The position numbers and the translations under genes are program-made. A stretch of DNA of 52,978 bases from the NCBI GenBank assembly GCA_015493215.1, contig WGDP01000056.1:1-52978 (forward strand), in the 5' to 3' direction. Shown here one piece after another: positions 1 to 52,978 of the stretch. This stretch comes from Bacteroidales bacterium. GTDB taxonomy: Bacteria > Bacteroidota > Bacteroidia > Bacteroidales > F082. The notes below the pieces were generated by a model. The model saw only the letters and a list, made by a program, of their open reading frames with translations, did not search any database and was not told the DNA's origin. Every line of letters starts with the position of its first letter. Position 1 is the first letter of the stretch.

Positions 1-1879
1 CCATGTTGTGAACCCCCTGCCCCATCTCGGTCCAGCCGTGTTCGAGCCTGATATGTTTGGGTGAGAGAATTTCGATTTTCACGGTTGAGTCGTCCACCAT
101 GCCGTTTCCCACACCTGAGTTTTTGATGGCACAAGCCAGGCCGGCATACTTGGCATTGTAAAAATCCTCCTTGACCGCCTCAAGGCAGGCACGGATGCCC
201 ACTCCCTGCAACTTTTGGCCCGTAGAAGTGGAAAGCCCGTCCACCAAAGCGTTGTCGTAGCGGAACTGCCAACGGTCGAACCCGCCCTGCCGGCAGATAT
301 CGTCAATACAACTTTCAAGGGCAAAAGCCACCTGGTTGGCTCCAAAACCACGCATGGCTCCGCAAGGGATGTTGTTGGTATAAACGGTTTTAGCTTCGAT
401 GTCGATGTTGGGAACATAGTAACCTCCCGAAGCATGGCCGGCCACCCGCTCGAGCACCTTATCTCCCACTGAAGCATAGGTACCCGTATCGCCTACCGCC
501 CTGAGTTTGAGTGCCGTTAACTTGCCATTTTCGTCAGCAGCAATTTCCATATCCATAAAAACAGGATGTCTTTTAGGATGCACTCTTATTGACTCTTCGC
601 GAGTTAGCGTTATTTTAACAGGTTTATTCATCAGAAATGAAAACAGAGCAGTATGTCCCTGAATCGAAAGATCTTCTTTACCTCCAAAGCCTCCTCCGTT
701 GGGCACCAAAACAACTCTTACTTTATCTTCGGGAAGTCCCAGTATTAGTGCCACCTGCCTGCGGTCTTCGTAAACCCCCTGGCTTTGACTGTATAAAACA
801 ATTCCTCCCTCACCGTCGGGCATGGCCACGGCTGCCTCCTTTTCCAGAAAAGCATGCTCAATACGCTGGGTTTCGTAATGACCTTTGGAAACATATTTGG
901 CATTGGCAATCTCCTCGTCAACTTTACCGATGGTAAAGCTTGTCGTGCTAAAATTGTTGGGTCGTTCGGGATGAATCCGTTTGGCCGTAAGGGCTTCAAA
1001 TACATCGGTAACAGGCTCATAAACCTCATATTCAACCTCAATCAACTCAACAGCTTTGCGGGCAATGGCATCGGATTGAGCCACTACGCCTGCCAATACA
1101 TTGCCAATGTAATGGGTAGTTTCGCCAACGCCAATCATCACAGGCCAGTCGGGAATAATCAGGCCAACCTTATGTTGTCCGGGAATATCACCGGCAGTAA
1201 ATACACGATAAACTCCTTGCAGCTTTTCTGCTTTGGAAGTGTCAATTTTAAGCACCTTTGCCGAAGGATGATTGCTGAACTTTAAGGCTCCGAAAAGCAT
1301 ACCGTCAAACGCAAGGTCGTCCACAAATTTACGCTGTCCCAAAGCAGTTTCATAGGCCTGGTACTTGGGTTGCCGCTGTCCGATTTTACCATCGGTATTG
1401 GCAATTTCGAGCTGTTTGTGTTGACGTAAAGTTTCGCCGGCAAAAAGAATTGCCTCTTCAATTTTTTTATAACCGGTACAACGGCACAAATGCGGTTTGA
1501 TGGCTTTTTGTACCTCTTCTATTGTCGGGTTAGGATTATCCTGTAACAACACTTTGGTGCGACTGATGAAGCCGGGGGTACAAAAACCACACTGCACGGC
1601 ACCTTTGTTAACAAAAGCTTTGGCAATGGTATCTTTAACATATTCGGGAAAGCCCTCGGGGGTAAATATTTCGGCGCCATCCACTTTGGACATCTTAATG
1701 ACACACGACAATTTGGCTTTACCGTTTATTTCCACCGTACAGGCACCACAGGCTGCCTGTCCCGAGCAACCGTCCTTTACCGCAGTAAGCTGTTTTTCGT
1801 TACGCAGATATTTTAACAACGACAAATCAGGGTCGCCGTTAAAATGCTGTTGTTCACCATTTAAAGTAAAAGTAATCAT
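1..1879 (-). CDS. Selenium-dependent xanthine dehydrogenase-type molybdenum hydroxylase, C-terminus cut by window edge
   Basis: This gene is missing from the ORF track because it runs off the left edge; I read it by reverse-complementing the + strand. About 626 residues are present. The N-terminus is a fused two-cluster [2Fe-2S] domain: CSGQAACGAC (C38, C44, C47, with C59), then CGFC (C97, C100) and CRC (C132, C134). After a linker comes the molybdopterin-binding aldehyde oxidase/xanthine dehydrogenase domain, with GGGFGGKE and AMRGFGANQ motifs. Fusion of both domains without an FAD domain fits the selenium-dependent XDH family, which hydroxylates purines such as hypoxanthine and xanthine, or reduces urate in reverse. 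The start ATG overlaps the upstream TGA by 4 bases (ATGA), so translation is probably coupled. Proximity to ygfK supports the selenium/purine assignment. No in-frame TGA is seen; in this family selenium is a bound cofactor, not selenocysteine. The exact substrate is inferred. Confidence 0.85.
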   Translation of the reverse strand, partial: MITFTLNGEQQHFNGDPDLSLLKYLRNEKQLTAVKDGCSGQAACGACTVEINGKAKLSCVIKMSKVDGAEIFTPEGFPEYVKDTIAKAFVNKGAVQCGFCTPGFISRTKVLLQDNPNPTIEEVQKAIKPHLCRCTGYKKIEEAILFAGETLRQHKQLEIANTDGKIGQRQPKYQAYETALGQRKFVDDLAFDGMLFGALKFSNHPSAKVLKIDTSKAEKLQGVYRVFTAGDIPGQHKVGLIIPDWPVMIGVGETTHYIGNVLAGVVAQSDAIARKAVELIEVEYEVYEPVTDVFEALTAKRIHPERPNNFSTTSFTIGKVDEEIANAKYVSKGHYETQRIEHAFLEKEAAVAMPDGEGGIVLYSQSQGVYEDRRQVALILGLPEDKVRVVLVPNGGGFGGKEDLSIQGHTALFSFLMNKPVKITLTREESIRVHPKRHPVFMDMEIAADENGKLTALKLRAVGDTGTYASVGDKVLERVAGHASGGYYVPNIDIEAKTVYTNNIPCGAMRGFGANQVAFALESCIDDICRQGGFDRWQFRYDNALVDGLSTSTGQKLQGVGIRACLEAVKEDFYNAKYAGLACAIKNSGVGNGMVDDSTVKIEILSPKHIRLEHGWTEMGQGVHNM

Positions 1880-3126
1880 TGTAAAAGTTTTTCTAATTCC
1901 GACAACTCAGGTTTGATGGCTTTTGGAAGTTTTAGCCTGCTGCTCACCGTGTTGATATCTTTTAATCCGCTTCCGGTAAGCAACACAACATTATCCGAAT
2001 CCGGTTCAAGCTGCCGGTTATCACGATAATACAGCAGTCCGGCAAAAGCTGTGGCAGCGGCCGGTTCGGAAAAAATTCCGGTATTTTTTGCCAGCACCGA
2101 TGATGCCTCCATAATTTTGTCATCGGATACCGAAAGCCATTCGCCCTGATATTTTTTAAGGTATTGAGCCGCCATAAAGTAGTTTCGCGGAACATCAACC
2201 GAAATGGAATCGGCAAGGGTATGGCTAACTTTCACTTCAAATGTATCGTTGTTGAGGTTACGAACCAGGTTGTCACTTCCTTCTGACTGCACCGCCACAA
2301 TAACCGGCATTTTGTTAATGATTCCCAACTCAAGCAAATCCTCAAATCCCTTATAAACTCCCGATATAATTACGCCATCGCCCACCGGGACAAAAATACG
2401 GTTGGGAATTTTGCCGTTCATTTGAGCAAACATCTCAAAGGCCACGGTTTTTTTCCCTTCGATGGTCACGGGGTTAAAAGCCGTATTCCGGTTATACCAG
2501 CCAAACTTTTCGGTGGCGGCCATGCTTAAATCGAAGGCATCATCGTAGGTGCCTGCCACGGGAACAATAGTGGCGCCGTACATCATAATTTGTGTAAGCT
2601 TGGCCAAAGGCGCCGACTGTGGCACCATAATAATGGCTTTTTGCCGTTGAGCCGCACAAATTCCCGCCAACGACGAACCGGCATTCCCGGTGGAAGCCGC
2701 CACAATGGTGGTATGGTTATGCTCTTTGGCATAGGCCGAAACCAAAGCGGAAGCCCTGTCCTTAAATGAGAAGGTGGGATTTTGCCCGTCATCTTTTAAA
2801 AAAAGATTAAAATCCTGTTCCTTGTCATCCAGTTTACCAATTTTGTAAAAGGGTGTTTGGCCAATACGCAGGGGTGGCATACTGTCAAGCGATTTTACAG
2901 GCAGCAAGTCAAGAAAACCCGAATTGGCTAACGAAGAAAAATCCACTCCTCTTTCCTTTAACAAATCGTACCTGTAAACCGTTTTTAAAACCCCTTTGGG
3001 AGGCAGCCCGGGAGTGTTTTCCGCTGCACACTTGGGACAGAGGTATTGCACCTCCGTGCTGCTATACTGCCGGCTACAGTTTACACACTGAAACAGATAC
3101 TTGCTATGATTATGATCGAATGACAT
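1876..3126 (-). CDS. Threonine synthase-like PLP enzyme with N-terminal zinc ribbon
   Basis: This 416-residue fold-type II PLP enzyme resembles threonine synthase. A zinc ribbon is visible at the N-terminus (C14, C17, C30, C33). The PLP lysine lies in PTFSFKDRA near residue 121, followed by the phosphate-binding STGNAGSS loop. The length fits the family. The gene is translationally coupled to the xanthine dehydrogenase, and no homoserine kinase or other threonine gene is nearby. I therefore infer a catabolic role in the purine block, perhaps as a beta-replacing or eliminating lyase on an amino acid intermediate such as 2,3-diaminopropionate, rather than threonine synthesis. A true threonine synthase cannot be excluded from sequence alone. 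The start is the ATG at 3126, directly before the zinc-ribbon domain. Confidence 0.75.
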   Translation of the reverse strand: MSFDHNHSKYLFQCVNCSRQYSSTEVQYLCPKCAAENTPGLPPKGVLKTVYRYDLLKERGVDFSSLANSGFLDLLPVKSLDSMPPLRIGQTPFYKIGKLDDKEQDFNLFLKDDGQNPTFSFKDRASALVSAYAKEHNHTTIVAASTGNAGSSLAGICAAQRQKAIIMVPQSAPLAKLTQIMMYGATIVPVAGTYDDAFDLSMAATEKFGWYNRNTAFNPVTIEGKKTVAFEMFAQMNGKIPNRIFVPVGDGVIISGVYKGFEDLLELGIINKMPVIVAVQSEGSDNLVRNLNNDTFEVKVSHTLADSISVDVPRNYFMAAQYLKKYQGEWLSVSDDKIMEASSVLAKNTGIFSEPAAATAFAGLLYYRDNRQLEPDSDNVVLLTGSGLKDINTVSSRLKLPKAIKPELSELEKLLQ

Positions 3127-3220
3127 TGGTTGATGTTTCCTTAGTTATTGAACTTATTTAAATTATTTTATTTGAACTACTGGTAAAATAATGCAAACCA
3201 GAAAAGTGAATATATTTTCT

Positions 3221-3260
3221 CATAGACCCACCCCTTTATCCCCTCCAAGGAGGGGAATAT
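3221..3260. repeat. REP-like palindrome (CCCCTCC-AA-GGAGGGG)
   Basis: A compact stem-loop, CCCCTCCAAGGAGGGG, is preceded by a pyrimidine-rich 'acccacccctttat' flank in the 200-base gap between the two PLP genes. The form is that of a dispersed Bacteroidota intergenic palindrome. It could act as an mRNA stability or attenuation hairpin between the two cistrons. Confidence 0.55.
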
Positions 3261-3326
3261 GGAATTCATTTTCTGATTTACAATATTTTACACTCATTAT
3301 CATTAGGTTAACTTTAAACAAGTTCG

Positions 3327-4799
3327 TTACAAATACTTCTTTAATAATCCGGTACGTTCGTTAAACTCCTCAATTTCCTGATCCCACTCATCCACTTTGG
3401 CGTAGCGCGATTTCCAATAGTTATGATCGTACCATTGCGCATTGAGTTCTTCGGAAGTTTTACCCTGCTGCTCAACCCATGTAAAATATTTAAGGTTGTG
3501 CATCCGTTTTTTCTCGTAGTAGTTCATCTCAATCATGGCATCGGTGCTCAAGCCAAGCATGTCGGCCTCAAAACTTATGGCCGCATCACGATTGGTAAAC
3601 TCTCCGTGCAATTCGGTTTCTTCTTTCAGGCGGCTTTGGTACATCTCCATGGAATCGGTGGCTACGGTAAAAATCATATCGTTTTCATCCATTTCGTGCC
3701 ATTTGGCCAATTTGATGGATCCCATAAGGTTGGCAATGGATGAGATACCGAGCAATTCCAGCTTATCAACCAGTTCCGGATCAATTTTCAGTTCATTTTT
3801 AAGATACTCTTTACCGGCAGGTTCGTTAAAGAGGCGCATAAGGCGGATATTGGGATTGTCGTCGATGCCGGCAACCATATCCATGTTGCGGATGTTGTGA
3901 ATCCAAGGCACATGTTTATCGCCAATACCTTCGATGCGATGCTCGCCAAAGCCGTTGTATAGCAGGGTTGGGCACTGTAAAGCTTCGCCGGCACAAACTT
4001 TAAATGTGGGGAATTTTTCGCGAAGGTAGTCGGTACTTCCAAGGGTTCCGGCCGAGCCTTGCGTTAAGAAAACGCCGCTAAAGCGATTGTCGTCCTTTTT
4101 AATTTTATTATAAACTTCCTCCATGGCCGGGCCGGTAACAGCATAGTGCCACAGCGAGTTACCAATCTCTTCAAACTGGTTTAGGTTTACAATTTCGTCG
4201 CCACGTTCGGCCAACAGCTCTTTTACCTTGTCGTAAATTTCTTTAACATTGCTTTCGGTTCCGGGGGTAGCAAAAACTTCGGCACCTACCTTATGCAGCC
4301 AGTCGAAACGCTCCTGCGACATCCCTTTGGGTAATACGGCAATGGATTTACAACCCAACAAATAGGAGTCGTAAGCTCCTCCGCGACAATAATTTCCGGT
4401 GGATGGCCAAAGCGCTTTCTGACGTGAAGGATCAAAGCGCCCGGTTACCAGTTTTTCAACCAAAGGGCCAAAGGTGGCTCCCACTTTATGTGCTCCCGTT
4501 GGAAAAAATTTGCCGATAAGCATCACAATACGGGCTTTTACTCCGGTAAGTTCAGGGGGCAACTCAATATAGTTAACGCCATCAAATTTTCCACCGAATT
4601 TTACCGGTTCGTTTTTCCAGGTAATACGAAACAGATTTAAGGGATTCAGATCCCAAAGTCCGATATTTTTTAATTCGTCTTTAATTTTTTCAGGAACCAG
4701 GTCGGGGTTCCTCATCTGTTTGTAGGTAGGAAGAATAATATTTTTCTCTCTGCACTGCTTTACTGTGTTTTCCAACACTTGTCTTTCTTGTTCTGTCAT
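3327..4799 (-). CDS. Cysteine synthase-family PLP-dependent enzyme of the purine block
   Basis: This 490-residue fold-type II PLP enzyme carries the cofactor lysine in PTGAHKVG (K105). A glycine/asparagine phosphate loop (WPSTGNYCRGG) and a second glycine-rich loop (LTQGSAGTLGS) follow. It is longer than ordinary cysteine synthases (about 310 residues) and diaminopropionate ammonia-lyases (about 400), with extra N- and C-terminal segments. It lies between ygfK and the xanthine dehydrogenase, the place where E. coli-type clusters carry the ammonia-lyase ygeX. I infer that it is a lyase acting on an amino acid derived from purine ring opening, possibly 2,3-diaminopropionate. The substrate is not shown by the sequence. 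An identical chemical role for this enzyme and its 416-residue neighbour is unlikely, since they belong to different subfamilies. Confidence 0.7.
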   Translation of the reverse strand: MTEQERQVLENTVKQCREKNIILPTYKQMRNPDLVPEKIKDELKNIGLWDLNPLNLFRITWKNEPVKFGGKFDGVNYIELPPELTGVKARIVMLIGKFFPTGAHKVGATFGPLVEKLVTGRFDPSRQKALWPSTGNYCRGGAYDSYLLGCKSIAVLPKGMSQERFDWLHKVGAEVFATPGTESNVKEIYDKVKELLAERGDEIVNLNQFEEIGNSLWHYAVTGPAMEEVYNKIKKDDNRFSGVFLTQGSAGTLGSTDYLREKFPTFKVCAGEALQCPTLLYNGFGEHRIEGIGDKHVPWIHNIRNMDMVAGIDDNPNIRLMRLFNEPAGKEYLKNELKIDPELVDKLELLGISSIANLMGSIKLAKWHEMDENDMIFTVATDSMEMYQSRLKEETELHGEFTNRDAAISFEADMLGLSTDAMIEMNYYEKKRMHNLKYFTWVEQQGKTSEELNAQWYDHNYWKSRYAKVDEWDQEIEEFNERTGLLKKYL

Positions 4800-4905
4800 A
4801 ATTGATTATTTTTCGTTCTGTAACTATTTGTTAATACACATCGTTTTCAAATCTTTTAATTTTTGATGTGTGATTCTTTCTCCATTTTTATATATTACCA
4901 TATTT

Positions 4906-5781
4906 TCACTCAATATGGTTCCCATTTTTAATGTTCATAATCATATCCATCGCTTCTATTTCCATTTTTGAAAAGGCAAACCATTTTTTACCCAAATCTT
5001 TTAAACTTGCTCCAATATGATATATTACTTTTTCATCAATAATTAAAAAGCGGTCGTGAGCTTTACTGAATTTTTGTATCTCTATTTTTGGATATTGTAT
5101 GTTATATTTTTCTAAATCTTGCTTTAATATTTTTGTAATGTTTTTAGTGTAAATTTTTACTTCTACATTTTTATTTCGTTTGGTAAAAAGCTGTAATACT
5201 GTTTCATCGATATAATTATCAATCAAGAGTATAGATTTTTTTGCAGATTTAATTAAATCAGCAACAAAAACATAAGCATCAAAAACCTGCCCATCGTAAA
5301 AAACACCTTGATTGGGTGGTAAATTGGCTTGTATTTGCAAATCAATACCTTCAACTTTTTCGACAAGTTTATGAAAATTATCTTCTAAGCGGTTCATTCG
5401 TTGGTTTAGAGCATATCCTTTTAGTAAATAATCTTTCAGTATTTTATTTGCCCAAATACGGAATTGTGTACCTTGCTTTGATTTTACTCTATAACCTACT
5501 GAAATAATTACATCAAGATTGTAGTATTCAACATTTTTAATCTGTGTTTTTCCTTTAATGGCACCGTGCTGAGTGGTATGTGCAAAATATGCACAGACCT
5601 CTTCTCTTTTTAATTCACCTTCTTTAAAAATATTGTTGATATGTCGGCTGATTACACTCCTGTCACGACCAAACAGTGAAGAAATTTGTTCTTTGTTTAA
5701 CCAGACAGTTTCTTCACCAACCCTTACTTCAATATGCTGAGTAAGCTCTTCTGATTTATATAGTATAATTTCGTTTTTCAT
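4906..5781 (-). CDS. RhuM-family protein with C-terminal phospholipase D-like half
   Basis: This 291-residue protein has two parts. Residues 1 to about 160 match the virulence protein RhuM/DNA-binding type: a helix-turn-helix-like segment (VWLNKEQISSLFGRDRSVISRH), the FAHTTQHGAIKGKTQ stretch and YYNLDVIISVGYRVKS. Residues about 165-291 look like a PLD-type fold, with HDRFLIID near residue 241 as a degenerate HKD motif and the AFSKME ending typical of these tails. The gene is visibly more AT-rich than its neighbours and sits alone between ygfK and the PLP gene, so it is probably an acquired accessory gene. RhuM genes often travel with restriction-modification or other mobile loci, but no such genes remain here. 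Its function is unknown; a nucleic-acid-directed or defence role is conjecture. Confidence 0.75.
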   Translation of the reverse strand: MKNEIILYKSEELTQHIEVRVGEETVWLNKEQISSLFGRDRSVISRHINNIFKEGELKREEVCAYFAHTTQHGAIKGKTQIKNVEYYNLDVIISVGYRVKSKQGTQFRIWANKILKDYLLKGYALNQRMNRLEDNFHKLVEKVEGIDLQIQANLPPNQGVFYDGQVFDAYVFVADLIKSAKKSILLIDNYIDETVLQLFTKRNKNVEVKIYTKNITKILKQDLEKYNIQYPKIEIQKFSKAHDRFLIIDEKVIYHIGASLKDLGKKWFAFSKMEIEAMDMIMNIKNGNHIE

Positions 5782-5819
5782 AAGCTAAACCCAATTTTAG
5801 AAAGTTGCGTTGTAATTTT

Positions 5820-5915
5820 TTAGTATAACCCGGCTTCTTTATCCATCTGCAGTTTTAATGTAGCTGTATGGTCTTCCCTTTTTTCTTCAAAACTGTTATT
5901 ACCTGTTTTTGCCAT
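5820..5915 (-). CDS. 31-residue small ORF upstream of the RhuM-like gene
   Basis: This ORF encodes MAKTGNNSFEEKREDHTATL... and ends in GLY with a TAA stop. It is too short for the ORF track. It lies 38 bases upstream of the RhuM-like gene on the same strand and is highly charged. I do not recognise it. It may be a short partner, or a remnant of a larger gene, such as part of a restriction-modification locus lost after insertion. An AT-rich purine run that could serve as a ribosome-binding region precedes the ATG. Confidence 0.35.
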   Translation of the reverse strand: MAKTGNNSFEEKREDHTATLKLQMDKEAGLY

Positions 5916-5982
5916 ATATTTTAATTTCCTTTATTCGTTTTCGGTATTCTCTTTCTTGCATTGGGCACAACTATCTTAAACG

Positions 5983-8900
5983 CTAACTATCTCCAAAAAA
6001 CGACAATACACCATCCAATATCACCATCATTTTAACGGGTTCATCCAAAATTGCTTCAAAATTACTATTTTCCTTAACTTTAAGGTCAACTATATTAAAG
6101 TTGTTTTTGTCAAACAGAACTTCTGCATTTTTCAAAGAAAACCTATATCCGGTTTTTTCAGACTTTAATTCAACATATTGTCCGTTTAAATTGCTTTCCA
6201 GCGTACCCGATTTCCTGTTAAACCAGTAACCATCACCATTGCTTTCAAAGCTTGATTTGTTTAAATAAAGATGCGGCTTATCAAGATAGGGTTTTCCTGC
6301 TGTGGGGCAAAAAGTTGCGCAGTTCCCACACTCGTTACACCAGTCGGCAAGATGCAAAATCTGTTGTTTTTGTGAGATGGTAAAATCATCCGTTTTATTG
6401 ACGGTTGTTTTACCGTTGTTGACTTCTACTTTCCAAACGGGATAGGTGCGCGGAGTGGTTTGATAGGAGTGAAAAGCCACATTGGGGCACACTGTTGTAC
6501 AAACGTTACATACCTCATCGCAAAGCAAACAGCGTGATGCCTCCTCCATGGCCTGCTCTTTGGTAAGGGGAGTTGTAACCTGATTAAAATTTTTCCGGTC
6601 AGTCAGCGGTGTTTCAACAATCTGCAAGGGTTTGGTTTTAACGGCCCTCTTAAGTGTATGATTTAATAAGGTAACGGAGGCTCTTTCGGGTTTGCCAACT
6701 GCAAGTTCTTCCAGCTTTGCTTTGGCAATCATTTCGTTGGCAGCTTTACGTCCGTCGCCAATGGCATTGATGGCTGTGGAAGCTCCACGAAGCGCATCGC
6801 CACCCACAAAAACATTCTCCAATTGCGTTTGATAACTTCCCTGTTTTGTTTTAAGCAGTTTCGGATTGGCAACATCAATGGCCAGGTCTTGCCCAACGGC
6901 AGGGATAACCGTATCAAATTCCATATCAAACTCCGAGCCGGCCACAGGTACGGGACGCGACCGGCCACTGTCATCCTTTTCGCCAGGTTTCATTTTAATG
7001 CAGGTTATCGACTTTACTTTTCCATGAAACGTGTTTATTTTGATGGGCGAAACCAGCTCCATTATCTCCATCCCCTCTTCCAAAACCGCGGTTATTTCCC
7101 CCTGATCTGCAGGCATTTCGTGAACACGACGCCGGTATAAAATGGTAACCTTACCATCGTTACCGATAAGCCGGTAAGCCGTACGGGCTGCATCCATGGC
7201 CGTGTTGCCACCACCAATAATGGCTACCTTTTCACCAAGATTTACGGAATGGTTTTCCTTCACATTAAACAGAAATTCCAACGGGTCTAAAACACCTTTG
7301 GCATGGCAGCCTTCAATGGATAGCTTTCTGGATTTTTGTGCACCCGCAGCAAGATAAACAAACCTGTTATCAGCACGTAGCTGCTCAAATTTTTGTTTAT
7401 CAACAGGTGCATTGAAGTGCACCTTAACACCAAGGGCTTCAATTCGGTGAATATCAATATCCACAGCTTCATCGGTAAGGCGGAACGAAGGAATAGCACC
7501 CGAAACCATGCCTCCCGGCCGGCCTTTGGCTTCGTAAATCTCCACCTCAAAACCTGCCTGCGCCATAAACCATGCACACGACAATCCGGAAGGCCCTGCT
7601 CCCACAATGGCAACCTTTCCTTTTCCCTTTTGATGGGCAGTTGCATAATTAAGATTGTGTTCCACGGCATATTCGGCAACAAACCGTTTTATTTCACGAA
7701 TCAACAAGGGGCTGTCGTAGTTTATTCGCGTACACTTTGTGGTACACTGATGGTCGCATATCATTCCGGTGGTATTAGGAAACGGATTGGTACGCATAAT
7801 CACCTCGAAAGCCTTGTCAAAATCGCCGTGAGCAGTATGGTACATGTAATCGGGGATGTCCTGATTGGTGGGACAGGTATCAACACACGGGGCATGAACA
7901 CAATCGAACGCACCCAACGGCCTTGTTGTTTTAATGCTAGGCGTGTGTAAGGTTATCTTTTTATATCTTTTGCTGCTTACCGTTTTTTGGGCATAATTAT
8001 TCAGGTTAGTTAGCAACTGCTCCGTTAAACTTTTACCGGATTCGGCACTTTTTTTTGCAATGAAACCATGGGTGGAAACCGCCTCAGATTTTTCAAAAGC
8101 ATTTCGCAACTCATCCAAATACTGATGAAGCCGTCCGTAACCACCCGGTTTTAAAATATCGGAACAAACGGTAACAGGCGACAGGCCACAGGCAATCAGG
8201 TCGGCCATGTTATATGCATCGGCACCCCCCGAAAAGGAGATGTCCAGTTCGCCGTTAAAATAATTTTGAATTTTTGCTGCAAGGTTCACCGAAATGGGAT
8301 GTAAAGCCCTACCGCTCATGTACATCATCTCCTCCGAAGGTGCAAAAACATTTTTATTGTTTCTGCTTTCAAGCGTGTTGGTGAGCTTTAACCCGAAGAA
8401 AAGGTCATTTTCTTTTGCCGACTGCCTGAGGTTTGAGATAATTTTTACAGCTTCCGGAAATTTTAAATCGTGTTCAAAAGCAATGTCGGGAACCTCGGTA
8501 TTGAATCCTGAGCTTTTAAGAATAGCATGAAGGTTTTCTTTTCCAAGCAGCGTGGGATTTAGTTTAATGGTGGTGTGTAATTTCTTTTCATTGATGAGAT
8601 AATGACCGATTTTTTCGATTTCATCGGGCGGGCAACCGTGCATGGTGGAAAGGGTAATATTGTCGGATAGAAGAGATGAAATTTCAATGTTTTCTATTTC
8701 GGGATAGACGGGTTTTATTTCATTGATTTTGGCCTTCAGCTCCAGCGATGCATCTTGCATCTTGTTGAAAAACCACTGTACATTGGGTTTCATAATGCCT
8801 TCGTAGTCGTACCCCACGCTCATGTTAAAAACAAACCCGGGTTCTGTTTCATCCCAGCCCAATTCATGTTTTAAAATATGGATGATTATCCAGGCATTCA

Positions 8901-9273
8901 GGTATTGTTCGAACGACTGATGTATTTTCAGCTCCTGCGACCACTCACAATTGTATCCTTCGTCCTGCATATCGATACAGGGTTTTGAAACGTCCAGCTC
9001 ATCAAGTGTTTGAACGGTTTTAAGCTCAATAAAACGTGCTCCCGTTAGCCAGGCAGTAATGATGTTTTGCGCCATTTGGGTGTGGGGGCCGGCAGCCACA
9101 CCCAGCGGATTTTCAAGTAACTGCCCGAAACGCCTGATACGAAAGGGATCGGATTTTTTCGGTTCAAAAAACAACTCGCGAGGTATATTAAATACAGTGT
9201 TTCTCTGTTTTAACTGTGCCAAGACAATTTTGGTAAGCTCTTTTACCGGAATTATTTCAAATCTATCGGTCAT
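5983..9273 (-). CDS. ygfK: YgfK, putative selenate reductase/purine-cluster oxidoreductase subunit
   Basis: This 1096-residue flavin/iron-sulfur protein has the full YgfK layout. Residues 1 to about 430 form a dihydroorotate/dihydropyrimidine dehydrogenase-like barrel (ENPLGVAAGPHTQMAQN). A GltD-like cysteine cluster follows near residue 458 (CVHAPCVDTCPTNQD). Then come the FAD Rossmann motif GAGPSGLS near 558 and the NAD(P)H motif IIGGGNTAMDAA near 688. Two ferredoxin-like cysteine clusters lie near 921 (CLLCDEVCNVCTTVCPN) and 981 (CNECGNCATFCP). In E. coli, ygfK is in the anaerobic purine cluster with a selenium-dependent XDH, and it is expected to pass electrons between NAD(P)H and partner enzymes in the cytoplasm. 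The neighbouring XDH supports that role; direct selenate reduction is only a historical name. A TACTTTTG promoter element lies 26 bases before the ATG. Confidence 0.9.
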   Translation of the reverse strand: MTDRFEIIPVKELTKIVLAQLKQRNTVFNIPRELFFEPKKSDPFRIRRFGQLLENPLGVAAGPHTQMAQNIITAWLTGARFIELKTVQTLDELDVSKPCIDMQDEGYNCEWSQELKIHQSFEQYLNAWIIIHILKHELGWDETEPGFVFNMSVGYDYEGIMKPNVQWFFNKMQDASLELKAKINEIKPVYPEIENIEISSLLSDNITLSTMHGCPPDEIEKIGHYLINEKKLHTTIKLNPTLLGKENLHAILKSSGFNTEVPDIAFEHDLKFPEAVKIISNLRQSAKENDLFFGLKLTNTLESRNNKNVFAPSEEMMYMSGRALHPISVNLAAKIQNYFNGELDISFSGGADAYNMADLIACGLSPVTVCSDILKPGGYGRLHQYLDELRNAFEKSEAVSTHGFIAKKSAESGKSLTEQLLTNLNNYAQKTVSSKRYKKITLHTPSIKTTRPLGAFDCVHAPCVDTCPTNQDIPDYMYHTAHGDFDKAFEVIMRTNPFPNTTGMICDHQCTTKCTRINYDSPLLIREIKRFVAEYAVEHNLNYATAHQKGKGKVAIVGAGPSGLSCAWFMAQAGFEVEIYEAKGRPGGMVSGAIPSFRLTDEAVDIDIHRIEALGVKVHFNAPVDKQKFEQLRADNRFVYLAAGAQKSRKLSIEGCHAKGVLDPLEFLFNVKENHSVNLGEKVAIIGGGNTAMDAARTAYRLIGNDGKVTILYRRRVHEMPADQGEITAVLEEGMEIMELVSPIKINTFHGKVKSITCIKMKPGEKDDSGRSRPVPVAGSEFDMEFDTVIPAVGQDLAIDVANPKLLKTKQGSYQTQLENVFVGGDALRGASTAINAIGDGRKAANEMIAKAKLEELAVGKPERASVTLLNHTLKRAVKTKPLQIVETPLTDRKNFNQVTTPLTKEQAMEEASRCLLCDEVCNVCTTVCPNVAFHSYQTTPRTYPVWKVEVNNGKTTVNKTDDFTISQKQQILHLADWCNECGNCATFCPTAGKPYLDKPHLYLNKSSFESNGDGYWFNRKSGTLESNLNGQYVELKSEKTGYRFSLKNAEVLFDKNNFNIVDLKVKENSNFEAILDEPVKMMVILDGVLSFFGDS

Positions 9274-9298
9274 GCCTGTTTGTTTAAAAAATAATCAA

Positions 9299-9306
9299 CA
9301 AAAGTA
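9299..9306 (-). promoter_or_regulatory. Bacteroidota -7 promoter element of ygfK
   Basis: On the minus strand this reads TACTTTTG, a full match to the Bacteroidota primary sigma -7 consensus TAnnTTTG, 26 bases before the ygfK ATG. No clear -33 element is seen. Confidence 0.6.
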
Positions 9307-9328
9307 ATATAATATGGAGTTCAAAGTC

Positions 9329-9541
9329 GGTCAGATTACAAATCTGACCAAGCTTTTGTGGTTTAGCAGGTTCGAGCTTTAGTGGACCGGTCAGTCCTTT
9401 CAGGTCGAGGCCTATCTGTCGGCCGACAGGCTTACAGGTGGAGAGCTGAAAGGCCGGAAACAGGGAGATAACAGTCATATTATAAATGCAATATGGGATG
9501 TCGTATCGGCGATGTCGGTCGGTCAGATTACAAATCTGACC
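9329..9541. repeat. Repeat-rich spacer with two copies of a GGTCAGATT-ACA-AATCTGACC palindrome
   Basis: Two identical 21-base stem-loops lie at 9329-9349 and 9521-9541, each followed by 'aagctt' or 'gagctt'. Between them is a perfect 14-base palindrome, CTGTCGGCCGACAG (9416-9429). The 406-base gap between ygfK and the ALDH gene holds no convincing gene; the 92-residue ORF listed there is made of these repeats. The pattern is that of REP/BIME elements, which RAYT-type transposases mobilise. No transposase is in the window. Confidence 0.7.
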
Positions 9542-9623
9542 GAGCTTCAATGGTTTTAACACAGTATCTTTCAGGACACCAACGCACGTATCTACCTCGA
9601 CCCGAAAGGTTTTTCAAGGCTAC

Positions 9624-9662
9624 AAAAAAACCTCGTGAGCAAAGGCAACACGAGGTTTTTTT
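9624..9662 (-). terminator. Rho-independent terminator of the ALDH gene
   Basis: The stem CCTCGTG/CACGAGG has A7 and T7 flanks, so it can end transcription in either direction. It lies 18 bases beyond the ALDH stop codon on the minus strand. Confidence 0.85.
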
Positions 9663-9679
9663 AGCAATTGATTTTTTAA

Positions 9680-11236
9680 CTAAACATCAAACTTAATTCC
9701 CTGTGCCAAAGGCAAGTCGGTACTATAGTTGATGGTGTTGGTTTGACGGCGCATGTAAATTTTCCATGCATCGGAACCCGATTCGCGTCCGCCACCGGTA
9801 TCTTTTTCACCACCAAAGGCGCCACCGATTTCGGCACCCGAAGTACCGAGGTTTACATTGGCAATACCACAGTCGGAACCGGCATAGGAAAGAAATGTTT
9901 CGGCTTCGCGCATATCCAGCGTAAAGCAAGCCGACGAAAGTCCCTGCGGAACGTCATTCTGAATTTCAATGGCGTTGGTAATGTCACCTTTATATTTAAT
10001 AAAGTAAACAATGGGGGCAAAGGTTTCTTCCTGTACAATTTTAAAATGGTTTTCTGCTTCGGCAATACAAGGCACAACATAATTTCCCGATTCGTACCCT
10101 TCGCCATCAAGCACTTCGCCGCCAAAGAGGATTTTTCCACCCTCTTCCTGCACTTTCTTAACGGCGTTTTGGAACAGCTCAACCGAATATTTGTCAATCA
10201 AAGGTCCAACCAAATAGTCTTCGTCCAAAGGATTGCCTATTTTAGCAACCACATTTTTATAAGCACCGATAAATTTATCACGCACTTCATCGTAGATATC
10301 TTCGTGAATAATTACACGGCGGGTGGTGGTACAACGCTGTCCGGCAGTTCCAACGGTTCCAAAAACCGTTGACATCACGGCCATTTGAATGTCGGCGCTG
10401 GGTGCAATAATTACGGCATTGTTTCCACCCAGTTCGAGGATGGTTTTTCCAAGGCGTTTGCCCACAATTCCGCCAACACGTTTACCCACAGCGGTTGAGC
10501 CTGTTACCGACATCAACGGAATACGCTTGTCGGCAAGGAAGTTATCACCCATTACCGATGACTTGGCAACAACAAGGTTAAACACACCTTCGGGTACATT
10601 GTTTTCTTTTAATACATTGTTGATGATGCGCTGTGTGGCAATGGCTGTCAGCGGTGTTTTTGAAGATGGTTTCCAAATTACAACATCACCGGCGATGGCA
10701 GCAAGGGCTGTATTCCATGCCCAAACGGCAACAGGGAAGTTATAAGAAGTAACAATACCAACAATTCCCAACGGATGATACTGTTCCGACAAACGATGGT
10801 TAACGCGCTCCGATTGCAGGTTGGTACCATTGATTAAACGTGACTGACCGGTGGCAAAATCACAAATATCAATCATTTCCTGTACTTCGCCAAGGCCTTC
10901 CTGATAAATTTTACCCATCTCAAGGGTAACCAAAGCACCAAGAGCCTCTTTTTTCTCACGCAGGGCAAGACCTATTTGACGAACAACCTCGCCTCTTACG
11001 GGAGCAGGCACTTTACGCCATACTTTAAAAGCTTCCTGTGCTTTTTTAATCACTTTCTCGTAATCGTCGAGAGTAGCATTTTTTACTTTGGCAATTTCTT
11101 TGCCATCAATGGGTGATGAAGATGAAGTAACGGCACCTTCGGTATCGAACCACTCCGACCCGGTGGATACTCCTTTATTGATTTCTTCAATTCCTAACTC
11201 TTTTAAAACAGAGCTAATATCAGTTATCTTACTCAT
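9680..11236 (-). CDS. ALDH7-type aldehyde dehydrogenase (aminoadipate-semialdehyde dehydrogenase-like)
   Basis: This 518-residue NAD(P)-dependent aldehyde dehydrogenase most resembles the ALDH7/antiquitin group. That group oxidises alpha-aminoadipate semialdehyde (piperideine-6-carboxylate) in lysine breakdown. Visible features are the nucleotide-binding segment VTSYNFPVAVWAWN, WKPSSKTPLT, the catalytic glutamate in LELGGNN, and the catalytic cysteine in GTAGQRCTTTRR. The C-terminal part has GAFGGEKDTGGGRESGSD. No other lysine catabolic gene is adjacent, so the substrate is inferred from subfamily resemblance; a broader aldehyde-detoxifying role is possible. The gene is monocistronic, with a TACATTTG promoter element upstream and a strong terminator downstream. 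Confidence 0.85.
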   Translation of the reverse strand: MSKITDISSVLKELGIEEINKGVSTGSEWFDTEGAVTSSSSPIDGKEIAKVKNATLDDYEKVIKKAQEAFKVWRKVPAPVRGEVVRQIGLALREKKEALGALVTLEMGKIYQEGLGEVQEMIDICDFATGQSRLINGTNLQSERVNHRLSEQYHPLGIVGIVTSYNFPVAVWAWNTALAAIAGDVVIWKPSSKTPLTAIATQRIINNVLKENNVPEGVFNLVVAKSSVMGDNFLADKRIPLMSVTGSTAVGKRVGGIVGKRLGKTILELGGNNAVIIAPSADIQMAVMSTVFGTVGTAGQRCTTTRRVIIHEDIYDEVRDKFIGAYKNVVAKIGNPLDEDYLVGPLIDKYSVELFQNAVKKVQEEGGKILFGGEVLDGEGYESGNYVVPCIAEAENHFKIVQEETFAPIVYFIKYKGDITNAIEIQNDVPQGLSSACFTLDMREAETFLSYAGSDCGIANVNLGTSGAEIGGAFGGEKDTGGGRESGSDAWKIYMRRQTNTINYSTDLPLAQGIKFDV

Positions 11237-11282
11237 AATTAAATAGTTTTTACTGTTTTTGGGTTTATTTCAATATTTGGCG

Positions 11283-11290
11283 CAAATGTA
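11283..11290 (-). promoter_or_regulatory. -7 promoter element of the ALDH gene
   Basis: The minus strand reads TACATTTG, matching TAnnTTTG, 46 bases before the ATG. The same TACATTTGCG string precedes the neighbouring chromate transporter. Confidence 0.55.
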
Positions 11291-11385
11291 TAAAAAGGCT
11301 TTCTGTTTACCTACTTGTTTTTTCATAAAATTTTGAAACGGATAATTAGTTATTGAGACGAACGTCCGTTTGTCTCATCATTTAT

Positions 11386-12594
11386 TTACGAAACCAGCAT
11401 AACAACAACTTCAGCACCCAGCCCTATTAAAAATATCCATAAAATGTTAAGCTTAAAATACCTGACCATGATAAAACTTCCCACTGCCCAGATAAACAGT
11501 GAAGGTGATTTCAGGCTTGTTTCACCCAAACTTAATAAAACCCAGGCCAGCATCCCTGTAAAGGCACCCATCACCCCTTTAACAGCACTGCGAATCCATT
11601 TGTTCGATTTAATTTTTTCATAAACTTCGGTAACTATCAGAGTGTAAAAAAAGGAGGGAAAAAACATACCCAATGTGGCCACAATACTTCCGGTGATGCC
11701 TGCCATTTTATACCCGATAAAAGTGGCGGTAATTAAAAACGGCCCGGGTGTTATCTGACCAAATGCAATGCCATCGGCAAACTGTTGCATGGTTAACCAA
11801 TGATGAGAGATTACCACCTCCTGCTGCAAAAGGGGCATAATGGTAAAACCGCTTCCAAAGGCTACTGAACCAATTTTAAACATGGAAAATATTAACTGTC
11901 CCCTTAAAGAGCGGTCAAAAATACCTATCAAAATAAAAGTCAGGAAAACCAGACCTGAAACAACAATCCCCACCATTCTGTAATTAAACTTTCCGGGGAG
12001 TTTTTGAGCTGAAAAGGTTTTCTCAACAGCTTTTTGTTCATTTTCCTTATCAACAATAAACCTGTTAAGGATTAATTCAAGTACAATGGCTGCCACAATA
12101 ATGAGCAACGCATTAACATGAAACAGTAAAAACAAAAATGAAACTCCGGCAATTACGGCAGCCTTTGAATTGTTTATGTATCGTTTCCCAAAATCAAGAA
12201 AAACCTGCAAAACAACCCCCACCACCATGGCTTCCAATGCAAAAAAGAGCGGCTTTACCCACGCCACTGCACCGTAAGTAAAATAAACCCACGACAAAAA
12301 CAGCATCAGCAGGTAAGAGGGCAGCAAAAAGAAAAAAGAAGCAAGAAACGCTCCCCAAAATCCTTTTAATTTGTAGGAGCAATAGGTTCCGAGATTAAAC
12401 ATAACGGGACCCGGATAGAGCTGAACCATGGCAACACCTTCGTCAACTTCGCTGCGTGAAAGCCACTTTTTGTTGATTACCGTTGCCTTTAGCTGCTGCA
12501 AGATAGCCATTCCGTAAGCTGTTACGCCAATCTTAAAAAAGGCGGCTATCAGCGTGAAAAGTGACAATCTCTGTTTACCTTCTGTTTTTTCCAT
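11386..12594 (-). CDS. chrA: Chromate transporter, two-domain ChrA family
   Basis: This 402-residue membrane protein is the long form of the CHR family, with two homologous halves. Each half begins with an amphipathic segment and a glycine-rich motif: FFKIGVTAYGMAILQQL in the first, MFKIGSVAFGSGFTIMPLLQQE in the second. Each also carries the signature VAMVQLYPGPVMFNLGTY or IAFGQITPGPFLITATFIGY, followed by several hydrophobic helices. Characterised members export chromate coupled to a proton or sulfate gradient. Many members in anaerobes have no proven substrate, so chromate export is a family-level assignment. The gene stands alone, with its own promoter-like TACATTTG, divergent from the beta-CASP gene. 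The start is the ATG at 12594. Confidence 0.88.
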   Translation of the reverse strand: MEKTEGKQRLSLFTLIAAFFKIGVTAYGMAILQQLKATVINKKWLSRSEVDEGVAMVQLYPGPVMFNLGTYCSYKLKGFWGAFLASFFFLLPSYLLMLFLSWVYFTYGAVAWVKPLFFALEAMVVGVVLQVFLDFGKRYINNSKAAVIAGVSFLFLLFHVNALLIIVAAIVLELILNRFIVDKENEQKAVEKTFSAQKLPGKFNYRMVGIVVSGLVFLTFILIGIFDRSLRGQLIFSMFKIGSVAFGSGFTIMPLLQQEVVISHHWLTMQQFADGIAFGQITPGPFLITATFIGYKMAGITGSIVATLGMFFPSFFYTLIVTEVYEKIKSNKWIRSAVKGVMGAFTGMLAWVLLSLGETSLKSPSLFIWAVGSFIMVRYFKLNILWIFLIGLGAEVVVMLVS

Positions 12595-12612
12595 TAAGAT
12601 ACTTTTTCATCG

Positions 12613-12620
12613 CAAATGTA
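12613..12620 (-). promoter_or_regulatory. -7 promoter element of the chromate transporter gene
   Basis: TACATTTG on the minus strand lies 18 bases upstream of the chrA ATG, implying a very short leader. Confidence 0.55.
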
Positions 12621-12698
12621 CGATGAATATTGTTTGAAAATTTAACATAGCTGTAACTATTTATTGTCTAATTTTATACTGTTAAAAAAAATAGCGTT

Positions 12699-14078
12699 AT
12701 GAATGAACAACACGACAATTATATTCAGTTCCTCGGAGCAGCAGGAACAGTAACCGGATCCAAATATTTATTGGCAATCGACGGCTTTCACATGCTGGTT
12801 GACAGCGGATTATTCCAGGGCGTGAAACAACTACGTGAGCGTAATTGGAAGGATATTCCTTTTGACGCATCAAAAATAGACTGCGTTATTTTGACGCATG
12901 GACACCTTGACCACACCGGATATTTACCACGGCTGGTAAAACAGGGGCTGCGTTGTCCGGTATATTGTACCGAGCCAACAGCCGACCTGACCGGTATTAT
13001 TTTAAACGACAGTGCCAAAATTCAGGAAGAAGATGCCGAGCACGCCAACAAGCATGGTTATTCAAAACATGAACCGGCAGAACCGTTGTACAACCTAAAG
13101 GATGTTGAAAAAACATTGCCTTTGTTAACACCTCAGCCTGCCGAAGAGTTTATCAGGTTGAACGACAACATTCAATTCCGTTTCAGAAAAAATGCACACA
13201 TACCGGGTGCAGCTTTTATTGAAATGGATATTAAAGGAAAACGGTTTGTTTTTTCGGGAGATATCGGACGGCCGGGCGACAAAATGCTGGTTCATCGCGA
13301 AAAACCGGAAAATGCCGATGTGCTTTTCATTGAATCAACCTACGGCGACCGGTTACACCCTTCCGACAAAACTGCTGATGTAATTAAAAAGGTAATTGAC
13401 CATGCCGTTTTTAACCACGGGCCACTCATTGTTTCCAGCTTTGCCGTTGACCGTGCTCAGGACTTTATGTACGAAATATGGAAACTTAAAAAGGATGGAA
13501 AGATTCCGGATTTACCCGTTTATCTCGACAGCCCCATGGGCGTTGATGTGAGCAAGCTGTTTTTGAAATATCCCGAATGGCTCAGCCTCGACCCCGGCAT
13601 TTTTACAGAAGTATTTAAAAACACCCGTATTGTAACCTCCATTAAGGAGACCTTTGTGCTGGCAAAAGACAAGTCGCCAAAAATAATTATTGCCGGAAGC
13701 GGCATGATGAACGGAGGCCGCGTTTTATACTATCTCGAAAACCACTTAAAGAACCCTGCCGCCACTTTTGTTTTACCCGGTTTTCAGGCTGTTGGTACGC
13801 GTGGCAGAATGCTTAGCGAAGGCATTCAAGAGATAAAAATTCATGGTAAATATTACGAAGTAAAAGCCACGGTTGAGCATATAAAAACCATGTCGTCACA
13901 TGCCGACCAGGCTGAATTATTATCATGGATGTCAGGGATAAAGCAGAAACCGGAAAAAATATTTATTGTCCACGGTGAGCCTCAGTCATCGGATGCGCTA
14001 CGGGTAAAAATTAAAGATACCTATGGCTGGAACAGCACCTTACCCGAGATGTATGAAAAGGTGCCATTGGAATTTTAG
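12699..14078 (+). CDS. Metallo-beta-lactamase/beta-CASP ribonuclease-like protein
   Basis: This 459-residue cytoplasmic protein of the MBL-fold RNA-processing family is related to CPSF-73/Ysh1 and archaeal/bacterial beta-CASP nucleases. It begins with the FLGAAGTVTGSKYLL strand. The zinc motif HGHLDHTG is at about residue 67, and SGDIGRPGD is the next metal site. The beta-CASP insert has FIESTYGDR, SSFAVDRAQ and a GSGMMNGGRVLYY segment. The C-terminal RNA-specificity region has MSSHADQAELLSW near residue 399 and FIVHGEP. Length and motifs are complete, so it is probably an active metal-dependent endo- or exoribonuclease. Its RNA targets cannot be inferred. It is transcribed alone, divergently from chrA. 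Confidence 0.88.
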   Translation: MNEQHDNYIQFLGAAGTVTGSKYLLAIDGFHMLVDSGLFQGVKQLRERNWKDIPFDASKIDCVILTHGHLDHTGYLPRLVKQGLRCPVYCTEPTADLTGIILNDSAKIQEEDAEHANKHGYSKHEPAEPLYNLKDVEKTLPLLTPQPAEEFIRLNDNIQFRFRKNAHIPGAAFIEMDIKGKRFVFSGDIGRPGDKMLVHREKPENADVLFIESTYGDRLHPSDKTADVIKKVIDHAVFNHGPLIVSSFAVDRAQDFMYEIWKLKKDGKIPDLPVYLDSPMGVDVSKLFLKYPEWLSLDPGIFTEVFKNTRIVTSIKETFVLAKDKSPKIIIAGSGMMNGGRVLYYLENHLKNPAATFVLPGFQAVGTRGRMLSEGIQEIKIHGKYYEVKATVEHIKTMSSHADQAELLSWMSGIKQKPEKIFIVHGEPQSSDALRVKIKDTYGWNSTLPEMYEKVPLEF

Positions 14079-14238
14079 ACAGGCTGTTAATCCGGGCGAA
14101 ATAGCTTATAGCATGCAGTTGAAAGTTACAGGGTATAAAGCTGTTTAAAGTTAACATATTGTCCCGTAATAATATATAAATCGGAAAACAAATACTTATT
14201 CATTTTCCCTATTATAAGTATGCTTTTTGACAAGATTA

Positions 14239-14316
14239 GGCTTGTGCGAAAGGCTTTTTCGTGCAATTTGGCAACCTGCCTGCGGAACGGGCAGGTGCGC
14301 TTGAATGCGAAGCCTG
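14239..14316. repeat. Palindromic element, possible terminator of the beta-CASP gene
   Basis: The outer arms AGGCTT/AAGCCT enclose an inner stem ACCTGCC/GGCAGGT. A run of seven Ts follows (ggttttttta). It is the main feature of the 331-base spacer 14079-14409, which holds no gene. It looks like a dispersed REP-type element that may double as a terminator for the plus-strand gene. Confidence 0.5.
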
Positions 14317-14409
14317 GTTTTTTTATTGTTCATAATTTTCATATTTTTATTTTAGTCTATTCCTGTCAGATAAACTTGTAATTGTATTTCAGTCTGATAT
14401 TAAATACGG

Positions 14410-17400
14410 TTACTTTACCAACATAACCGTTCCCATTTTTGTTTCAGAAGCACCACCGGGAGAAGTGTTGTAAGTAACCTTAAAAACATACGAACCACTT
14501 TGGCAGGCGGTGCCGTTGTAAGTGCCGTCCCAACCTTGCGTGATATCGTCGGTTTGGTAAACAAGCGCTCCCCACCTATTAAAAATGGACAATGAAAACA
14601 GACTGATATTAGTTGCGGATGTAACAACTTTAAACTCATCGTTAAGTCCGTCACCGTTTGGTGTAAAAGCATTCGGAAAATACACCTTGATGATTTCCGG
14701 TGGTGATATAAACAAAACGTAAGAGGAATCTTTTCCAATACAACCCTGATTTGATTTAAGCGCTACGGAATACCAGCCGGAAGTGTCAACCCATATAAAT
14801 TGTGTTGTATCGCCTGTGCTCCATAGATAGGATAAAAAGTCGGCTCCCGCATCCAAATCAAAAGGGTTATCAGCAAAAATAGTATCACTATTTGCAAATT
14901 CAGGTAAGGGTGTTTCAAAAACAGTAACGTCAACCGATGATTGAAAAGAACATCCGGCGGTATCGGTAACTATTAGTGAATAGGTACCTGATTGGCCGGT
15001 GGTTACGTTGTTTATTTCCAATGTTTCAGTGTTTTGGACAGAGCTGTCTGGCAATGTCCAGTTATAAGAAACCTGTCCGTTGCTCGACCAAAGAGAGGGC
15101 TGTAATATAATTGTGTCGCCCTGACATGCGTTTTTTGAGGTTTCCAACGAAAAGTAAACCTCTTTAAAAATTATAACTTCGCCCACATGATAATCAACCG
15201 GTATTTGATTTCCCGATGAGTTATAAAAAACATTGGCTCCTGCCGAACCATCCCATTCAATTAAACTGCCACCCGTTGTGTTTGCCTCAAATACCAGCGA
15301 TACAAGGTTACTGCTGGCAGGAAGCGTTACCGGAGGTGCATGCCAGTTTAATTCCACCTTGCCTTCGGCAGGGAAAAGCATTATTTGTAACGAATCCTGT
15401 ATCATTGCATTCGGGTTTATAAATCCCTGACAAGTTAGTTTGTCTTTATCAAATAAAAGTGTAGCCTTGAAACGTGCAACATCGTTAAAATTTGTAACAA
15501 TCAACGGTACATGAGCCACGTTACCCGGGCACACTCCTGCCTGTCCCGCAACAGCCTTAAGTGTTACTGCAAAACTTTCCGGGACTTCCACCACAAAAGT
15601 AGTATCGCATCCAAATTTATCGCTTACAACACAGGTGTAAAAACCCGCAGAAAGGTTTGTAAACAATCCGTTATTAATTTGAGACGAAACCCCTCCGTCG
15701 TTTGAATAATATATTGTATCACTTTGTGAAGTTGCCGTAATATTTATCTGTCCGTTATTCATACCTGTTGTTTCAGGGGTTACCTGAACATTGGTTATTT
15801 GGGGATGTAATTGATTTTCAATTATTACCGGATTCATATCATATACATCTTCGCATAAAGTTGAATCGTGAACCCTTACGGCATACGACCCCGCTGTGAG
15901 ATTGGTAAATTCCCCAAGATTTTGCACGTAGCTTGCTCCGTTATCAATGGAATAATACAGCATATCGCCCAGTCCCGATGTTGCAGTTACCAGTATTTTC
16001 CCGTCATGCTGATTGCAATGTTCATTTATAAAAGTAACATTATCTACAAGAACATCTCCGGCATCGACAATGGAATAGGTACCAATGGTTGTAGTGCAGT
16101 TGTTTCCGTCGGTTACCAACAGGGTATAATTTCCTACCGGTAGTTGATACAGGTCGAGTGTTGTTGCAACCGGATTACCCAAATCATCAATCCATTGATA
16201 GTTAAAAGGTGCCGCACCAACAATATTCAGCCCTCTGATGGCACCGGTGCTTCCGCCGCAGGTGGTGGGGCTTATTATTAAATTTGAAGTATCGGCCATG
16301 GCGGCTGCATAGTTTGAAATATGGATAGAGTCGTATGCAAAACACCCCCCGTCGCTGGTAACTTTTACCCAGTACCACCCTGTATCACTAACGGTTATGT
16401 GGCTTGTACCGAAAGCTCCTGTACTCCATAAATAGGAATAATCGCCACATTCGGCATCAAGTGTAATGTCGGCAGCATAACAAACGGTGGTATCGGGGCC
16501 AAGGTCCGGCTCGGGTGAATATTCCACTTCCACTTCACGCGAAGTCTCTTCTACTCTGCCGTTTGGATAAACAACATGAACCGATACTTCGTAAGTGCCG
16601 CCATCGGTAAATTTGTGGGAAGCATGAGGTATATCAGATGTATTACTACTACCTGACATGGGATCGCCAAAATTCCACAATATAGAGTCCGGTTCCGGAA
16701 AAAACCATGGGTCGAAGGTAAAAGTATCGCTTTCGCAATTGCCCTCAAAATCGAACCTGTAAAGAAAATCGGGGGCGAAGTTTACAAAGGGGAGACCAAC
16801 TGTGCCATTGTTAATCCAAAAAGCATTTGGTTGGTAGTTACAGTCTATTCCATATTTGTCAGGCTCATGAATGATACCAACAAAATTGTTTTGAGGAGTA
16901 AGGTTCCATCCTGATTTTGTAAAACAGTATATCTTACCATCAGATGCCAATTGAATATTTACACCTTGACTCTCTCCAATTTTTATTGCAGACAGCTTAA
17001 AAAGTGTAGGGTTCTCAATATACTGCATGTCAAATTGGTAAATATCAGAAATTGAGTCGAATCCCCTTTCTCCTGCTAAGTACATAAACTTAGAAGATGG
17101 TGCAAATTCACAATTGTGCGTCAGTATTGTTGGATTTCCTACAATAATATCCCTGAGTTTAAATGAATATAAAAAATCAATATCTCCAGTTTCATTGTTA
17201 AACTTGCATATTTCAACATTTGATTTGCTTAACCCGTTGCCGCGAAAACAGGTTACCAGGTACTTCTTGTTATAAGAAATCTTCATATAGCCCCAATTAT
17301 TATTGTCAATTGGAATTCTGTCAGGGGCATCACTTAATACAGGCTCTGAGGAGACACCCGATTCACTTACAAGATAGGCAGCATATTTGCTTTCCCTGTA

Positions 17401-17955
17401 TTTACGCGTAATTACCCAATAATCCTTTTTATTATTCTTGTATGAACATGTAAGTTGCTCAGATGCATCCCAACCAGATAAAAGAGTATCTTTATCGATA
17501 ACACTACCCAGTCCGCTATTACCAGACATATTAATAATGTAATAAAACATAGGATTGCTTACTTGAAATGATTTTGCTGTAAAAATATAGTATAAGCTAT
17601 CAGAATTAGGTACAGGCATGCAAAGAGCTCCTTGTGTACCTGGTTGAAATTGAGAACCTGAATATCCACCTATCATCTGTTGATGTTCATTGTTCCAAAC
17701 ATGTTTTCCATTTGAGTAAAAGAGCAAATTGCCATTTGTATCACACATTATTGAAGTGCCATTAGTTCCAGAACCATAAACAATACCTGAGTAATCCTCT
17801 ACAGGTACTCCGCTATTAAAATCCAATCCAACTGAATCAGCAAAATACCAAAAGTTTGTGCGTTTGTTAGGTTGGGCATTTATATTTAATCCTGCTAATA
17901 TTAATAATAAAACAACAATTGTAATTATGCTTTTAATAGGATTGTATTTAATCAT
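14410..17955 (-). CDS. T9SS type B (CHU_C) secreted multidomain protein with PKD, SprB-type and cohesin-like domains
   Basis: This 1181-residue exported protein starts with a signal peptide (hydrophobic stretch ending near LNINAQP). Residues about 30-400 resemble the propeller-like N-terminal region common in Bacteroidota gliding/adhesin proteins (CDTNGNLLFYSNGKHVW). A PKD domain follows at about 400-490. Ig-like and SprB-like repeats occupy about 490-790 (GDYSYLWSTGAFG, VGNYTLLVTDGNNC). A cohesin-like domain lies at about 796-932 (PLIVTNFNDVARFKATLLFDK). More Ig-like repeats come next. The end is the gliding-motility-associated CHU_C sorting domain (FTPNGDGLNDEF...FNRWGALVYQTDD), which directs type IX secretion and cell-surface attachment. 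A role in adhesion or surface scaffolding is inferred. A terminator separates it from the small secreted gene upstream. Confidence 0.9.
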   Translation of the reverse strand: MIKYNPIKSIITIVVLLLILAGLNINAQPNKRTNFWYFADSVGLDFNSGVPVEDYSGIVYGSGTNGTSIMCDTNGNLLFYSNGKHVWNNEHQQMIGGYSGSQFQPGTQGALCMPVPNSDSLYYIFTAKSFQVSNPMFYYIINMSGNSGLGSVIDKDTLLSGWDASEQLTCSYKNNKKDYWVITRKYRESKYAAYLVSESGVSSEPVLSDAPDRIPIDNNNWGYMKISYNKKYLVTCFRGNGLSKSNVEICKFNNETGDIDFLYSFKLRDIIVGNPTILTHNCEFAPSSKFMYLAGERGFDSISDIYQFDMQYIENPTLFKLSAIKIGESQGVNIQLASDGKIYCFTKSGWNLTPQNNFVGIIHEPDKYGIDCNYQPNAFWINNGTVGLPFVNFAPDFLYRFDFEGNCESDTFTFDPWFFPEPDSILWNFGDPMSGSSNTSDIPHASHKFTDGGTYEVSVHVVYPNGRVEETSREVEVEYSPEPDLGPDTTVCYAADITLDAECGDYSYLWSTGAFGTSHITVSDTGWYWVKVTSDGGCFAYDSIHISNYAAAMADTSNLIISPTTCGGSTGAIRGLNIVGAAPFNYQWIDDLGNPVATTLDLYQLPVGNYTLLVTDGNNCTTTIGTYSIVDAGDVLVDNVTFINEHCNQHDGKILVTATSGLGDMLYYSIDNGASYVQNLGEFTNLTAGSYAVRVHDSTLCEDVYDMNPVIIENQLHPQITNVQVTPETTGMNNGQINITATSQSDTIYYSNDGGVSSQINNGLFTNLSAGFYTCVVSDKFGCDTTFVVEVPESFAVTLKAVAGQAGVCPGNVAHVPLIVTNFNDVARFKATLLFDKDKLTCQGFINPNAMIQDSLQIMLFPAEGKVELNWHAPPVTLPASSNLVSLVFEANTTGGSLIEWDGSAGANVFYNSSGNQIPVDYHVGEVIIFKEVYFSLETSKNACQGDTIILQPSLWSSNGQVSYNWTLPDSSVQNTETLEINNVTTGQSGTYSLIVTDTAGCSFQSSVDVTVFETPLPEFANSDTIFADNPFDLDAGADFLSYLWSTGDTTQFIWVDTSGWYSVALKSNQGCIGKDSSYVLFISPPEIIKVYFPNAFTPNGDGLNDEFKVVTSATNISLFSLSIFNRWGALVYQTDDITQGWDGTYNGTACQSGSYVFKVTYNTSPGGASETKMGTVMLVK

Positions 17956-17984
17956 TGCTATTTTTTTAATGCAGTAAAAAGGTG

Positions 17985-18009
17985 ATAGGAATCGAAATTA
18001 CTATCACCT
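17985..18009 (-). terminator. Rho-independent terminator between two secreted-protein genes
   Basis: On the minus strand, AGGTGATAG and CTATCACCT form a 9-base-pair stem around a 12-base loop, followed by TTTTT. It lies just beyond the stop of the 130-residue gene and before the 1181-residue gene. It may attenuate rather than block read-through. Confidence 0.75.
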
Positions 18010-18024
18010 CTTAAATCAAATAAA

Positions 18025-18417
18025 TCAATTCATAATTATATATAACGTTTCTGTTCCATTATATAATTCATCCCCATCATATATTCCTGAATTCCATCCA
18101 GAACAACATTTAGTTGGGTCATAGTATGTTACCCTTGCTGCAAAAACATAACGATCTTGAGCATCATAAATTATCGAATCATTGCCACATAATTCATAGG
18201 GTTCATTACTAGTTAAACCTATTGAACCATTGCTAATTATAGTTTGTGTAACATTGTCCGTTAATTCCCATTCGAGAGTCATTCCGGTAACTGTATCACA
18301 ATTACAATTAGAATCATCAAAATCAATTGTAATACACCATTGTGCTGTTGCTTTGAGTGTGCCAGCAAAGAATAATGCTATTGCAAGACTTATTATTATA
18401 AAAAGTGATTTTTTCAT
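18025..18417 (-). CDS. Small secreted cysteine-containing protein, unknown
   Basis: This 130-residue protein has a clear signal peptide (lysines, then IIISLAIALFFAGTL, cleavage near ATAQ). The mature part has six cysteines, including CNCD and a CC pair (KCCSGWNSG). It is rich in D, N, T and Y, and beta-strand-like. I recognise no family and see no T9SS C-terminal sorting domain, so it is probably periplasmic or exported by the Sec route. It lies 69 bases upstream of the large T9SS gene on the same strand, with a terminator between them. A functional link to that protein is possible but not shown. Confidence 0.65.
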   Translation of the reverse strand: MKKSLFIIISLAIALFFAGTLKATAQWCITIDFDDSNCNCDTVTGMTLEWELTDNVTQTIISNGSIGLTSNEPYELCGNDSIIYDAQDRYVFAARVTYYDPTKCCSGWNSGIYDGDELYNGTETLYIIMN

Positions 18418-18759
18418 ATTTGTATTTTTTTAAGGTTAAAGCTTTGTAAGTTAGGTTTAGTAAATCCAATTACCTGAATTGTTTATTGCCAACACGTGTT
18501 GTAATTGTTAGTAACTTGCACGTGAGGCTACAAGTAATGAATCTGTTCCCTCCCAACAAAAAAATAGTTTTGTTTGAGCAAAAAATAGTTTGAGTATTGT
18601 TATTTTCATAAGTAACTTTAGATGCATAGCATACGGCTTTGTCAGTGGTAATGTAGAATATATTTTTATAAAACAGAACATAAAAAGGGTGAATAAAGAA
18701 TCTTTGAAATACTAATAGAAGTAAGTTTAAAACCTTTGACAAGTCTATGGAAACTAAAT

Positions 18760-18770
18760 GGGGGGGGGGG
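18760..18770. repeat. G11 homopolymer tract in an AT-rich spacer
   Basis: Eleven consecutive Gs lie in the 668-base gene-poor stretch 18418-19085. No convincing ORF crosses the tract. The TTG-started 90-residue minus-strand ORF begins just beside it and is not credible. Such a tract is prone to slippage and could also be an assembly artefact. Confidence 0.6.
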
Positions 18771-18958
18771 TATAACTACCATTAATACAACGTATTACGC
18801 AATACAATATATCGCATGCTTTAGAGTGTTGTCTTAAAAGCTTGTATGATAACCCAATTCTCGTCATTATAATGGTTGTTGTACTTTGTTTATGTTCGCA
18901 ATAAGTTTTTCAAATGTAATATATTTTTGTCAGGAAAACAAGTTTTATTTTTTGAAGC

Positions 18959-19095
18959 ATGAAAGCAAAAACAGAATACATAAGTCGCTTAATTCGGAAT
19001 GCAATCCATTTGATTGACCCCAAAGCAGAAGTAATCAGATTATGACTATTGAGGAAAGAAAGGAATATGTAAGCTACAGGAACTTCTACACATAA
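18959..19095 (+). pseudogene. Probable relic of an MNT-HEPN toxin-antitoxin pair
   Basis: Two tiny overlapping ORFs remain. The first (18959-19045, 28 residues) reads like the start of a minimal nucleotidyltransferase and stops at IDPKAEVIRL, just before the expected GSRARG motif. The second (19042-19095, 17 residues) begins MTIEERKEYVSYR, like the start of a HEPN-domain partner, and stops soon after. The ATGA overlap is what such operons show. The remainder has been lost where the 3' end of the mtfA-like gene begins. The call rests on short N-terminal resemblance only. Confidence 0.4.
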
Positions 19096-19895
19096 TCGTC
19101 CGGGTGTTGCTTATAGATTTCCGAAAGAATTTTATACAGCTCCGGATGACGACTTTTCATTTTTTCAGGGTTATCGAAAAAATATTCGCTAACTACCGCC
19201 AAAAACTCAGCATTATTGGTTAAGGCATAAGGGCTGATGTCGGAGTGGCCGCTTTTTATCTTTCCCATCTCTTTTTTAATCTCCCTAATCCATGGTAAGG
19301 AGTATGAGTGGGTAAATAAAATTTCGGGAACGCCATCAACCGAACCATCTGCTTTGTCGATGAGGTGTACAAACTCGTGAATCCCCACATTGCTTCGGTG
19401 GCGGGTTCCGTTAAAGGCAGCCTCAAGGTCAGGTTTCGATAAAACAACAACACCATTTAAAAACCCATCACCAATCATGCCAAGTATATTGCGCTGTCCC
19501 ACTTCATCGTTGGTTTGAAATTTTTCATCAAATGAATTAGGATACAGCACCACCTCTCGCACATTGCGGTAATTGTAGGCTGGAAAAGCAAACAGCGGAA
19601 TAACTGCAGAAGCAGCCACCAAAAGTTTATCGGTATCGGTAACCTCAACATCGGCACCGTTAATTTTTTTCTCCGCTAAAAATTGCTTTACACGATTCTC
19701 AAATTCTAACTTCTTATCGGGTGGAAGATTCTTATAATACAAAACTCTTTGCGATAAAATTTTGCGCCACTCATCGGGAAAAGGTTTTTCCAATAGTTCT
19801 TTATTTACGCTGTTTGTTTTAAAAACAAAGCGAAAAATAACATACGCGGCAGCCAAAACAATCAGCGCAGCAAAAATTAAAGTCAACTGGTTCAT
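19086..19895 (-). CDS. MtfA-like zinc-dependent peptidase (M90 family)
   Basis: This 269-residue protein has one N-terminal membrane helix (LIFAALIVLAAAYVIFRFVF). It is followed by a domain like the glucose-regulated peptidase MtfA of E. coli. The zinc-binding HEFVH motif is near residue 172 in IHEFVHLIDKADG, preceded by the family's EVVLYPNSF region and followed by PYALTNNAEFLAVVSEYFF. The membrane anchor is usual for Bacteroidota members and differs from soluble E. coli MtfA, so the Mlc-binding role described there need not apply. The last bases overlap the MNT-HEPN relic on the other strand. It is probably monocistronic; a palindromic element lies upstream. Confidence 0.8.
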   Translation of the reverse strand: MNQLTLIFAALIVLAAAYVIFRFVFKTNSVNKELLEKPFPDEWRKILSQRVLYYKNLPPDKKLEFENRVKQFLAEKKINGADVEVTDTDKLLVAASAVIPLFAFPAYNYRNVREVVLYPNSFDEKFQTNDEVGQRNILGMIGDGFLNGVVVLSKPDLEAAFNGTRHRSNVGIHEFVHLIDKADGSVDGVPEILFTHSYSLPWIREIKKEMGKIKSGHSDISPYALTNNAEFLAVVSEYFFDNPEKMKSRHPELYKILSEIYKQHPDDYV

Positions 19896-19941
19896 AAAAT
19901 CAAAATAAGTTTAAAGTCTGGTTTTCAAACAATACAGTGGT

Positions 19942-20033
19942 GTCAAGTAAACCTCAAAGTGACGTATTGAGATTGCTCCCGATAGCTATCGGAAGACGAA
20001 GCAGTCTAACAGCCAAAAGATACATGACTTGAC
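19942..20033. repeat. About 92-base inverted-repeat element with core CCGATAGCTATCGG
   Basis: The outer arms GTCAAGT (19942-19948) and ACTTGAC (20027-20033) flank a perfect 14-base palindrome CCGATAGCTATCGG (19979-19992). The same GATAGCTATC core recurs at 32035-32061. The structure fits a dispersed non-coding palindromic element or small MITE. Confidence 0.6.
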
Positions 20034-20069
20034 AACAGTCTGATTAATAATTATCTCACTGTTAAAGTA

Positions 20070-20969
20070 CTACTTTACCACCAGCATGGGAACCGTATTA
20101 TTTTTTGAAATAACCTTTTCGGCAAAACTACCCAAAAGTACGGCATCGAGCATTGAATGGCTTTTAGTGCCTAAAATCAACAAATCCGTATCATTAGTTT
20201 TAAGGTAGCTAAGCAACGAATGATAGGGTTTACGAGTATCCCCCACAAAATCAACATTTAACTTTGTACTATGGTAATTTTTTGTACTGTCCTTTATAAA
20301 ATTTTCAAAACTTTCTTTCAGGTCTTTGGTATAATCGTCATAAATCTTTTTAAACTCACTCATACTTAACTGATGGGTTTCGCCAAACATTTCAGCCAAC
20401 TGGGCATGACTGGGCATATGGCCTATGTGTAAGCAGGTTATTGTAGGGGCACCGGATACCAGCCCGCAAAACTCCAGTGCTTTATGAAGAATCTTTTCTG
20501 ACAATTCGGTTTGATCGAGAGCAATAACAATGTTCGACAGTTTACGCTTTGATTGTTCAGGTACAATTAAGGTTTGCGAAGGTATATGCCTGATAATAAC
20601 CTTGTTCATTGAACCATGTGACCCGTTTTCTTTGCCCATCACTATTAAATCGGTTTCCTTGCGGTTAAACTGATGATAAAACTTTTGAACAAACAAACCT
20701 GCTTCCGCATGATTTTTAATATGTTTAATCTTTTTGTACTGCGGCGTTATGGTCTCATTCATTTTTTGTTTGATGGATGCCAGTAATTCGTCTCCATCCT
20801 TTTTACCCCCATCTTGTTGAAGTGCATCAAACGAGTTACGTGCTGTAAACACAAATAAATTATTTACCGTTCGAATAGGAATTTTTGTTGACAGAAAATC
20901 AACATATTTTATTACCGTTGTGTCTAACTTAGTAAAGTTAACACCAACTATTGCATTGTCTGTTTTCAT
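20070..20969 (-). CDS. Tandem universal stress protein (UspA family)
   Basis: This 299-residue cytoplasmic protein has two UspA domains. The first (about 1-145) is divergent (AIVGVNFTKLDTTVIKYVDFL, VMGKENGSHGSM). The second (about 150-299) ends with the nucleotide-binding signature ILGTKSHSMLDAVLLGS followed by VPMLVVK, so ATP binding is likely there. Tandem USPs of this size are common in Bacteroidota. The gene starts 25 bases after the stop of the proton ATPase on the same strand, so the two are probably one transcript. It may sense energy or ion stress in concert with the pump. Confidence 0.88.
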   Translation of the reverse strand: MKTDNAIVGVNFTKLDTTVIKYVDFLSTKIPIRTVNNLFVFTARNSFDALQQDGGKKDGDELLASIKQKMNETITPQYKKIKHIKNHAEAGLFVQKFYHQFNRKETDLIVMGKENGSHGSMNKVIIRHIPSQTLIVPEQSKRKLSNIVIALDQTELSEKILHKALEFCGLVSGAPTITCLHIGHMPSHAQLAEMFGETHQLSMSEFKKIYDDYTKDLKESFENFIKDSTKNYHSTKLNVDFVGDTRKPYHSLLSYLKTNDTDLLILGTKSHSMLDAVLLGSFAEKVISKNNTVPMLVVK

Positions 20970-20994
20970 GATTTTTAATTTTTATTGCTAACCA

Positions 20995-23577
20995 CTAAAT
21001 ATTCATTTTACCCCTGCGTTTGTAAAATCTGAGCACCAGCATTTTTACCACATCGTTAAATACAAACCATGTAAGCGCATAGGCCCATGCTAGGCCAGCC
21101 CACTTCCAACCGGTTGGTGTAATCAGTCCAAAACCATAAATGGCAATAAGCGAGCCAATAACGGCTGACAGGAATGAAGCGTTGAAAAGTATTTTAGCAG
21201 GAAATGGCTTCTTCCAAAACCAGTTGGTGGTACGGGTATTGTAAATGGTACCGTGGCCTGCCACAATAAGTTTCATAAAAATAACCGACTGTATCATTTC
21301 AGCCGAAAGCTTGAAATAATCGCGCAACAGGAAAAAGGCAAGGAACGAAGAGATAACTCCTGCAAACCCAAGCCAACTTGAAAGAATCAGAATTTCCGAC
21401 ATGTCCCACGACACCGGTTTCTTATTAATTTTTGTATTGTCATAAGCAATGGTTAAAATAGGAATGTCGTTAAGCAATGCAAGGATGATAATCATCAAAG
21501 CCGTTACCGGATAAAACTGAAAAATCACAATGGAAGCTGTCATAAACAGAATCACCCGGATGGTTTCGGCAATTCGGTAAATGGTGTATCCTTTCATTCT
21601 TTCAAAGGTAATACGAGCCTGTTTAACCGCATCGTTAATCACCCTTAATCCGGGTGACATTAATACTATATCTGCTGAAGCGCGGGCAGCATCGGTAGCG
21701 CCACTGACGGCAATACCGCAATCGGCTTTTTTGAGCGCCGGGGCATCATTAACACCGTCACCGGTCATACCGATAATGTGTTTAGCTTTTTGCAATTTAT
21801 CTACAATAAAGTATTTGTCCTCAGGAAATACCTGCGCAAAGCCATTGGCTCCTTCAATAATTTCTACAATCTCCGATTCGTGTTGCTTGATGTGTCCTTT
21901 GGGCAGCGGAATGTTTTCCAACTCCTTCTGAACCTCCTTGACCACCTCATTTGAATATTCATCGGCTTTGGCTTTATCGTTATATACCTTATTAAAGATG
22001 GTTTCCGAAATTACCTTGGCCAGCAGGTCATACTCTTTTGTATCGTGGCCTTTAAGCTGATTGATGTTTTCGATTTCGGTTCCAATGTTAAGCACCCCCG
22101 AAATGTACTGAGCCACGGCAAGGTTGTCGCCTGTAACCATTTTTACATCTACGCCGTGCTCTTTTAAATCGGAAATGGTTTCCTTTGAGTCATCGCGGGG
22201 CGGGTCGAACAACGGGATGAGGCCAACAAGCTGAAACTCTTTCTCTCCCTTTTTCTTAATGGCAACCCCCAATGTTCTAAAACCTTTTTGAGCATATTGA
22301 TTAACGGCAACATTAAGCTTTTCCTCATCAAAATTCTTTTTACTCAAATCTGCAATAACCTGAGGAGCTCCTTTGGTTACCGTCAATTCGTTATACTCGG
22401 CTTCGGTACGTTTGCTAACAGGATCGAAGGGAATAAACTTTTTAAGTTGAAAACCGGCCAGCTTAGCACTAAGATTTTTTTCTTTAAGATAATTGAATAT
22501 TGGTTTTTCAATGGGGTCGTTGTTTTCCTCTTTTGAGGCCAACGCACCGTAAAACAGCACATCATCCGCGCCATAGCCATCCACAAACCAGGGGTCGGAA
22601 ATGGTCATCTCATTTTTAGTGAGGGTACCTGTTTTGTCGGAGCAGAGGATGTCCATTCCTGCCAACTCTTCGATGGCTTGCAACCTGCTGACAATGGCCT
22701 GCTTTTTAGCAAGGTTAACAGCACCTACGGCCATGGTTACGGTAAGCACTGCCGGAAGGGCAACCGGAATGGCCGCAACCGTAAGAACCAGTGAGAATTC
22801 AAGCAGATCAAAAATATTTTCGTGTCGGAAAAGGCCCACAAAAATAATAACTGCAACCAGCACTACCGTTATTAAAATAAGAAAATTGCCCACGGTAACC
22901 ACCATTTTTTGGAAATGGCTTCGCTGTTCTTTTTCGGCTTTTGCCACCAGTTTCACTGTTTTTCCAAAGTAGGTATCCAGTCCGGTTTTGGTAACTCTGG
23001 CAATCATTTCACCTTTTTTGATGATGGCGTTACCATATATTTCGTCACCTACATTTTTTGTAACAGGCAACGATTCTCCTGTAAGTGCCGACATGTCAGC
23101 AAGCAAATATTCGCCCTGCAACAATTGGGCATCCGCCGGAACAATGTCGCCAATTTTCAGTTTTACAATGTCGCCGGGCACAATTTCTTTGGCATCCAGC
23201 TCAAACCATTTCCCGTCGCGCAGCACCAGTGATTTTTGTGCCAGCGATTGCTTTAGTGCCTTAATGGCGTTCAGGGCTTTCGACTCCTGGTAAAAGTCCA
23301 AAACGGCATTTACCAGCAGCATGATAACGATAATGGTAAAATCTTCCCATTTTTTTACCGCAGCCGACAAAATGGCAGCCACCTCAATCATCCATGGAAT
23401 AGGCCCCCAAAACCTCCTGAATATCCTATGAAACAGCGTTTCCTCTTTATCAGGAATCTCATTAAGACCATATTTTTCCAACCGTTTCTTAGCTTCAGCA
23501 GATGACAACCCCTGTACTGATGAAGGAGCTTCTGCATTCGCTGACTTCGAGACTTTCTTTTCTTTAAAATCATTCAT
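20995..23577 (-). CDS. P-type (P3A) plasma-membrane H+-ATPase
   Basis: This 860-residue P-type ATPase is close in length to the plant/fungal-type proton pumps and their prokaryotic relatives. An N-terminal cation-ATPase domain (LSSAEAKKRLEKYGLNEIPD) precedes the membrane helices. The actuator motif is MSALTGESLPVTK and the phosphorylation site is DKTGTLTKNE near residue 313. The hinge motif MTGDGVNDAPALKKADCGIAV lies near 609. AIPVALPAVLTVTMAVGA in the fourth helix fits the proton subgroup. It uses ATP to pump protons outward across the inner membrane; proton specificity is from family resemblance. The insert KVYNDKAKADEYSNEVVKE in the nucleotide-binding region is somewhat long. It is co-transcribed with the downstream USP. 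Confidence 0.88.
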   Translation of the reverse strand: MNDFKEKKVSKSANAEAPSSVQGLSSAEAKKRLEKYGLNEIPDKEETLFHRIFRRFWGPIPWMIEVAAILSAAVKKWEDFTIIVIMLLVNAVLDFYQESKALNAIKALKQSLAQKSLVLRDGKWFELDAKEIVPGDIVKLKIGDIVPADAQLLQGEYLLADMSALTGESLPVTKNVGDEIYGNAIIKKGEMIARVTKTGLDTYFGKTVKLVAKAEKEQRSHFQKMVVTVGNFLILITVVLVAVIIFVGLFRHENIFDLLEFSLVLTVAAIPVALPAVLTVTMAVGAVNLAKKQAIVSRLQAIEELAGMDILCSDKTGTLTKNEMTISDPWFVDGYGADDVLFYGALASKEENNDPIEKPIFNYLKEKNLSAKLAGFQLKKFIPFDPVSKRTEAEYNELTVTKGAPQVIADLSKKNFDEEKLNVAVNQYAQKGFRTLGVAIKKKGEKEFQLVGLIPLFDPPRDDSKETISDLKEHGVDVKMVTGDNLAVAQYISGVLNIGTEIENINQLKGHDTKEYDLLAKVISETIFNKVYNDKAKADEYSNEVVKEVQKELENIPLPKGHIKQHESEIVEIIEGANGFAQVFPEDKYFIVDKLQKAKHIIGMTGDGVNDAPALKKADCGIAVSGATDAARASADIVLMSPGLRVINDAVKQARITFERMKGYTIYRIAETIRVILFMTASIVIFQFYPVTALMIIILALLNDIPILTIAYDNTKINKKPVSWDMSEILILSSWLGFAGVISSFLAFFLLRDYFKLSAEMIQSVIFMKLIVAGHGTIYNTRTTNWFWKKPFPAKILFNASFLSAVIGSLIAIYGFGLITPTGWKWAGLAWAYALTWFVFNDVVKMLVLRFYKRRGKMNI

Positions 23578-23615
23578 AGATACTCAACTTTATTTAATAA
23601 GTAAATACTCACTTG

Positions 23616-23623
23616 CAAAATTA
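23616..23623 (-). promoter_or_regulatory. -7 promoter element of the H+-ATPase/USP operon
   Basis: The minus strand reads TAATTTTG, matching TAnnTTTG, 38 bases before the ATPase ATG. Confidence 0.5.
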
Positions 23624-23761
23624 CAATATTTTTTTCGTACAATCAAACAAATGTAAGTATTTTCACTATATTTAACACCATGAGTTAAAATATTATAACA
23701 AACAATATATGGCATTTTAATTGATAAAAGGATTTACTTTGTAAAAATATACTTAAACAAT

Positions 23762-25057
23762 ATGGCAAAAGATAAGAAACTCTCACTTGTGGAAGTGATA
23801 TCCATGGCAGTAGGCACCATGATTGGAGCCAGCATTTTTTCTATTTTTGGTTTGGGTGCTAAAATTGCCGGTCACGATTTGCCGGAGGCATTTATATTGT
23901 CGGGAATTTATGCATTGGCGGTTGCCTATTCGTACGCCATTTTAGGCTCAAAAATAATATCAAATGCCGGGCCGATAGCATTTATATTAAAAGGACTTGG
24001 TGACAACATTGTTACAGGAGCGTTAAGCATATTAATGTGGCTCACCTACATTGTTTCTATTTCGTTGTTTACCAAAGGATTTGCCGGGTACTTTTTACCA
24101 CTGTTTCATTTATCCTCCACTCCTCTTTCGTTAGGTATTGTAGAAGTTCTGCTTATTTCATTTTTCACGGCGCTCAACTTTTTTGGTAGCAAGGCAGTTG
24201 GAAAAGCCGAATTTTATATTGTACTAACCAAACTGTTAATTTTGCTGGTATTTATTTTGGGAGGCATCTTTACCATTAAAAGTAGTTTAATTCAACCGGC
24301 TTTTGATCATTCCCATTCCATGGGCTTGCTCAATGCTTCGGTAATCTTCTTTTTGTCGTACATGGGTTTTGGATTAATTACCAATGCATCCGAAAATATT
24401 AAAAACCCTGCCAAAAATGTTCCCCGGGCTATTTTTATCAGCATTGGCGTGGTAATGATTATTTACATATTAATTTCGTTGGTAACCATTGGCAACCTGC
24501 CTCTGCCTGAAATTATTAAAGCACAGGAGAATGCACTTGCAGAAGCGGCTCGCCCGTTTCTTGGTAACTTTGGGTTTTTACTAATCTCCATTGGGGCTTT
24601 GTTTTCTATCTCATCGGCTTTAAATGCCACCATTTTCGGCGGAGCCAACATAGCCTATTCACTGGCAAAAGATGGAGAACTACCGGAAATTATTGAACGT
24701 AAAATATGGTTTAAATCAACCGAAGGATTGTATATTACGGCCGGACTGGGTTTGCTGTTTGCATTGCTTTTCGACCTAAGTGAAATAGCCACCATCACAA
24801 GCAGCGTATTTACGGTAATCTACATTTTCGTTCTAATATCACACCTTAAACTATACAAGGAGTTTGGCGGAAAACGGGTATTAATAGGGTTTAACCTCCT
24901 ACTTTTGATAGCCGTTTTTATTGCATTAATGGTATATCAATGGCATACGCAAATGAGTGCCTTTTACGGAAGCATCGTTATTTTTGGTGCAGCTTTGATT
25001 GTTGAGTATTTTTACAGAAAAATATCGAAACGTGTATTTATAAGTAAAAAAGAATAG
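23762..25057 (+). CDS. APC-family amino acid permease (first copy)
   Basis: This 431-residue integral membrane protein has about 12 hydrophobic helices. The APC-superfamily start is LVEVISMAVGTMIGASIFSIFG, whose GTMIGASIF segment is the unwound substrate-binding part of helix 1. Helix 6 shows FFLSYMGFGLITNASENIKNP. It imports or exchanges an amino acid or amine; the substrate cannot be fixed. It shares its layout with the permease at 25774, and both are exactly 431 residues, so the pair probably arose by old duplication. It begins the plus-strand operon divergent from the H+-ATPase. Confidence 0.87.
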   Translation: MAKDKKLSLVEVISMAVGTMIGASIFSIFGLGAKIAGHDLPEAFILSGIYALAVAYSYAILGSKIISNAGPIAFILKGLGDNIVTGALSILMWLTYIVSISLFTKGFAGYFLPLFHLSSTPLSLGIVEVLLISFFTALNFFGSKAVGKAEFYIVLTKLLILLVFILGGIFTIKSSLIQPAFDHSHSMGLLNASVIFFLSYMGFGLITNASENIKNPAKNVPRAIFISIGVVMIIYILISLVTIGNLPLPEIIKAQENALAEAARPFLGNFGFLLISIGALFSISSALNATIFGGANIAYSLAKDGELPEIIERKIWFKSTEGLYITAGLGLLFALLFDLSEIATITSSVFTVIYIFVLISHLKLYKEFGGKRVLIGFNLLLLIAVFIALMVYQWHTQMSAFYGSIVIFGAALIVEYFYRKISKRVFISKKE

Positions 25058-25085
25058 ATTTTTTAACCTTTAAAATTATATAAAA

Positions 25086-25634
25086 ATGACAACTTTATTA
25101 GAAACACAAATTAAACATTGGTGGATTTCCTTACTGTTAGGAATCCTTTTTGTAGGTATGGGTATATGGGTGGTATTAACCCCTATTGCAAGTTACCTTA
25201 CTCTGAGCATCTTTTTTAGCGCCGTTATTTTTACCTCCGGTATTTTCGGAATCATATTTTCTGTTGCCAACAAAGAACATATGAAAGGTTGGGGATGGCA
25301 TCTGATTGGTTCGATACTGGACTTAGTAATTGGAACCATTTTGCTGATATATCCCTCATTAAGCATGGTTGTTTTACCATTTGTTGTTGGATTTTGGTTT
25401 ATGTTTAGCGGATTTGCTACCATCGGGATTTCAGGAGAATTTAAATCAATGGGGTGGAAATCATCAGGTTGGGGTATCGCCTTCGGAATACTGATGATAC
25501 TTTTTTCATTCTTGCTGATTGTTAATCCTTTAATTGGAGCCGCAACGGTTGTTTATATGACATCCATGGCATTTTTTACTTTCGGTTTCTTTAGGATTTA
25601 TTTGGCGTTTCAGCTTAAAAAGCTTAATGGCTGA
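25086..25634 (+). CDS. HdeD/DUF308-family membrane protein
   Basis: This 182-residue protein has six predicted hydrophobic helices in three pairs, each with the glycine-rich repeat of HdeD (LGILFVGMGIWVVLTPIAS, GSILDLVIGTILLIYPSLS, IAFGILMILFSFLLIVNPL). HdeD is part of the E. coli acid-resistance region; its molecular action is unknown. The gene starts 28 bases after the first permease and lies between two permeases opposite a proton pump. An acid- or ion-stress role is therefore a reasonable inference. Confidence 0.82.
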   Translation: MTTLLETQIKHWWISLLLGILFVGMGIWVVLTPIASYLTLSIFFSAVIFTSGIFGIIFSVANKEHMKGWGWHLIGSILDLVIGTILLIYPSLSMVVLPFVVGFWFMFSGFATIGISGEFKSMGWKSSGWGIAFGILMILFSFLLIVNPLIGAATVVYMTSMAFFTFGFFRIYLAFQLKKLNG

Positions 25635-25699
25635 TGCCATGTTGATTAAAATATGCTTTAAGCAAAAGTTTATTTCCTTTGTAAAAGCAAAAAGTACTT

Positions 25700-25725
25700 C
25701 TACCACGGGCTAAACCCCGTGGTAG
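25700..25725. repeat. REP-like palindrome CTACCACGGG-N6-CCCGTGGTAG
   Basis: A 10-base-pair perfect stem with a CTAAAC loop lies in the gap between hdeD-like and the second permease. It is a third intergenic palindrome type in this window. It may also protect or attenuate the mRNA. Confidence 0.65.
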
Positions 25726-25773
25726 AGGAGATGCAATCTGGTAAAAGTATAACCGATTTACTTAATTTACAGT

Positions 25774-27069
25774 ATGGCAAAAGATAAAATAGGTTTGTTA
25801 AGTGCCGTTTCCATTGGGATTGGCGGCATGGTTGGCGGTGGAATATTTGCCGTACTGGGTTTGTCGGTTGAGCTTGCAAAGGGAGGAACGCCGGTGGCTT
25901 TTTTGGTGGCTGGGGTTATCGCATTCCTCACTTCTTACTCTTACGCAAAACTCTCGCTCGCCTTTCCAAATACCGGTGGCACAGTTGAATTCATTAATCA
26001 GGGTTATGGCCGTAATGTTTTTAGCGGAGGCCTTAACAACCTGTTGTGGATTAGCTACGTAATCATGCTGTCGCTCTATGCTTCTGCTTTTGGTTCGTAT
26101 GGTGCCAGCCTGATAAAAATTACAGGTAACTTTGCATGGGATAAACACATTCTTCTTTCGGCAATTATTATTTTCAGCACCTTATTAAATTATATCAGCT
26201 TTAAAGCGGTGAGCATTACCGAAAGTTTTGCCGTGTACATCAAAATTTTCATTTTAATAATTTTTGTTGTTATCGGCTTTTGGGGGCTGGGAAGCAATCC
26301 CAACCTTCATCAACTTGAATTGGTTAACTGGGTTGGCCCGTTTAAGCTGCTAAGTGGTGGCATGGTAATTTTTGTGGCTTACGAAGGCTTTGAACTTATT
26401 GCCAATGCCGTACCCAATATTAAAAATCCTAAGAAGAATATATCCCGTTCTTACTACTATTCCGTGCTTTTTGTAATTCTGCTTTATATTTTAATCGCCA
26501 TCATCACCGTTGGTTCTGTTTCGTTTGACAACATTGCCAAAGCACAGGAATATGTGCTGGCTGTGGCCGCCGAGCCTATGTTGGGAAAAGCGGGTTTTAT
26601 GATTATTGGTATTACTGCCCTTATTTCAACATTTTCGGCCATTAATGTCAGTTTATATGGTGGCAGCCGTGTAAACTACGAGCTGGCTGAAGACGATGAA
26701 CTATCCCATGAGTTTACCACTAAGTTTTGGAATCAGCCCATTGGTTTGCTGATAATTGCACTGTTGACACTTACCGTTGCCAATGCATTTAATCTGGAAA
26801 GCATTTCCACTTCGGGAAGTGCCGGCTTTTTGCTGATATTCGGATTGGTAAATCTGGCAAACTATAAACTTGCCAAACAAGTTAACGCATCAAAATGGTT
26901 GGCAATGACGGGCTTTCTGCTTTGTATGGCAGCATTGGCAGCCTTGCTGGCTCAACAGTTCGACACAAATCCGGCAGGTGCATTGATAGGTATTTCGATT
27001 ATTTTTGTGTCGTTTATTTTGGAATGGATTTATAAAGCTTTCGATAAAAAAAATAACCCGTCAGCATGA
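25774..27069 (+). CDS. APC-family amino acid permease (second copy)
   Basis: This 431-residue membrane transporter is of the same type as the permease at 23762. It has AVSIGIGGMVGGGIFAVLGLSVELA in helix 1 and FVAYEGFELIANAVPNIKNPKKN in helix 6. GGMVGGGIF replaces GTMIGASIF of the first copy, so the binding sites, and perhaps substrates, differ. Its stop overlaps the ATG of the downstream MgtC/DUF4010 gene (ATGA), implying coupled translation. The substrate is unknown. Confidence 0.87.
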   Translation: MAKDKIGLLSAVSIGIGGMVGGGIFAVLGLSVELAKGGTPVAFLVAGVIAFLTSYSYAKLSLAFPNTGGTVEFINQGYGRNVFSGGLNNLLWISYVIMLSLYASAFGSYGASLIKITGNFAWDKHILLSAIIIFSTLLNYISFKAVSITESFAVYIKIFILIIFVVIGFWGLGSNPNLHQLELVNWVGPFKLLSGGMVIFVAYEGFELIANAVPNIKNPKKNISRSYYYSVLFVILLYILIAIITVGSVSFDNIAKAQEYVLAVAAEPMLGKAGFMIIGITALISTFSAINVSLYGGSRVNYELAEDDELSHEFTTKFWNQPIGLLIIALLTLTVANAFNLESISTSGSAGFLLIFGLVNLANYKLAKQVNASKWLAMTGFLLCMAALAALLAQQFDTNPAGALIGISIIFVSFILEWIYKAFDKKNNPSA

Positions 27070-28349
27070 GCCATATTGTTAATAACCTGTCCCCCGATTT
27101 TTTAAAGTTCATATTGGTAACAATATTTTCGTTGCTTATTGGACTGGAACAGCGCAGGCAGCATATTGGCGAGCAGGAAGAGCAAACTTTTGGTGCCGAC
27201 CGAACCTTTACTTTTGTAGGCATTCTGGGTTTTATACTGTACATTGTTGCTCCGGACACATTACTTCCGTTTTTGCTGGGAGGTGTGGCCTTGACAGTTT
27301 TTCTTGCTATTTTTTATCTGAAAAAAATTGAAAAGCAAAAGCTCTTTGGTATAACTTCACTGGTTGTTGTTTTAATTGTTTATAGCCTCGGCCCGCTAAT
27401 TTACATGAAACCTTTGTGGTTTAGCATGCTGGTAGTTACTACTGTATTAATTATGGTTGAGTTGAAACCTCAGTTTAAATTACTTACCAAACGGTTTGAC
27501 AACGATGAATTTATTATTCTCGCCAAGTTTTTACTAATGGCAGGCATTGTACTTCCGCTGCTGTCAAATAATGAAATAAGCCCTGCAATCCCAATTTCAC
27601 CCTATAAAATATGGCTGGCAGTGGTTGTTATTTCCGGTATTTCTTATTTGAGCTACCTAATTCAAAAGTTTATTCTTCCATCCAACGGAATGATCATCAC
27701 CGGATTGCTTGGCGGTATGTACAGCAGTACTGCCACCACTGTTGTGTTGGCTCGTAAAAGTAAAAGCAGCAACGCTTCCATTTGTCTGGTTTCATCTTCA
27801 ATAATCATGGCCACGGGAGTGATGTTTATCCGTGTTTTGCTGTTGGCTTTTGTTTTTAATGCCTCTGTTGCCAAAACATTGCTTTTGCCACTGACAATTC
27901 TTACGATATTTACTTTTGCAGTGGCCTGGGTAGTGTTTAAGTTTGGTGATAAGGGTCGTGACGATAAACTTGAAAACAACAAAGCCCGCAACCCGCTGGA
28001 ATTTAAAACAGCCATTTTATTTGCAGTATTGTTTGTGGTTTTTGCACTGCTTACACGCTACGTTATGAATACTTACGGAACCAAAGGGTTAAACCTTTTA
28101 TCGCTGGTTGTTGGTGTTACCGATATCGACCCGTTTTTACTGAGTTTGTTTACCGGAAAATATCACATTACCATGGATGCACTGGCACAGGCAACACTTA
28201 TTGCCGTTACCAGTAACAACGTCATCAAACTTGGATATGGTCTGTTTTTAGGCGATAAAAAGCTTTACAAAACACTGATTCTTGGCTTTTCTGCAATTAT
28301 TGCCGTAAGTGTTGTGCTGATATTGGCATGTCTAAATTCAATATCTTAG
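27066..28349 (+). CDS. MgtC/SapB-DUF4010 membrane protein
   Basis: This 427-residue membrane protein has an N-terminal MgtC-like part (IGLEQRRQHIGEQEEQTFGADRTFTFVGILG, resembling the GLER...RT motif) and a C-terminal DUF4010 part with many helices (GLLGGMYSSTATTVVLARKS; LLSLVVGVTDIDPFLLSL). The family has no firm function; links to magnesium or ion homeostasis come from MgtC resemblance. It is coupled by a 4-base overlap to the second permease and is the last gene of the plus-strand operon. A conserved acidic pair in TDIDPFL may be functionally important. Confidence 0.82.
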   Translation: MSHIVNNLSPDFLKFILVTIFSLLIGLEQRRQHIGEQEEQTFGADRTFTFVGILGFILYIVAPDTLLPFLLGGVALTVFLAIFYLKKIEKQKLFGITSLVVVLIVYSLGPLIYMKPLWFSMLVVTTVLIMVELKPQFKLLTKRFDNDEFIILAKFLLMAGIVLPLLSNNEISPAIPISPYKIWLAVVVISGISYLSYLIQKFILPSNGMIITGLLGGMYSSTATTVVLARKSKSSNASICLVSSSIIMATGVMFIRVLLLAFVFNASVAKTLLLPLTILTIFTFAVAWVVFKFGDKGRDDKLENNKARNPLEFKTAILFAVLFVVFALLTRYVMNTYGTKGLNLLSLVVGVTDIDPFLLSLFTGKYHITMDALAQATLIAVTSNNVIKLGYGLFLGDKKLYKTLILGFSAIIAVSVVLILACLNSIS

Positions 28350-28458
28350 CGCAATAAAATTAGCAACAATCTTGTTATATGCTCGATGAGTGGAATTTTT
28401 GCACTTAATAGCCGATAGGTTTTTAAAAACCAAGTATTCATATTTAAAAATTAAAAAC

Positions 28459-30222
28459 ATGCACAAAATATTACTTGTTATTTTAACGCTTGTATCTTTC
28501 AATACACAGGCTCAAAACACGTACTATATCAACTTGTCAGGAAATAATTCAAATGATGGTTTAACAGAAAATACTGCCTGGCGAACGCTTAGCTATGCGG
28601 CATCATCATCAAGTCCGGTAACAGCCGGGGATACTGTATATATTAAGGCTGGCGACTATGGAAATGACGATGTATTTATTGATAAAAATTATGATGCAAA
28701 TGATGCTCGTATTTCATTTATTGGCTATCAAAATGTTCCGGGAGATATATCAGATTTTAATTTTACCTATGGTGACAATGTAGATCCTTCACTCATGCCA
28801 TTGATAAATCCCGGAGACAGGAATACCGGTGAAGGAATTAATCTGTCTGATATTTATTCAATAACCCTTAAAAATATCCAAATAGCTAATTGCCTGTCGG
28901 GAATCAGCATCTGGAATACTACCTCTATAAATTCAAATCATATTTTTGAAAATATTTTTTTACAAAATATCGGCTGGGAATATTCTACGGCAATTGCATT
29001 AAAAGAAGCAAACAACAACAGCATAAAAAACTGTCTTATAGTTAATTCCACAGGGGCAGGAATGGATATTTGGGGTGATAATAATCATATTGAGAATTGT
29101 AAAATTTACAGCAACGAAAGTCAGTTAATTTCAGATGGCACCTACACTTCAATGGATTATTATATTGTTGTAAAGGGAGATAATAATTTGATAAAAAACT
29201 GTTATGGTGAGCGCGATGGCGACTTGGAAGATGTCGGCCATGGATTTGAAATAAAGGAAAGTGGTCAAAATAATCTGTTTGTTGATTGTACGGTAAAAAA
29301 TATGATTGCCGGATGTTTTAGTGTTCGATGGGCAGGTGTACAGAACAATGAATTCAGAAATTGCCAAGCCATTGGAGGTATATCGGATGATGTTTCGGCT
29401 TTTATGATACGGGAAGGGGCAAACAACAATACATTTAATGCTTGTATATCGGATGGCTGTCAGGCCGGAATCCGTTTTTTATTGGCGGGAGAAGATGCGG
29501 ATACCTGTGGATATAATAACTCATTCAATAATTGTATTATTAAAAATTCAAAGTGGGCAATCGATCTAAATCCATACTATTACAATAGTGCTCCGGTGAA
29601 TGATAACAGAATAGCAAACTGTGTGATTGATAATGCAACCTATCTTTTTAATTGTGAAAGGCCAAATACCGGAAATCAGCTGGTAAACTGCATTATCACT
29701 AATGTTGATTCCTTGTCGACAGGGGATAATACGTTAAATTTTGAATATCAGTACTCCGATTTTTTTAATAATGGTTTTACCATGTTGTCAGGTTCGGGCA
29801 ATATCTCCACCGACCCTTTATTTATGGATGCATCGTCAGGAGATTATCTTCTGCAAAAAACAAGTCCATGTATCGATTCCGGAACATCACAAAATGCCCC
29901 TTTGGTAGATTTTGAAGGTGTTAGCCGTCCACAGGGAGCCGGATTTGATATGGGAATATACGAATACCATGAACCGTTTGGAACCATTGAACTCAATACC
30001 AATAAAATGGAAGTCTATCCAAATCCCACAACAGGGAAGGTCAATCTTCCAAGCCAATATCTCCACCAACATTACGATATTGTTTCCACAATGGGGAGTG
30101 TTGTAAAAAGGGGATTGCTTAAAGATGTCACAATCGATTTATCAGCCTTAGAGACAGGCATCTATTATATTATTATTAACGATGGGAAAACCGATAATGT
30201 AGGGGTAGTAATTAAGGAGTGA
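28459..30222 (+). CDS. Secreted right-handed beta-helix protein with T9SS type A sorting domain
   Basis: The ORF track begins at 28390, but I choose the ATG at 28459. It gives a standard signal peptide (MHKILLVILTLVSFNTQAQ), whereas the earlier start would bury it. The mature protein opens with YYINLSGNNSNDGLTENTAWRTL, typical of DUF1565/parallel beta-helix proteins. Many short asparagine-rich coils follow (NNNSIKNCLI, NNHIENCKI, NNLIKNC), as in pectate-lyase-like or NosD-type helices. The C-terminal 80 residues are a T9SS type A sorting domain (MEVYPNPTTGKVNLPSQ...GIYYIIINDGK). It is probably surface-anchored or released, and may bind or cleave a polysaccharide. No catalytic site is evident. 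Confidence 0.87.
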   Translation: MHKILLVILTLVSFNTQAQNTYYINLSGNNSNDGLTENTAWRTLSYAASSSSPVTAGDTVYIKAGDYGNDDVFIDKNYDANDARISFIGYQNVPGDISDFNFTYGDNVDPSLMPLINPGDRNTGEGINLSDIYSITLKNIQIANCLSGISIWNTTSINSNHIFENIFLQNIGWEYSTAIALKEANNNSIKNCLIVNSTGAGMDIWGDNNHIENCKIYSNESQLISDGTYTSMDYYIVVKGDNNLIKNCYGERDGDLEDVGHGFEIKESGQNNLFVDCTVKNMIAGCFSVRWAGVQNNEFRNCQAIGGISDDVSAFMIREGANNNTFNACISDGCQAGIRFLLAGEDADTCGYNNSFNNCIIKNSKWAIDLNPYYYNSAPVNDNRIANCVIDNATYLFNCERPNTGNQLVNCIITNVDSLSTGDNTLNFEYQYSDFFNNGFTMLSGSGNISTDPLFMDASSGDYLLQKTSPCIDSGTSQNAPLVDFEGVSRPQGAGFDMGIYEYHEPFGTIELNTNKMEVYPNPTTGKVNLPSQYLHQHYDIVSTMGSVVKRGLLKDVTIDLSALETGIYYIIINDGKTDNVGVVIKE

Positions 30223-30266
30223 TGAAAATAGAGTCTGATTTACGTACCATCTTTCGTACCAGAAAT

Positions 30267-30306
30267 AAAAAATGGCTACCTGTAACTAACAGATAACCAT
30301 TTTTTT
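30267..30306. terminator. Bidirectional rho-independent terminator
   Basis: AAAAAATGGCTACCTGT pairs with ACAGATAACCATTTTTT around a short loop, with A- and T-runs on both sides. It lies between the convergent beta-helix gene and tRNA-Arg and can serve both. Confidence 0.8.
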
Positions 30307-30320
30307 AACAATACTTTTTG

Positions 30321-30394
30321 TGATCCCGGCAGGACTCGAACCTGCGACCCGCAGCTTAGAAGGCTGCTGCTCTATCCAGCTGAGCTACGAGACC
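30321..30394 (-). tRNA. tRNA-Arg (anticodon TCT)
   Basis: This 74-base tRNA was read on the minus strand. The acceptor stem is GGTCTCG/CGGGATC with discriminator A. The D-arm is GCTC...GAGC. The anticodon stem GCAGC/GCTGC encloses loop CTTCTAA with anticodon TCT (reads AGA/AGG). The T-arm is GCAGG-TTCGAGT-CCTGC. CCA is not encoded. Confidence 0.95.
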
Positions 30395-30447
30395 AATTTG
30401 GCGTAAAGCGGCTGCAAAATTAACAATAATTGTCTATTGTCAAATAG

Positions 30448-30975
30448 TTACTTCAATAATTCTTCAATCTTCTTTACCATTCCGTCAAACTCTTTGGTGT
30501 CGTACAGCCTGGTAAGGTAAACAATGGTGCCCGTAGTATCAATAACCACGTTGCGGGTAACCCCTGCTTTTTTGTTGGCAAATTTCCCAAAGATATCAGC
30601 ATGGGGATCCAGCGAAAAGGGGTAAGTAACCTTCATCTGCTCTTTAAAAGCTTTTACTTTGTTAATGGGTTCGTCGTAATCAACACCTATTAAAATAAAG
30701 TTTTGGTCCTTAAACCGTTGCCACACCTCTTTTTCCAGATGAGGCATCTCCTTGCGGCACACTGAGCACCAGCTAGCAGTAAACTGAAGCACGACAATTT
30801 TGTCGCGTAGCTCCGACAATTTTATCGTGTCGCCCGTTAACATGAAAAGAGAAACATCGGGAGCTTTATCACCAACCTTTACAATATAACCTCTGTCTTG
30901 CGGTTCGGAGTGCTGACTTTTAGCCGTAACACCCATCACTGCCAACAACACCATCAAAAATAGTTTATACTTCAT
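30448..30975 (-). CDS. TlpA/ResA-like thioredoxin-fold protein, exported
   Basis: This 175-residue protein starts at the ATG at 30975. The longer ORF start at 31002 is rejected because a TACTTTTG promoter element lies at 30992-30999 and because MKYKLFLMVLLAVMGVTAKSQ is a normal signal peptide. The redox-active WCSVC motif (C70, C73) sits in FTASWCSVCRKEMPHLE, within a peroxiredoxin/TlpA fold (VGDKAPDVSLFMLTGD). Such proteins reduce disulfides or support cytochrome c maturation in the periplasm; the cytochromes in this window are plausible clients. The gene is monocistronic, downstream of FabI on the opposite strand. Confidence 0.87.
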   Translation of the reverse strand: MKYKLFLMVLLAVMGVTAKSQHSEPQDRGYIVKVGDKAPDVSLFMLTGDTIKLSELRDKIVVLQFTASWCSVCRKEMPHLEKEVWQRFKDQNFILIGVDYDEPINKVKAFKEQMKVTYPFSLDPHADIFGKFANKKAGVTRNVVIDTTGTIVYLTRLYDTKEFDGMVKKIEELLK

Positions 30976-30991
30976 AGCTTTGAATTTTCGG

Positions 30992-30999
30992 CAAAAGTA
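30992..30999 (-). promoter_or_regulatory. -7 promoter element of the TlpA-like gene
   Basis: TACTTTTG on the minus strand, 16 bases before the chosen ATG. Its position excludes the upstream in-frame start at 31002. Confidence 0.6.
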
Positions 31000-31076
31000 C
31001 ATATTTCCGAACCGTTATTAGTTGATAAGTTTTATGGCATTAATCATACCACAGAAAACAGCAATAAGAATATTTT

Positions 31077-31084
31077 TATCTTTG
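31077..31084 (+). promoter_or_regulatory. -7 promoter element of fabI
   Basis: TATCTTTG matches TAnnTTTG and lies 25 bases before the fabI ATG. Confidence 0.6.
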
Positions 31085-31109
31085 CCCATGTTTTTATAAA
31101 GAAAATCTT

Positions 31110-31964
31110 ATGGCTTACAATTTACTAAAAGGAAAAAGAGGAATTATTTTCGGCGCGTTAGACGACAAGTCAATTGCCTGGAAAGTTGCCGAGCAGGCAC
31201 ATGCCGAAGGTGCCATTTTTACCCTGAGCAACACCGAAACAGCCTTGCGTTTTGGTATGACCAGCAAGCTGGCAGAAAAAACAGGCTCATCAATTATTGC
31301 TGCCGATGCCACCAGTGTGGACGATTTATACAATGTTTTTGAAAAGTCGATGGAAATATTAGGCGGGAAGGTTGATTTTGTACTTCATTCCATAGGTATG
31401 TCGCTCAATGTACGTAAAAAACGTGTTTATAACGACCTCAATTATAGCTACCTTCAAAAAACCCTTGATATCTCTGCTATTTCATTTCATAAAATGCTTC
31501 AGGTTGCCTATAAGCTGGATGCCATTAACGAATGGGGATCGGTAATTGCTCTTTCCTATATCGCTGCCCAGCGGGTTTTGTACGGATACAACGACATGGC
31601 CGATGCAAAATCGTTATTAGAGTCGATTGCCAGAAGCTTTGGATACATTTACGGCCGTGAAAAAAAGATACGTGTTAACACCATTTCCCAATCACCCACC
31701 ATGACCACAGCCGGATCAGGCGTAAAAGGAATTGACGGGCTGATGGATTTTACCAACAGAATGTCACCTCTTGGCAATGCCGATGCACAGGAGTGTGCCA
31801 ATTACTGCGTAGCCATGTTTTCGGATTTGACCCGTAAAGTTACCATGCAAAACCTTTATCATGATGGCGGATTCTCCAGTATGGGTATGAGCTTGCGTGC
31901 CATGAGTATGTATAACAAAAGCCTTGAAGCCGCTATAAAACTTGATGATTTAGACCTGGATTAG
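31110..31964 (+). CDS. fabI: Enoyl-[acyl-carrier-protein] reductase FabI
   Basis: This 284-residue short-chain dehydrogenase-like enzyme has the FabI nucleotide-binding start LKGKRGIIFGALDDKSIAWKVAEQ and the VLHSIGMS segment. The active-site pair is in YGYNDMADAK, which matches Y-x6-K. The typical PTMTTAGSGVKG loop follows. It performs the last reduction of each fatty acid elongation cycle with NAD(P)H and is the triclosan target in other bacteria. The length is slightly above E. coli FabI (262) because of an N-terminal extension and C-terminal tail common in Bacteroidota. The gene is monocistronic with its own promoter. Confidence 0.93.
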   Translation: MAYNLLKGKRGIIFGALDDKSIAWKVAEQAHAEGAIFTLSNTETALRFGMTSKLAEKTGSSIIAADATSVDDLYNVFEKSMEILGGKVDFVLHSIGMSLNVRKKRVYNDLNYSYLQKTLDISAISFHKMLQVAYKLDAINEWGSVIALSYIAAQRVLYGYNDMADAKSLLESIARSFGYIYGREKKIRVNTISQSPTMTTAGSGVKGIDGLMDFTNRMSPLGNADAQECANYCVAMFSDLTRKVTMQNLYHDGGFSSMGMSLRAMSMYNKSLEAAIKLDDLDLD

Positions 31965-32034
31965 CTCGAAATACTTATCCTCAATAATTATCGGAGAGGA
32001 GAAGTGAAGATAAAGTCGTAATATTATCCTCTCT

Positions 32035-32061
32035 CCCCCGATAGCTATTAGCTATCGGGGG
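32035..32061. repeat. Long palindrome CCCCCGATAGCTA-T-TAGCTATCGGGGG
   Basis: Two 13-base perfect arms flank a single-base loop, 70 bases beyond fabI. The GATAGCTATC core is shared with the element at 19979-19992. It may end fabI transcription in part, but no T-run follows. Confidence 0.7.
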
Positions 32062-32129
32062 GGTTAGCCCGTGGGAGATACGTATTGCATGAATATTTGT
32101 TTTTTTGAGTTCTTATGGTTTAGATTATT

Positions 32130-32358
32130 GAGTTCTCACGGTTGCAAACTGTGAGAGAGGTGCAGTACAAACTGTGAGTTCTCACGGTTACAAACTGTGA
32201 GAGAGGTTGTTATTAAAGAAAATTCAAATTTATTTGAGTTCTCACGGTTACAAACCGTGAGAGAGGTGTAGTACAAACTGTGAGTTCTCACGGTTGCAAA
32301 CCGTGAGAGAGGTATAGTACAAACTATGAGTTCTCACGGTTGCAGACCGTGAGAGGGA
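32130..32358. repeat. Array of five REP-like hairpins (TTCTCACGGTTRCAAACCGTGAGA)
   Basis: Five near-identical units, each starting gagttctcacggtt, begin at 32130, 32176, 32236, 32282 and 32328 (spacings 46, 60, 46, 46). Each forms a TCTCACGG/CCGTGAGA hairpin with a TTRCAAA loop. The linkers (ggtRYagtacaaactRt) are also repeated, which argues against a CRISPR. A decayed copy lies near 32106. It fills the convergent gap between fabI and pyrG, which otherwise holds no gene. Confidence 0.85.
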
Positions 32359-32412
32359 GTTTATCTTTTATAAATTGGGTTTTACAATTCTTATTGCTAC
32401 CCGAACCTTATG

Positions 32413-34035
<1,623 letters not shown>

Positions 34036-34129
34036 TTAGGCAGGATGATGGATTAACGCATGCAAAGAAACTATAAAAAAAAGGGTTTTAAAAATTAAAA
34101 GCCAATTTTTAATTAACAACATAAAAAGA

Positions 34130-34163
34130 AAAAGGAGGCTGTCAACATTAACAACCTCCTTTT
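34130..34163 (-). terminator. Terminator of the GAPDH gene
   Basis: AAAAGGAGG/CCTCCTTTT stem with a 16-base loop and A/T flanks, 22 bases beyond the GAPDH stop and before pyrG. Confidence 0.7.
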
Positions 34164-34185
34164 AAAAATATCTGTTTGTGTCCCA

Positions 34186-35649
34186 TTAAAAATAGGCTGG
34201 ACGAAGCACACCCGAAACATATTTGGCAACCCTGATTACCTGCATGGCATAACCATACTCATTATCGTACCAAACATACATGATAAGGTTTTTATTATCA
34301 TGCGACACTTTTGTTGCCAGACTATCGTAAATAGAAGTTACCGGCTCACCAATAAAATCGGATGAAACTGCATCAGCCGAGGAGGAATATTTGATTTGCT
34401 CAACAAGACTTCCTTCCAACGAAGCTTTACGCATCAGTTTATTCACCTCTTCAACAGTGGCCTCCTTTTTCAACGAAAGTGACATAATTACCAACGATAC
34501 ATCAGGAGTAGGTACCCTGATGGCGTTTCCGGTAAGTTTTCCCTCAAGCGACGGAATAGCCTTGGCAACAGCCTTGGCAGCTCCTGTTTCGGTAATTACA
34601 AGGTTTAAAGGTGCCGAGCGTCCACGGCGGGTTTTTTTATGAAAGTTATCCAACAGGTTTTGGTCGTTTGTATAGGAGTGAACCGTTTCGATGTGGCCCT
34701 TCTCAATGCCAAAGTTTTTCTCGATAACCGAAAGCACCGGAACCGACGCATTGGTTGTACACGATGCAGCCGAAAATACCTGTTCCTTTTCAATTTCATA
34801 TTCATCCTGATTAACACCGTAAACAATGTTCGGGATATCACCTTTTCCGGGAGCCGTTAATAAAACCTGGCTCACACCATTGGCTTTTAAATGGCGCGAC
34901 AAGCCCTCCCTGTCACGAAAGATTCCTGTATTATCAATTAAAATGGCATCGTTTATACCGTATTCGGTGTAGTCAATATTTTCGGGGCTGTCTGCCGCCA
35001 AAAACAGTACTTGATGGCCGTTTATATACAAACTTTTATTGTCGATGTCCTCAATGGCAACACCTCTAAATTGCCCATGAATAGAGTCGTGACGAAACAA
35101 CGAAGCCCTTTTAATAATTTGTTGCGCATCATTACCCCGCGTAACAATTGCCCGCAACCGTAACTGTTCGCCATTGCCCTGAATAACCAGTTCACGGGCT
35201 AAAAGACGTCCAATCCGGCCAAAACCAAATAAAATAACGTCCTTGGGTTTTTCGGGTTTACCTCCTGTGCCGTTAATAAACTTTTTAAGCTTATGGCTGA
35301 TAAAATCATCCACATCCAAATAGCTTTTCCGTTCGTTCACCCAGTCGTTGTTAAGTTTTCCAATGTCAATTCGCGAAGGTTTGATGTTGCAATGCAAAAT
35401 GGCTTTTGCAAGTTTTAATGAATCTTTTACAAGCAGTTTTCTACCGATAATATTTTCAGCATACGAATGCTTGTACAATATCATACTGGAACTGCGATCG
35501 ATAAGCTGGTTTTTGAAAAAGAGCAACTCAATGGATTTATCATAAAACAGTTTATAAATTACATTGATAAATTCGTTGCTAAGTTGTTCCTGGAAGACCC
35601 AGTCTTTTAGGAAACTCTCATAGTCTCCATTCATGTTTTTTTTTGTCAT
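34186..35649 (-). CDS. Glyceraldehyde-3-phosphate dehydrogenase, long form with N-terminal extension
   Basis: This 487-residue GAPDH carries about 145 extra N-terminal residues before the Rossmann motif VILFGFGRIGRLLARELV. Canonical GAPDH is about 335 residues. The catalytic cysteine is in FSAASCTTNASVPVL near residue 302 and the partner histidine in VETVHSYTNDQ. The C-terminal signature WYDNEYGYAMQVI is intact. It is probably active in triose phosphate oxidation or gluconeogenesis. The helical extension (QLSNEFINVIYKLFYDKS) recurs in this long Bacteroidota form; its role is unknown. The gene has its own TATCTTTG promoter element. The start is MTKKN at 35649; the next in-frame ATG (MNGDYE) is an alternative. 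Confidence 0.9.
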   Translation of the reverse strand: MTKKNMNGDYESFLKDWVFQEQLSNEFINVIYKLFYDKSIELLFFKNQLIDRSSSMILYKHSYAENIIGRKLLVKDSLKLAKAILHCNIKPSRIDIGKLNNDWVNERKSYLDVDDFISHKLKKFINGTGGKPEKPKDVILFGFGRIGRLLARELVIQGNGEQLRLRAIVTRGNDAQQIIKRASLFRHDSIHGQFRGVAIEDIDNKSLYINGHQVLFLAADSPENIDYTEYGINDAILIDNTGIFRDREGLSRHLKANGVSQVLLTAPGKGDIPNIVYGVNQDEYEIEKEQVFSAASCTTNASVPVLSVIEKNFGIEKGHIETVHSYTNDQNLLDNFHKKTRRGRSAPLNLVITETGAAKAVAKAIPSLEGKLTGNAIRVPTPDVSLVIMSLSLKKEATVEEVNKLMRKASLEGSLVEQIKYSSSADAVSSDFIGEPVTSIYDSLATKVSHDNKNLIMYVWYDNEYGYAMQVIRVAKYVSGVLRPAYF

Positions 35650-35693
35650 TGTCCATTTTTTTGATTAACGATGTTTAATAATAAGCTGTGAAG

Positions 35694-35701
35694 CAAAGAT
35701 A
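35694..35701 (-). promoter_or_regulatory. -7 promoter element of the GAPDH gene
   Basis: The minus strand reads TATCTTTG, 44 bases before the ATG. Confidence 0.55.
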
Positions 35702-35891
35702 AAAAAAGATAGAGTTATTTAAATATTAAAGCATTTATTTAGAACTTAAATAAAGAAAAGGGGAAATTCCCATTTTAATAGGCAAAAAAGTTTGTGTTTA
35801 AAAATGCAACTACATCTTTTAAATGCCAAACCATAAAGTGAATCAACATGAATACTCATCAGCGAAACCTGAGGTTAAAACAACGAATTTT

Positions 35892-37139
35892 TTAGTACTT
35901 GATAAATTTGCGTACAAGCGTTTGACCTTTATCATTGGTTATGCTTAACAAATAAACACCTGCCGCCAATGATGACACATCTTCTTTGATGATTTTACCC
36001 TCCGGATAAAAAACATCTTTTACAATTTGCTTTCCGCTTGCAAGGTTTGTTATTTTTAAAACACAGAGTTCCACATTATTATCAATGGATATCGTTAAAA
36101 TATCTGTTGCCGGATTTGGAAAAAGAGCAGCATAAATACCGGAAACATTGTCAACGCTGTTACCGATATCAACAACCGTTTGGCTTCTGAATAAGCTATC
36201 ATCAAAACGTGTGGTAACAAACAAATAGCTCTCGGGACTGTATTTTAATAATCGAATATTATCGGTATAAAGGTTATTGGTTATCTCATTCCAGCTAAAC
36301 CCGTTATCTGATGAATAAAAGATCCCGCCACCCGGCGGCCCCTGATCGTCACAACCTATGGAAATTTCATCATATTGGTTAATATCCAATTTTGAAATCA
36401 AACGAGAATTAAAAACCTTGTACCATGTATCCCCTCCATCGTCCGATTTAAAAACACCCGATTCACCGGTATAATATTGGCCACGTGCGCCTGCATAAAG
36501 TTCATCGTTTGAGTTTATGGCCAATGATGAAACAAAATAATAGTCAAGGTTTGACATTTCCCAGGTGAGGCCATTATCGAAAGAACGCCTTATGCCTCCC
36601 GGGGAAAAGGTTGTTTGGAATGCTATAGAACCGCAAAACAGGGTTCCCTCGCTATTCCTGGCAAAATCATAGAAGATTTCAACGTTATATGTGTCAAACA
36701 GATGTGTCCACTCACCGGTGCTTTCCGAATATCTGAAGAGGCCTCGCATTCCGCCTAACAGTATTACGCTATCGCCAAGTGTAATTATACTGCTTATTCC
36801 GCTCCAGGGGTAATAAAAAATTGAGTCCCATGTAATTCCTCTGTCAAAAGACCTCCAAAGTTCGTACCCTCCCGCATAAACAGTATTATTCTCATTAACG
36901 TAAAGTGTACCTAATGGTTTTGTAAGACTCGTTTGCTGCCAATTAATTCTATCATCTGAAAAATAAACCCCATATTCAGTTATAATATAGCATCTTCCGG
37001 TACTATCAAAATCAATGGAATATGTTTTGGTGCTGTCCGGAAGATTAACCGGTTCCCAAACAACCTGCGCTACAGTAGTATAAACATTCATTATTGCAAT
37101 TAATAGCATAAAAAACAAAAAAGGGAACAGGTTCTTCAT
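35892..37139 (-). CDS. Secreted beta-propeller (BNR/sortilin-like) protein with T9SS type A sorting domain
   Basis: I choose the ATG at 37139, not the ORF-track start at 37157, because MKNLFPFLFFMLLIAIMNVYTTVAQ is a clean signal peptide and a TACCTTTG element lies upstream at 37168. The 415-residue product has repeated blades of the photosystem stability/sortilin type: YFSDDRINWQQTS, WRSFDRGITWDSIF, IRRSFDNGLTWEMS, VFKSDDGGDTWYKVF, FYSSDNGFSWNEI. The last 75 residues are a T9SS type A sorting domain (AALFPNPATDILTIS...GVYLLSITNDKGQTLVRKF). It is exported to or beyond the cell surface. Ligand and function are unknown. Confidence 0.87.
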   Translation of the reverse strand: MKNLFPFLFFMLLIAIMNVYTTVAQVVWEPVNLPDSTKTYSIDFDSTGRCYIITEYGVYFSDDRINWQQTSLTKPLGTLYVNENNTVYAGGYELWRSFDRGITWDSIFYYPWSGISSIITLGDSVILLGGMRGLFRYSESTGEWTHLFDTYNVEIFYDFARNSEGTLFCGSIAFQTTFSPGGIRRSFDNGLTWEMSNLDYYFVSSLAINSNDELYAGARGQYYTGESGVFKSDDGGDTWYKVFNSRLISKLDINQYDEISIGCDDQGPPGGGIFYSSDNGFSWNEITNNLYTDNIRLLKYSPESYLFVTTRFDDSLFRSQTVVDIGNSVDNVSGIYAALFPNPATDILTISIDNNVELCVLKITNLASGKQIVKDVFYPEGKIIKEDVSSLAAGVYLLSITNDKGQTLVRKFIKY

Positions 37140-37167
37140 AGCTTTTTGATTTAACACGACAAAAGTT

Positions 37168-37175
37168 CAAAGGTA
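37168..37175 (-). promoter_or_regulatory. -7 promoter element of the propeller gene
   Basis: The minus strand reads TACCTTTG, 28 bases before the chosen ATG at 37139. It sits just outside the longer ORF start at 37157. Confidence 0.5.
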
Positions 37176-37311
37176 TTAAATTCCGGCATGTAACTAAATA
37201 AGGTATTTTGTAATAAATCCGAAGGATTATTCCGGCTAACTACCAATTCCTATTTTGACGTGACAGTGCTTTTGTTATGTACTAATATCTATCTTTTTAA
37301 ATATATCTTGT

Positions 37312-37319
37312 TACTTTTG
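37312..37319 (+). promoter_or_regulatory. -7 promoter element of the 12-heme cytochrome gene
   Basis: TACTTTTG, 16 bases before the ATG. A TTTTG at 37270-37274 is too far upstream to be a standard -33 element. Confidence 0.5.
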
Positions 37320-37335
37320 TAAAAAAAATAACAAG

Positions 37336-39747
37336 ATGAAAAAACTTTTCCTGCTACCTCTTATATTTTCCCTGTCGCAAATACTTTTTGGACAAACAAA
37401 CAACAGTGGCTTTCCGGCTCCTAAGCAAGGCTGTTTGTCGTGCCACAACGGCATTGAACCCATCAGGCAGCATCAAACAAAAATGATGAAGGAGATATAC
37501 AAGCTGGGCGCAAAAGCCGGCGATCCCAACGGATGTGTTGTTTGTCACGGAGGCAATCCCGAAGCAACCACCGCTCTGGCAGCACATACCGGCACACCGG
37601 ATTATTTTTTCAATCACAAAGGACCAAAAAATTTCTATCCCGACCCGGGCAGCTCATGGATAAATGAAAACACGTGCGGACAATGCCACACCGAACAGGT
37701 AAGTGCTCAAATGAACTCGTTAATGATGTCGGAGCAGGGAAAAATACAAGGTGCCTTGTGGAGTTTTGGTGCCATGGAAGGGTACAATCATACGGTTGGA
37801 AACTATGTAACCAAAAACCCCGACGACCCTCACGCACGCCTCGGCACCGAAGACTACCGGGCCTACATGCAGGCATTGCACGCTAAAAACCCACAGGTTT
37901 ATCCTGACAAGATGACCAAGCTTCCCGAAGCACCCACAGCCGACGAAGTACAACAAAACCCGCAACTGGCGGCATACACTTACCTGCGTCAGGAGTGTTT
38001 AAGGTGCCATACCGGTTCCAAAGGGCGCCAAAAACGAGGCGACTACCGCGGTATTGGCTGCTCATCGTGCCACATACCATACTCCAACAATGGGTTTTAC
38101 GAAGGCAACGACCCCACCATCGACAAAAACCAACCCGGACACTTTTTGGTTCACAGCATCCAGTCGGGCCGCAATGCCAAAGTTACCGTTCACGGCACTA
38201 CCTACTCGGGCGTACCGGTTGAAACCTGTACCACCTGCCACAACAGAGGCAAACGCATAGGCGTTTCCTATCAGGGGTTGATGGAAACCGCCTACTCCCC
38301 CACCTTCGACAAAGAGGGAAACAGCCAGCCCAAGCTACACACCAAACGCTACCTGCATTTAAAAGAGGACATCCACTATCAAAAGGGAATGCTCTGTCAG
38401 GATTGCCATACCACCAACGATTTGCATGGCGACGGATTTCTTTCGGGAACCACCCTTGCTCCGGTTGAAGTGGAGTGTCAGGACTGTCACGGCACAACCA
38501 AAAAATACCCTTGGGAGCTTCCTTTGGGATATGGTGATGAATACGACACCATCCCCGCTACGGGGAAAAGCCGCGGCCTCATTCAGCAGCTGGCCAAATA
38601 CCTTGAAAAGGGTACAACCTACGATAAAAAAGAGGGCTATTTGAGAACTGCAAGAGGCAATCCTTTTAAAAATGTGGTAAAAACCGGCGACAGTGTGCTG
38701 GTACATCTTGCCAGCGGGAAAGACCTTGTACTGCAACCCCTTAAAAAGCTTAAAGAAGATAACAAACTCAACATAGCTGCGCTGGCAGCCATGGATCAGA
38801 TAAATGTTCATACCGACCGCATGGAATGTTACAGCTGCCATGCCACCTGGGCACCACAATGTTACGGATGCCATGTTAAAATAGATTACAGCAAAGGCGT
38901 AAAACACACCGACTGGCTGGCTTCCGCCTCTGACCATGACGAACACGGACTTACCGCTTGTGCCCGTGGTGACTTAAGCAAACATAAAATTGAGGGGGTG
39001 GTTTCCGAAACCCGAAGCTATCTGCGTTGGGAAAATCCGCCCCTGTCGCAAAACGGCGAAGGACGCATATCGCCCACCATTCCGGGCTGCCAGACAACCA
39101 TTACCGTTATTGGAAAAGATGGCAAAGCACTGATTCAAAACCAAATATTTAAAATTCCGGGGGTGGAAGGTGCCGGAAAGGAAGGCCAGCTGGCCATCGA
39201 TATGTCGCCCGTGCAGCCACACACCATACAAAAAAAGGCTCGCGACTGCGAAGAGTGCCATGCCACCGCCAAAGCCATGGGCTACGGCATTGGAGGAGGA
39301 CTTATTTTTAGCGACCCTTCACAGGATTTTGAAGTGGACTTAATGACCGCAGACGGTAAAGTGCTACCATCCAAAACAACCACACAAAAACCCGGTATTA
39401 AGAATCTGAAAATGGATTGGTCGCGGTTTGTAACCGAAAAGGGGAAACAGCTGCAAACAGTGGGGCACCATTTTAAACTGTCAGGGCCATTAAACAATCA
39501 AACCCGTTCAAAACTCGACCGGCGGGGAGTCTGCCTCTCATGCCACAAAACCATCCCGGACCAGGATTTGGCCGTTTCGCTGATGAGCCATGTTGCAAAA
39601 TATGCAGGTGTAACAATCGACAACCACGAACACCAATCCATATTAAACAAACTGGTATTTCTCGGTGCATGGGGCCAGCTTTTACTGGGCATCATCGTTG
39701 TGCTTGGAGTGGTGTTTTTAAGCCTTAGGATTTTTGGGAAGAAATAA
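37336..39747 (+). CDS. Twelve-heme c-type cytochrome with C-terminal membrane anchor
   Basis: This 803-residue exported protein has a signal peptide (KKLFLLPLIFSLSQILFGQ). I count twelve CxxCH haem-binding motifs: CLSCH, CVVCH, CGQCH, CLRCH, CSSCH, CTTCH, CQDCH twice, CYSCH, CYGCH, CEECH and CLSCH. The first ten lie in the N-terminal two thirds. A stretch of about 130 residues without haem sites separates them from the last two. A single C-terminal helix (LGAWGQLLLGIIVVLGVVFLSL) ends in positive residues, so the haem domains face the periplasm from an inner-membrane anchor. I do not recognise a named reductase family. It could transfer electrons to an external acceptor or reduce a sulfur or nitrogen oxyanion. 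No partner quinol oxidase is adjacent. Confidence 0.85.
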   Translation: MKKLFLLPLIFSLSQILFGQTNNSGFPAPKQGCLSCHNGIEPIRQHQTKMMKEIYKLGAKAGDPNGCVVCHGGNPEATTALAAHTGTPDYFFNHKGPKNFYPDPGSSWINENTCGQCHTEQVSAQMNSLMMSEQGKIQGALWSFGAMEGYNHTVGNYVTKNPDDPHARLGTEDYRAYMQALHAKNPQVYPDKMTKLPEAPTADEVQQNPQLAAYTYLRQECLRCHTGSKGRQKRGDYRGIGCSSCHIPYSNNGFYEGNDPTIDKNQPGHFLVHSIQSGRNAKVTVHGTTYSGVPVETCTTCHNRGKRIGVSYQGLMETAYSPTFDKEGNSQPKLHTKRYLHLKEDIHYQKGMLCQDCHTTNDLHGDGFLSGTTLAPVEVECQDCHGTTKKYPWELPLGYGDEYDTIPATGKSRGLIQQLAKYLEKGTTYDKKEGYLRTARGNPFKNVVKTGDSVLVHLASGKDLVLQPLKKLKEDNKLNIAALAAMDQINVHTDRMECYSCHATWAPQCYGCHVKIDYSKGVKHTDWLASASDHDEHGLTACARGDLSKHKIEGVVSETRSYLRWENPPLSQNGEGRISPTIPGCQTTITVIGKDGKALIQNQIFKIPGVEGAGKEGQLAIDMSPVQPHTIQKKARDCEECHATAKAMGYGIGGGLIFSDPSQDFEVDLMTADGKVLPSKTTTQKPGIKNLKMDWSRFVTEKGKQLQTVGHHFKLSGPLNNQTRSKLDRRGVCLSCHKTIPDQDLAVSLMSHVAKYAGVTIDNHEHQSILNKLVFLGAWGQLLLGIIVVLGVVFLSLRIFGKK

Positions 39748-39752
39748 TACTG

Positions 39753-40730
39753 TTATTGCACGTTTGCCCTGCCTATTTCTTCGCCCATTTTAACATAGGT
39801 TTCCAATCCTCTTTTTGTGTTTTCAAGAAGGTCATTGTCAATATTAACGGCACCCTTTTTAAACAGTAAAACTATCGATGAGCCACCAAATTTAAAATAG
39901 CCTTTTTCCCTGCCTTTTACAGCTTTGGTTCCCTGATAAGTTTGCACAATACTACCCACCATGGTTGCACCTATTTCTGCCATAACCACATCGCCAAAAC
40001 GACGGTTGGCAAGGATAATGTATTCGCGTTTGTTTAACAGAAAAATATCAACCATGCTGTGCAGAGCAATGGGCGAAACCGAATAGAGTTCGCCGTTAAT
40101 TTTAACATCAGGCGAAATCGTGCCCCCCAACGGAAAGTGATAACGGTGATAATCGACCGGACAGAGGCGTAAAGAAATCAGGCTCCCGTCGCGGTATAAA
40201 TTTGCCAGCGAATCGTTGTTCAGAAAGGTATTTAAGTTAAACCTGTAACCTTTAATTATAAAGTCCTGATTGGAAATGTTTTGATAGGCCAGCACTCTTC
40301 CGTCGCCCGGCGAAACCACCACATTACTGTCGTTGTTTACCGGACGGGCATCCGGTTTGAGCTTGCGGATAAAAAAGTCGTTAAACGTTTCAAAATGTTG
40401 CTTCTGAGCAATACTGAGGTCAATATTGAAATCTTTAACAAACGGTTCAATTTTTTTTGCCGACCATTTTGTGTCCATTAGCCAACCGTAAAATTCCGAT
40501 ACGAACTTACGTTTTACAAGCGTTTGTAGCGCAACCTCACCCAAAGGGTTGTAATACAACCACTTTAGCCATGCCTCCCCGGCAATTTTTTCGGTTTTAA
40601 TTTCGTGGGTTTGCCGGTCAACGTACTTTACAGGTTGTATGTTAGGTGTGGGGTAAAAACCCAGCCCCAACAAAATTATCAGTAACGAAACCCAGATTAG
40701 AAGTTTAGTCGTTTTTTTTCGCTCCGGCAT
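39753..40730 (-). CDS. psd: Phosphatidylserine decarboxylase
   Basis: This 325-residue proenzyme makes phosphatidylethanolamine from phosphatidylserine. It has an N-terminal membrane helix (LLIWVSLLIILLGLGFYPT). Family motifs include NDFFIRKLKPDARPV, VVSPGDGRVLAY and the LCPVDYHRYHFPLGG metal/active-site segment. The autocleavage site is near residue 281, FKFGGSSIVLLF, where a serine becomes the pyruvoyl group (GSS rather than the usual GST). The length is that of the larger, PSD type II-like form. It follows the monoheme cytochrome gene by 5 bases on the same strand, so the two are probably co-transcribed. Confidence 0.9.
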   Translation of the reverse strand: MPERKKTTKLLIWVSLLIILLGLGFYPTPNIQPVKYVDRQTHEIKTEKIAGEAWLKWLYYNPLGEVALQTLVKRKFVSEFYGWLMDTKWSAKKIEPFVKDFNIDLSIAQKQHFETFNDFFIRKLKPDARPVNNDSNVVVSPGDGRVLAYQNISNQDFIIKGYRFNLNTFLNNDSLANLYRDGSLISLRLCPVDYHRYHFPLGGTISPDVKINGELYSVSPIALHSMVDIFLLNKREYIILANRRFGDVVMAEIGATMVGSIVQTYQGTKAVKGREKGYFKFGGSSIVLLFKKGAVNIDNDLLENTKRGLETYVKMGEEIGRANVQ

Positions 40731-40735
40731 ATTGT

Positions 40736-41518
40736 TTACTCTTCAAAATAATCATCAAATTTTGAGGCATGCACTTCAAGCAGTCCTTTGTATTTTTCAC
40801 CCTCTTCCATACTTTTGGCTTCCATCAACCGGTGCATGTTGTTTTCGAGGCCATGAAAAAAATTGTGAAGTTGTTCAAAGTCTTCTCCTTTGTTATTTTT
40901 ATCCAAAATAACCTTTTTAGCTTTGGCAAAAACCTCTTTTCCAAGAGCGTGGTAGTCAGCCAATTCCTTTCCTTTAAAACTATTTAGCAATTGGTTAACC
41001 TCATCCATTGTTTTTATGGTTTCAGTATCCACCTTCCATTTTTTGCCATCATTTAATGTGATGGCCGATTTTTCACTCATCATTTTATGATTACCATTTT
41101 CAGCCTGCATTTTTTTCATCATGGCAGGCTTATCCATTTCATGGTCAAAAATGTACGAGGCGATGGCTTCCAAATCTTCCTTTGGATAGGCAAGCGGGGG
41201 CATAATTTTAAATTTACGTACTGCTCCCGGCATTAAAACCCTTTCGGGTGAAGGATGATGCACCCAGCTAACAATGGCATTAACAAAATCTTGTTTAACA
41301 GGATAATTGGGTTTGTAATGACGCTTCACCATCATCATGGGAGGTGCCAACATTTTATCATGGCTTGTTACATTTGGATTGTGACAAACATAACAAAAGG
41401 TTTTCATTAACTGATAACCCTTTTCCTGCGAAGTTGTTTTATCCTGCTGCGCAGTTAATGCGGTTGTAAAAAGAAGAAAAAAAATAACCGGTAAATAGAA
41501 CTTTAAGCTTTGATTCAT
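40736..41518 (-). CDS. Exported monoheme cytochrome c-like protein
   Basis: I choose the ATG at 41518 (MNQSLKFYLP), which starts a signal peptide ending near TALTAQQ. The ORF-track start at 41560 would overlap the upstream gene. The 260-residue protein has one haem site, C42-Y-V-C-H46, followed by a methionine-rich PPMMMVKRHY segment. A further methionine lies in KIMPPLAYPKEDLEAIASYIFDHEM, a likely axial ligand region. The C-terminal 150 residues are helical and charged (four-helix cytochrome- or imelysin-like) and carry no second haem. It is periplasmic and probably a small electron carrier. Its link to phosphatidylserine decarboxylase is positional only. Confidence 0.75.
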   Translation of the reverse strand: MNQSLKFYLPVIFFLLFTTALTAQQDKTTSQEKGYQLMKTFCYVCHNPNVTSHDKMLAPPMMMVKRHYKPNYPVKQDFVNAIVSWVHHPSPERVLMPGAVRKFKIMPPLAYPKEDLEAIASYIFDHEMDKPAMMKKMQAENGNHKMMSEKSAITLNDGKKWKVDTETIKTMDEVNQLLNSFKGKELADYHALGKEVFAKAKKVILDKNNKGEDFEQLHNFFHGLENNMHRLMEAKSMEEGEKYKGLLEVHASKFDDYFEE

Positions 41519-41538
41519 AGCGTATTTTGATAATATGT

Positions 41539-41715
41539 TTACTGTGCCGCGTAATAGCATCTTTTGGGAGATACAATTTTATTTTCCACCTTTAGTTTTT
41601 TAATGGCTTTGTCAACTTCTTTTTTGTCGATGCCGCTCATTTGGGCAATTTCACCCGATTTTAAAGGTTTGTCGGTGTTTTTTAGGGTCTCTAATACTTT
41701 TTCTGTTGTTTCCAT
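41539..41715 (-). CDS. Small winged-helix DNA-binding protein
   Basis: This 58-residue protein starts at METTEKV (41715). The longer ORF start is rejected because it would run into the upstream hairpin. The sequence [44 protein letters not shown] fits a MarR/TrmB-like winged helix alone, with a recognition helix and no sensor domain. It ends 20 bases before the cytochrome start, on the same strand, so it may regulate that operon. No ligand or metal site is evident apart from one cysteine near the end. Confidence 0.72.
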
Positions 41716-41738
41716 AATGAATAAGTTGTTTATAATAT

Positions 41739-41780
41739 AAGGATGATGGCGTGCCATTATTTTAGCACTCTATCATCCTT
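41739..41780 (-). terminator. Hairpin after the DUF1015 gene, terminator or attenuator
   Basis: AAGGATGAT/ATCATCCTT arms (9 bp) with an inner GTGC/GCAC stem lie between the DUF1015 stop and the winged-helix gene. The following bases are AT-rich without a clean T-run, so termination is probably partial. Confidence 0.5.
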
Positions 41781-41794
41781 TACAAAGATTGTTG

Positions 41795-43042
41795 TTAATC
41801 CAATTCGTGAATAACCAGTCCCGAGCGAAGTTTTGGCTCGAACCAGGTAGTTTTTGGCGGCATAATCAAACCGCTGTCAGCAATATTGATAAGCTGTTTC
41901 ATGCTAACGGGGTTGAGTGCAAAAGCCACTTTCATTTCGCCACTGTCAACCCGTTTTTTAAGTTCGCTCAATCCGCGAATACCGCCCACAAAATCGATAC
42001 GCTTCGAAGTACGCAAATCCTCAATACCCAGTATAGGGTTTAAAATTTCGTTGGTAAGAATGGTAACATCCAAAACACCAATGGGGTCGTCATCGTTGTA
42101 AGTTCCGGGCTTGGCAGTTAATTTGTACCAATGTTTGTTAAAATACATTGCAAACTGATGCAGGTTTGATGGCTTATATATTTCGGTACCGATATCTTCA
42201 ACAATAAAACTTTTGTTGAGCTTTTCCAAAAACTCATCATCCGATAATCCGTTTAAGTCTTTAACTACACGGTTATAATCAATAATAGTTAACTGCGTAT
42301 CAGGAAAATGCACTGCCAGAAAAAAGTTATACTCTTCGTTACCGGTATGATTGGGATTGTTTTCTCTTTTTTCTTTGCCAACCAAAGCTGCCGCTGCCGT
42401 ACGATGGTGGCCATCGGCAACATACACTGCGGGCATTGCCTCAAAGTGTTTGATTATTTTTTGAATCATGGCTTTATCCGAGAGCACCCAAAACTGATGG
42501 CCTACCCCGTCGTCAGCGGTAAACTCGTACTCAGGCGTATGGGTTATGGCGTACTCCATAATCATGCTATCGAGATTGGCATTTGCCGGATACGAAAAAA
42601 ATACCGGTTCCATGTTTGCATTGGTAACCCGCACATGTTTCATTCGGTCTTCCTCTTTGTCTTTCCGGGTTAGTTCATGCTTTTTAATAACATTGTTCAG
42701 GTAGTCGTCAACACTGGCACACCCCACAATACCATACTGGGTTCTCGACCACATGGTTTGAGCGTAGATGTACAGTTTATCTTCATCATCCTGCTTTAAC
42801 CAGCCATTTGCCTTGAATTTATCAAGGTTTTCTTTAGCCTTGTTATAAACTTCCTCGCTATAGAGGCTGGTTCCCTCCGGCAGGTCGATTTCAGGTTTGA
42901 TAATGTGCAACAATGAATATTCGTTGCCTTCAGCCTCTTTACGTGCTTCATCTGAATTTAGTACGTCATAAGGGCGTGACGCCAGTTTTGCGGCGATTTC
43001 TTTTGGTGGGCGAAGCCCTTTGAATGCTTTAAGTGTAGCCAT
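41795..43042 (-). CDS. DUF1015-family protein of the serine operon
   Basis: This 415-residue cytoplasmic protein shows the DUF1015 hallmarks: N-terminal LRPPKEIAAKLASRPYDVLNSDEAR, the YADGHHRTAAA-like segment VYVADGHHRTAAA, and NPVSMKQLINIADSGLIMPPKTTWFEPKLRSGLVIHEL at the end. The biochemical function is not established. DUF1015 genes commonly sit next to serA and serC in Bacteroidota and other phyla, and this one follows serC and serA on the same strand. A role in serine metabolism, or in handling a reactive serine-pathway product, is inferred. A terminator lies upstream (43117-43155), so it may also have its own promoter. Confidence 0.85.
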   Translation of the reverse strand: MATLKAFKGLRPPKEIAAKLASRPYDVLNSDEARKEAEGNEYSLLHIIKPEIDLPEGTSLYSEEVYNKAKENLDKFKANGWLKQDDEDKLYIYAQTMWSRTQYGIVGCASVDDYLNNVIKKHELTRKDKEEDRMKHVRVTNANMEPVFFSYPANANLDSMIMEYAITHTPEYEFTADDGVGHQFWVLSDKAMIQKIIKHFEAMPAVYVADGHHRTAAAALVGKEKRENNPNHTGNEEYNFFLAVHFPDTQLTIIDYNRVVKDLNGLSDDEFLEKLNKSFIVEDIGTEIYKPSNLHQFAMYFNKHWYKLTAKPGTYNDDDPIGVLDVTILTNEILNPILGIEDLRTSKRIDFVGGIRGLSELKKRVDSGEMKVAFALNPVSMKQLINIADSGLIMPPKTTWFEPKLRSGLVIHELD

Positions 43043-43116
43043 TGTTTTAGGGTTTTTTTTTGGAAAATGCTGTTTTTATAAATTGATTTCCAATAAAAAT
43101 TGGATTTCAAACGGGT

Positions 43117-43155
43117 AAAAAAAATCCGACTACTCCCTAAGTAGCCGGATTTCTT
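43117..43155 (-). terminator. Terminator after the four-helix bundle gene
   Basis: AAATCCG-CTACT/AGTAG-CGGATTT stem with loop CCCTA and A/T-rich flanks, 15 bases beyond the stop of the four-helix bundle gene. The structure can work in both directions. Confidence 0.75.
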
Positions 43156-43167
43156 AAAAAATATCTG

Positions 43168-43710
43168 TTACATTCTATCCATATAATCGGTGTTGCCCAT
43201 CGAGTTATAAGGATCGTAATTGGATTCTCTGTTGTTGTTGTAACGATTATTATGATCGTAACTATTATTATAGTTAGGATTGTTGTAATTGTTTGATCGT
43301 TGCAACGACGAAATAAGTGCACCAATCATTTTGGTCATTTCCATTAATACGCCTCTTGATTCCTCTTCGGCAGTATCGGTAAGCAGGTTTTGGCGAACAG
43401 CCAGCGTTGTATAAACAACACACTGACGAATAGAACTTTTCGCCATTTTCAGGTAGTGGACAAATTGGCTTTTGTTGCGCGCTGACCCTTCAGAAATATA
43501 AAGGGAAATACTACGGGCAGCTTCGTTAAAACGTAAAGCAAGTTTAGTCCTGTCTTCTTCAGGAAAAAGCATGGTTTTTTCTTGTACCCAGTTAACATAG
43601 TCAAGCGATTTGTGATAAATCCTCAAATCTTCAAACCGGAAAAAGGTTACCGGTCTTTCTTCACTTTCTTGTCTTTCCTGTCTCTCTGGTCTCTCATCTT
43701 GATAGCTCAT
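43168..43710 (-). CDS. Four-helix bundle (IVP-type) protein with Asn/Tyr-rich tail
   Basis: This 180-residue protein has a core (about 22-135) typical of the TIGR02436 four-helix bundle family: FRFEDLRIYHKSLDYVNWV, RFNEAARSISLYISEGSARNKSQFVHYLKMAKSS. That family was first found in 23S rRNA intervening sequences, but here the gene is free-standing. The last 45 residues are low-complexity and rich in N, Y, D and R (NNPNYNNSYDHNNRYNNN), suggesting a disordered, possibly RNA-interacting tail. It lies between serA and DUF1015 on the same strand. I see no functional link beyond position. Confidence 0.8.
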   Translation of the reverse strand: MSYQDERPERQERQESEERPVTFFRFEDLRIYHKSLDYVNWVQEKTMLFPEEDRTKLALRFNEAARSISLYISEGSARNKSQFVHYLKMAKSSIRQCVVYTTLAVRQNLLTDTAEEESRGVLMEMTKMIGALISSLQRSNNYNNPNYNNSYDHNNRYNNNRESNYDPYNSMGNTDYMDRM

Positions 43711-43802
43711 ATCACATTAATTTAGGTTTGTAAATAATAAATTTAATTTTGGTTTTTCTATTTTTTGGGATTGTTGGTTATTCCTTGGTTGTTGTATGAT
43801 GA

Positions 43803-44723
43803 TTAATTAACTTTAAAAGTTGCATCACCCTTTTCAATAAAAGCAATTATTTGATTGGCGGCAGCCTTACCTGCGTTGATATTGGCTTCGGCAGTTTGCG
43901 CTCCCATTTTTTTAGGTGTAAAGAAAAATCTTCCTTCAAATTTTTCAGCAATTTCCGATTTGTTATCGGGTGCAATGTCCGAAATGTACTGAAAGCCTTC
44001 TTTTTCTTCAAAAATCTTTATAAGGTCATCTTCATCAATAACCTCTTTTCGGGCTGTGTTAACCAAAACAGCATTGTCTTTCATAATTGATAACAACTTA
44101 TGATTGATGCTTTTTATGGTGTGTTGGTTGGCCGGAATGTGAAGGCTGACAAAATCGCACGAAGCATACATATCTTCAACCTTATCAAAAACTTTTACAC
44201 CATCGGCTTCAATGGCTTCTTTTGGCACAAACGGATCGAAAGCAGCCACTTCCATACCAAAACCTTTGGCAATACGGGCAACATTTTTACCAACATTACC
44301 GTAGGCATGTATTCCGATTGTTTTTCCTTTTAACTCGTGGCCGGAGGTTCCGTTGAAATGGTTTCGGTATTGAAAAACCATCATACCCATAACAAGCTCG
44401 GCTACGGCATTTGAATTTTGCCCCGGTGTGTTCATCACCGTAACTCCTTTGGCAGTGGCAGCTTCGAGGTTAACATTGTCGTAACCGGCACCTGCGCGCA
44501 CCACAATTTTAAGGTTTTTGGCGGCATCAATAACGGCAGGTGTAACTTTATCGCTTCTGATAATCATTGCGTCAACATCCTGCACGGCATTAATCAAATC
44601 CTCTTCTCCGGCATATTTTTCCAGAAAAACATATTCGTAACCGGCGTTGTCAAATACCGATTTTATTTGGTCAACGGCAGCTTTTGCAAAAGGTTTTACG
44701 GTGGCAATAAGTACTTTTGGCAT
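43803..44723 (-). CDS. serA: D-3-phosphoglycerate dehydrogenase, short form
   Basis: This 306-residue NAD-dependent dehydrogenase catalyses the first step of serine synthesis. Visible are RAGAGYDNVNLEAATAKGVTVMNTPGQNSNAVAELV, the Rossmann motif GIHAYGNVGKNVARIAKGFG, and the catalytic arginine/glutamate region VNTARKEVIDEDDL. It lacks the C-terminal ACT domain of E. coli SerA, so serine feedback by that route is absent. The catalytic histidine region near the end is altered (FFTPKKMGAQTAEANINAG instead of PHIGAST), with Lys/Lys/Met around the usual His; this deserves checking. It is 21 bases downstream of serC, certainly one operon. Confidence 0.9.
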   Translation of the reverse strand: MPKVLIATVKPFAKAAVDQIKSVFDNAGYEYVFLEKYAGEEDLINAVQDVDAMIIRSDKVTPAVIDAAKNLKIVVRAGAGYDNVNLEAATAKGVTVMNTPGQNSNAVAELVMGMMVFQYRNHFNGTSGHELKGKTIGIHAYGNVGKNVARIAKGFGMEVAAFDPFVPKEAIEADGVKVFDKVEDMYASCDFVSLHIPANQHTIKSINHKLLSIMKDNAVLVNTARKEVIDEDDLIKIFEEKEGFQYISDIAPDNKSEIAEKFEGRFFFTPKKMGAQTAEANINAGKAAANQIIAFIEKGDATFKVN

Positions 44724-44744
44724 AACAGTAAATTTTATGGTTTG

Positions 44745-45818
44745 CTATTTATTATCATTTTCAAAATCCTGCATGCATTGAACCAACGCTTCTACGCTTT
44801 CGATGGGCAGGGCATTGTAAGTAGATGCTCTGAAACCGCCTACCGAGCGATGGCCTTTAATGCCAACCATTCCTCTTTCAGTGGCAAAATCAAGAAATGC
44901 TTTCTCTTTGTCTTCGGCACCATCGTTCATAACAAAACAGATATTCATAATAGAACGGTCCTCTTTGTTGGTAACGGTTCCTTTAAACAGGCTGTTTCTG
45001 TCAATTTCATCATACAACAATGCGGCTTTCTGCTGATTATACTCATGCATTTTTTCAACGCCGCCACGACCATCAATCCATTTTAAGGTTTGCAATGCAG
45101 CAAATACCGGAAGCACCGGAGGTGTGTTGAACATGCTGCCTTTGTCGATGTGTGTTTGATAATTGAGCATGGTTGGAATGTTTCTGTCCACTTTGCCCAA
45201 TATGTCGTTGCGAATAATTACAAAAGTAACGCCCGCCGGAGCCAGGTTTTTTTGTGCTCCGCCATAAATCAACACATATTTTGAAATATCAACCGGACGG
45301 CTCAAAATGTCGGATGACATGTCGGCAACCAACGGTACAGGCGAATCGATATCGGTTTTTATCTCGGTACCGTAAATGGTGTTATTGGTTGTAATATGAA
45401 AATAATCAGCATCTTCAGGAATTTTATAATCCTTTGGGATATAGTTAAAAGTAGCATCTTCCGAAGAGGCAACCACATCAACTTCACCAAAATTTTTGGC
45501 TTCTTTAATGGCCTTTTTCGACCAGGCGCCGGTATTTAAATAGGCAGCCTTTTTGTTAAACAGGTTAAAAGGAACCATAGCAAACTGGGTACTGGCACCT
45601 CCTCCAAGAAAAAGTACCGAATATCCGTCGGGAATATTTAAAAGCTTTTTAAAAAGTGACTGGGCTTCATCCATTACAGCAACAAATTCTTTGCTTCGAT
45701 GCGAAATGGACATCAGGGAAATGCCGGTACCGGCAAAATCACGAACAGCTTCTGCTGTTTTTTCTATGGTATAATCAGGTAAAATAGACGGACCTGCATA
45801 AAAATTATGTTTTGTCAT
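44745..45818 (-). CDS. serC: Phosphoserine aminotransferase
   Basis: This 357-residue PLP enzyme converts 3-phosphohydroxypyruvate to phosphoserine. It starts [18 protein letters not shown] and has the [17 protein letters not shown] segment. The phosphate loop is [16 protein letters not shown] and the PLP lysine lies in [13 protein letters not shown] near residue 187. [17 protein letters not shown] is the C-terminal substrate motif. Length and motifs are complete. It is first in the serCA operon, with a TATCTTTG promoter element upstream. Confidence 0.94.
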
Positions 45819-45853
45819 GTTCCTTTATTTTTTTGGTTTTATAATAAGTGGGG

Positions 45854-45861
45854 CAAAGATA
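45854..45861 (-). promoter_or_regulatory. -7 promoter element of the serC-serA operon
   Basis: The minus strand reads TATCTTTG, 35 bases before the serC ATG, identical to the elements of fabI and the GAPDH gene. Confidence 0.6.
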
Positions 45862-46014
45862 ATATTCTATTGAACTTTTTAAACATTTTTAAGGTTAGAA
45901 TTATCCTAAATAATATTAAATAAACAGCTCTTTTTTAACCTTGTGCGTCAACAATCCTCAAAAAATGATTTTTATCATGTATTTTTTTTGTAAACCGGGC
46001 TATGGTGCATTTGT

Positions 46015-46022
46015 TATATTTG
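46015..46022 (+). promoter_or_regulatory. -7 promoter element before the RNA candidate
   Basis: TATATTTG is a full TAnnTTTG match. A TTTG lies at 45987-45990, a somewhat long spacing for a -33 element. The predicted start would be close to 46028, about 143 bases upstream of the DUF1573 start codon. Confidence 0.55.
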
Positions 46023-46024
46023 CA

Positions 46025-46130
46025 CGCAACGTGTCCGGGAAGTGTCAGGTTTATTATTTTAAGGTTTTCTCTGTCATGCGTGGATGAAGCCTACAACCAA
46101 TGGCCGGAGAACCTTGTCATTTAAGTTGCG
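46025..46130 (+). ncRNA. Candidate structured RNA (long bulged hairpin), possibly 6S-like or a leader
   Basis: About 106 bases can fold into one long imperfect hairpin. The closing stem is CGCAAC/GTTGCG (46025-46030 with 46125-46130). A middle helix pairs AAGTG.TCAGG with CCTTGTCATTT. An inner helix pairs TTCTCTG with CGGAGAA. A large one-sided bulge between the middle and inner helices gives a bubble shape. A good promoter element sits immediately upstream and an A/T-rich tail follows. This resembles the size and shape of 6S-type RNAs in Bacteroidota, but no consensus match was tested. It could also be a 5' leader of the DUF1573 gene. Confidence 0.35.
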
Positions 46131-46170
46131 GTTATTAAAAAATGATTTGCCATTTAAAAATTAGTAACAA

Positions 46171-46998
46171 TTGAAAAAACGGTCGGTATTACTTTGGTTT
46201 GTGCTTTTCAGCGTGATGCTTTTTGCTCAAAAAAAAGAGGCTAAAAAAATAAAACTCAAAGAGGGCTATGGTTTTGTGTTGGGAAATATTGGCTTTGCAG
46301 TTGACAGCTCCGACTTTTTTATTGGCGATGTTCAGTCGGGAACACAGTCCACTTATAAACTGAAGATGTACAATTATGGAAAAGAAGAGGTGGTGTTTTC
46401 TCCCGGAAAAAGCAGTCAGCTTATTTCGGTAACATACGATAATTCAATTCTTTATCCGCACACTGAAGGGGTGGCCAATGTCCATTTTAATGCTGTACGC
46501 GAGTTACCACCCGGCCCGGTGCAATTGGAAGTTGTTATTGAAACAAACGACGAACTGAATCCATGGAAGTTTTTGTATCTGAATGCCAACATTATTAAAG
46601 GAGGTGGTATCGAAATAGGCAAAACACATTATATAGATACTGTTCCGAGAATGGTGTTTAACCATTATAACTTTGAGTATGGCCACAAAATCTTCAATGG
46701 ACGCGTCCGGCACGATTTTATGTTCTCAAATATGGGATCGAAAGAACTGGTAATTAAAAAAATTGAATTGTGTAACGGATGTGTTTTAAAAGGGAAACCC
46801 AACAGGGTTATTGAACCCGGTGAAAGCGGCAGCCTGGTACTTGCTATTAAAACCCGCGGAATAGGGGTAGCTCACCGAAGCATTAAGGTTTACACCAACG
46901 ACCCTGTTAATCCGGTTATTTATCTTGGCATTCATGGCACCGTAACTTTTAGCGGCCCCGCAAAAAAAGACCCCGCCTTTTGTAAAGAGAGCTTTTAA
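46171..46998 (+). CDS. DUF1573-domain exported protein
   Basis: The start codon is TTG, giving a proper signal peptide (MKKRSVLLWFVLFSVMLFAQ); no ATG nearby fits better. The 275-residue product has two tandem Ig-like DUF1573 units, about 45-140 (FFIGDVQSGTQSTYKLKMYNYGKEEV) and about 155-265 (FEYGHKIFNGRVRHDFMFSNMGSKEL...IKVYTNDPVNPVIYLGIHG). DUF1573 proteins are exported and common in Bacteroidota, with no defined biochemical role. They may bind envelope components. The gene is preceded by a long leader or small RNA. Confidence 0.78.
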   Translation: MKKRSVLLWFVLFSVMLFAQKKEAKKIKLKEGYGFVLGNIGFAVDSSDFFIGDVQSGTQSTYKLKMYNYGKEEVVFSPGKSSQLISVTYDNSILYPHTEGVANVHFNAVRELPPGPVQLEVVIETNDELNPWKFLYLNANIIKGGGIEIGKTHYIDTVPRMVFNHYNFEYGHKIFNGRVRHDFMFSNMGSKELVIKKIELCNGCVLKGKPNRVIEPGESGSLVLAIKTRGIGVAHRSIKVYTNDPVNPVIYLGIHGTVTFSGPAKKDPAFCKESF

Positions 46999-47053
46999 AG
47001 GTTGCTATATTAGCTAATTCTTACTTTGATTTAATAAAAGTACTATCATATCA

Positions 47054-47144
47054 AATAGTACACTGATTTTTATGATTTGACTGATTCGACTGATTTTCTT
47101 CTTATCATAACAATCAGTTCTATCAGCCCGATCAGTGTACTATT
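47054..47144. repeat. 91-base inverted-repeat element (MITE-like)
   Basis: Perfect 14-base terminal inverted repeats, AATAGTACACTGAT and ATCAGTGTACTATT, flank an inner part rich in ACTGATT/AATCAGT. The whole can fold into one hairpin. It is the main feature of the 330-base spacer before rubrerythrin, and there is no ORF inside. Confidence 0.7.
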
Positions 47145-47291
47145 AAAAGACAGAAAGTTTATGTCGCTTATGGAACAACAACACAGCAAAATGGTTCTAA
47201 ATAAATTGTAACATCAAAATATTAATTAGCCAAACCTGGCCATCAGAATACTTCTTGTAAAAATCTTCTTTCTTATGAAACTAATAATGTT

Positions 47292-47299
47292 TACTTTTG
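47292..47299 (+). promoter_or_regulatory. -7 promoter element of rubrerythrin
   Basis: TACTTTTG, 29 bases before the ATG. Confidence 0.55.
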
Positions 47300-47328
47300 A
47301 GAAAATAATTTTTTAATAAAATACCATT

Positions 47329-47904
47329 ATGAAATCAATCAAAGGAACACAAACCGAGCAAAACCTGCTTAAGGCTTTTGCCGGTGAATCACAGGCACGT
47401 ATGCGTTACGATTATTTTTCAAAACAGGCCAAAAAAGAAGGCCTTGAACAAATTTCAGCCATTTTTAACGAAACGGCGCTAAACGAAAAAGAGCATGCAA
47501 AGCGATTTTTTAAATTCCTTGAAGGGGGAATGGTTGAAATAACAGCTGCTTATCCGGCAGGCATTATCGGCACCACCCTCGAAAATTTAAAAGCTGCCGC
47601 CGATGGCGAAAATGAAGAGTGGTCAGAATTATACCCCGAATTTGCCGATGTGGCCGAAAAAGAAGGGTTTAAAGATGTTGCCATTGCATTCAGGATGATT
47701 GCCCGCGTGGAAAAGGCACACGAAGAACGCTACAGAAAGTTATATGACAATCTGGATAGCGGAAGAGTCTTTGAACGTGAGGGAGTTATCGTATGGAAGT
47801 GCCGTAACTGCGGTTATTTACACGAAGGCAAAAAAGCACCTAAAAAATGCCCGGCCTGTTTGCACCCTCAATCCTATTTTGAAATTCAGGAAACTAATTT
47901 TTAG
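47329..47904 (+). CDS. Rubrerythrin
   Basis: This 191-residue cytoplasmic non-haem iron protein reduces hydrogen peroxide in anaerobes. The ferritin-like diiron domain (about 1-145) supplies iron ligands in [30 protein letters not shown] and [13 protein letters not shown]. The C-terminal rubredoxin-like domain has the two cysteine pairs CRNCGY and CPACLHP. Both sites are intact. It is monocistronic with its own promoter element. It points to an anaerobic or microaerophilic life style, in line with the hydrogenase and YgfK. Confidence 0.94.
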
Positions 47905-48095
47905 GTTTATTCAATTTGGTAATTACGGTTATCCATTTTCGTAATTGGATATAAAACATCCGGCAAAACCAAATACTGTTTTGCCATAATGTGCGCAGTT
48001 TCAATCACTCCCTGTTTTTGGCACGCGTATTGGTAAAGAAGTGCATCATCAGGAGGGAACCTGCTGGTAAATGTAAATTTGGTTTTGGTGAATCA

Positions 48096-48130
48096 GGTCG
48101 GTGTAACAAACTCCGGCCTTTTTCTTTTTT
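48096..48130 (+). terminator. Terminator-like hairpin with T-run in the rubrerythrin/zinc-ribbon gap
   Basis: GGTCGG pairs with CCGGCC (one G.T pair) around an 11-base loop, followed by TTTTTCTTTTTT. It lies nearly 200 bases beyond the rubrerythrin stop in a 404-base gap without a recognisable gene. It may end a long 3' UTR or an unannotated small RNA. Confidence 0.55.
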
Positions 48131-48308
48131 ATGTGTTCATACTCAACCATTTTGGAGGTTTAAATACAATACAAACCGCGGCAGGCATCAACGGCATAAA
48201 TAAAACAGCTTAGTTTATATTCCTTCTGAATTATCTTTTTCGCTTGTTTACAATACTTCTATTGTTTATTTTTACACAGCTAATATTATCAATATAAAAA
48301 TTATCAAT

Positions 48309-48722
48309 ATGAAGTCACACGTTTCGCTTGAAGTCCAATGTCCGTTTTGCATGAAATCATTTATGTGTGAAGAGCACAAGTTGCACCATTTTCCCAGCAT
48401 CAAATTAAATGTAATGACCCCAAAGCAGAGAGGAACCATTCATCTGTGTTCGGTTTACGAATGTTTTGATCACTATTCGGATATTGACATCCCCGACAAA
48501 ACCATTGTTGAGTTTACCTGCCCCCATTGCAACAAAGAGCTATTGGTAAAAGAGGAGTGTAAAATTTGTGGCGCCCCCATGGTTTCGCTGACTTTAAAAA
48601 CGGGAGGCCGGGTAAACATTTGTTCACGCAAGGGCTGCTCAAATCACTATGTGGCTTTTGAAGACCTTAACAGCGAACTGCTTAGCTTTTACGAAAAATT
48701 TAAATATGGACATCACAAATAA
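48309..48722 (+). CDS. Duplicated zinc-ribbon protein next to the hox operon, unknown
   Basis: This 137-residue cytoplasmic protein consists of two similar halves. Half 1 has CPFC, then a CSVYECFDHY motif. Half 2 has CPHC, CKIC and CSRKGCSNHY. The shared end (LCS..-C..HY and ICSRKGCSNHY) shows an internal duplication, and the cysteine/histidine spacing suggests two zinc sites. I recognise no named family. It lies between rubrerythrin and a HypD-like gene, 1.15 kb before hoxF and on the same strand as hoxF. A link to hydrogenase or redox metabolism is inferred from position only. The first half lacks the CKIC counterpart, having MCEEHKLHH instead. Confidence 0.65.
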   Translation: MKSHVSLEVQCPFCMKSFMCEEHKLHHFPSIKLNVMTPKQRGTIHLCSVYECFDHYSDIDIPDKTIVEFTCPHCNKELLVKEECKICGAPMVSLTLKTGGRVNICSRKGCSNHYVAFEDLNSELLSFYEKFKYGHHK

Positions 48723-48747
48723 TAACTGCTATTGTCTATCTATTACT

Positions 48748-49644
48748 CTACAACAAGTTAGCATCAAAAGCACTATATTTCTCTCTTATTTTAAATGCTC
48801 CGGCGTTAACAATTGTGCCATCTTTAAACAGCAAATCAGCAGGCTCAAAAACCTCTTCTATCATCCAGCGCGAACGGTTAATAATCTCATCCGATACCTC
48901 TTTTGTTCGCTGAAAAACAGTTGCAGGCTTGTTTTCGAGTTTTTGACTTATCAGCATCCAAACGGACTGCATAATTTCAGCAGGTTCATACCCACTGATA
49001 ACAACTCCTTTATTATAGGTGAGTGAAATTGATGAATAGGCACCCGGTCCCGTGTTTAATCCCACCTTCAAAGGAATTATAAAACCATCAATGTTATGTT
49101 TGCCGGAGGCCAGTGCTTTAATAATACCCGGCATTTGACAATGCTGCTGAAACACAAAAAAGTTTCTAAACCCAACGGTTTTTGCTTTAGCCAACCCTGC
49201 CGCCGTTACCAGGGCTTCATCTTCGTATCCTGTAATGGCATACAACACTTTGTTCCGGCGTTTTTTTGATGCCACCACCATGGCACCGAGAATATCATCA
49301 ACAATTCTGATGTCAGCGCCGGACTCCATCTGATCCTTAAGGTTTGATTGCGAACCCGGTAAGGATAAATAGTGCTCTTTAATGGTAAGAATAGCCTTTT
49401 CCGATTTGGAAAAATCAATCATCCTGTCCACAAAATCCGTGTCCTCACAAAATAAACCAAAATCCGTTTCGCTCTTCAACGAAATCCAATCGGGCAACCA
49501 ATCCTCCAATTCATATTTTTGCACTATATTCCTTAAGTCGGCACCCGGCATCAAAATTGTAAAAGGCTCTGCCTCAACATCGTTTATCAACGAAGCAAAA
49601 TGTTTTACCACATCGCGGTCTATGTAATTTTCCGGTAAACTCAT
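48748..49644 (-). CDS. Shortened HypD-like protein lacking the HypD cysteine motifs
   Basis: I start at the ATG at 49644 (MSLPENY); the ORF-track start is a GTG that lies inside the TAATTTTG promoter element. The 298-residue product aligns by eye with HypD, the scaffold for CN/CO ligand assembly on [NiFe] hydrogenases. Matching blocks are LSLPGSQSNLKDQMESGADIRIV, YAITGYEDEALVTAAGL, GVVISGYEPAEIMQSVWML and EEVFEPADLLFKDG...REKYSAFDA. Where HypD has CGTHT, this protein reads MPGADLR. Where HypD has CPVC it reads FGLFC, and the C-terminal [4Fe-4S] cysteine region is absent. It is therefore unlikely to do normal HypD chemistry. It lies divergent from hoxF, 231 bases away, so a hydrogenase-linked role is likely. 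Confidence 0.72.
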   Translation of the reverse strand: MSLPENYIDRDVVKHFASLINDVEAEPFTILMPGADLRNIVQKYELEDWLPDWISLKSETDFGLFCEDTDFVDRMIDFSKSEKAILTIKEHYLSLPGSQSNLKDQMESGADIRIVDDILGAMVVASKKRRNKVLYAITGYEDEALVTAAGLAKAKTVGFRNFFVFQQHCQMPGIIKALASGKHNIDGFIIPLKVGLNTGPGAYSSISLTYNKGVVISGYEPAEIMQSVWMLISQKLENKPATVFQRTKEVSDEIINRSRWMIEEVFEPADLLFKDGTIVNAGAFKIREKYSAFDANLL

Positions 49645-49679
49645 TATATAACAATTTACATCCCCTACTCTATCGGGCA

Positions 49680-49687
49680 CAAAATTA
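49680..49687 (-). promoter_or_regulatory. -7 promoter element of the HypD-like gene
   Basis: The minus strand reads TAATTTTG, 35 bases before the ATG at 49644. It overlaps the GTG at 49680, ruling that codon out as the start. Confidence 0.5.
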
Positions 49688-49812
49688 ACCCTTTTATACT
49701 TGTCAAAAAAACATCTGCACCTTAATATCGAAGTTGTTTATAAGACTAATTCAAATCAATTTATATTGTTTCTAAATTTTATATCTGTTAAAACTTTAAC
49801 AGTAATATGATT

Positions 49813-49820
49813 TATATTTG
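49813..49820 (+). promoter_or_regulatory. -7 promoter element of the hox operon
   Basis: TATATTTG matches TAnnTTTG, 55 bases before the hoxF ATG. The operon and the HypD-like gene are thus fired from opposite sides of one 231-base region. Confidence 0.6.
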
Positions 49821-49875
49821 CTGTGAAATTATTAACAAATAGAAATGCCCATTAATTTTAATAAAACATAACGTT

Positions 49876-51690
49876 ATGCAAGACCTCATAACCAAAATAG
49901 TTAAGCGCTATCAGAGCGACAAAACCCGGCTGATGGATATACTGATGGATATCCAAACCGAGCGTGGTAACTTGTCGCGCGACGATTGCGGCCGGCTGGC
50001 ACAAAAACTTAAAATGTCAACGGCAGAAGTTTGTGAAACAGCCAGCTTCTATCATTTTTTAACCTGCAAAGAGGCTCAGTATAAGATTTATCTTAACAAC
50101 AGCATCACCTCCGAAATGGCAGGGCGTAAAATAGTTGCCGAAGCATTTGAAAAGGCATGTAACACATCATTTGGAGAAGTATCTGACGATGGGATGTTTT
50201 TTCTGGAGCATACCTCCTGCATCGGGATGAACGATCAGGAGCCTGCTGCACTTGTCAATGGCGTACCATTTACACAACTAACTCCTTACCGGGTTAAGGA
50301 GTTGATTACCGAATTGAAAAAAGGAAAATCACCCAAAGAAGCCATGTATGAAGCGCTTGGCGACGGCAGAAACAGTAACAACCTTATTCATAGCATGGTA
50401 AACAACCACATCAGAAAAAGAGGAGCAATTCTCACCAATGACTACCAACCTTTTGAAGTGGTAAAAACCAAACTTTGCGAACGCTCACCCGAAGAGATAA
50501 TCACCATAGTAGAAGGTTCCAACATTCGCGGTCGTGGCGGTGCAGGTTTTCCTACCGGGTTAAAATGGAAGTTTGGCCGGCTAACCAAAGCCGAACACCG
50601 GGTTATAATTTGTAATGCCGATGAAGGAGAACCCGGAACATTTAAAGACAGGGTGTTGCTTACCGAATTTCCTGAACTGGTATTTGAGGGCATGCTAATA
50701 GCTGCCTTTGCCACAGGTGCCGACATTGGTGTTTTGTACCTGCGCCATGAGTATAAATATCTGCTTAACTATCTCAACAGCATTTTGGAAAAGATGCGTA
50801 AAGATGAATTGTTGGGCAACAAAATAAACGGATGTAAGCACTTCAATTTTGATATCCGCATTCAACTCGGTGCTGGTGCCTATGTATGTGGTGAGGAGTC
50901 GGCCTTAATTGAATCGATGGAAGGAAAACGGGGAGAACCTCGCGACAAACCGCCATTCCCTGTGGAAAAGGGTTATTTGGGATATCCAACCATTGTTAAC
51001 AATGTGGAAACGCTGGCATCGGTGGTAAAAATTATTAAAAATGGTGCCGCCTGGTTCGATAATATGGGCACTTCCGATTCGGCCGGGACAAAAATTCTTA
51101 GCATTTCGGGCGACTGTCTCCATCCGGGTATTTACGAAGTGGAATGGGGCACCACCGTAAGAGAAGTTCTTGACATGGCAGGAGCTTACGATGTTCAGGC
51201 AATTCAGGTGGGCGGACCGTCGGGTATCCTGCTTTCCGAAAAAAGTTTTGACCGAACCTTAAGTTATTCCGACCTCGCCACCGGAGGCTCCATGATTATT
51301 TTTAACCACTCACGTGATATTCTGCGCGAGGTAGTTTTAAACTTTATGGACTTCTTTATCGAAGAATCGTGTGGCTCTTGTTCTACCTGCCGAATTATGC
51401 CAGTGGTGTTAAAAAACAAACTGCAAAAAATATTAAACGGACATGGCGTAAAACAAGATTTGGAAGATCTTGCTTCGTGGGGAAAACTTTTAAAAATCAG
51501 TCGTTGCGGACTTGGGCAAACAGCAGGCAATCCTGTGTTAACCAGCCTGGCCAACTTTAGAAAACTGTATGAAAACTTAATACAGCAGGATAAGGAGTTC
51601 GACACGGGCTTTGATTTGGAGAAAGCTGTGGTTGAGTCGTGCAATTTTGTGAATCGCAAACCGGTTTTAGAAACAAAAAATTTGAATTAA
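49876..51690 (+). CDS. hoxF: HoxF, diaphorase large subunit of NAD(H)-linked [NiFe] hydrogenase
   Basis: This 604-residue fusion of NuoE- and NuoF-like parts transfers electrons between NAD(H) and the hydrogenase. The NuoE-like thioredoxin fold covers about 1-155; only C58 (HFLTC) and the cysteine of HTSCIGMNDQEPA are obvious, fewer than the four of NuoE. The NuoF-like part shows the FMN loop RGRGGAGFPTGLKWKF near 218, the NADH segment CNADEGEPGTFKDR near 246 and GAYVCGEESALIESMEGKRG near 331. The [4Fe-4S] ligands are in SCGSCSTCR near 499 and SRCGLG near 543. It heads hoxF-U-Y-H, 1 base before hoxU, in the layout of group 3d bidirectional hydrogenases. Electron-bifurcating HydB-type subunits are similar, but HoxY downstream decides for Hox. 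Confidence 0.9.
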   Translation: MQDLITKIVKRYQSDKTRLMDILMDIQTERGNLSRDDCGRLAQKLKMSTAEVCETASFYHFLTCKEAQYKIYLNNSITSEMAGRKIVAEAFEKACNTSFGEVSDDGMFFLEHTSCIGMNDQEPAALVNGVPFTQLTPYRVKELITELKKGKSPKEAMYEALGDGRNSNNLIHSMVNNHIRKRGAILTNDYQPFEVVKTKLCERSPEEIITIVEGSNIRGRGGAGFPTGLKWKFGRLTKAEHRVIICNADEGEPGTFKDRVLLTEFPELVFEGMLIAAFATGADIGVLYLRHEYKYLLNYLNSILEKMRKDELLGNKINGCKHFNFDIRIQLGAGAYVCGEESALIESMEGKRGEPRDKPPFPVEKGYLGYPTIVNNVETLASVVKIIKNGAAWFDNMGTSDSAGTKILSISGDCLHPGIYEVEWGTTVREVLDMAGAYDVQAIQVGGPSGILLSEKSFDRTLSYSDLATGGSMIIFNHSRDILREVVLNFMDFFIEESCGSCSTCRIMPVVLKNKLQKILNGHGVKQDLEDLASWGKLLKISRCGLGQTAGNPVLTSLANFRKLYENLIQQDKEFDTGFDLEKAVVESCNFVNRKPVLETKNLN

Positions 51691-51691
51691 A

Positions 51692-52387
51692 ATGGCTGAT
51701 ACAATTAAAATAAAAATCGACGGTAAAGAAATCGTAACATCAAAAGGGAAAACCATACTGGAGGCAGCAACCGACAACAATGTTTATATTCCCACACTTT
51801 GCCATTTCCCCGGGGTACCTCCCAAAGGCTCATGTCGCATTTGTACCGTAAAAGTCAACAACAGGTTTATGACCTCCTGCTCCACACCTGCAGCCGACGG
51901 CATGACCATTAACAACAATCACGATGAAATTCTGGACTTCCGGAAAAGCATTGTAGAGCTACTTTTTGTGAGCGGCAATCACTTTTGCCCTGCCTGCGAA
52001 AAAAGTGGTAACTGTGAGCTTCAGGCGCTGGCATACCGACTGGGCATGTTGGTACCACGGTTTCCGTTTTTATTCCCTAAAAAAATGGTGGACGCCTCCA
52101 GCCCAAAAATTATTAAGGAGCAAAACAGATGCGTTTATTGCAAACGTTGTATAAAAACCATTAAGGACAAAGAGGGCAGACACTATTTTGCCTTTAACAA
52201 CCGTGGCAACAAACTGGAAGTTGTTTTAGACAAACAAATGGGAAACACCATTTCCGACAAACTGGCCCAACAAGCCATGGATAACTGCCCGGTAGGCTCT
52301 ATTATCTATAAAGGAAGAGGATTTTCGCAGCCCATAGGGACAAGAAAATATGACAAGGAACCCATTGGCAGCAACATTGAAGATTAA
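51692..52387 (+). CDS. hoxU: HoxU, diaphorase small iron-sulfur subunit
   Basis: This 231-residue protein corresponds to the N-terminal NuoG domains. A plant-type [2Fe-2S] domain has CHFPGVPPKGSCRICTV and CSTPAADG (about 36-75). A His/Cys3 [4Fe-4S] site is in NHFCPACEKSGNCELQ (about 95-110). A ferredoxin-like [4Fe-4S] site is in CVYCKRCIKT (near 147) with a further cysteine in DNCPVGSI (near 197). It wires HoxF to HoxY. It begins 1 base after the hoxF stop codon, so the two are tightly coupled. Confidence 0.92.
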   Translation: MADTIKIKIDGKEIVTSKGKTILEAATDNNVYIPTLCHFPGVPPKGSCRICTVKVNNRFMTSCSTPAADGMTINNNHDEILDFRKSIVELLFVSGNHFCPACEKSGNCELQALAYRLGMLVPRFPFLFPKKMVDASSPKIIKEQNRCVYCKRCIKTIKDKEGRHYFAFNNRGNKLEVVLDKQMGNTISDKLAQQAMDNCPVGSIIYKGRGFSQPIGTRKYDKEPIGSNIED

Positions 52388-52404
52388 TTGAAAAACAGAA
52401 AATC

Positions 52405-52953
52405 ATGGAAAAAAAAGTAATAGCTACCACCTCATTGGCAGGATGTTTCGGTTGCCACATGTCGTTTTTAGACATCGACGAAAGACTGCTTGATTTAATA
52501 GAACTGGTAGAATTTAACAAATCGCCCATTGACGACATTAAAAAGTTTACCAAACCTGTTGACATTGGCATTATCGAAGGCGGTTGTGCCAACAGCGAAA
52601 ATGTGGAAGTATTAAAATATTTTAGGGAGAACTGTAAAATTCTTGTTTCGTTGGGCGAATGTGCCATTATGGGCGGGCTTCCGGCCATGCGCAACGGAAT
52701 TCCCATCGACGAATGTATTGAGGAGGCCTATCTGAACGGCCCCACGGTACAGCTGAACAAGGAAAAGATTTTACCCAACGACGATGAGATACCCATGTTG
52801 TTAGACCGTGTGGTACCTTGCCATGAAGTGGTAAAAATTGATTATTTCCTTCCGGGTTGTGCACCTCGTGCCGATCTAATTTGGGACGCGCTGGTAGCCA
52901 TTGTTACAGGCAAAGAAATGGACTTGCCGTACGAAGTTGTAAAATTTGATTAA
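52405..52953 (+). CDS. hoxY: HoxY, [NiFe] hydrogenase small subunit
   Basis: This 182-residue small subunit binds one proximal [4Fe-4S] cluster. Its cysteines are in LAGCFGCHMSFLD (C14, C17), EGGCANSEN, LGECAIMGG and LPGCAPRADLIWD. The short length without extra cluster domains or a Tat signal fits the cytoplasmic group 3 type, not a periplasmic uptake enzyme. It begins 17 bases after hoxU, and hoxH starts 3 bases after its stop. It contacts the Ni-Fe subunit HoxH and passes electrons to HoxU/HoxF. Confidence 0.93.
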   Translation: MEKKVIATTSLAGCFGCHMSFLDIDERLLDLIELVEFNKSPIDDIKKFTKPVDIGIIEGGCANSENVEVLKYFRENCKILVSLGECAIMGGLPAMRNGIPIDECIEEAYLNGPTVQLNKEKILPNDDEIPMLLDRVVPCHEVVKIDYFLPGCAPRADLIWDALVAIVTGKEMDLPYEVVKFD

Positions 52954-52956
52954 AAC

Positions 52957-52978
52957 ATGAAAAGCAAAATATTATGTC
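52957..52978 (+). CDS. hoxH: Start of probable hoxH, [NiFe] hydrogenase large subunit, cut by window edge
   Basis: An ATG lies 3 bases after the hoxY stop and opens a frame reading MKSKILC before the window ends. Only seven codons are visible, so the call rests on operon order: hoxF-U-Y are followed by hoxH in known group 3d hydrogenases. Confidence 0.5.

Follow-up and report, generated by a model that had tools for sequence, protein, structure and literature searches.

The closest described relative of the protein considered here is ExtM (GSU2935), which is encoded in the extHIJKLMNOPQS cluster of Geobacter. There ExtM is clustered with a Rieske protein (ExtO) and a cytochrome b (ExtP), an arrangement that others have read as a bc-type complex (PMC2825233, PMC5877670), and deletion of the neighboring extI lowers the reduction of selenite and tellurite (PMC5877670). 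A second point of comparison is the NrfH/NapC/CymA group, in which a protein with four or five hemes is held on one N-terminal membrane helix and oxidizes menaquinol. The gene described here lies in a window of 52,978 nucleotides (the whole stretch of DNA that was analyzed) from a Bacteroidales bacterium. Its product shares with ExtM the twelve hemes and homology over most of the profile, but it is 803 residues long against 599 profile positions, carries an added C-terminal anchor, and is adjoined by no gene for a Rieske protein, cytochrome b, ExtN, ExtKL or porin. Like the NrfH/NapC/CymA group it has a single membrane helix, and we propose that it may likewise oxidize menaquinol, whereas its helix is C-terminal and its hemes number twelve.

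The open reading frame starts with ATG (table 1) and is under strong purifying selection, with a dN/dS of ∼0.04 against three near relatives, and we therefore count it as a working gene. The twelve CxxCH motifs reported in the sequence-only reading stand far above chance, given that 20,000 shuffled sequences of the same residues contained 0.04 motifs on average and 2 at most. The single membrane helix of that reading also holds for the C-terminus, although hydropathy identifies a second hydrophobic segment at the N-terminus, which resembles a signal peptide and is poorly conserved in sequence among orthologs. Upstream is a box that fits the established Bacteroidota-type −7 consensus, and TAnnTTTG-like boxes occur at the matching place before several Bacteroidales orthologs. 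An inverted repeat (ATCTTGTTA...TAACAAGAT, 37305–37337) spans this box and the start codon; it is intact only in the window and in its 97% identical relative, and we set it aside. The G+C content is 0.50 in the gene and 0.41 in the window, which could reflect the codons of a heme protein or a foreign origin.

Table 1. Coordinates of the twelve-heme cytochrome gene and its features within the window
Feature	Position	Strand	Basis or remark
Bacteroidota-type −7 promoter box, TACTTTTG	37312..37319	+	Direct reading
Gene for 12-heme, C-terminally anchored ExtM-type cytochrome, 803 aa	37336..39747	+	dN/dS ∼0.04
Putative N-terminal signal peptide, residues ∼1–20	37336..37395	+	Hydrophobic segment
Heme 1, CLSCH (33–37)	37432..37446	+	Kept in 26/26 orthologs
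Heme 2, CVVCH (67–71)	37534..37548	+	Ortholog alignment
Heme 3, CGQCH (114–118)	37675..37689	+	Ortholog alignment
Heme 4, CLRCH (221–225)	37996..38010	+	Missing in shortened Sulfurimonas versions L076–L078, L080
Heme 5, CSSCH (242–246)	38059..38073	+	Ortholog alignment
Heme 6, CTTCH (298–302)	38227..38241	+	Ortholog alignment
Heme 7, CQDCH (354–358), invariant D345/H347 before motif	38395..38409	+	Ortholog alignment
Heme 8, CQDCH (381–385)	38476..38490	+	Ortholog alignment
Heme 9, CYSCH (498–502)	38827..38841	+	Ortholog alignment
Heme 10, CYGCH (509–513)	38860..38874	+	Missing along with heme 4 in shortened versions
Heme 11, CEECH (638–642)	39247..39261	+	Ortholog alignment
Heme 12, CLSCH (733–737), closest to membrane in sequence	39532..39546	+	Ortholog alignment
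Conserved juxtamembrane module, residues 752–781, proposed quinol-facing site	39589..39678	+	Ortholog alignment; function inferred
C-terminal transmembrane helix, residues ∼782–800, then basic end	39679..39735	+	Hydropathy, AF2 helix

The protein had at first seemed to belong to no recognizable family. It does, however, match the NCBIfam profile for ExtM (NF040943) with an E value of 5.8e-69 and 232.9 bits, short of the equivalog cut-off of 800 bits, which no genome in our Bacteroidota sample passes. All twelve heme columns align with those of ExtM-like relatives that are linked to cytochrome b, among them the ones with the highest scores against ExtM. When the heme motifs are masked, the anchored and cytochrome-b-linked clades still align over 511 columns (99.7%, 4e-27), as against 0.1% for a reversed control. 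Judged from these comparisons, in which Geobacter ExtM itself is represented by its profile only, the protein is a divergent ExtM homolog, of the ExtM type but not an equivalog. Pfam returns generic multiheme matches only; that to the MtrC/MtrF domain PF22113 (52 bits, cut-off 30) is unspecific, because overlapping stretches also match the C554 and c3/c7 models. Annotation by Pfam alone would give an MtrC-like label and suggest extracellular electron transfer, whereas the protein differs from MtrC/MtrF in having no cysteine at the end of its signal and no neighboring MtrA/MtrB porin module. No octaheme model of the OTR, ONR or HAO type is among the Pfam and NCBIfam matches up to E = 1, nor was a close match to a characterized reductase found, the outcome that the sequence-only reading had set against itself.

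ExtM kinship could imply that the protein serves extracellular electron transfer or the reduction of selenite and tellurite, as has been suggested for the ext cluster of Geobacter, and the phenotype of the neighboring extI would fit such a route. That phenotype belongs to extI and not to extM, however, and the cluster itself is absent: neither the window nor the loci of relatives hold the ext-type set of ExtO, ExtP, ExtN and the ExtI porin, ExtKL is likewise missing at the locus, and none of these is conserved beside orthologs. Anchoring by a C-terminal helix also speaks against a site in the outer membrane. We regard this route as quite improbable. The extracellular conduit offered in the sequence-only reading has no direct support other than a distant kinship to Ext proteins: the locus has neither a porin nor an outer-membrane partner, and relatives conserve none.

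The earlier statement that the gene lacks an operon partner was borne out, and no partner or neighbor is conserved across the family in the Bacteroidales loci. The convergent neighbor is indeed a lipid gene, for phosphatidylserine decarboxylase (39753–40730, − strand), but, contrary to that reading, the locus does contain a redox gene, since one for a mono-heme cytochrome c (CYVCH; 40736–41560, − strand) adjoins the decarboxylase gene. Some loci of Sulfurimonas (L036, L041) have related small cytochromes near the twelve-heme gene. We rejected the mono-heme protein as an obligate partner, given that full-length matches were found in few carriers and in one non-carrier as well.

The cytochrome-b-linked relatives, found in Bacteroidota and Campylobacterota, have the same twelve-heme layout at ∼25–28% identity and are fused to, or encoded beside, cytochrome b, some with a Rieske protein; in others the system is split into a Rieske protein, cytochrome b, a twelve-heme protein and an eight-heme protein. 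They differ from the anchored proteins in lacking the C-terminal helix, and some lie near genes for a molybdopterin oxidoreductase and NrfD. The tree separates the two clades with a support of 100, and the anchored group, which is without a Rieske or cytochrome b partner, has a support of 98 when a soluble relative is left out. This relative, from Campylobacteraceae (L082:9482-11797), is a 771-residue twelve-heme protein without a membrane helix whose gene neighbors encode a two-component system and two thioredoxin-like proteins. The host genome itself encodes a cytochrome-b-linked paralog, a cytochrome b fused to a twelve-heme ExtM-like domain (L048:8077-10860, on G000:C268); it has one irregularly spaced heme motif, CGTANCH, and no adjoining Rieske gene.

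The anchored protein has orthologs in the genus and family of the host, among Chitinophagaceae MAGs and in 57 of the 151 sampled Sulfurimonadaceae genomes. We found no named function for this protein, which is conserved in several Bacteroidota lineages and in over one-third of the Sulfurimonadaceae sampled. Two Sulfurimonadaceae sequences (L073 and L089) group with the Bacteroidales sequence L012, and this nesting among Bacteroidales suggests that the gene was transferred between phyla, although support for the wider joint is no higher than 89. One of the two (L089) is still at the usual nusB–mqnC locus. The order of genes in Sulfurimonadaceae is kdsA-ribH-nusB-[cyt]-(DUF302)-mqnC-M16, with the DUF302 gene often present before mqnC, and the linkage to mqnC, a gene of menaquinone synthesis, is suggestive, although the locus is mostly one of housekeeping genes.

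Sulfurimonadaceae are known sulfur oxidizers, and the frequency of the anchored gene among them raises the alternative that electrons flow in the opposite direction, from a periplasmic sulfur compound through the twelve-heme protein into the quinone pool or to cytochromes. Two cytochrome-b-linked relatives (L047, L058) lie near genes for a molybdopterin oxidoreductase, NrfD-type proteins, rhodaneses and sulfur transporters, which speaks for such a role. Yet no sulfur gene of this kind adjoins the anchored clade, and electron input does not predict the exclusion of NrfH that is described below; we consider it improbable.

The C-terminal part of the anchored protein has invariant residues close to the membrane. 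H752, D762, H766, K772, A778 and Q781 are invariant in 26 orthologs and W779 is present in 23 of them, unlike the membrane-spanning part, which is variable. A mere anchor would not need such residues. Several Sulfurimonadaceae encode shortened versions with 10 or 7 hemes (L076–L081) at the identical locus, and these keep the last heme, most of the juxtamembrane residues and the helix; the seven-heme version retains H752, D762, H766 and Q781. K772 is less constant, with N at its position in two shortened copies and R in a further one, which speaks against the quinol-facing role proposed below. In the ten-heme versions hemes 4 and 10 are missing together. This joint loss, with the last heme and the membrane module kept, suggests that the two hemes belong to one unit that the protein can do without.

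We tentatively favor the hypothesis, to which we give just short of an even chance, that this is a periplasmic electron-output protein of the inner membrane, linked to menaquinol and occupying a niche that overlaps with that of NrfHA. Its topology would place the ExtM-type cytochrome in the periplasm, held on the inner membrane by the C-terminal helix, and this anchor, with its invariant His-Asp-His-Lys-Gln stretch, would stand in for the missing cytochrome b and Rieske proteins. A quinol site is the simplest reading of that stretch, since the linkage of the relatives to cytochrome b presumably connects them to the quinone pool. Menaquinol would be oxidized at the juxtamembrane stretch, and its electrons would enter at heme 12, move from heme to heme and reach an acceptor in the periplasm, either a soluble partner or a substrate that takes them up at one of the hemes. 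Such a protein would be analogous to NrfH and a multiheme module for electron output joined in one polypeptide. If it is indeed linked to quinol without cytochrome b, it is an example of a bc-type subunit turned into an NrfH-like module that works on its own. The host genome also encodes an apparent alternative complex III (QrcABC/ActB-like matches) and a cbb3 oxidase.

The overlap with NrfHA is suggested by the distribution of NrfH-type genes, defined as PF03264 matches in frames of ∼200 residues. Among the 60 genomes sampled from the host family, such genes were found in none of the 17 carriers of the twelve-heme gene, a count that includes broken or partial copies, and in 28 of the 43 non-carriers. 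The survey covered this one family with the NapC/NrfH model only. Fisher's test gives 1.5e-6, and a genus-block permutation, which controls for kinship at the genus level only, gives 0.0036 (zero overlap in 0.36% of trials). Species of both kinds, carriers and NrfH-type holders, occur within genera g11 and g12. NrfH lies beside an NrfA with CxxCK in all five NrfH loci that were read. Mutual exclusion together with this pairing suggests that the twelve-heme protein and NrfHA overlap in function, although other differences in lifestyle could also produce the pattern. The twelve-heme protein itself has no PF03264 match in Pfam searches up to E = 1, nor was one found in the host genome. The exclusion is limited in that several carriers do encode a NapC-type domain, located in another protein with six hemes. 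It suggests a concrete class of candidate substrates, namely nitrogen oxides and possibly sulfite.

The same pattern would follow if the protein were a terminal reductase, with one of the hemes converting nitrite, hydroxylamine or NO (or sulfite), and took the place of NrfHA outright. NrfA is the best match (3e-5) when the family profile is searched against PDB sequences, the invariant D345/H347 stretch is paired with the NrfA motif GIHxxxGVSCADCH, and hemes 5–8 align collinearly with NrfA hemes 2–5. This similarity is motif-driven, however: the hhalign probability falls from 95.7% to 2% once the heme motifs are masked, and control proteins with 19 and 7 hemes give matches that are equally good or better. 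Because masking removes the signal and controls align as well, any equivalence with NrfHA would be, on present evidence, one of analogy and not of descent, with likeness confined to the partly collinear heme order and the exclusion of the partner gene. Furthermore, all twelve motifs are CxxCH and the CxxCK catalytic heme is absent, as it is in a few NrfAs (PMC12285233). Fourteen histidines outside the motifs are conserved or nearly so and suffice for twelve bis-His hemes, so that no vacant heme site is indicated. We consider a terminal reductase rather unlikely; the respiratory reductase of the sequence-only reading is possible, with indirect support from the exclusion of NrfH-type genes. The most specific version is a hitherto undescribed quinol:nitrite (or hydroxylamine/NO) oxidoreductase made of one polypeptide that carries twelve hemes. 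It would have arisen from an ExtM-type bc subunit, would take the place of NrfHA in some Bacteroidales and would be common to them and Sulfurimonas; in our view this version is distinctly unlikely.

Another alternative is electron donation to nitrous oxide reductase. In Sulfurimonadaceae nosZ is more common in carriers (31/57 vs. 26/94), among relatives the counts are 10/18 carriers versus 18/82, and the host encodes a tandem NosZ pair. The association within the host family is nevertheless not significant (p = 0.25), the two genes share no locus, and a strong nosZ match is absent from ∼45% of carriers; we therefore rejected NosZ as an obligate partner and hold a donor role to be highly improbable. 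The tandem pair (L108, on G000:C171) consists of divergent NosZ-like genes of 754 and 798 residues and is present both in this genome and in those of many relatives; the longer protein has a fused cytochrome c motif, and only one of the two passes the NosZ cut-off.

An AlphaFold2 model built with close orthologs only (mean pLDDT 39) was set aside. With distant relatives added, the mean pLDDT is 81 and the pTM 0.81, although the model is less reliable around heme 12 and in the linker that leads to the helix. A Foldseek search with this model against the PDB gave no match at E ≤0.001 (best E 2.5, query TM ∼0.04); as the search had no positive control, this argues only weakly for a new fold. Elsewhere in the host family, a conserved cluster (L117, L118, L120, L121, L125) encodes a 19-heme protein with a membrane domain, a 7-heme protein, a membrane protein of 202–206 residues, a 6-heme protein with a NapC-type domain, and small 4-heme and mono-heme proteins, and it appears to be an electron transfer system of its own.
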